A stretch of DNA of 26,690 nt from a virus: IMG/VR virus record IMGVR_UViG_3300041955_000453, positions 1 through 26,690 of that record; one strand, given 5' to 3'. The position numbers were made by a program, and so were the translations under genes. Below the pieces are notes generated by a model. It was not told where the DNA came from and did not search any database. It saw nothing but the letters and a program-made list of their open reading frames with translations. Of this stretch, positions 1 through 26,690 are shown piece after piece (within the stretch, counting starts at the first letter, position 1; each line of letters starts with the position of its first letter).

Positions 1-647
1 AACTGTTCCTCGAACCCGATTACTTCTTTCTGGTCACGAGTTATTCCGAGGAACAGCGACCGGCAGAAGAGCGGTTGGAGCGTTATCGCCAGCGTGGCAC
101 GTTCGAGGATCGGTTGGGCGAGTTCCGCCAGTGGATCGGCCCGAAGCTTTCCTCGCAAGAGTTCGAGTCAAACGAAGCCACGTTGCTGTTGTCCCTTTTG
201 GCGTTCAACCTGGCGAACATGCTACGGTGCGAAATGGAAGACGGCGGCGGGGCCTGCTGGGATTTGGGGCGGTTTCAGAAGTCGGTGCTCAAGGCGGGCG
301 GGCGGATCGTCAAGCAGGCTGGTCGCGTGATTCTCGATTTGGCCGTGGCCGTGGTTCCGCTTTGGGAGCGGTTGGTTGCTCGTCTCGGGCGATGGCAATT
401 GCCGTCGCGTTTTCCCGCCCCGCGTCGTCCTGCCTACCGCCCCTTCATGCCACCCCCAAAACATGCCTTCCTCACGAGGGTCATCCGCGAATGAGAATCG
501 CCCAATCCGAACTTCGCTACCCACGGCTGCTCGCGCGGGTTGGGGGGAAAGGGGGGATTGTGTCCTCGTCGCACGCTCGCGTCCCCCAATTCGTTCACCA
601 GTCAGAAAATCACAACGTCCAACATGTTGGTGAATAATCCGGGTTCA
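1..647 (+). mobile_element. 3' part of an IS1380-family insertion sequence (left part outside window)
   Basis: The window opens inside a transposase reading frame that stops at 494. About 150 bp of non-coding DNA follow, ending near 630-647 in a tract containing gtgaataatccggg, which I take as the probable right terminal inverted repeat. The left end is outside the window, so neither the inverted repeat pair nor the target duplication can be confirmed. The exact boundary is an inference. The frame just beyond it looks like a truncated open frame, as expected if the element inserted into something. Confidence 0.5.
3..494 (+). CDS. IS1380-family transposase, C-terminal part (5' truncated by window)
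   Basis: This is the C-terminal ~163 residues of a DDE transposase, which cuts and re-joins the ends of its insertion sequence. The frame is open from base 3 to the stop at 492-494, and upstream codons continue out of the window, so the TTG at 75 is not the real start. The segment YRQRGTFEDRLGEF, followed by a conserved hydrophobic run (TLLLSLLAFNLANMLR) and LGRFQKSVLKAGGRIVKQAGR, matches what I know of the IS1380 / DDE group 1 C-terminus. The E in TFEDRLGEF is a plausible third acidic catalytic residue. The basic, proline-rich tail after residue ~135 looks non-structural. Family assignment is by recognition; the catalytic Asp residues lie outside the window. Confidence 0.8.
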   Translation: MFLEPDYFFLVTSYSEEQRPAEERLERYRQRGTFEDRLGEFRQWIGPKLSSQEFESNEATLLLSLLAFNLANMLRCEMEDGGGACWDLGRFQKSVLKAGGRIVKQAGRVILDLAVAVVPLWERLVARLGRWQLPSRFPAPRRPAYRPFMPPPKHAFLTRVIRE

Positions 648-1394
648 CATACTACTGCCCGTTTGTCATTTCCAACGAGAAAGGGAAGTGGTGCGTCTGG
701 ACGCCGATGGATTCCCTTCCGCAACGGGATGCGCTTGAGGCCCCCAGGCTTGGAGGAGGAACCGCAAAGCAGTCGTGGATCGTGCTCTCATCCGGGCGAC
801 TACGTGTGCGTTCCAGGCAGCTCGGCCCGAGTCCCGATGGAAAGGGTTTGCGCAGTATTGTTTTGAGTGCCCACGGGCAAGACGCTGACGGACCATTGGC
901 CGTTGGCTGCGCAGCCCCTCGCCGGCCAATTCGATCCGATCCTGTAAACGACGATTCTCGCAGGTTATCGCGCCTATTACGCCAACATTGACCAGTTGTG
1001 CGATGTGGCCGGTCTCTCACGGCGCGCCGGGTTTGCGCCGGGTCGGAAACAGGTACGCAGAAATAGAACAGGAAAGCGCCGGGATTGCGCCGGTTCCACG
1101 GGCGGGCAGACTGTCCAAACCTGCCCGATCCTTGGACTCCCAGTCGATTCCTTTCCAGGCCGCCAAGCGTCGGGCAGGTCTGGCCGTCCTTGCCCCTCAT
1201 TGACGCTACCATTGGCGTCCAAGCGTCCAAGCGTCGGGCAGGTTGGGGGTGGGGTGTGCCGACGCGCGTATCGGGCCGCACAATCGCCATCAGTGGACGT
1301 GAACGTTTCCAAAACTGACGGCTTTGGACCCATGCCGCTTGACATACGCATACCGCGTGGCATGGTGAAGAAAGACCAGCAACGAGGTATAACC
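495..1394. other. Gene-free stretch with degenerate repeats and a possible gene remnant
   Basis: I see no convincing gene in these 900 bases. A plus frame running from just after the IS end to 991 reads like protein at its start (TYYCPFVISNEKGKWCVW) and has no start codon of its own before 707. It may be a remnant cut by the IS, or chance in GC-rich DNA. At 1119-1135, 1163-1179 and 1227-1243 there are three copies of a 17-bp word (ccaagcgtcgggcaggt). The last two are identical and direct, and the first is inverted with two mismatches, so 1119-1179 can fold into a hairpin. Confidence 0.6.
1330..1366 (+). promoter_or_regulatory. Putative promoter and operator of the XRE gene
   Basis: A perfect -35 hexamer TTGACA (1339-1344) is followed after 16 bp by a weak -10-like CATGGT (1361-1366), placing transcription start about 20 nt before the ATG at 1395. 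A 7-bp perfect inverted repeat, CCATGCC (1330-1336) and GGCATGG (1359-1365), brackets the promoter core with 22 bp between arms. A small helix-turn-helix dimer encoded just downstream could bind there and autoregulate. The hexamers and palindrome are seen; the regulation is inferred. Confidence 0.4.
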
Positions 1395-1592
1395 ATGCGA
1401 GCGAACGTCATCGACGAACTTCTCAGGGCGATTTCCAACAGCGGGCTGACCGAGTACCGGGTTGCCAAGGACTCCGGCGTGCCTCAGCCAGTGCTCAATC
1501 GCTTCCTCCGCGGCGAGCGTGGCATCTCCTTGGCGACGGCCGCCAAGCTCTGTGCGTATCTCGGCCTCCACCTGGCCCCCGCGTGCCGCTGA
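1395..1592 (+). CDS. Small XRE/Cro-type helix-turn-helix regulator (65 aa)
   Basis: This protein is almost entirely one HTH domain: residues ~1-60 contain TEYRVAKDSGVPQPVLNRFL (recognition helix region) followed by RGERGISLATAAKLCAYLGL, the usual XRE ending. It should bind DNA as a dimer and act as a transcriptional regulator or antitoxin-like protein. The start is set by a GAGGT-type ribosome site at 1384-1388 ahead of ATG 1395; the longer frame upstream is not protein-like. Stand-alone ~65-aa XRE proteins of this form are common in planctomycetes. No toxin-like partner lies next to it, since the following 900 bp hold no clear gene. The candidate palindrome around its promoter suggests autoregulation. 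Confidence 0.75.
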   Translation: MRANVIDELLRAISNSGLTEYRVAKDSGVPQPVLNRFLRGERGISLATAAKLCAYLGLHLAPACR

Positions 1593-2533
1593 TCGGGCCA
1601 TAGGGGGTCTATTTCGGCGGCCTTTCGCGCATCGTGCCGCGATTTTGGCTGTCTTTCGCGCGCTCAGCACGTTTTTTCGAGGTCATTCGCTCGGCCAAAC
1701 GCCTTTGCCTTCAGGCACCGATCAGGGATGGGCCGCCGGCAGATCATCGCGCGTCCCGACCGCCAGCTAGCCGCGTGAGCGACGGCCGACCGCGGCGGCA
1801 AACCTTGGCGGGATCGCTGGCGCGCCGGTCGTGCCAGACTGCCCAGTCGAGCTGAGGGGCGATCGCTAATGGCCGCCTTCTGCCGTCCATGACTAGCCTG
1901 CCAAACGCCGAGCCTCAACGATCGCAGGGGCAATGGCGCGCCAGTCAGTAGCCCGCGGCTTTGGGCCGCCTGTCCGCGGGCTTCCTCACGCCGCTGTCGT
2001 CGTGGACGTTTTCCCGATCATCGCGCTGGCAGGTGTCGGAGAGAGCCGACTGATTGCCATTTGTCTGTCACGCCGCGGAATATGCAGGCACGAGCGCCGG
2101 CGGGAAACGTGGCAGCAACCGAAACGTAATCGCTCATCTTCTTGAGAGTCAGCCTGCCGCCATCCACTCGGCACCGCTCGTCTCGATCAAGCGCCACGCA
2201 CGATCCGCGCGCGCTCAGCGATGCGCCGCGCGGTTTGGGCTCAATCGCTGCCCCAAGAATTCCTGCGCCGGTTTCTCTGGGGCCACTTTTCTTCACGGTT
2301 AGAGGCGCATCGCCGCGGGCTTTAGCGCGCTTCCCGATGGGCAAGCGGACATAGCGATAGGGCGCAGGAACTCCATTGTGCGCAGGAACTCCGTTGTGCG
2401 CAGTTTGCGGCAAGAATCGACGTAATTCTGTGAGAATCGGCCGGTTTCAATGAATACCGTTTGCTATGTGTCGGCAGCAGGGAATAGTTGCAATGTGGTC
2501 GCAAGTTTCAATTCTCACCTTGGAGCAACAGCA
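1593..2533. other. Gene-free stretch
   Basis: Frames are open here on both strands only because stop codons are rare in GC-rich DNA. None has a ribosome site plus recognisable protein. The longest candidate is a minus frame at 2018-2413 that would need a TTG start inside a tandem repeat, so I did not accept it. The only clear structure is the short tandem repeat at 2362-2397. Confidence 0.55.
2362..2403. repeat. 18-bp tandem repeat, two copies plus a 6-bp third start
   Basis: gcgcaggaactccattgt (2362-2379) is followed immediately by a copy (2380-2397) differing at one base, then by gcgcag (2398-2403). The unit is 18 bp, hence frame-neutral, but I find no supported gene over it. Confidence 0.8.
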
Positions 2534-2830
2534 ATGAAGAAGCAACCTTTGTTTGACGTGTCTCGGTTCAATCGCATTGCCGACAAGCACAACATCCCTT
2601 GGATTGACCGGATTCCCCTTATCGAAACCGTTTGCTGGGGGAGCAAGGGTTGGCTCGATTCCGCCCTTGTCGCCAAACTGCGCGGCCGATGGAACGGATA
2701 CCGGCGCAATGCCGAATACGGCAAGTTCATGGGCGAAGTTATGTCCGCGCTGTCCGCGGATTCTCCGCACAAGTTCCCGCCTAAAGACTGGCAACCCTCC
2801 AAGGCGCAACTTGCCAGCATCGGGGCCTAA
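2534..2830 (+). CDS. Hypothetical protein (98 aa)
   Basis: I do not recognise this protein. It starts MKKQPLFDVSRFNRIADK and is a soluble, mixed-charge polypeptide with several Trp residues, no signal peptide, no membrane segment and no cysteine cluster. ATG 2534 was chosen over the upstream in-frame ATG (2450) because TGGAG at 2521-2525 gives a well-placed ribosome site and the 28 extra residues look untranslated. Codon use in this frame resembles a real gene (GC-rich third positions, several Lys/Arg codons). A good intrinsic terminator lies 70 bp after the stop, which supports an independent transcription unit. Function unknown. Confidence 0.6.
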   Translation: MKKQPLFDVSRFNRIADKHNIPWIDRIPLIETVCWGSKGWLDSALVAKLRGRWNGYRRNAEYGKFMGEVMSALSADSPHKFPPKDWQPSKAQLASIGA

Positions 2831-2897
2831 CAGGGCGCGCCACATTCCAGTCTAATCGGGGCGCGCCGAGAAGCTAGAACAATCCGCGCGGAATCGC

Positions 2898-2930
2898 AAG
2901 GGCAAGGGCAATCACCCCTGCCCTTTTCTA
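2898..2930 (+). terminator. Intrinsic terminator after the 98-aa gene
   Basis: AAGGGCA (2898-2904) pairs with TGCCCTT (2919-2925), extended inward by AGGG / CCCC with one mismatch around a 6-nt loop. The stem runs into TTTTCTATT. This is a classical GC stem plus T-tract in the plus direction. Confidence 0.7.
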
Positions 2931-2984
2931 TTGCGCCGCGCGCGCCGTTGCCCTGTTGCTCCCTGCCCGTTGCCGTTGTCGGCA

Positions 2985-3018
2985 GGGCAAGCGCCAAACC
3001 TTCTCGGTTCTCCGTTGC
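2985..3018. repeat. 34-bp dispersed repeat, copy A
   Basis: The 34-bp segment starting gggcaagcgccaaacc occurs again at 3442-3475 with one mismatch. The two copies bracket the minisatellite. Both are followed at a distance by a tract of gaatc/ctgaatcgag words ending in aggtaaa (near 3111-3142 and 3494-3532), so the duplication may be larger but decayed. Confidence 0.8.
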
Positions 3019-3207
3019 CCTGTTGCCCTGTTGCTCCCTTGCGGGGTTGTGGCGTTGTGGGGTTGCCGATCGGTCTTGACGGAACCCCTTGCCGATCGGC
3101 CGTTAGAATCGAGAATCAGCAATCAGGAATCGAGAAGGTAAAGCATGTGCGGACAATGCGGCGCGCTTCCGGCGCGCCGTGATTGCGCCGCATGTAGAAG
3201 AGAGTTG

Positions 3208-3446
3208 ACCGGGCAGCACGTCGGCAACCGATCTTGACCGGGCAGCACGTCGGCAGCACGTCGGCAGCACGTCGGCAACCGGGCAGCACGTCGGCAACCG
3301 GGCAGCACGTCGGCAACCGGGCAGCACGTCGGCAACCGGGCAGCACGTCGGCAACCGGGCAGCACGTCGGCAACAGGGCAGCACGTCGGCAACAGGGCAG
3401 CACGTCGGCAACCGATCTTGACCGGGCAACCGATCTTGACCGGGCA
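3208..3446. repeat. Minisatellite: 11 copies of a ggcagcacgtc core, mainly 19-bp period
   Basis: The core ggcagcacgtc starts at 3212, 3241, 3252, 3263, 3282, 3301, 3320, 3339, 3358, 3377 and 3396. From 3263 on the period is exactly 19 bp (unit cggcaaccgggcagcacgt). From 3241 to 3263 it is 11 bp. The array is flanked by accgatcttgaccgggca words at 3227, 3411 and 3429. There are no unique spacers, so it is not CRISPR. The 19-bp period is not a codon multiple and no stop occurs in the unit, which explains the spurious long frames over it. Confidence 0.9.
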
Positions 3447-3475
3447 AGCGCCAAACCTTCTCGATTCTCCGTTGC
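3442..3475. repeat. 34-bp dispersed repeat, copy B
   Basis: Second copy of the repeat at 2985-3018 (33 of 34 bases identical), at the right edge of the minisatellite. It begins within the last accgatcttgaccgggca word. Confidence 0.8.
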
Positions 3476-3570
3476 TATGCCACCGTAGCATTGTGAATCT
3501 GGAATCCGCTATCTGTGAATCGAGCAGGTAAACCGGCGCAATTTTCACGCGCGGTTAGCGCGCACGGTTA

Positions 3571-3616
3571 GTGTTGCAAGGTTACAACTAGGTATCTAGT
3601 TGCAACCTTGCAACAC
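3571..3616. repeat. 46-nt near-perfect hairpin (21-bp arms)
   Basis: Bases 3571-3591 are the reverse complement of 3596-3616 except for one base, with a 4-nt loop (gtat). The arms carry internal ttgcaa/ttgcaac words. No T-tract follows on either strand, so it is not a standard terminator. It could be a mobile-element or recombination-site remnant, a structured RNA, or an attachment or cleavage site. The role is unknown. Confidence 0.85.
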
Positions 3617-4337
3617 GGCACGACCGCCAAGCTCGTCAAGGCCGGCATGATCGGCACGCTTCCAGCCCGTCTGGGCCGCATGTGCCGACTTATCAAGTCA
3701 ATCGACGTTGAACGATTGCAATGATAACCAGTTGCCATGCAATGGTTTATGACGATTGCAGCTACAATGCTGCCATGTTCGCCAACGGGCAGGGGCCGGG
3801 TGGGGTCAAATTCATCACAACCAGTTCGACCGGCAAAGTCGGCACAACCGGCCGCTCCTTCGTCTGTCGGCGGTGATCGCGGCTGGGGTCTGACGCGGCA
3901 GTCCAGGCCCAAAACTCGTGCCGTCCAGAGGAGGGGCAGGCGGGAGGGATCAAAAGATCACGTTGACGAGAAAGGTACTTAACACAGTGGACGCGGCTGC
4001 TTCCCCCGGAGGAGGCATAATAATCAGTCCTTTCGCAGATCGAGCGTTTTGCGCCGCAACTCAAAGCGTACCAATATGTTATGCTGAAACTGCGCCGACG
4101 GAAGGACCAATCAGGACCAATTCCTTATTATCACAGTAGTACAACGTAGTTAGCGCATTTAATCAGAGCGCATATATGTGAGAATAGGGCGAGCCTGCCG
4201 CGTCAAAGGCTGTTTTGTGACGTAACCTTCTCGATGCCATAGACTTAGCATCAAGAACAATCAGTCCTTGAAAGGACCGAATCGGTCCTTGGAATCAGTC
4301 CTTTGGCTTTTGTGGTCAAAGGGACCGGCCAAGGGCT
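3617..4337. other. Gene-free stretch upstream of the recombinase region
   Basis: No supported gene. A 25-codon plus frame (3647-3724) reads MIGTLPARLGRMCRLIKSID and looks protein-like, and it is open upstream through the right arm of the hairpin at 3596. It may be a gene fragment. At 3726-3747 an imperfect palindrome (AACCA...TGGTT around TTGC/GCAA) is flanked by two direct copies of acgattgca (3712-3720, 3752-3760). This stretch is the natural place for a phage attachment site, but none can be proven here. Confidence 0.5.
4259..4304 (-). terminator. Hairpin and ggact/ggacc repeats at the end of the minus-strand gene
   Basis: AAGGACCG (4272-4279) and CGGTCCTT (4283-4290) form an 8-bp stem with a 3-nt loop. 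They are flanked by direct aatcagtcctt words at 4259 and 4293, with a further copy at 4022. It lies about 50 bp past the stop of the minus-strand gene and could end its transcript, but no clear T-tract follows. Arms and repeats are seen; the terminator role is inferred. Confidence 0.35.
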
Positions 4338-4772
4338 TCAAGAAGGTCTCTTACCAGAGGAGGGGTTCGGGCCGGGGTAAACGTACTGGCCGTCGATCCG
4401 CGGGTCGGGTCTCAGGTCCGGCAGTTTGCCTTTGTAGGTCTCAGGCAGGTCTCGATAGAACACCAGGAGTTCTGCTTCTGGGCCGAAACCGGCCTTGGCG
4501 GCGAAGTGGGCCAGGGCCTCGGTCGCCAAGTTGGCGGACCCGACGCGAAGGCCAGGGGCGTAATACTGCTCGCCGGTCGCAAACACGACCAGCACGCCGG
4601 TCGGCCTCACCATGAAATCGGCCAGTACCAGGCCGGCGTCGATCATCCGCTGAACGTTGTCGCGCGAGACTTGGGGGTCGCCCGATTCAGGGGCAAGGCC
4701 CTGGACCGCGGGCTGGTAGCATTTCACTCCGTCGCGGAACAGGCGGAGCATGGGGCTGATCGGGTCGGTCAT
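4338..4772 (-). CDS. Hypothetical protein (144 aa)
   Basis: I do not recognise a domain with a known function. The protein starts MTDPISPMLRLFRDGVK and contains VGSANLATEALAHFAAKAGFG and a C-terminal LPDLRPDPRIDGQYVYPG, and it looks soluble. It has the feel of a conserved planctomycete protein of unknown function. ATG at 4772 was chosen because AAGGAG lies 11 nt upstream; the frame continues 17 codons further, but those codons are a copy of the leader (see the repeat at 4780-4828). It is the only convincing gene on the minus strand and is divergent from the recombinase at 4980, with about 200 bp between them. This suggests it belongs to the host side or to a lysogeny/early region. Confidence 0.65.
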   Translation of the reverse strand: MTDPISPMLRLFRDGVKCYQPAVQGLAPESGDPQVSRDNVQRMIDAGLVLADFMVRPTGVLVVFATGEQYYAPGLRVGSANLATEALAHFAAKAGFGPEAELLVFYRDLPETYKGKLPDLRPDPRIDGQYVYPGPNPSSGKRPS

Positions 4773-4779
4773 AATCGCT

Positions 4780-4828
4780 CGGCTCCTTGACTGCCAATCA
4801 TAAACCGGCTTCTTAACTGCCAATCATA
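4780..4828 (-). repeat. Duplicated 23-bp leader carrying two ribosome sites
   Basis: Bases 4780-4802 and 4806-4828 are the same 23-bp word with two differences, 26 bp apart. Read on the minus strand, the copy nearest the gene contains AAGGAG (the ribosome site) and the distal copy AAGAAG. It could also act as a pair of protein-binding sites in the divergent control region. Confidence 0.75.
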
Positions 4829-4979
4829 GACTGACTCTGAAGAAATGCAAGTGAGCGATAGATTGAATTCTGGTCGGATGTCGTGTAAGCTTGAAGTAAG
4901 GTTGAGGTAGAGGAAGTTGAGGCTGAGCATAGAGACTCATGTAGCATCAATCGGTTGTAACGAACGAAGCGAGAATCCC

Positions 4980-5768
4980 ATGAAGCGGTATGTTGCCTAT
5001 TATCGCGTTTGGCCCAAGAAAAGCTGCTCCAGCGTTGAGCTTGCCACTCAGTCGCTCGAAGCCAGGCGTTTTATCAGCCACAACGGCGGGCGGCTGCTTG
5101 CCGCTTACACCGACCGGGAGAACAAGCGTGGCGACCGGCCGGAGTTCGCCAAAGCCGTCGAACATGCAATTCGGTCTGACGCCGTGTTAGTGATTGCTCA
5201 CTTGGGCCGGCTGTCGCGGAACGTCCCCTTCACCCACCTGTTGCTGGAAAGCCATGTTGATTTTGTTTGCCTGGATGACCACGAGGTCAACCGCCGGACC
5301 ATCCACATTATGGCAAGCGTGGCTCAGGAAGAAACCCGCAAGGTCAGCGACCGGGCCAAGACCGCCCTGGCGGCGGCAAAGGCGCGCGGCGTGAAACTCG
5401 GTTGCGCCCGTCCCGGCCACTGGGACGGCCGCGAGCATTTGCGGGGAACGAAGAAAGCCATCGCGGCGGCGGCCAAGAAGAAACGCGAGGTGACCAAGAA
5501 CACCTACGCCTTTCTGATGCCGGAGATCAAGGCCCGGCGGGAGCGGGGCGAGACGCTGCCCGAGATCATGGACTGGCTGAACGGGCAGGGTCGTAAGACC
5601 ACGGCTGGCAAGCCCTTCACTCAGACCGCCGTGTGGCGGCTGATCGACCGCTACCTGGGCAAGGAATGGCTCGGCAACATCAAGAAGCGGACTCAGGGGA
5701 GCAAGGTCAATCCGGGGACCGGGCCAAAGGGAGGGAAGAAGCGCGGCCGCAGCTTGGAACGATTATGA
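4980..5768 (+). CDS. Serine recombinase paralogue lacking the catalytic serine (262 aa)
   Basis: The resolvase/invertase-type fold is clear: residues 4-10 YVAYYRV, 75-81 LGRLSRN, 111-133 MASVAQEETRKVSDR with an Ala-rich helix, then a C-terminal DNA-binding part with LNGQGRKTT and AVWRLIDRYLG. In active enzymes YxRV is followed by the nucleophilic Ser, usually as ST. Here positions 11-12 are Trp-Pro. The conserved Asp of LDRLxRN is also changed, giving G76 in LGRLSRN. The neighbouring enzyme at 6336 keeps both and shares GHWDGRE(H/Q)LRG, MPEIK/VPEIK and the WRLIDRYLGK ending, so they are paralogues. It may serve as a non-catalytic DNA-binding subunit or directionality partner. ATG 4980 begins the conserved fold; the ribosome site is weak. 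The next gene overlaps its stop by ATGA. Confidence 0.85.
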   Translation: MKRYVAYYRVWPKKSCSSVELATQSLEARRFISHNGGRLLAAYTDRENKRGDRPEFAKAVEHAIRSDAVLVIAHLGRLSRNVPFTHLLLESHVDFVCLDDHEVNRRTIHIMASVAQEETRKVSDRAKTALAAAKARGVKLGCARPGHWDGREHLRGTKKAIAAAAKKKREVTKNTYAFLMPEIKARRERGETLPEIMDWLNGQGRKTTAGKPFTQTAVWRLIDRYLGKEWLGNIKKRTQGSKVNPGTGPKGGKKRGRSLERL

Positions 5769-6190
5769 AAGCGAAGCGAAAGGCCGAGACCCGAGCGACG
5801 ATGGCGGCGAGGTTCCCGCCGCCCGACCAGTTCCCTTGGCGTGCCGGCCCCTACCGCGCCCCCCAGGTCCACGTCGGCGCGGTGCTGCACGACGAGCGCC
5901 GAGGCGACGTGACGGTGAGGGGCTTCAGCGAATCGCCGATCCCCTGGCCGGCGACCGACTACAAGAAAGGTCGGCAGGAGGCGCTGCTGCCGGTCCTCTG
6001 CGGCGATTTGGTGCGGGCCGTGTGTGAGGAGGACGAATTGACGGTCGCCTACTACTGGAGCGTGACCCGGTACATGGTCGAGCAGTGGAAGCGGGCGATC
6101 TCCGGGGCCACCACGTCCAACGCCGTGTTCACCGCCCTGGCGGTGAAGCGGAACGATCCCGAATTCCGCAAGCGATTCGGCTACCAATGA
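5765..6190 (+). CDS. Putative HTH-like DNA-binding protein coupled to the recombinase (141 aa)
   Basis: The start ATG overlaps the recombinase stop (ATGA at 5765-5768), so translation is probably coupled. The N-terminus is basic (MKAKRKAETRAT), followed by a segment with IPWPATDYKKG and then CGDLVRAVCEEDELTVAYYW and SVTRYMVEQWKRAI at about residues 79-113. That last part reads like a helix-turn-helix (alternative-choice helix ending with SVTRYMVEQWKRA). I recall similar planctomycete proteins with a CGDLVRAVR...WGVSxxTVxxWR segment, but their function is not established to my knowledge. Position between two recombinases suggests a recombination accessory or regulatory role. No cysteine cluster, no signal peptide. 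Confidence 0.65.
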   Translation: MKAKRKAETRATMAARFPPPDQFPWRAGPYRAPQVHVGAVLHDERRGDVTVRGFSESPIPWPATDYKKGRQEALLPVLCGDLVRAVCEEDELTVAYYWSVTRYMVEQWKRAISGATTSNAVFTALAVKRNDPEFRKRFGYQ

Positions 6191-6268
6191 CGTGGCTCTT
6201 CTTCGGCTGATTTCTGGCAGCCGGGACCGATTCCAAGGGCATCGAGCAGGTGATCTTGTGGTTTTCGC

Positions 6269-6296
6269 TTGACTTTCATGCCTTCTATGCTAAACT
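6269..6296 (+). promoter_or_regulatory. Putative sigma70-type promoter of the active recombinase
   Basis: TTGACT (6269-6274) and TAAACT (6291-6296) are separated by 16 bp, in the 145-bp gap before the GTG start at 6336. Both hexamers are good partial matches. The predicted transcript would have a leader of about 33 nt containing the CTGGAG ribosome site (6321-6326). Confidence 0.45.
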
Positions 6297-6335
6297 CGGG
6301 ATAGTCGGAGACATGAACAACTGGAGATCGCACCT

Positions 6336-7106
6336 GTGAACAAGAAGCTCGTCAAGATCGTCGCCTACTACCGCGTGAGCACGAAGCGGCAGGGCAAGAG
6401 TGGCCTTGGCCTCGAAGCCCAGAAGGAAATGGTCCGCCAGTTGGTGTTGGCTCACGGGGCAACCCTGATTGCCGAGTACGTGGAAGTCGAGACGGGCAAG
6501 AAGGCGGCGCGGCCGACGTTGCGAGAGGCGATCCACCACGCCCGGCTGACCAACTCGACGCTGGTGGTCGCCAAGCTGGATCGGCTCGCCCGCAATGCCG
6601 TTTTCCTCCTCACCCTGCGCGACTCCGGCCTTCCCTTGGTCTTCTGCGATCTTCCTGATGCCAGCGAACTGACCGTTGGCATCATGGCGGTCGTCGCCCA
6701 GGCTGAGGCCAGGATGATCTCGGATCGGACGAGGGCGGCTCTGGCTGCAGCGAAAGCGAAGGGCACGCTGCTGGGTTCCGCCCGGCTCGGTCATTGGGAC
6801 GGACGCGAGCAACTGCGGGGTATCAGGAAGGCGCAACCCTTGGGGGCGGTCGCCAATGCCCAGAAAGCGCAGAACCGCTACCAGCAAGTGCTCGTGCCCG
6901 AGATCAAGCGGCGGCGAGAGGAAGGCCAGACGCTCGATCAGATTGTGACCTGGCTCAATGGTCAGGGGTTCAAGACGCGGCCGACGAAGCGCTGCAAAGA
7001 GGGCGGCGTCTTCACCCACATGATGGTCTGGCGGCTGATCGACCGCTATCTGGGCAAGGATTTGCTGGGGAACATCACGAATCGACAGCTTGTGGCGTGC
7101 AACTAG
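6336..7106 (+). CDS. Serine recombinase, resolvase/invertase family (256 aa)
   Basis: It catalyses site-specific DNA strand exchange through a 5' phosphoserine link and is the likely integrase/excisionase of this element. Visible features: VAYYRVSTKRQ (nucleophile Ser15, Arg13), LDRLARN at 81-87 with Asp82, Arg83 and Arg86, the helix EARMISDRTRAALAAAK, and a C-terminal HTH-like tail (EGQTLDQIVTWLNGQG, then MVWRLIDRYLGKDLLGNI). At 256 aa it is far shorter than the large serine integrases and closer to resolvase-type recombinases. GTG 6336 was chosen for the ribosome site CTGGAG 9 nt upstream. It is paralogous to the Ser-less protein at 4980. A short frame overlaps its 3' end. The substrate site is not identified. 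Confidence 0.92.
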   Translation: MNKKLVKIVAYYRVSTKRQGKSGLGLEAQKEMVRQLVLAHGATLIAEYVEVETGKKAARPTLREAIHHARLTNSTLVVAKLDRLARNAVFLLTLRDSGLPLVFCDLPDASELTVGIMAVVAQAEARMISDRTRAALAAAKAKGTLLGSARLGHWDGREQLRGIRKAQPLGAVANAQKAQNRYQQVLVPEIKRRREEGQTLDQIVTWLNGQGFKTRPTKRCKEGGVFTHMMVWRLIDRYLGKDLLGNITNRQLVACN

Positions 7107-7213
7107 GGGACACCACGAGCAGAGCGGCCGAGGAATGGGAAGCGGAGATCGAATGGCTTGACGATCTGCTGGCCCTTTGTGACGCCCTCCGGGACGCGGG
7201 AGAAAAACGATGA
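7097..7213 (+). CDS. Small acidic helical protein (38 aa)
   Basis: A short frame beginning at GTG 7097, inside the end of the recombinase gene, and ending by ATGA overlap with the next gene. The product is acidic and helical (RAAEEWEAEIEWLDDLLALC and DALRDAGEKR). The region 7107-7213 would otherwise be untranslated between two tightly linked genes, and its codons avoid stops only in this frame. The start codon is uncertain and the ribosome site is poor. Function unknown; could be a coiled-coil partner of the recombinase. Confidence 0.45.
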   Translation: MQLGDTTSRAAEEWEAEIEWLDDLLALCDALRDAGEKR

Positions 7214-7440
7214 AGGTCGGTGACACGTTCGGGACTCTTGAGGTGGTGAGTATCCGATACAATCGACGACGAGACGGGACGCAGGGGGCACCGCTTCTGG
7301 TGGACGTGCGGTGTAAATGTGGCGTCGAGAAGTCGGTGTTGCCGGCGACTTTGACCCGGACCAAGCATCCACTGCGATCCTGCGGCGGCAAAGGCTGCCG
7401 GACTCGGCGGCCACGTCCAAAGGAGTTAGAATGTGGGTGA
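7210..7440 (+). CDS. Small zinc-ribbon-like phage protein (76 aa)
   Basis: The protein opens MKVGDTFGTLEVVSIRYNRR, the typical start of a family of very small phage proteins (KxGDxFGxLTVI), followed by VDVRCKCGVEKSV and RSCGGKGC. The four cysteines (CxC and Cx4C) could hold one zinc ion. The C-terminus is basic. Such proteins are frequent in phage genomes near homing endonucleases and are probably nucleic-acid binding, but no function is established to my knowledge. Its ATG overlaps the preceding stop, and GGAG at 7199-7202 is the ribosome site. Confidence 0.65.
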   Translation: MKVGDTFGTLEVVSIRYNRRRDGTQGAPLLVDVRCKCGVEKSVLPATLTRTKHPLRSCGGKGCRTRRPRPKELECG

Positions 7441-7501
7441 TTACCGAGGCCGATCGTGCCTCGACCTGCATCTAACTTCCCACTGAATTCGAGACGGAAC
7501 G

Positions 7502-7846
7502 ATGGCTACAAAACGAACCCGGCCGACGAGAAAGTCCGAGTCCATAGTCGTCACGGACGAACCGAAAATGATCGACCGCGAGGCTTTTGACTGGGGCATT
7601 CGCTTGACGGCCCACCCCTTTCGCGGCACCGATAAGCACGCCCTGGTAATCCGCTCGGAGATCAGGAATTATCGAGCGGGTCGAGGCTCGGAGGTCTACA
7701 TCACCTTCCCGGCCGCTTCCTTGCAGACCCCGTTGCGGTTGCTCGACGCCCAGACCTGGCACACGGCCTTGGGAGCCATCATCGACGCCACGCGGGCCGT
7801 GCAGACCGAGCAGCGGACTGCGGCCACAGGCAAGAAGGACGGCTGA
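7502..7846 (+). CDS. Hypothetical protein (114 aa)
   Basis: I do not recognise this protein. It has a basic N-terminus (MATKRTRPTRKSES), a core with AFDWGIRLTAHPFRGTDKHA and SEVYITFPAASLQTPLRLLD, and a Thr/Gln/Lys-rich tail, with no signal peptide, membrane span or Cys cluster. The core alternates hydrophobic and polar residues as in a small beta-rich domain. A GGA-type ribosome site precedes ATG 7502. It follows the zinc-ribbon gene after a 60-bp gap that contains a small stem (CGAGGC 7445-7450 with GCCTCG 7458-7463). Probably an early or accessory phage gene. Confidence 0.6.
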   Translation: MATKRTRPTRKSESIVVTDEPKMIDREAFDWGIRLTAHPFRGTDKHALVIRSEIRNYRAGRGSEVYITFPAASLQTPLRLLDAQTWHTALGAIIDATRAVQTEQRTAATGKKDG

Positions 7847-7947
7847 ATCAGGGAGCGCCGAACGGCTCTGCCCGGAAGCTCCGGTTCGGAGAGGCTTCTG
7901 GCCATCTCTGGCCGTCGCCACGAAGACATCTAAGGCCCTCTCTGGCC

Positions 7948-8049
7948 TCACTTCTGTTGCCGTAGCGCGGCGAGGGCCTGGGCGTCGATCTCGGCGGCAA
8001 GGCGTATAAACGTCCTGTCCCTTGGCGGTCCTGCCAGTAGGCGCGGCAC
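7948..8049 (-). CDS. Possible very small minus-strand protein (33 aa)
   Basis: Reading the minus strand from GTG at 8049 gives a peptide containing RLLAGPPRDRTFIRLAAEID and AQALAALRQQK, which looks like a real small helical protein. GGAG lies 8 nt before the GTG, a good spacing. It is the only protein-like content in this intergenic stretch. Against it: it is very short, is opposite to all neighbours, and a chance frame is possible. A remnant of a longer gene is another reading, though a stop lies 7 codons upstream of the GTG. Confidence 0.3.
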   Translation of the reverse strand: MPRLLAGPPRDRTFIRLAAEIDAQALAALRQQK

Positions 8050-8172
8050 TCCCTTGACTCCGGCGTCTCAGTTGCGCCGGCGGCAAAGGATAGATCGTCG
8101 CACGGTCCCTCAACTTAGAAATCGCCAAATGCGGCCGAGTCAGAAGTGCCGCGTCGTTGAAATTGCCAGAAT

Positions 8173-8198
8173 CCCTGAAAAAAACGACGTTTTTAGGG
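8173..8198 (+). promoter_or_regulatory. Hairpin immediately upstream of a ribosome site
   Basis: CCCT (8173-8176) pairs with AGGG (8195-8198), and AAAAAC (8180-8185) with GTTTTT (8189-8194), leaving a 3-nt bulge and a 3-nt loop. AAGGAG of the next gene begins 13 nt later at 8211. It may mark a processing or leader element; no clean -35/-10 pair was seen. Confidence 0.35.
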
Positions 8199-8226
8199 TC
8201 ATGTATAGGTAAGGAGTTCGTGAGCA

Positions 8227-8775
8227 ATGCAACGTGTCACCGACCTGGCCGACCCCCGCCGCTGCAAGGGCGCAAGCCTGGATGGCCAGTGCCAGAACTT
8301 CGCGGAAGAGGGGTCAGACTATTGCCGCGTCCACGGCGGCAAAGATCAGGCACCTGCTCGACGCTTGAAGCAGTACCTCTTGACCAAGGCCCAGGACCGC
8401 GAGCGGCTGGCCCAGTTTGCGGAAAACGACGCGCTGAAAACGCTCCGGGAAGAGGTGGTCGTCGCCCTGGGTCAATTGGAACGACGGCTGAGTCTTGCCC
8501 ACCGCTCGGACGCCGAATTTCTGGCCGCCTATCCCGAGGTCGAGAGATCGCTGAGGCTGCTGGCCGGACTGAAGAAAGACAATTTCTCCCTGGAACAAAA
8601 GACCGGCGCGACGCTTTCGCGGGAGCAGGGCTTTGCGCTGGTGCGGTTGATGCTTGAGATCATCGTGGACGAGTTGGAGGGCATCCCGCACTACGAGCAG
8701 ATTGTTGAGCGGATCACCATGCGAATCCTGCCAACGGTCGAACGCGCCGGCAATCCTGAAGTCAATCCCGCATGA
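8227..8775 (+). CDS. Phage protein with N-terminal zinc motif ending in HGG (182 aa)
   Basis: The N-terminus carries C13-x8-C22-x10-C33-x2-H36 (RRCKGASLDGQCQNF...DYCRVHGG), a zinc-knuckle-like motif common in phage proteins that start with a host-type RCxxxTxxGxxC...CxxH pattern. The rest is helical: LKQYLLTKAQDRERLAQFAE, a central helix with LGQLERRLSLAHRSDAEFLA, and a C-terminal helix pair. Such architecture is seen in small-terminase-like or DNA-packaging accessory proteins, but the large terminase lies 4 kb downstream, so I do not assign that role. AAGGAG at 8211-8216 sets the start. The next gene overlaps by ATGA. Confidence 0.7.
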   Translation: MQRVTDLADPRRCKGASLDGQCQNFAEEGSDYCRVHGGKDQAPARRLKQYLLTKAQDRERLAQFAENDALKTLREEVVVALGQLERRLSLAHRSDAEFLAAYPEVERSLRLLAGLKKDNFSLEQKTGATLSREQGFALVRLMLEIIVDELEGIPHYEQIVERITMRILPTVERAGNPEVNPA

Positions 8776-8999
8776 ATGTCGTCTGCGAAGTCTGCGGCAG
8801 CCGTCCAGCGATGTTCAACGAAACCCGTTGCGAGAATTGCTGGGCGGACGACCAAGACCATTGCGACCGGCGACGGCCCGCCAACGTCCACACGATGCTC
8901 AACAGTTCGCGGGAGGTGAACGATGTCCCTGTCTCGGCACAACCCGTTCATCCCCGACGAGATCAAGGTGGGAGACATTGTGGGGTTCAGCGGCGATAG
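8772..8999 (+). CDS. Small CxxC zinc-ribbon-like protein (75 aa)
   Basis: It starts on the ATGA overlap with the preceding gene (8772-8775). The first 30 residues contain two CxxC knuckles, CEVCG and CENCW, spaced as in a small zinc ribbon, then DDQDHCDRRRP. The C-terminal ~25 residues are encoded by DNA that also encodes the start of the next protein in another frame (overlap 8923-8999). That tail is less protein-like, so the functional part is probably the N-terminal ribbon. Function unknown; probably nucleic-acid or protein binding. Confidence 0.5.
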   Translation: MNVVCEVCGSRPAMFNETRCENCWADDQDHCDRRRPANVHTMLNSSREVNDVPVSAQPVHPRRDQGGRHCGVQRR

Positions 9000-9525
9000 C
9001 TGGCTGAGCGCGTTGGTCAATATCGCCACCTACGGCTTACCGTTCTGGGGACTTAGCCATGTCGGTGTTCTCGGGCACGCGGACGACGGCCGGCTGCTGC
9101 TCTTCGAGTCCACGCAACTTGACGGGCTGCCTTGCGAAATCACTGGCGAAGTGTTCCTGGGAACGCAAGCCCACCAGTTGGAACACGTCGTTGAAGTCTA
9201 CAAGGGAAAGGTCTGGCGCTACCCGCTCTACCGGCCGCTCTATCCGACCGAAGACCGGCGACTCACCGACTTCCTGATGGCCACGATCCACACGCCCTAC
9301 GACAAGCTTGGGGCGATCCGTTCGGCGGGCGTTGGCTTGTCTTTTGTCGAGTCCTTGCTGCATCCTGACAACCTCAATTCCATCTTCTGCTCGGAGTGGG
9401 TGGCCGCCGCCTACGCCTGTGTCGGCCTCTGGGCCACTGCCCATGTGGCGCGATGGAACCCCAATCGACTCGCCTGGTGGTTGCGTGCGGCCGGGGTCTT
9501 GCGGAAGCCGAGGAGATTGAAGTAG
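8923..9525 (+). CDS. YiiX/NlpC-P60-type permuted papain cysteine hydrolase (200 aa)
   Basis: The protein has the circularly permuted papain-like layout: VGDIVGFSG (15-24), then LSHVGVLG with His46, LLLFEST with Glu62, and late in the chain IFCSEWVAAAY with the nucleophile Cys156. Family members cleave peptide or amide bonds, often in cell-wall peptides, and some act on lipids. There is no signal peptide, so it would act in the cytoplasm or need a holin-type exit. GGGAGGTG just before ATG 8923 is a strong ribosome site. Sitting in a phage block with two lipoproteins and membrane proteins, it is the best endolysin candidate in the window, but the substrate is not shown by sequence. Confidence 0.8.
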   Translation: MSLSRHNPFIPDEIKVGDIVGFSGDSWLSALVNIATYGLPFWGLSHVGVLGHADDGRLLLFESTQLDGLPCEITGEVFLGTQAHQLEHVVEVYKGKVWRYPLYRPLYPTEDRRLTDFLMATIHTPYDKLGAIRSAGVGLSFVESLLHPDNLNSIFCSEWVAAAYACVGLWATAHVARWNPNRLAWWLRAAGVLRKPRRLK

Positions 9526-10013
9526 TGAAGTGGATTCCACTGACGCAAGGCAAGGAAGCAATTGTTGACGACTGCGACTATGACCACTTGATGCAGTGGA
9601 GGTGGTTCTATCACTGGAAAGGCCGATCAACAGGCTATGCGCAGCGTGCTGAGTATGCTAACGGCCAACAGAATAAGGTCTATCTGCATCGTGTGGTTGC
9701 TGAGCGGTGCGGTCTGGAGACGGTGGGAAGGCAGATTGACCATGTTGATGGAGATGGTCTGAACAATTGCCGCAACAATCTTCGGGTCGCAACAAACCGC
9801 CAGAATGCGGGCAATCAGAAACGTCAGTGCAACAACACATCTGGTTTCAACGGCGTTGTGTGGGCGCAACGGGAAAGAAAATGGCGGGCACGGATTGGCG
9901 AAGGTGGTAGACAACATCTTGGCTACTTCGATGATCCGCGCGATGCTGCAAGGGCCTATAACGAGGCCGCAATGAAACATTTCGGGGAGTTTGCATGTCT
10001 CAATCCGGTCTGA
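9525..10013 (+). CDS. HNH homing-type endonuclease with C-terminal AP2 DNA-binding domain (162 aa)
   Basis: The N-terminal part has the common phage/planctomycete start IPLTQGKEAIVDD...YDHLMQWRW. The HNH core follows: YLHRVVAE (His55), then RQIDHVDGDGLNNCRNNLRV (His73, Asn81/86). Residues ~104-162 are an AP2 domain (TSGFNGVVWAQRERKWRARI, LGYFDDPRDAARAYNEAA). It makes site-specific DNA breaks and is probably a free-standing mobile gene. GTG 9525 overlaps the previous stop by one base and GAGGAG (9510-9515) is the ribosome site; the gene also overlaps the next by 19 nt. Base composition is visibly AT-richer than both neighbours, a sign of recent arrival. Confidence 0.9.
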   Translation: MKWIPLTQGKEAIVDDCDYDHLMQWRWFYHWKGRSTGYAQRAEYANGQQNKVYLHRVVAERCGLETVGRQIDHVDGDGLNNCRNNLRVATNRQNAGNQKRQCNNTSGFNGVVWAQRERKWRARIGEGGRQHLGYFDDPRDAARAYNEAAMKHFGEFACLNPV

Positions 10014-10567
10014 AACGAACCCTCTTCGCGCTGGCTCTGCTGGTTGCGGTCGCAGGCTGCGAAGTCACCGAGACTGCAACAAACCACGCGGCCAAGAAGG
10101 AACGGCCCACAGTCAACGTCCCGGAAGTGCTGCGGCAACGCAACTGGATCGGCGACCAGGGCATGGGGTCTTGCGTTCACGCCACCATGATTTCGCTGCT
10201 CCGCTGGCAGTACCGGCTGAAGACGGCCGACCACTGGCGGCAGACCTACGGCGACGGCGAGCAGCCGGAAGACCTGGCCGCGAAGCTCGATCGAGAAGGA
10301 ATCCGTTACGCCTATGTCACCAACGGCGACGTGCGATTCCTGGAATGGGCGTGCCGCACACGGCGCGGGTGCGGCATTACGGTCATGGGCGGCGCGCACA
10401 TGGTCGCCCTGGTGCATCTCGATGAGAAGTGGGCCGCAATCCTCGACAACAACAACGTCGAGACATTCATCTGGGTTCCGCGAGAGACGCTGATCGCTGA
10501 ATGGAAGGCGAGTTACGGATGGGCGGTGACGCCGATCTACGCCCCGGCGGCTCCGCTTCCACAATAG
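9995..10567 (+). CDS. Lipoprotein with papain/C39-like cysteine peptidase domain (190 aa)
   Basis: A lipoprotein signal is clear: KRTLFALALLVAVAGC with lipobox VAGC, so Cys22 would be lipidated and the protein anchored outside the inner membrane. The mature part reads like a C39-type papain fold: QRNWIGDQGMGSCVHATMIS (Cys60), GGAHMVALVHLDEKWAAILD with His135, and DNNN at 151-154 as the third active-site position. Substrate unknown: cell-wall peptides, secreted peptides or surface proteins are possible. GGGGAG precedes ATG 9995. A lipidated peptidase is unusual in a phage late region and may act in lysis (with the hydrolase at 8923) or in altering the host surface. Confidence 0.75.
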   Translation: MSQSGLKRTLFALALLVAVAGCEVTETATNHAAKKERPTVNVPEVLRQRNWIGDQGMGSCVHATMISLLRWQYRLKTADHWRQTYGDGEQPEDLAAKLDREGIRYAYVTNGDVRFLEWACRTRRGCGITVMGGAHMVALVHLDEKWAAILDNNNVETFIWVPRETLIAEWKASYGWAVTPIYAPAAPLPQ

Positions 10568-10602
10568 TCCCCGAAACACATTTCGCAACGAGAGAGGAAA
10601 CC

Positions 10603-11292
10603 ATGAACAAGCTGCTCCTGAGTGTGCTGTGCCTGCTCGCCGTGTTCGCGGCGGTCGTGCCCTGCTTCGCCGATACCGTCAACGGTGTCCTGGCCGAAGA
10701 GCGGGTCGTCAATCTTCCGCAAGACCAGAGCAAGTGGTACGTCAGCGTGGTTGGCAATGCGACCGACTCCCGCTACAACGAGATCGTGGGCTGGTTCGAC
10801 ACCAACGCCAGCCTGAAGAAGCTGAAGGATCAGGTCCAGTTTTGCCCGGTCACGAGCGACACGGCCGTCTACCAAGCCCGTTACGCCGGCAACGTGAAGG
10901 CTTTGCCCACTGTGCGGATGCAGAAGGCGGACGGCACGGTGGTCTACGAAGCGGCCGGGAAGTACCTGCCCATGACGGCGGCCGGCTTGAACGGTGCCTT
11001 GGCAGGCGCGGTCAGTACGGCCGAGGGAATTCGTCCGATTCTGCCTTGGCGGCGGGACATGGAGCGTCGGTGCCCTGGCCCCTGCCCGAATCCGCAGCCG
11101 AATCCGCAACCGCAGCCGGACCCAGCGCCACAGCCGATTGACGACGGCGGCACGCCGAACGTCGATCCCGACGTGCAGGCGGAGCCGCCCCTTTGGCCGC
11201 TGGCCCTGGTGTGTGTTGGCGGCGTGATCGTAGGCATGGCCGGCGGCTACGGCAAGAAGCTGTACGCCAAGTTGAATCCGCCCGTGAAGTAG
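10603..11292 (+). CDS. Exported, membrane-anchored thioredoxin-fold protein without active-site cysteines (229 aa)
   Basis: Signal peptide at residues 1-23 (MNKLLLSVLCLLAVFAAV..CFA, cut before DTV). Residues ~38-135 resemble a thioredoxin fold: WYVSVVGNATDSRYNEIVGW where a CxxC active site would sit, then FCPVTSDTAVYQARYAG, the cis-proline strand ALPTVRMQKADGTVVY and a last helix. No CxxC is present in the fold; a CPGPC motif (157-161) comes later, at the start of a Pro-rich spacer (NPQPNPQPQPDPAPQP). A TM segment follows at ~196-217, leaving a short basic cytoplasmic tail. ATG 10603 is chosen for GAGAGG just upstream and for the signal peptide. Probably a non-redox scaffold or binding domain; the fold assignment is moderate. 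Confidence 0.7.
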   Translation: MNKLLLSVLCLLAVFAAVVPCFADTVNGVLAEERVVNLPQDQSKWYVSVVGNATDSRYNEIVGWFDTNASLKKLKDQVQFCPVTSDTAVYQARYAGNVKALPTVRMQKADGTVVYEAAGKYLPMTAAGLNGALAGAVSTAEGIRPILPWRRDMERRCPGPCPNPQPNPQPQPDPAPQPIDDGGTPNVDPDVQAEPPLWPLALVCVGGVIVGMAGGYGKKLYAKLNPPVK

Positions 11293-11322
11293 TCGCGTTG
11301 TCTGCATTTCCCATGAACTTTC

Positions 11323-11340
11323 GGCCGTCGCAGGACGGCC
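11323..11340 (+). other. Small intergenic stem-loop
   Basis: GGCCGTC (11323-11329) and GACGGCC (11334-11340) form a perfect 7-bp stem with a 4-nt loop in the 73-bp gap between two membrane-protein genes. No T-tract follows. It may modulate transcript stability or partial termination. Confidence 0.4.
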
Positions 11341-11365
11341 ACCAACGAAACCCGGAGAAGAAAAG

Positions 11366-11854
11366 ATGAACCCCACCGTCGTGATCTGGATTCTGGCCGC
11401 CGTGGTCGCCGTGCTGGTCGGTCGTGAAGTCGGCAAGCGCCTCTTCGACGTGAACGCCAAGCTGATGGCGAAGAAACGCGCCGCCCAAGTGCTGGCCGCC
11501 AAGCTGCGGGACAACGGCCTGAAGCTGTTGCCCTCCCTGTTGGAAGACTTCGCCGTGGGCGACGTGGAGGACATGGTGGAGAAGATCCACGATGTCGCCA
11601 AGCTGGTCGAGTCCGGCAGTGACGCCATCGAGAAGGAATTGGAGCAGACCTACGAGAACGTGCTGGACCGGAAGCTCGCCACGCCGGAGGGCCTGGCCCT
11701 GATTAAGGCCAAGATCGCCGAGATCGAGGGTGCCCCGACCGCTGGCCCGGTTCCGGCCGCCGCGCCGACTGCGACCCCGGCCCCGACCGCTGCCTCGGCG
11801 GCCGCGCCGAGCACGGTGGCAGCCCCGGCTCCCACCGCCCCCGCCAAGTCGTAA
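11366..11854 (+). CDS. Single-TM protein with coiled coil and Ala/Pro/Thr tail (162 aa)
   Basis: Residues ~3-20 (PTVVIWILAAVVAVLVGREV) form one N-terminal membrane span. A charged helical region (KRLFDVNAKLMAKKRAAQVL...LEQTYENVLDRKLATPEGLA) follows, then a ~50-residue low-complexity Ala/Pro/Thr tail ending PTAPAKS. GGAG at 11356-11359 is the ribosome site. An N-terminal TM with a cytoplasmic charged body suits a holin-like or anchoring protein, and its place among envelope proteins supports this, but there is no diagnostic motif. The tail's codons are highly repetitive (gcc/ccg/acc). Function unproven. Confidence 0.65.
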   Translation: MNPTVVIWILAAVVAVLVGREVGKRLFDVNAKLMAKKRAAQVLAAKLRDNGLKLLPSLLEDFAVGDVEDMVEKIHDVAKLVESGSDAIEKELEQTYENVLDRKLATPEGLALIKAKIAEIEGAPTAGPVPAAAPTATPAPTAASAAAPSTVAAPAPTAPAKS

Positions 11855-11944
11855 GCCAACACACCGGCCGCACCGCTCCCCACCTCGGGTGACGTGCATC
11901 ATGGGCCGGTAGGAAAGAGGTCGGCCCTGCGGTCATACGCGGGG

Positions 11945-11995
11945 CCGATTCTCCGGCGGCTCCCGCAGCGATGGCGCGAGCCGCCCGAGAATCGG
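11945..11995 (+). promoter_or_regulatory. 51-nt hairpin overlapping the thioredoxin ribosome site
   Basis: Arms 11945-11962 and 11978-11995 are 18 bp with one mismatch, extended inward by CGC/GCG. The right arm includes the first two bases of GGAG (11994-11997), the only ribosome site for the ATG at 12007. The hairpin could hide that site or terminate/process the message; this is inference. Confidence 0.6.
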
Positions 11996-12006
11996 AGAAC
12001 CTTGCG

Positions 12007-12357
12007 ATGAAGCGACGAACGTTCCTCGCCCTGATGGTCCTTGGCGTGCTCGTTGGATGCGAGCAGCCGCAAGCCCCGATGCCGCCTGGCCATCCTTGCG
12101 AGCGGCCCGTGATGTTGGTCTTCACGGCGTCCTGGTGCGGCCCCTGCCAGGCGCAGAAGCCGCTGGTGTCCCAGATCGCGGCGGCGGGCGTCGATGTGCG
12201 GGTCTACGACGTGGACGAAAACCCAAAGATGGCGAGGAAATACGAGATCACGGCCACGCCGACCTACATCTTCTACCTGTGCGGGCGAAAGCCGCTGCGC
12301 ACGAACGACGCCAACGAAGTCCTGACGATCATCCGCAACGGCTGGGGTTGTCAGTGA
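12007..12357 (+). CDS. Lipoprotein thioredoxin with CGPC active site (116 aa)
   Basis: A short signal, MKRRTFLALMVLGVLVGC, carries a lipobox so Cys18 would be lipidated. The mature domain is thioredoxin: VMLVFTASWCGPCQAQKPLV (Cys44/Cys47) with the cis-proline in TATPTYIFY (Pro85). It should reduce or exchange disulfides outside the inner membrane. At 116 aa it is a minimal thioredoxin. ATG 12007 is chosen because it gives the signal peptide; GGAG is 10-13 nt upstream inside a hairpin. A phage-encoded lipidated thioredoxin is uncommon. With a papain-like lipoprotein and a Cys hydrolase nearby, it could keep catalytic cysteines reduced in the envelope. Confidence 0.85.
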   Translation: MKRRTFLALMVLGVLVGCEQPQAPMPPGHPCERPVMLVFTASWCGPCQAQKPLVSQIAAAGVDVRVYDVDENPKMARKYEITATPTYIFYLCGRKPLRTNDANEVLTIIRNGWGCQ

Positions 12358-12536
12358 GCCGCCGCTGCCGCAACTGCGACGAGCCGAAGCCGGCACCGGC
12401 ACCGAAGCCCGTGGAGTCAGTCGGCTCCCGTCCTCGCCGAGAACGAAACATGAGGTTGCGCCAGGCCGAACGCCGAAGCAACCAGCGAGCCGCACTTGTC
12501 GCTGACCTACGCGAACCTGAGACGCAACCTCGCTAA
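12354..12536 (+). CDS. Small Arg-rich protein (60 aa)
   Basis: The frame starts at GTG 12354, overlapping the thioredoxin stop, with GGGG upstream as a weak ribosome site, and ends 16 bp before the terminase start. The product begins SRRCRNCDEPKPAPAPKPVE (one CxxC) and continues strongly basic (RRERNMRLRQAERRSNQRAA). It fills an otherwise empty gap in a packed operon. It might bind DNA or be a small terminase-like accessory, but nothing specific can be recognised. Confidence 0.5.
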   Translation: MSRRCRNCDEPKPAPAPKPVESVGSRPRRERNMRLRQAERRSNQRAALVADLREPETQPR

Positions 12537-12552
12537 AACATGACGCCGCCCC

Positions 12553-14226
12553 ATGAAGTTTGTGGACGAGTTGCGACAAGCCTTGGGCGAAGGATTAGAG
12601 AGCAGGAACCTGCGGTCGTGCAGCCGGTGGTCCGAACACCGGCGGGTGATGGGGGCACCCTTCAACGGTCCTTACAGCTTCGTGCGGCACCCCTGGTGCC
12701 GTGAGATTCACGACAGCCACGCCGCATGGACGATTGCGATGAAGGCCGCCCAGTTGGGCGTCACCGAGACGGGGATCAATCGTGCCTTCTTCACTCTTGA
12801 CCAATCGAAACGGGACGTTCTTTACGTCCTGCCAACAGCGATCAACGCGAGCGACTTTTCCAAGGCTCGATTCGCCACCGCACTGAAGCTCAGTCCTTAC
12901 TTGAAAGACCTGTTCGTCGATACGAACACCGTTGGGCTGAAATCAACCGGCAGGAACGTCCTTTACATTCGCGGGAGCCGTGGCGACAGCAACTTGAAGT
13001 CCATCCCGGTGTCCGAGCTTGTCTTGGACGAGATGGACGAAATGGACATTCACGCGGTATGGCTGGCCCTGGAGCGACTGTCAGGCCAGATCGAGAAACA
13101 CATCCTGGCGATCTCGACGCCGACCGTGCCGAAGTACGGCATCCACAAGCTCTACCTCACCAGCACCCAGGAACATTTTGTCTTTGAGTGTCCGCATTGC
13201 AGACGATGGACGGAGTTGGTCTGGCCGGACTGTGTGGAGATCATTGGCGAATCGGTCAACGACCCGCGCTGCAAGGAATCGTTCCTCAAGTGCAAGGAGT
13301 GCAAGCACAAGCTGGAGCACGAAGCCAAGCCGGAGTTCCTGGCCGGCGGCAAGTGGCAGGCGACAGAGCCGAACGTCTCGCCAGAAGAATCGCGTGGTTT
13401 TTGCATCAACCAACTTTACTCGTCCACGGTAACGCCGGGCGAATTGGTGATCGCCTACCATCGCGGACTCGGCGACGAGGCGGCGAACACGGAGTTCCAT
13501 TGCAGCAAGCTGGGCGTGCCGTTTATCGGTGAGGGTGCCCAGGTCACGGACGCGATGATCGAAGCCTGCATCAAAGGGCACTCGATCAACGACACCCGGC
13601 CGCAGATCGGCGGCGACCGCTTGATAACGATGGGCGTGGACCAGGGCAAGACCGGCTACATTTCCGTCGTGGACTGGTTGTTCGATAGGCACCCCGGCAC
13701 CGACATCAATGCGGCGGCCATCGGCAAGCTGTTGTGGTTCGGCAAGTTCTCCGGTGAGGAATGGGGGTATCTGGACGAGTTGATGCGGGAGTGGCAGGTC
13801 TTGGCCTGCGTGGTGGACGCGGACCCGTTCACCAATGACGCCCGCCGCTTCGCCAAGAAGTTTCACGGCTACGTGTGGCTGACGCGATACCGGCGAGGAC
13901 GGACTGCCAAGGAAGTGACCTTGAGCGAGGAGGAGACGGGAGCGCCCTTCGCCACGGTGGACCGCACCAATTGGCTGAGTTGCACGCTGGGTCGCTTCAA
14001 GAGCAATCCACCGCGAATCCTCTTGCCACGCGACATTTCGCTGACCTACCGCGAACACATAAAAAACTTGGTCCGCACCTATAAGAAGGACGAACTGGGC
14101 AACCTGGCGGCCGAGTACGTGAACACGGGTGCCGACCACTTCGCACACTCCTTGTGTTACGCCGACATCGGCCTGTCGTTGGCACCCATCTCGTCCGGCG
14201 GCGAGAACATCGGAAAAGTGACGTGA
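12553..14226 (+). CDS. Phage terminase large subunit, GpA type (557 aa)
   Basis: The ATP-driven motor and nuclease that packages phage DNA into proheads. ATPase part: IAMKAAQLGVTETGINRAFF (61-80) takes the place of the Walker A loop in the GpA style (Lys before the loop rather than GKS/T), and VSELVLDEMDEMD is Walker B. A zinc-ribbon-like insertion has FECPHC and CKEC. Nuclease part: MGVDQGKTGYISVV and CVVDADPFTNDAR supply acidic residues, with TGADHFAHSLCYADIGL near the end. Length is normal for the shorter GpA members. ATG 12553 has a poor ribosome site and probably relies on coupling with the small gene upstream. The small subunit is not obvious next to it. Confidence 0.92.
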   Translation: MKFVDELRQALGEGLESRNLRSCSRWSEHRRVMGAPFNGPYSFVRHPWCREIHDSHAAWTIAMKAAQLGVTETGINRAFFTLDQSKRDVLYVLPTAINASDFSKARFATALKLSPYLKDLFVDTNTVGLKSTGRNVLYIRGSRGDSNLKSIPVSELVLDEMDEMDIHAVWLALERLSGQIEKHILAISTPTVPKYGIHKLYLTSTQEHFVFECPHCRRWTELVWPDCVEIIGESVNDPRCKESFLKCKECKHKLEHEAKPEFLAGGKWQATEPNVSPEESRGFCINQLYSSTVTPGELVIAYHRGLGDEAANTEFHCSKLGVPFIGEGAQVTDAMIEACIKGHSINDTRPQIGGDRLITMGVDQGKTGYISVVDWLFDRHPGTDINAAAIGKLLWFGKFSGEEWGYLDELMREWQVLACVVDADPFTNDARRFAKKFHGYVWLTRYRRGRTAKEVTLSEEETGAPFATVDRTNWLSCTLGRFKSNPPRILLPRDISLTYREHIKNLVRTYKKDELGNLAAEYVNTGADHFAHSLCYADIGLSLAPISSGGENIGKVT

Positions 14227-14238
14227 GAAGGACCAGTC

Positions 14239-16038
14239 ATGCCTGACAGTGCAGTCATCAATCTGGTCGATTCGCGCCATCCCGGCTACTTGTCGGGGAT
14301 GACCGATTGGCGCAAGTGGCGTTTGACCTACGACGGCGGCGACGAGTTCCGTCAAATCTACCTGGAGAAGTTCTCCGGGCGGGAAGACCAGTTGGAGTTC
14401 AACGCCCGCCAGCAGGTAACGCCAGTTCCCAGGTTCGCGGGAGCGGCCATCAACGACATCCGCAACGCCATCTATCAGCGGATGCGGGACATCACCCGCA
14501 AGGGCGGCAGCAAGACGTATCAGAACGCTGTCAACGGCTTGAACCTGGGGGTAGACCGGCGTGGGGCGACGATGAACGCCTTTATCGGCGTGAAGGTCTT
14601 GACCGAGTTGCTTGTCATGGGACGGGTGGGCGTCTTCGTCGATGCCCCATTGGTCCCGCGAACTGCGACTCTCGCCAACACCGGCAACGTCGCGCCCTAT
14701 CTCTATCGGTATGACATCGAAGACATCCTGAGCTGGACCTGCTCGAAGCCAGAGGCCCCCTCGGAGTTTCAGGCGGTCCTGCTGCGGGATACGGTGATGC
14801 AGTTCGACCAGAGCTACTTCCTGCCGACCGTGCAGGTGCAGCGGTATCGCTATCTGTGGATCAATCCGGACACCGGCAAGGTCAACTTGCAGTTCTACGA
14901 CATCACCGGCTCGCCGGTCGATCAGCAAGGGAACCCGGCCGGGGCGGTCGAGTTGGAACTGACCCGCATTCCGTTCGTGATGCTGGACATCGGCAACAGC
15001 CTCATCAAAGACGTGTGTGGTCATCAGATCGCACTACTCAACCTCGGTTCCAGCGACGTGAGCTACGCGCTCCGCAGCAACTTCCCCTTCTACATCGAGC
15101 AGAAGGACTTGCGGGCGGTGGGTGCCCACCTGAAGCACGCCGCCACGGCGGACGGCACGGCCACCACGGGCGGCCAGGGCGCGGCTGAGACGGACATCCA
15201 GGTCGGCGCGACCCACGGCCGGTCCTACGACAAGGGAATGAACCCGCCGAGCTTCATCAACCCGTCCGCCGAACCGCTGCGGGCCAGCCTGGACTTGCAG
15301 GAGCGACTCAAGGGGGACATCCGCGAACTGGTCAACCTGGCCGTGTCGAGCCTGGCGGTGCGGGCCTCGGCCGAGTCGAAGGTCATGGACAATCAGGGCC
15401 TTGAAGCCGGCCTGAGCTACATCGGCCTGTTGCTGGAGAGCGCCGAGCGGCAGCTTTGCGAGCACTGGGCCGCCTACGAAGAGCGGGTGGTCTCGAAGCG
15501 CGAAGTCGCCACGATCAAATACCCGGATCGCTATTCGCTCAAGACCGACGCCGACCGGATCAAGGAGGCGACCGACCTGACGAAGCTGATGAATTCGGTC
15601 CCCGGCCGCAAGGTCAAACGCGAATTGTCCAAAGGGATCGTTCAAGCCCTCTTGGGCGGGAAAGTGAGCGTGGACGACCTGGCCGCGATCAACGAGGAGA
15701 TCGACAACGCTCATTACACCAACGGCGACCCGCAGACGATCATCCTGGCGGCCCAAGCGGGACTGGTCGGCGAGAAGACGGGTTCCGTGGCCCTGGGCTT
15801 CGACGACGACGAGTACCTGGCGGCCCGCACGGACCATGCCGAGCGGCTGAAGCTGATTGCCGAGAGCCAAGGCGCAGTCGGCGGCAAAGGCGGCAGCGAC
15901 CCAGCGGCGCGGGGCATCCCGGACCTGTCCGCCGATCCCAACGCAGGCGCGGAAGAGAAGGCGGCCAGCCGCAACACTGATCTCAAGGGCACTGCGGCCC
16001 CGCCGGTACGCGGCCGAGGCCACTTTGCGGGAGAATGA
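14239..16038 (+). CDS. Phage portal protein (599 aa)
   Basis: It directly follows the large terminase, and length, position and composition fit a portal, the dodecameric ring through which DNA enters the head. The N-terminal part (HPGYLSGMTDWRKWRLTYDG..YLEKFSGRE) and the long middle with RIPFVMLDIGNSLIKD, then LNLGSSDVSYALRSNFPFYI resemble DUF4055-like portals: a mixed domain followed by the helical stem/crown (LDLQERLKGDIRELVNLAVS, MDNQGLEAGLSYIGLLLES). The C-terminal ~80 residues are Gly/Ala-rich and disordered (GGKGGSDPAARG). AGAAGG precedes ATG 14239. Assignment rests on position plus resemblance, not on a catalytic motif. Confidence 0.8.
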   Translation: MPDSAVINLVDSRHPGYLSGMTDWRKWRLTYDGGDEFRQIYLEKFSGREDQLEFNARQQVTPVPRFAGAAINDIRNAIYQRMRDITRKGGSKTYQNAVNGLNLGVDRRGATMNAFIGVKVLTELLVMGRVGVFVDAPLVPRTATLANTGNVAPYLYRYDIEDILSWTCSKPEAPSEFQAVLLRDTVMQFDQSYFLPTVQVQRYRYLWINPDTGKVNLQFYDITGSPVDQQGNPAGAVELELTRIPFVMLDIGNSLIKDVCGHQIALLNLGSSDVSYALRSNFPFYIEQKDLRAVGAHLKHAATADGTATTGGQGAAETDIQVGATHGRSYDKGMNPPSFINPSAEPLRASLDLQERLKGDIRELVNLAVSSLAVRASAESKVMDNQGLEAGLSYIGLLLESAERQLCEHWAAYEERVVSKREVATIKYPDRYSLKTDADRIKEATDLTKLMNSVPGRKVKRELSKGIVQALLGGKVSVDDLAAINEEIDNAHYTNGDPQTIILAAQAGLVGEKTGSVALGFDDDEYLAARTDHAERLKLIAESQGAVGGKGGSDPAARGIPDLSADPNAGAEEKAASRNTDLKGTAAPPVRGRGHFAGE

Positions 16039-16041
16039 GCC

Positions 16042-16938
16042 ATGCTAATAACGAGGATCGTTCGTGAGTCCCAGCCGAGTTTTCGCACCGGCAGCGGCAC
16101 GGTCGGCACCGACGTGGTGCGGCTGGGCTGCGGGGACGCCCAGCAGACGGTGACGGTTGCGGGCAGCGCCGGGACTTTCACCCTCGCCTTGTACGGCGTG
16201 GCGACGGCCGCGATTGCGCTTAATGCTGTGGCGGCCGACGTGCAAACGGCATTGGAAGCGGTGGTCGGCAGCGGCAACGTCGCCGTGTCGGGCAGTGCCG
16301 GCGGCCCGTGGACGGTGAGCTTCAAGAACGCCCAGGGCGGCCAGCCGCAACCGGCGATGGTCGGCGATGCGAGCAAGCTAACCGCCGCCGATGCCCAGCA
16401 GACCGTGACAGTCACAGCCACGGGCGGCCACTTCACCCTCTCGCTGGGTGCCGAGACGACGGTGAACATTGCCTACAACGCCGCCGCTGCGGACGTTCAG
16501 GCCGCTCTGGCAGCGCTGGCCGCCGTAGGGGCCGACAATGTGGGCGTCACCGGCGATGCCGCCGGCCCCTGGACCGTGGAGTTCAAGGGTGTCCTGGCCG
16601 GGCAGCCCGTGGCGGCGATGGTTGCAACCGACGTGGACCTTGCGGGCGCGGGCCATGCCGTGGCCGTGGCGGTCGCCCAGGCCGGCGGCGCGGTGGTCTC
16701 GGTGGCCATTGTCGCGCCGGGCCAAGACGTTGGCGACGAAGTCAACAAGTACGTGGTCGTCCGCGCCAATGGGGCCAACACTGGCATCATCCTGATTGGA
16801 ACCACGGTGGCCAACGTCGGCGATGGCTTCATCCTCTCGGCGGGCCAGATCAGTCCGCCGATCTACGTGGACCAGTTGAACAAGGTGTACCTGGTAGGCG
16901 GTGCGGCGGGGCAGGGATACTCGTGGATCGCTTGTTGA
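16042..16938 (+). CDS. Repeat-containing head decoration or fibre protein (298 aa)
   Basis: Two tandem copies of a ~83-residue beta domain: residues ~32-113 (DAQQTVTVAG..GTFTLAL..ADVQTALEAV..GPWTVSFKN) and ~117-203 (DAQQTVTVTA..GHFTLSL..ADVQAALAAL..GPWTVEFKG). This is a repeat familiar from phage and planctomycete surface proteins (QTVT...GTFTLxF...AADVQAALxAL). The last ~80 residues (VGDEVNKYVVVRANGANTGI, FILSAGQISPPIYVDQLNKV) look like the C-terminal domain of phage head-fibre proteins. It is expected on the outside of the capsid, between portal and adaptor genes. GGGAG at 16029-16033 is the ribosome site. Very GC-rich and repetitive, so recombination between repeats is likely. Confidence 0.75.
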   Translation: MLITRIVRESQPSFRTGSGTVGTDVVRLGCGDAQQTVTVAGSAGTFTLALYGVATAAIALNAVAADVQTALEAVVGSGNVAVSGSAGGPWTVSFKNAQGGQPQPAMVGDASKLTAADAQQTVTVTATGGHFTLSLGAETTVNIAYNAAAADVQAALAALAAVGADNVGVTGDAAGPWTVEFKGVLAGQPVAAMVATDVDLAGAGHAVAVAVAQAGGAVVSVAIVAPGQDVGDEVNKYVVVRANGANTGIILIGTTVANVGDGFILSAGQISPPIYVDQLNKVYLVGGAAGQGYSWIAC

Positions 16939-16951
16939 ACGAGGTGACGTG

Positions 16952-17485
16952 ATGGCGATTAACTTCACGTACTACGGCACTCTCGATGAAGCGAATGACT
17001 ACTTCGGAAAGCGCCTCCATGAAACGGCGTGGTCGGCTGCCAGTGACGCCGACCGCGAGAAGGCGCTGATCGCCGCCCGAGGGATCATCGACGCGCTGAA
17101 CTACAAAGGGGTCAAAGCGAGCGTTTATACGGTCTGCGGCACCTCGGACCTAGATGCGTCTGGCGTGGACCCGACAGTTATCCAGGCCGCCGAGGCGAGT
17201 CAGCCTTTGGAGTTTCCCCGTGGCACGGACACGGAGGTGCCCGAGGCCATCCGCATCGCCGAGTACGAGATCGCCTACGCCCTCTTGGACGGCAAAGACC
17301 CGGAGATCGAATTGGAGAATCTGGCCATCAGCGCGATGGGCTACGGCACGGTCATGACCACTTATGAGCGGGCGCAACTACCCATCGAGCACATCATCAA
17401 CATGGTGCCGAGTTCTGTCGCCTGGCGGCTCTTGATGCCGTTCCTGCGCGACTCGGACGCCTTCCATTTGTCACGAATGAGCTAG
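16952..17485 (+). CDS. DnaT-like head-tail adaptor protein (177 aa)
   Basis: The N-terminal part, YYGTLDEANDYFGKRLHETA with WSAASDADREKALIAARGII, is the signature of phage proteins usually labelled DnaT-like ssDNA-binding, which genomic position ties to head-tail connection (gp6-like adaptor). A second half contains PEAIRIAEYEIAYALLDGKD and a C-terminal helix. GAGGTG precedes ATG 16952; the 17 codons upstream in frame belong to the end of the preceding gene. It likely joins the portal to the tail. The DnaT label reflects database naming; I do not claim a replication role. Confidence 0.75.
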   Translation: MAINFTYYGTLDEANDYFGKRLHETAWSAASDADREKALIAARGIIDALNYKGVKASVYTVCGTSDLDASGVDPTVIQAAEASQPLEFPRGTDTEVPEAIRIAEYEIAYALLDGKDPEIELENLAISAMGYGTVMTTYERAQLPIEHIINMVPSSVAWRLLMPFLRDSDAFHLSRMS

Positions 17486-17592
17486 GCGAGTTTCCTGGCT
17501 CCCTTTCACCGGCGCGAACTGCCGGGCCGGACCCGCTGATACCGAATAGGCGGATACTCTGGGATTTTCCTGTCGGGTTTGAGGAAGCACGA

Positions 17593-18450
17593 ATGTTCAC
17601 GTCTCTGTACCTGTCCCGTCCGTGGTCCGCTTGTTTCGAGGGTGACGACGACGCCGCGAAGGCCGCCGCCGACAAGGCCGCCGCCGATGCCGCCGCCGCT
17701 TCCACCGCTGCCGCTGCCGCCGCTGCCGCCGCCGGCAAGACGTTCACCCAGGATGAAGTCAACCGGATCGTAGCCACCGACCGCCGCAAGCTGGAAGACG
17801 CGCTGAAGAAGACCGAGAAGCAATATCAGGACTTGCTGGCCAGCCAGAGTCTCACCGAGCAGGAGCGGAAGGCCCTGAAAGCGAACCTGGAGATGGTCCA
17901 AGGCCAACTGCGGTCGAAGGAAGAGCAGCTTCTGCTGGAAAAGAAGCAGGTCGAAGAGGTCTACGCCGGCAAGTTGCAGGAGTCGGAAAAGAAGGCGTCG
18001 TTCTTCGAGACGCTGTTCCGCGATTCCACCATCGAGCGGGCGCTGCAAGACGCCGCCGTCCGGCACGAGGCGTTCAGCCCCTCGCAAATCGTCACCCAAC
18101 TGCGTTCGCAGACGAAGATGTTGGAGGAGACGGACCCCAAGACCGGCCGCTTGACCGGCAAGTACAAGCCGATGGTCGAGATGCTGACGGTCAATCCGAC
18201 CACCGGCGAGACGGAGACCAAGGCGTACACGCCCGAGGAGGCGGTGAAGAAGATGAAGGACGACCCGGACACTTGGGGCAATATGTTCCGCTCCGGCGTG
18301 GTCTCGGGCATCGGATCGGGTTCGGCCACCGGCGGCCTCATGCCGGGTCAAGGCGGCAAGATCGACGTGCGGAAGCTCACGCCCACGCAGTATCGGGAAA
18401 TCCGGGAGAAGAACCCTGAATTGCTCGGATTGGCCCCCAAGCGCCGCTAG
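17593..18450 (+). CDS. Phage scaffolding protein (285 aa)
   Basis: Directly upstream of the coat gene, it is almost all helical: an Ala/Lys/Asp-rich stretch (residues ~18-48), then a long coiled coil from about 55 to 155 (RRKLEDALKKTEKQYQDLLA, LEMVQGQLRSKEEQLLLEKK), and a C-terminal basic region (PELLGLAPKRR) of the type that contacts coat protein. This is the standard make-up of a scaffold that guides prohead assembly and then leaves. No protease gene is visible, so exit without cleavage, as in P22, is likely. GAGG at 17580-17583 is the ribosome site. Its first 16 residues echo the start of the coat protein (LYLSRPWSACF). Confidence 0.8.
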   Translation: MFTSLYLSRPWSACFEGDDDAAKAAADKAAADAAAASTAAAAAAAAAGKTFTQDEVNRIVATDRRKLEDALKKTEKQYQDLLASQSLTEQERKALKANLEMVQGQLRSKEEQLLLEKKQVEEVYAGKLQESEKKASFFETLFRDSTIERALQDAAVRHEAFSPSQIVTQLRSQTKMLEETDPKTGRLTGKYKPMVEMLTVNPTTGETETKAYTPEEAVKKMKDDPDTWGNMFRSGVVSGIGSGSATGGLMPGQGGKIDVRKLTPTQYREIREKNPELLGLAPKRR

Positions 18451-18553
18451 AAACCTCTCAGGGGTCGGTGCATGTCGCTTAGGGCAGCCGGCTGGTCATC
18501 GTGACTCGCTGGTCCTTCGAGCGGAATCAACCCATCAGTTTCGGAGAACAACG

Positions 18554-19942
18554 ATGAATCGTCTCTACCTCAGCCAGCCTTTCGTGGCTTGCTACGACAA
18601 CAATCTCGACGCCTACATCCCCGAGTTGTGGGCGCAGGAGGGTCTGGCCATCCTCGAAGAGAACATGGTCATGGCCAACCTCGTCCACCGCGATTTCGAG
18701 AACGAGATCGCCAAGTTCGGCGACGTGGTGAACACCCGCAAGCCGGGCGAGTTCAAGGTCCGCCGCAAAGTCGATGGGACCGTGCTGGCCCACCAGGACG
18801 CCACGGCCACCAACGTGCCGGTGCCGCTGGACCAGTGGTTCTACGAATCGTTCATCATCCGGGACGGCGAAGGCAGCAAGTCCTTCCAGGAGTTGAAGGA
18901 CATCTACCTCCACCCGGCGATGCTGTCCATTGCTCGTGGCGTGGACCGCTGCCTCTTGGGTCGCATCCATGCTTTCCTGGGCGGCCCCCAGAACCGCATT
19001 GGCCGGCTGGGCTGCCTGGACGAGACGAATGCCAAGGACTACGTGCTGGACGCCCGCGAGGTGCTGAACGTCAACAAGGCCCCGCTGGACGGCCGCCGGC
19101 TGGTCATGTCCCCCACGGCGGAAACCGCGATGCTCAAGACCGAACTGTTCGTCGCCGCCCAGAAGCGCGGCGATGGTGGCGCGGCCTTGACGACCGCCAC
19201 GCTGGGTACGATCCTCGGCTTCGACACCTTCATGTGCCAGAACGTCAACTGCCCGTCGAGCGCCGACAGCGAACCGCTCGCCCTCACCGGGGCGGAGGCG
19301 GCCGGCTATGCCGGGGCGCTGAACGTCACCATCACCGGCACGGCCGGTGAGTTCGTCAACGTGGCCGGCAACGACCAGCCGACCTGGATGGCCGACGCCA
19401 CCACCGGCGCGATTGTGCTCAACGAGCCGCTGAAGTACGGCGTGACGGATGCGGCGGTCGTGACGCACTATAAGAAGTGCGCCGCCGCTGCCAGCTACGT
19501 TGCCGGCTACAGCCAGGCCCTCACGCTGAGCGGGTACACCGCCGGCAAGGCCCCGCAAGTCGGGCAGTTGCTCGCCTTCGGCACCGGCGCGGGCCGCAAG
19601 GTCTACACCATCATCGAGTCGGAGGATGCCGGCACGACCTGCGCGGTCGCGCTGGACCGGCCGCTGGAACTGGCCGTCACCGCCGCCGACCCGGCGTTCC
19701 CCGGCCCGACCGGCTCGATGAACCTGGCCTTCCATCGGGACTCCCTGGCCCTCGTCACCCGGCCGCTGGCCCTGCCGGACAGCCGGATGGGCGTGATGGC
19801 CGCCGTGGTCCCCCACAACGGCATCGGGATGCGCGTCTGTATGCAGTACGACATCAACGCGGGCGGCACCGTGGTGAACTGCGACATCCTCGCGGGTGTG
19901 GCGGTCCTCCAGCACGGTTCCTGCGTGGCCATGCTCGGCTAA
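18554..19942 (+). CDS. Major capsid protein, P22 coat (gp5)-like (462 aa)
   Basis: Length, position after the scaffold and sequence style fit the P22 coat family (HK97 fold with an inserted domain): an N-terminal arm (AQEGLAILEENMVMANLVHR), GEFKVRRKVDGTV, a spine region with RGVDRCLLGRIHAFLG, RRLVMSPTAETAMLKTELFV, a ~150-residue Ala/Gly/Thr-rich insertion (~235-390, e.g. NVTITGTAGEFVNVAGNDQP), then the last strands with LALVTRPLALPDSRMGV and SCVAMLG. It builds the icosahedral shell. GGAG at 18543-18546 is the ribosome site. A strong hairpin follows the stop at 19969, fitting high-level expression. Start region LYLSQPFVAC is shared with the scaffold. Confidence 0.85.
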   Translation: MNRLYLSQPFVACYDNNLDAYIPELWAQEGLAILEENMVMANLVHRDFENEIAKFGDVVNTRKPGEFKVRRKVDGTVLAHQDATATNVPVPLDQWFYESFIIRDGEGSKSFQELKDIYLHPAMLSIARGVDRCLLGRIHAFLGGPQNRIGRLGCLDETNAKDYVLDAREVLNVNKAPLDGRRLVMSPTAETAMLKTELFVAAQKRGDGGAALTTATLGTILGFDTFMCQNVNCPSSADSEPLALTGAEAAGYAGALNVTITGTAGEFVNVAGNDQPTWMADATTGAIVLNEPLKYGVTDAAVVTHYKKCAAAASYVAGYSQALTLSGYTAGKAPQVGQLLAFGTGAGRKVYTIIESEDAGTTCAVALDRPLELAVTAADPAFPGPTGSMNLAFHRDSLALVTRPLALPDSRMGVMAAVVPHNGIGMRVCMQYDINAGGTVVNCDILAGVAVLQHGSCVAMLG

Positions 19943-19968
19943 TCCTGTCGGTAGCGAGCTACTGTAAA

Positions 19969-20004
19969 GGTCGCCCGTCCAGGTTAGCGCCTGGGCGGGC
20001 GGCC
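19969..20004 (+). terminator. 15-bp hairpin after the coat gene
   Basis: Arms 19969-19983 and 19990-20004 pair along all 15 positions (two G-T wobbles) with a 6-nt loop (ttagcg). The downstream sequence is tctctacc, not a T-run, so it may act as a partial terminator or a 3'-end stabiliser for coat message. Confidence 0.6.
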
Positions 20005-20046
20005 TCTCTACCACCAACAGCGCCTCCGGGCGGACGGAGATGCCTC

Positions 20047-20367
20047 ATGGATTTTCTACTCTTTGCCCAAGCAGGCGACACGTTCGCCGATGGGGTGGCC
20101 CTGCTCGCCCTACTCAAGCAGTATGGGCCGCTGGTCCTGGTCATGGCCTTCCTTCTTTGGCAAGGCTGGGTCCGCGAGGGCCGCATGAGCAAACGGATCG
20201 TGAAGTTGGAAGACGAGCAGCGGAACGTGCTAATGCCTCTTGTCGCGCGTTGCGCTGACGTGATCGCCCAGAACACTTTGATGATGGAGCGATTGGAGAA
20301 GGCCCTGGACGAGCGTTTCGATTGCCCGTGGCGACCCACCTGCGCGGAACAGCGGAAGCGAGGCTGA
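20047..20367 (+). CDS. Small single-TM, coiled-coil protein, holin-like (106 aa)
   Basis: Residues ~24-44 (LKQYGPLVLVMAFLLWQGWV) form one membrane segment after a short polar N-terminus (MDFLLFAQAGDTFADGV). The rest is a charged helix (MSKRIVKLEDEQRNVLMPLV) ending in a tail with two cysteines (DCPWRPTCAEQRKRG). Short proteins with one TM and an amphipathic helix between capsid and tail genes are often annotated as holins or haemolysin-XhlA-like. The function is uncertain. GGAG at 20036-20039 supports ATG 20047. Confidence 0.65.
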   Translation: MDFLLFAQAGDTFADGVALLALLKQYGPLVLVMAFLLWQGWVREGRMSKRIVKLEDEQRNVLMPLVARCADVIAQNTLMMERLEKALDERFDCPWRPTCAEQRKRG

Positions 20368-20371
20368 CGCC

Positions 20372-20890
20372 GTGACGTACCCTGCCAGCTACGGCTTGAG
20401 CCAACAGATTCGTCGGGTGCTCTACGCGCTCAAGCGGCAGTACGGCGGCAGCATTGTCGTTTATCAGAACGGCGTAGTGACAACGGACACGAAGACCGGC
20501 GAGGTGGCCCGCACGAAGACGGCGACCCGCATTCAGCGGGCCGTCATTTTGCCGGTGAAGATTAGCGCCGAAGTGAAGCACACCGTCGCGCTGATCTCCG
20601 CGAACAAGCAGATGCTCACCGGGGCGGGCGGCGGCTTCGAGACGGGCCAGCGGTTGTTCATCATCGAGCGCCGCGACTGCCCCAATCTCGTGCTGCACAA
20701 GACCGACTGGGTGGGCTACAACGGCCGCAAGTACGCCATTGAGAACTACGAGGAGTACGAATTCGATGCGGCGTACCTCGTAACCGGCAAGGAACTGCCG
20801 GCCGAGTCCCCCGGCGTGGCCGGGTCGATCGTCGATCTCTCGGCCGCCGATGCGCTGGCGCTGGACGCTCAAGCCGGGGCGGGAGGTTGA
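20372..20890 (+). CDS. Head-tail connector / head closure protein candidate (172 aa)
   Basis: Located between the coat and tail-tube genes, where head-completion proteins sit. The sequence mixes helix at the start (SLSQQIRRVLYALKRQYGGS-like) with a beta-rich core (GSIVVYQNGVVTTDTKTGEV, QRLFIIERRDCPNLVLHKTD, GYNGRKYAIENYEEYEFD), as in SPP1 gp16 / gpFII-type stoppers. The last 25 residues are Ala/Asp-rich. GTG 20372 with GAGG upstream is used; ATG is not available. Assignment from position and length. Confidence 0.6.
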   Translation: MTYPASYGLSQQIRRVLYALKRQYGGSIVVYQNGVVTTDTKTGEVARTKTATRIQRAVILPVKISAEVKHTVALISANKQMLTGAGGGFETGQRLFIIERRDCPNLVLHKTDWVGYNGRKYAIENYEEYEFDAAYLVTGKELPAESPGVAGSIVDLSAADALALDAQAGAGG

Positions 20891-20893
20891 GCC

Positions 20894-21391
20894 ATGTCCA
20901 CCAATCCCAATTGGGCGCGCTGGGTATTTGCCTCGGTGGCCACCTACTTGGAGAAAGTCGCTCGGGAGGCGGGGATAGCCGCCATTGTCGAAGGTCTGGA
21001 CGACCGGACCACCGAGTTCACGGAGGCACCGGATCGCTGTGAAATCCGCATCACCGGCCCGTTCACCAGGGAAGCCAGCCACAACTACTTCTACGTCGAA
21101 GTCGTGGTGAACGTGCTGTTCGTCAGCCACTACGAAGAGCAGAAGAATCAGTACGCCATTATCCAGAAGATGGGCGTATTCCAAGGGGCAATGGATGGAC
21201 CCATCGCCGTCTATCAGTACGGAAACCAACCCGGCGATGACGAGCACGCGCTGGTCGGCTGCCTCAAGCCGGTCCAAGGCCGCAACGACGCCATCCGCGT
21301 TCTGCACTTTGGTCAGGTCGATCCGACCGACCGGCTTAAGCAGTCGATGGTGGACGCCCGCTACCGGATGGAATTTTTCACCAACCAATAA
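20894..21391 (+). CDS. Tail completion / tail terminator candidate (165 aa)
   Basis: It follows the connector gene by a few bases with a strong GGAGG-type ribosome site, and precedes the tail tube. The content is mixed alpha/beta: an N-terminal helix (WARWVFASVATYLEKVAREA), strands ITGPFTREASHNYFYVEVVV and VNVLFVSHYEEQKNQYAII, and a final EFFTNQ. That pattern, and gene order, resemble tail-terminator/neck proteins of siphoviruses. No catalytic motif. Inferred from synteny. Confidence 0.6.
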   Translation: MSTNPNWARWVFASVATYLEKVAREAGIAAIVEGLDDRTTEFTEAPDRCEIRITGPFTREASHNYFYVEVVVNVLFVSHYEEQKNQYAIIQKMGVFQGAMDGPIAVYQYGNQPGDDEHALVGCLKPVQGRNDAIRVLHFGQVDPTDRLKQSMVDARYRMEFFTNQ

Positions 21392-21408
21392 ACGAGGAGA
21401 TACCGAAA

Positions 21409-22203
21409 ATGGCACGCATCGAGCTTCGTGACTGTACCGTGTACATCAAGGACGGGTTGGGGGCGCACCCCGACACCTATCCTTGCACGGCGCTTGGCAA
21501 CAAGACCGTCTCGCCGGACAAGGCGGCGGTGGCCGTGGGCGACACCGGCTGCAAGGTGTCCAGCACGAGCATCCCCACAGCCGTTGGCGGAAAAACCCAA
21601 AAGGTCCCCATCGGCGCGCGTTTCACCATCGCCGGAGAGACGGCGGCCACGGTCCACGTCGTCACGGCGCGGACCCAGGATGGGACCAACCCGGACGTGA
21701 CGACGGACATCGCGTTCTCGCCCGCCCTCGGGGCCGGCACCTATGCCGTGGATGCGGCCATCACTTTCCTCTCGCAGCAACTCGAAGTGAAGATCGGCGA
21801 GGGGAACATCACTTACACCGAGAAGAGCGATTACACCTACCTGCTCGACCGGGACAACCTGGACACGGTGAAGGAAGGCAAGGACGTGCCGCTGGACGTG
21901 AAGTGGGACAGCGTGTACGAGTTCATCACCACCGGCACCAGCGAGGAGATCACGCCGATGGACGCGCTGAAGGGGATCAACGGGGCCTCGGAGTGGATCA
22001 CCTACTCCAAAGACCCCTGCGAACCCTACGCCGTGGCCATCGAGGTCCAGCAGGTTCCGCCCTGTTCTACCGCCGAGAGCGAAAGCACGCTCTTCCCCGA
22101 CTTCCGCTCGGAGCAGCGCGAGGTGAACTTCAAGGACGCCACGATCTCCATTAACGGCAAGTGCAACGTCACCCAGCCCATCGTCACGCGCCTCGGTTCA
22201 TAG
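21409..22203 (+). CDS. Major tail tube protein (264 aa)
   Basis: The gene upstream of the chaperone/tape-measure pair in a siphovirus operon is the tail tube gene, and this protein fits: a beta-rich core (ITYTEKSDYTYLLDRDNLDT, VPLDVKWDSVYEFITTGTSE, MDALKGINGASEWITYSKDP, then EVNFKDATISINGKC) and a typical insertion at ~67-125 (VPIGARFTIAGETAATVHVV ... ALGAGTYAVDAAIT), a segment I know from other tail-tube proteins. GAGGAG precedes ATG 21409. It polymerises into the tube around the tape measure. A palindrome follows the stop. Confidence 0.8.
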   Translation: MARIELRDCTVYIKDGLGAHPDTYPCTALGNKTVSPDKAAVAVGDTGCKVSSTSIPTAVGGKTQKVPIGARFTIAGETAATVHVVTARTQDGTNPDVTTDIAFSPALGAGTYAVDAAITFLSQQLEVKIGEGNITYTEKSDYTYLLDRDNLDTVKEGKDVPLDVKWDSVYEFITTGTSEEITPMDALKGINGASEWITYSKDPCEPYAVAIEVQQVPPCSTAESESTLFPDFRSEQREVNFKDATISINGKCNVTQPIVTRLGS

Positions 22204-22269
22204 GACGACTCCCCGGCCCGTTCTGGCCGGTTTCTCTGGTCTGTGTGCTGAAAAGGCGCGACCAGATAT

Positions 22270-22297
22270 GCGGTGCCGGCACCGGTGCCGGCACCGC
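22270..22297 (+). terminator. Perfect 28-bp palindrome downstream of the tail-tube gene
   Basis: Two head-to-tail copies of the self-complementary 12-mer ggtgccggcacc, each flanked by gc, give a perfect 14-bp stem (arms 22270-22283 and 22284-22297). A pyrimidine tract (ccctttctctttcctttc) follows, resembling an intrinsic terminator of imperfect T-run. A likely role is to uncouple abundant tube message from downstream genes. Confidence 0.65.
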
Positions 22298-22326
22298 CCC
22301 TTTCTCTTTCCTTTCAGGGAGCCAAC

Positions 22327-22854
22327 ATGAAGATTGCCGGTATCGACCCCAAATCGCTTTCCAACGAAGTGCTCTTGGTTCTGCCGCGAGGTGACGGGCA
22401 GATCGTCTTCCGCGCCAAGGGCCTGCCCGACATGAGCGAATTCGAGGCCCTCTGCCCGTACCCCAAGCCGCCGGGCAAACTCACCAAGGAGGGCTGGATT
22501 CCCAATCTCACCGACCCCACCTACCAGCAAGTCTTGGGCGAATGGGCCAAGAAGCGGCTGGGCTACATGGTCATCGGCTCTCTGGAGCCCAGCGCGATCG
22601 AGTGGGACACCGCCAACAAGGCCGACCCCAGCACTTGGACCAAGTGGGAGGACGACCTGAAAAACGGCGGCCTGACCCAGGTGGAGTGCAACCGCGTGCT
22701 GGCGCTGGTCCTGGAGGCCAACGCCCTGGACGAGGCCAAGCTGCAAAAGGCCCGCGAGTCTTTTCTAGCTGGTCAAGCTCCCATGCCGCCCGAATTCTCT
22801 GGCCCGACTACCGAACCGGCGAGTACGCCATCTGGCACGCCTGCGAACGGCTAG
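22327..22854 (+). CDS. Tail assembly chaperone, lambda gpG-like position (175 aa)
   Basis: It lies between the tail tube and tape measure genes, the place of the tail assembly chaperone that binds the tape measure during tail assembly. The sequence is soluble and helical (SEFEALCPYPKPPGKLTKEG, YQQVLGEWAKKRLGYMVIGS, VECNRVLALVLEANALDEAK) with a Pro/Thr-rich C-terminus. GGGAG at 22317-22321 supports ATG 22327. A second frame, -1 relative to this one, continues with protein-like sequence to 23030, as expected for a frameshifted G-T pair. Confidence 0.7.
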   Translation: MKIAGIDPKSLSNEVLLVLPRGDGQIVFRAKGLPDMSEFEALCPYPKPPGKLTKEGWIPNLTDPTYQQVLGEWAKKRLGYMVIGSLEPSAIEWDTANKADPSTWTKWEDDLKNGGLTQVECNRVLALVLEANALDEAKLQKARESFLAGQAPMPPEFSGPTTEPASTPSGTPANG

Positions 22855-23030
22855 GCGTCCGGCCGCCCGGCGTGAAGCTCTCCTGGGACGAGTGCGGCGT
22901 GGAGACCCAGGCCCGCATCATCGCCTTCGACCAGGTGCGCAGTCACGACGAGGCGGAGTGGGAGGCGCAGTTAGCCGGGGCACGGATGCCCTTCGGGCGT
23001 GTGGAGAGAACGGCAGATGATAAGCAGTGA
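22740..23030 (+). CDS. Probable -1 frameshift extension of the tail chaperone (GT-like)
   Basis: In the -1 frame relative to the chaperone, the region reads WPDYRTGEYAIWHACERLGV, KLSWDECGVETQARIIAFDQ and VRSHDEAEWEAQLAGARM, which looks like the T part of chaperone pairs. No good start codon precedes the conserved part in this frame: the nearest, GTG 22686, gives a non-protein-like stretch. So it is probably made by ribosomal slippage. Candidate slip sites are C-AAAA-GG (22744-22750) and the TCTTTTCT run (22759-22766). Neither is an ideal heptamer. The start coordinate is approximate. It overlaps the next gene by 14 nt. Confidence 0.6.
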   Translation, partial: AAKGPRVFSSWSSSHAARILWPDYRTGEYAIWHACERLGVRPPGVKLSWDECGVETQARIIAFDQVRSHDEAEWEAQLAGARMPFGRVERTADDKQ

Positions 23031-23916
23031 CATGAGCTTGACCGTTGGTGAAACACTGCATCGTTGTAAGGTGTGCGGCGCACAGAAGCCGGCGCACGAG
23101 TTTCATAAGGCGCAACTTGGAAGAAAGGGGCGTGGCCCGTGGTGCAAGGCGTGCTGTCGGGATTATCAGCTTCGGAAGAAGTTTGGTTTGAGTAGGGTGG
23201 ATTATGACAAGATGCTGCGCCAACAGGGAGGTCGGTGCGCGATTTGTGGAAGTCTTGATCCCGGCACCAATGCGAAGGGTTGGTTCTGCATTGACCATGA
23301 CCACAAGACAGGCGCAGTGCGTGGCCTCTTGTGTAATCGGTGCAATACGGGTTTGGGAGCCTTCAAGGACGATCCGCAAGCATTGCTCAGAGCTGCGGTC
23401 TACGTGAAGGGTGCCATGAAGTTCAACGGCCAATTCTCCATACCGCGCATTGACGTGGCTGCCTACCGTAGCGCACTGGACCAACACATGAGCGACATGA
23501 TCGCCCAGGCCCTCATGGCGTGGCTGGAGGCGGTCCTGGCGGAGATTCCGGTGTGGAGCGGGGCATCGCGGGCCACGTTCGTAAAACTGGCCGACAGCAT
23601 TTCCTACTCGCTTCCCATCACCCCGACCGTGATGGATCGGACCTGGAAAGGCGAGGCGCAGAGCGACGGCTCGCTGACGGCGAACAAGGACACCGGCGAG
23701 TACAGCTTTACTTACGGCACGACGCTGCCCTGGCTCATCTGGAACGAGTACCACAACGCCAATGTGGAACCGGACCCGACCCTCTTTGGTCGCCTGATTA
23801 AGGAAGGCCCTTACAACTTCCAGGCGGTCGGTGCCAGGGCCTTCCTGGCGTTTGCGGACAAGGTGGACCTGTTGCCGGTCGCGCCTTACGTCAAGGCGGA
23901 GCGGGTCAAGACCTAG
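23017..23916 (+). CDS. Endonuclease VII-type HNH nuclease fused to a neck/morphogenesis-like protein (299 aa)
   Basis: Residues ~1-132 are an endonuclease VII domain: CKVC (17-20) and CKACC (43-47) zinc knuckles, then CAICG (74-78), FCIDHDHKTGAVRGLLCNRC (His94/His96, Cys106/109) and TGLGAFKDDPQALLRAAVY. It cleaves DNA, probably as a homing or debranching-type nuclease. From 134 the chain continues with MKFNGQFSIPRIDVAAYRSA and WLEAVLAEIPVWSGASRATF, which looks like the start of a separate phage neck/tail protein. The two are one open frame with no stop between. GGAGAGAA (23002-23009) is the ribosome site. Either a real fusion or the nuclease captured the gene's start; see the internal start at 23416. 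Confidence 0.8.
   Translation: MISSDMSLTVGETLHRCKVCGAQKPAHEFHKAQLGRKGRGPWCKACCRDYQLRKKFGLSRVDYDKMLRQQGGRCAICGSLDPGTNAKGWFCIDHDHKTGAVRGLLCNRCNTGLGAFKDDPQALLRAAVYVKGAMKFNGQFSIPRIDVAAYRSALDQHMSDMIAQALMAWLEAVLAEIPVWSGASRATFVKLADSISYSLPITPTVMDRTWKGEAQSDGSLTANKDTGEYSFTYGTTLPWLIWNEYHNANVEPDPTLFGRLIKEGPYNFQAVGARAFLAFADKVDLLPVAPYVKAERVKT
23416..23916 (+). CDS. Possible internal start: stand-alone neck/tail-completion-like protein (166 aa)
   Basis: ATG 23416 begins a natural protein start (MKFNGQFSIPRID) with GAAGGG 5-10 nt upstream. The body includes QALMAWLEAVLAEIPVWSGA, GSLTANKDTGEYSFTYGTTL and LPWLIWNEYHNANVEPDPTL. I recall this style from phage proteins encoded before the tape measure, but cannot name the family. 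The product would be identical to the second half of the fusion, so phages could get the structural protein without the nuclease. Whether the internal start is used is unknown. Confidence 0.4.
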   Translation: MKFNGQFSIPRIDVAAYRSALDQHMSDMIAQALMAWLEAVLAEIPVWSGASRATFVKLADSISYSLPITPTVMDRTWKGEAQSDGSLTANKDTGEYSFTYGTTLPWLIWNEYHNANVEPDPTLFGRLIKEGPYNFQAVGARAFLAFADKVDLLPVAPYVKAERVKT

Positions 23917-23952
23917 CACGTCGAGTTCTAGCAAGTTGTGGCGGGTTCTAGC

Positions 23953-26690
23953 ATGGCCGACGAAATCGTCAATAAACTCGGCTTGAGCGTCGAAGACGCC
24001 TTGGGCGCGCTTCAGCGCTTGGATGATGCGCTGCAAACGTCCGGCTCGGCCTTTGCGACCTTCGGCTCCGTGCTGGATGGCTGGAACAGCCAGGCCGACG
24101 GCGCGGTCCAGCAGATGAAGGCGATGGCCTCGGCTGCCGGCCAGATGGCCGATGCCATGTCCAGGGCTGGCGGCGCATCGCTGCCCACCGCGCAGACCGC
24201 CTCCGCGTCTTCGGGTTTCTGGCTCCCGCCCGGCATGGAGGCCGAGACCCAGCGGCTCAACGACGCCCTGAAGACCGTGGGCACCACGGCCACCGACACC
24301 GGCAGCAAGATCAAGGACGCCGGCACCAGCGGCGCGGCGGGCATCGCGGATGCCGACGACAAGACTAGCAAGTTCGTCGTCACCTGGGGCACGCTTTCGC
24401 GGGTGGTGATGACGCAGCTTATCGTCCGCGCCATGAGCCAGATTCGGGACGCCCTGCGCGAGGCCGTGGAGCAGTCCGTCGAGTTCCAGCGGCGGATCGC
24501 CGAGGTCCAGACCATCGCCCCGCAGATCGGCGGCGGCTTTGCGCAACTCACCAGCGAGGTCGCCGAGTTCGCCAAGCAGTTCAACATTCCCTTGAAGGAG
24601 GCCACCGAGGGCCTTTATCAGACCCTCTCCAACCAGTTCACGTCGATGGCGCAGCGCACCGACATTATGACCGCTTCGATGAAGCTGGCCAAAGTCGGCG
24701 TGATGGACTTCCACGACGCCATTCTGCTCATAACCGGCACCTTGAACGCCTACGGCCTGTCGAGCGATCAGGCCGAGTCGGTGGCCGCGAAGTTCTTCAC
24801 CACGATTCAACTGGGTCGCGTGCGCGGCCAGGAATTGTCGGCCGTGATGGGGCAGGTCACGCCCATCGCCGCCGAGTTGGGCGTCGGTTTGGAGCAGGTC
24901 AACTCCGCGATGGTCGGCATGACCATCGGCGGCCTGGATGCCCACAAGGCGGCCACGGGCCTGCGGGGGGCCATGATGGCGCTGTTGAAGCCCTCCCAGG
25001 ACATGCAGAAGGTCATTCACGACTTGGGCTACGCCTCCGGCGAACAGATGGTCCAGGCCAAGGGCTTTCAGGGTGCATTGCAGGCGGTCGCCGACGCCGC
25101 CGACAACCTGGGCAGCAAGATTGCCAAGGACGTGCCCAACGTCCGCGCCTTGACGGCCGAGTTGCGGCTCACCCAGACCGGGGCCAAGCAGGTCGAAGAC
25201 GCCATGAAGGCGATGGCCCTTTCGACCCCCGAGACGCTCGATAAGGTCTACAAGCAGTTCACCAGCACCGACTCCGAGAAACTCACCAGCACCGTCAACA
25301 AGCTCAAGATCGACCTGACGCAAGATTTCGGCGCGGGCCTGACCCACGCGCTGGCCTCCGTAATGCAACTGGTAGGCGGGGCCGACAATCTCTCGGCCGC
25401 GATCCAGGCGATTGTCCCCGTCGCCGGCGCGGCTGCTGCCGGCCTGGTGCTCTTGGCGGGGGCCGCCGTGGTGACGCACATCGCCCTGGGGCCGGTCGGC
25501 TGGGCGCTGGCGGCCGTCGCCACTGCCGCAGCGGTGGCAATGGGCGGCATGAGCTACTTCACGGCACAGTCGATCAACGAGACCCGCCGGCTCTCCAACG
25601 AGCAGACCCAGGCCAGCCAACTCTACCTGCGGAACAAGGAAGAGGAACTGCGCGCGGCCCGCGAGACGGAGGAGAAGAAGACGTCCGAAGAGAACCGTGG
25701 CTGGCAGGAGCGGGCGGCGGCGATCCAGCGGAACTACTTCAAGGCCCTTGACGACTTGAAGGACAAGAACAAGCAGCTCATCGACAGCGACCGGGCGGTC
25801 ATGCAGTCGATGGTCGGCTCGCAGGAGCGGGTCGTGGCCGCCTATCGCAACGCCGCCAATACCGCGCTCAAGCTGATGCAGGACTCCGAGAAGCGGCGCA
25901 CCGAGTTGTCGGCCTCGGCCGACGACCTGCTGTTTAAGCGCTGGCTCGACAAGGGTATCCAAGCCTCCGATCAGTTCAAGATGCAGATGGACTTGCAGCG
26001 GTCGGCGGAGTTGCGGGCCGCCGCCAACAGCACGCTGGCCAACGCGACCACGGCGATTGATGTCAGCCGGGCCGACGCGCTCCGCAAACGGGCCGATGCC
26101 TTCGAGCAAGAGGGCGTGGCCCTGGCCAAGGAATTGGGGGATACCTTCCAGATCGAGCAGGCCGAGAAGCGCACCATCACCAACGTGCAGAACCAGATCG
26201 CGGCCGAGAAGCAGTTGGAGACGCTGCAAGCCAAGCGCGCACAATCCCTGGCGGACCAGGCCGCCAAGGAGCAGCAGCGGTTGGACACGATGAAGACCCT
26301 GATGAAGGCGATCCTGGCGGACCTGGACGCCTTCGACAAGAAGGGGGAGAAGTCGCCGCAGGCGTTGGCCGGTCAACAACAGCGGCTCACGGAGAACCTC
26401 GCCAAGTTCAAGGAACAGTGGATGGGCGGCCAAAAGGTCGATGTCGCCGATCTCTTGTCCTTCGACCAGCTTCAGCGCCGCGTGAGCGTGGCCCTGGAGG
26501 GCGGCGTCTCCAAGGCCCAGGTGGACCAACTCTTCGCAACCCCCGAGACGTTCGCCAAGTTCCGCCAGGACATCACCAAGGGCGTCGGCCCGGTCGAGAT
26601 CGCCGCGACGATGATGCGGGTCGGCGGCGGCGAGGCGTCCTGGAAGGCCACCTCGGGCATGTCGGCCGCCGACACGATGCAGCACTACGA
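23953..26690 (+). CDS. Phage tail tape measure protein (partial, >912 aa; runs off the window)
   Basis: The frame from ATG 23953 stays open to the window edge. Residues ~145-400 match the TP901-type minor tail core: SRVVMTQLIVRAMSQIRDAL, FQRRIAEVQTIAPQIGGGFA, AKQFNIPLKEATEGLYQTLS, TGTLNAYGLSSDQAESVAAK, GQELSAVMGQVTPIAAELGV and GLDAHKAATGLRGAMMALLK. Two hydrophobic segments follow at about 480-535 (AGAAAAGLVLLAGAAVV, WALAAVATAAAVAMGG), then a long charged coiled coil. It sets tail length and is ejected with DNA. There is no Shine-Dalgarno ahead of the ATG; instead gttctagca is repeated at 23925 and 23945, so translational coupling or an unusual start is possible. Confidence 0.9.
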   Translation, partial: MADEIVNKLGLSVEDALGALQRLDDALQTSGSAFATFGSVLDGWNSQADGAVQQMKAMASAAGQMADAMSRAGGASLPTAQTASASSGFWLPPGMEAETQRLNDALKTVGTTATDTGSKIKDAGTSGAAGIADADDKTSKFVVTWGTLSRVVMTQLIVRAMSQIRDALREAVEQSVEFQRRIAEVQTIAPQIGGGFAQLTSEVAEFAKQFNIPLKEATEGLYQTLSNQFTSMAQRTDIMTASMKLAKVGVMDFHDAILLITGTLNAYGLSSDQAESVAAKFFTTIQLGRVRGQELSAVMGQVTPIAAELGVGLEQVNSAMVGMTIGGLDAHKAATGLRGAMMALLKPSQDMQKVIHDLGYASGEQMVQAKGFQGALQAVADAADNLGSKIAKDVPNVRALTAELRLTQTGAKQVEDAMKAMALSTPETLDKVYKQFTSTDSEKLTSTVNKLKIDLTQDFGAGLTHALASVMQLVGGADNLSAAIQAIVPVAGAAAAGLVLLAGAAVVTHIALGPVGWALAAVATAAAVAMGGMSYFTAQSINETRRLSNEQTQASQLYLRNKEEELRAARETEEKKTSEENRGWQERAAAIQRNYFKALDDLKDKNKQLIDSDRAVMQSMVGSQERVVAAYRNAANTALKLMQDSEKRRTELSASADDLLFKRWLDKGIQASDQFKMQMDLQRSAELRAAANSTLANATTAIDVSRADALRKRADAFEQEGVALAKELGDTFQIEQAEKRTITNVQNQIAAEKQLETLQAKRAQSLADQAAKEQQRLDTMKTLMKAILADLDAFDKKGEKSPQALAGQQQRLTENLAKFKEQWMGGQKVDVADLLSFDQLQRRVSVALEGGVSKAQVDQLFATPETFAKFRQDITKGVGPVEIAATMMRVGGGEASWKATSGMSAADTMQHY

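Follow-up and report, generated by a model that had tools for sequence, protein, structure and literature searches.

A block of late genes centred on a putative lipid-anchored, papain-fold cysteine protease is common to at least three phage types of planctomycete bacteria that are otherwise unrelated. Its core consists of the protease (C39), a thioredoxin-fold membrane protein (TrxTM) and a second membrane protein (TMcc), and this core moves between phage backbones as a unit. Two further genes, YiiX and TrxLp, are frequent accessories. We lean toward the view that the block is a late envelope-breaking (lysis or egress) module used by a broad range of planctomycete phages, and the surface cysteine protease is best read as the conserved catalyst of this module.

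The window, meaning the whole stretch of DNA that was analyzed, is a linear IMG/VR record of 26,690 bases. The five genes of the block occupy positions 8923-12357, all on the + strand, between a small and a large terminase gene, and the late gene run continues with genes for a portal (start 14239), a scaffold (17593), a P22-type coat protein (18554) and a tape measure protein (23938). Gene assignments in the window rest on homology, as the gene caller gave the wrong strand on this short GC-rich sequence.

8227-8775, + strand: TerS-like small terminase candidate and left boundary of the module (weak match to phrog_3678; position before YiiX conserved in relatives)
8923-9525, + strand: YiiX, a permuted papain or C92-like cysteine hydrolase of 200 aa, predicted to be cytoplasmic (H46, E62 and C156 invariant)
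9525-10013, + strand: HNH/AP2 homing-type endonuclease, a passenger between YiiX and C39 (HNH_3, E 4e-9; phrog_99, E 1.5e-39)
9995-10567, + strand: C39, a lipoprotein and putative C39/papain-fold cysteine protease, best read as the conserved catalyst of the module (C60, H135 and D151; AlphaFold model)
10603-11292, + strand: TrxTM, with a signal peptide, a thioredoxin-fold domain, a Pro-rich stalk and a C-terminal transmembrane (TM) segment (Foldseek and VIA)
11366-11854, + strand: TMcc, with a single N-terminal TM segment, a helical domain and an Ala/Pro-rich tail (no family match)
12007-12357, + strand: TrxLp, a lipoprotein thioredoxin with a WCGPC motif, an accessory member (PF00085, 50 bits)
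12553-14226, + strand: TerL, a gpA-type large terminase and right boundary (GpA_ATPase, E 2.6e-30; phrog_675, E 6e-86)

The five open reading frames of a preliminary description of this DNA were all confirmed in place and on the + strand. That description was silent on the HNH/AP2 endonuclease at 9525-10013, which matches many phage HNH families in Pfam and PHROG and is absent from most relatives, and is therefore considered a passenger. The name TerS is a putative one given on the basis of position and size.

Scans with C39 and TrxTM yielded more than 100 loci, of which 81 were left after removing identical copies of C39. In counts anchored on C39, for which only loci with a long enough contig were used, TrxTM follows the protease in 79/79 loci and TMcc is present in 75/77, while YiiX precedes it in 58/62. 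TrxLp is present in 58/71 loci and is absent or unrecognizable in 13/71. A scan anchored on the terminase, which is not biased by the query, provided 33 contigs that extend 4.5 kb or more upstream of TerL, and every one of them (33/33) has the full set of five genes there. Because gene order and strand are kept in more than 100 contigs, the block lies far beyond what chance would produce. Independent assortment of the five genes, which the preliminary description had named as the observation that would speak against it, is ruled out by the 79/79 co-occurrence of C39 with TrxTM and the 33/33 co-occurrence of all five, and its proposal that the block is a dedicated system is borne out, with genes that planctomycete phages inherit together.

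The block is not unique to the phage in the window but is a characteristic feature of planctomycete phages. Every host that could be named belongs to the Planctomycetota, and prophages with the block also reside in planctomycete genomes. A scan of 84,980 species located the protease in Planctomycetota alone, namely in Pirellulales MAGs and in a planctomycete contig of 444 kb, and a profile search identified it in 4 of 392 planctomycete genomes, with TrxTM in the same neighborhoods. No relative of C39 or TrxTM was found among the cultured phages of INPHARED.

The arrangement TerS-block-TerL defines the first backbone, that of the window (60 loci). The second backbone (12 loci) has TerL, portal and coat proteins that do not match their counterparts in the window, and in most of its loci no more than about 45 nt separate the start of the block from the stop codon for a protein of ∼1,500 residues that ends the structural genes. 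The third backbone, represented by G031 and by the prophage in the closed G429 genome, has C39, TrxTM and TMcc without YiiX or TrxLp, and its TerL starts 8 nt downstream of TMcc. Two other lineages resemble the third (G373) and the second (G421) backbone, and YiiX is missing from all four lineages named here. No homology between the TerL or portal proteins of the three backbones was detectable by phmmer. The block is always situated in a late operon, where it either adjoins the terminase or closes the run of structural genes. On a tree of C39 the second-backbone label requires at least five changes across branches that are well supported by a rough bootstrap, and thus the module was exchanged between backbones several times.

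YiiX resembles the YaeF/YiiX permuted papain amidases (Peptidase_C92; 3kw0) in the order His...Glu...Cys of its residues H46, E62 and C156, which are invariant among 34 relatives, and in weak profile matches. Eight of the 34 relatives match the Pfam family Peptidase_C92 at E ≤1 (best 7e-4). The window member falls below Pfam detection for this family, and the best PDB profile match of YiiX is the permuted cysteine peptidase 3kw0 (E 0.1, a weak match). Judged from its sequence, YiiX is a distant permuted NlpC/P60-like enzyme that, unlike the known amidases, belongs to a phage-specific subgroup residing within a cassette. It has no signal peptide, and an N-terminal hydrophobic stretch is absent in 34/34 members, as would be expected for the predicted cytoplasmic location. 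The preliminary description had called the peptidases and thioredoxins of the block exported or lipidated, which does not apply to YiiX.

The C39-like protein carries a lipobox (AGC22 in the window member) that is present in 32/37 relatives, and the triad C60, H135 and D151 is conserved in 81 distinct relatives. Its AlphaFold model (pLDDT 79) matches C39 and papain peptidases with a Foldseek E value of about 2e-3 and a VIA Z score of about 11 over about 120-134 residues, which points to a papain-like fold with a Cys-His-Asp triad. The model also matches PeiR (8z4h; VIA Z 10.8), a papain-like pseudomurein endoisopeptidase that shares this fold and triad and cuts a cell wall not made of murein. 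Several of its nearest, sub-threshold neighbors in a library of viral models are annotated as phage lysins, none of them at E <0.001. None of 37 members matched the Pfam C39 families at E values up to 1, and the protein is therefore termed “C39-like” rather than filed as a family member; a PDB profile search likewise matched no chain. It differs from other papain-like and C39 peptidases in its small size, its lipoprotein nature, its constant association with TrxTM and its lack of a sequence match to them.

Neither C39 nor TrxTM has a meaningful match in Pfam or PHROG. A thioredoxin fold is indicated for TrxTM by structural comparison (Foldseek E 1.8e-4, VIA Z 10.5), and hydrophobic stretches are present at its N terminus in 42/42 members and at its C terminus in 41/42. 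However, the protein lacks an active-site CxxC, no Cys is among the conserved columns, and the single Cys of the window member is not conserved, so that TrxTM is probably not a redox enzyme. Weak TrxTM matches in G084 and G231 are confined to the Pro-rich or C-terminal portion and were set aside as low-complexity matches.

TMcc has an N-terminal TM segment in 38/38 members, with no Lys or Arg before this segment and a mean of 3.4 after it. From this distribution of positive charges we predict an N-out/C-in topology, which would place the helical domain and the Ala/Pro tail in the cytoplasm. Searches of Pfam and PHROG with TMcc returned no family match and no holin match, and its similarity to the Rz-like phrog_1152 reaches only E 0.015. 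Moreover, the charge pattern predicts an orientation unlike that of an i-spanin.

TrxLp scores 50 bits with the Pfam family Thioredoxin (PF00085; cut-off 23.5), and both Cys residues and the cis-Pro85 are invariant among 38 relatives. By profile, CxxC and cis-Pro alike, TrxLp is classed as a true thioredoxin, and a lipobox is present in 31/38. The commonest motif is CGPC (21 loci), with CAPC, CVPC, CPAC, CEPC, CPTC and others elsewhere. These variants are in part those known from extracytoplasmic thioredoxins (TlpA/ResA/CcmG-like proteins and lipoprotein thioredoxins), which TrxLp also resembles in its signal or lipobox, its WCxxC and its cis-Pro. Unlike these, TrxLp is phage-borne and accessory to a protease cassette, in which TrxTM has the fold without the CxxC. 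Divergent types of TrxLp have been exchanged between close relatives. The preliminary description had suggested that a lipidated thioredoxin could keep the papain-type Cys reduced. This pairing holds only in part and is not central to the system, because TrxLp is missing in 13/71 protease loci, which rules it out as an obligate supplier of reduced Cys and thus as a general mechanism. The universal thioredoxin-fold partner of the protease is TrxTM, which has no conserved Cys, while the CGPC lipoprotein is dispensable.

No known lysis gene was recognized by Pfam elsewhere in the carriers that were searched. Pfam names for the proteins of the complete G429 prophage and of the near-complete G018 phage cover replication, packaging and structure, and include no endolysin, holin or spanin. 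Amidase_2, Phage_lysozyme, SLT, M23, M15_3 and Amidase_3 were matched in 0/26 carrier records (controls worked), as was NLPC_P60. An M15 peptidase candidate from a first look at ten records was discarded, since it gave no match even at E 10. Small TM proteins are located after the major capsid protein (MCP) gene in the window family, and XhlA-like ones beside the block in other families, where no Pfam XhlA model matched them. These proteins outside the block could be true holins. Some peptidoglycan is present in planctomycetes (Jeske 2015 and van Teeseling 2015, as cited in PMC5814848), and a divergent, unrecognized endolysin elsewhere in these genomes is therefore possible.

The alternative that the block is a known, classical lysis cassette, which the preliminary description had also considered, did not materialize, as no endolysin, holin or spanin family is recognized. 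Its position is nonetheless that of a lysis cassette, in the late operon, on the same strand and adjoining packaging or structural genes. T7-like phages carry the spanin genes Rz/Rz1 (18.5/18.7) between packaging genes 18 and 19 (PMC4283147), and the block of the window fills the same slot between two packaging genes. T7- and lambda-type modules are likewise compact sets of a hydrolase, a TM protein and lipoproteins in the late operon beside terminase genes. In contrast to these modules, the block has cysteine protease and thioredoxin folds in place of any recognized muramidase, amidase, transglycosylase or spanin family.

Since the block sits where lysis genes are found and no known lysis gene was identified, it may serve to open a host with a protein-rich wall. 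Lysis or egress is the most economical reading because the block is universal in the family, late and compact, combines hydrolases with envelope-anchored proteins, has been exchanged as a unit between backbones, and occurs in phages with no recognized alternative. Lysis was among the functions proposed in the preliminary description, and we regard it as the best reading, one that is somewhat favored by these observations. The C39 cysteine protease would be made late, held in the envelope by its lipid anchor and directed against an envelope protein. TrxTM, in the inner membrane and on a Pro-rich stalk, could bind substrate or protease, or present them, across the periplasm, while TMcc might be the membrane component that controls, gates or triggers the process. 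YiiX, in carriers that encode it, would be a cytoplasmic cell-wall amidase that is released at the end in the role of an endolysin and completes the breakdown of the thin murein. TrxLp, if encoded, could reduce disulfide bonds in the wall or the protease. However, the N-out/C-in topology predicted for TMcc is not that of a spanin, nor that of a T4-type holin. Also, YiiX and TrxLp are missing in some carriers, which means that neither an endolysin-like nor a reductive step is universal.

Other functions were weighed against lysis. If produced late, or by the lysogen, the membrane proteins and lipoproteins might instead alter or shave receptors, sparing released phages from loss on debris or keeping other phages from injecting. 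Exclusion factors are typically lipoproteins or TM proteins, a protease at the surface could strip off receptors, and the swapping of divergent TrxLp types between close relatives would suit such a role. However, exclusion genes are usually sporadic, while this block is universal in its family (33/33) and occurs in several backbones. It is tightly integrated into the late operon, a promoter of its own is not predicted above chance, and it includes a predicted cytoplasmic hydrolase. A sporadic, separately expressed exclusion moron is disfavored by the 33/33 presence and the promoter prediction. Superinfection exclusion and surface shaving, both raised in the preliminary description, are thus rather unlikely given a module that is invariant within the family and lies in the late operon.

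A division of labor is also conceivable, wherein YiiX and a small TM protein encoded elsewhere alone lyse the cell, and the C39 and thioredoxin-fold core does something else late in infection, for instance maturing or cutting an envelope protein of the host or the phage. YiiX falls in the NlpC/P60-like permuted papain group and, having no signal, would need a holin as an endolysin does; the holin-like small TM protein after the MCP gene could be its partner, and C39-type peptidases often cut specific leader peptides (PCAT1, ComA). We judge this arrangement unlikely, as four lineages have lost YiiX while keeping C39 and TrxTM, and the module travels between backbones as a unit. It is improbable still that the products are packaged in the particle, or inserted into the membrane at entry, to breach the envelope. 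The block of the second backbone directly follows the gene for the ∼1,500-residue protein, which is likely an ejection protein, and that of the window lies among packaging genes. However, in the third backbone it is far from tail genes, and the lipoboxes of C39 (32/37) and TrxLp (31/38), together with the signal peptide and TM segment of TrxTM, point to secretion by the host before assembly, leaving only a slim chance for a role in the virion.

The lysis or egress reading accords with the envelope of the host. The SDS-resistant envelope of planctomycetes is reported to be Pro/Cys-rich protein stabilized by disulfides (PMC3035269; also PMC2754498), and cleavage of protein and disulfides would suit such a wall. 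A more specific version holds that planctomycete-specific lysis proceeds mainly through proteolysis and disulfide reduction of a protein-based, disulfide-stabilized envelope, with a lipid-anchored cysteine protease and an obligatory thioredoxin-fold membrane partner replacing the muralytic endolysin/spanin pair. This purely proteolytic version is doubtful and is offered tentatively, because later work found some peptidoglycan (PMC5814848).

We found no literature account of phage lysis of planctomycetes or of lysis by an isolated planctomycete phage, and a survey of viral lytic proteins from 2025 has no mention of planctomycetes or thioredoxins in its main text (PMC12596118). Phage lysis of planctomycetes has apparently not been described so far. 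A module common to unrelated planctomycete phages would mark such phages in metagenomes and would show what must be cut to open the planctomycete envelope. The dispute over whether protein or peptidoglycan is the load-bearing wall would then become directly testable with phage enzymes.

The lipoprotein thioredoxin gene TrxLp (window 12007-12357) and its relatives fall into two types, with about 80% versus about 47% identity to the window copy. Because these types differ among phages whose genes flanking TrxLp are more than 85% alike, the sequences suggest that this gene has been exchanged locally between phages.

Directly 3′ of the coat gene, a small protein with a single transmembrane segment and a coil is kept across the window-type family, and is a candidate holin located outside the block. 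Other proteins, of 90-95 amino acids, adjoin the cassette in several backbones and have an XhlA-like layout, with the coil at the N-terminus and the transmembrane segment at the C-terminus; a Pfam search with these returned no matches. Positions refer to the window or to records (G) and loci (L) with cassette relatives.

Window about 20061-20367; G018 38334-38567; G009 59284-59583: single-transmembrane and coil protein
L202:16554-16823 -; L178:5750-6019 -; L168:3149-3433 -; L175:19463-19747 +: XhlA-like layout

In window-type phages the tail module ends with a phage gene for an SPFH/Band_7 domain protein. In the window, two serine resolvase/recombinase genes lie side by side 5′ of the small terminase candidate TerS, a pair also present in relatives.

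L180:680-1243 - (G018); G009 43888-44463: SPFH/Band_7 protein
Window 4977-5768 and 6336-7106: serine resolvases/recombinases

One 103 kb record (G001, IMGVR_UViG_3300050333_000165) carries the cassette twice on opposite strands, representing either two prophages or a joined assembly.

5406-6101 + and 75131-75820 -: cassette copies

Both main cassette-carrying backbones have in common an exported, trypsin-like Trypsin_2 protease, which may share one function with the cassette.

G009 32718-33689 (L164:12721-13689 -); G020 38243-39139; G011 2238-3125; G015 2834-3841: Trypsin_2 protease
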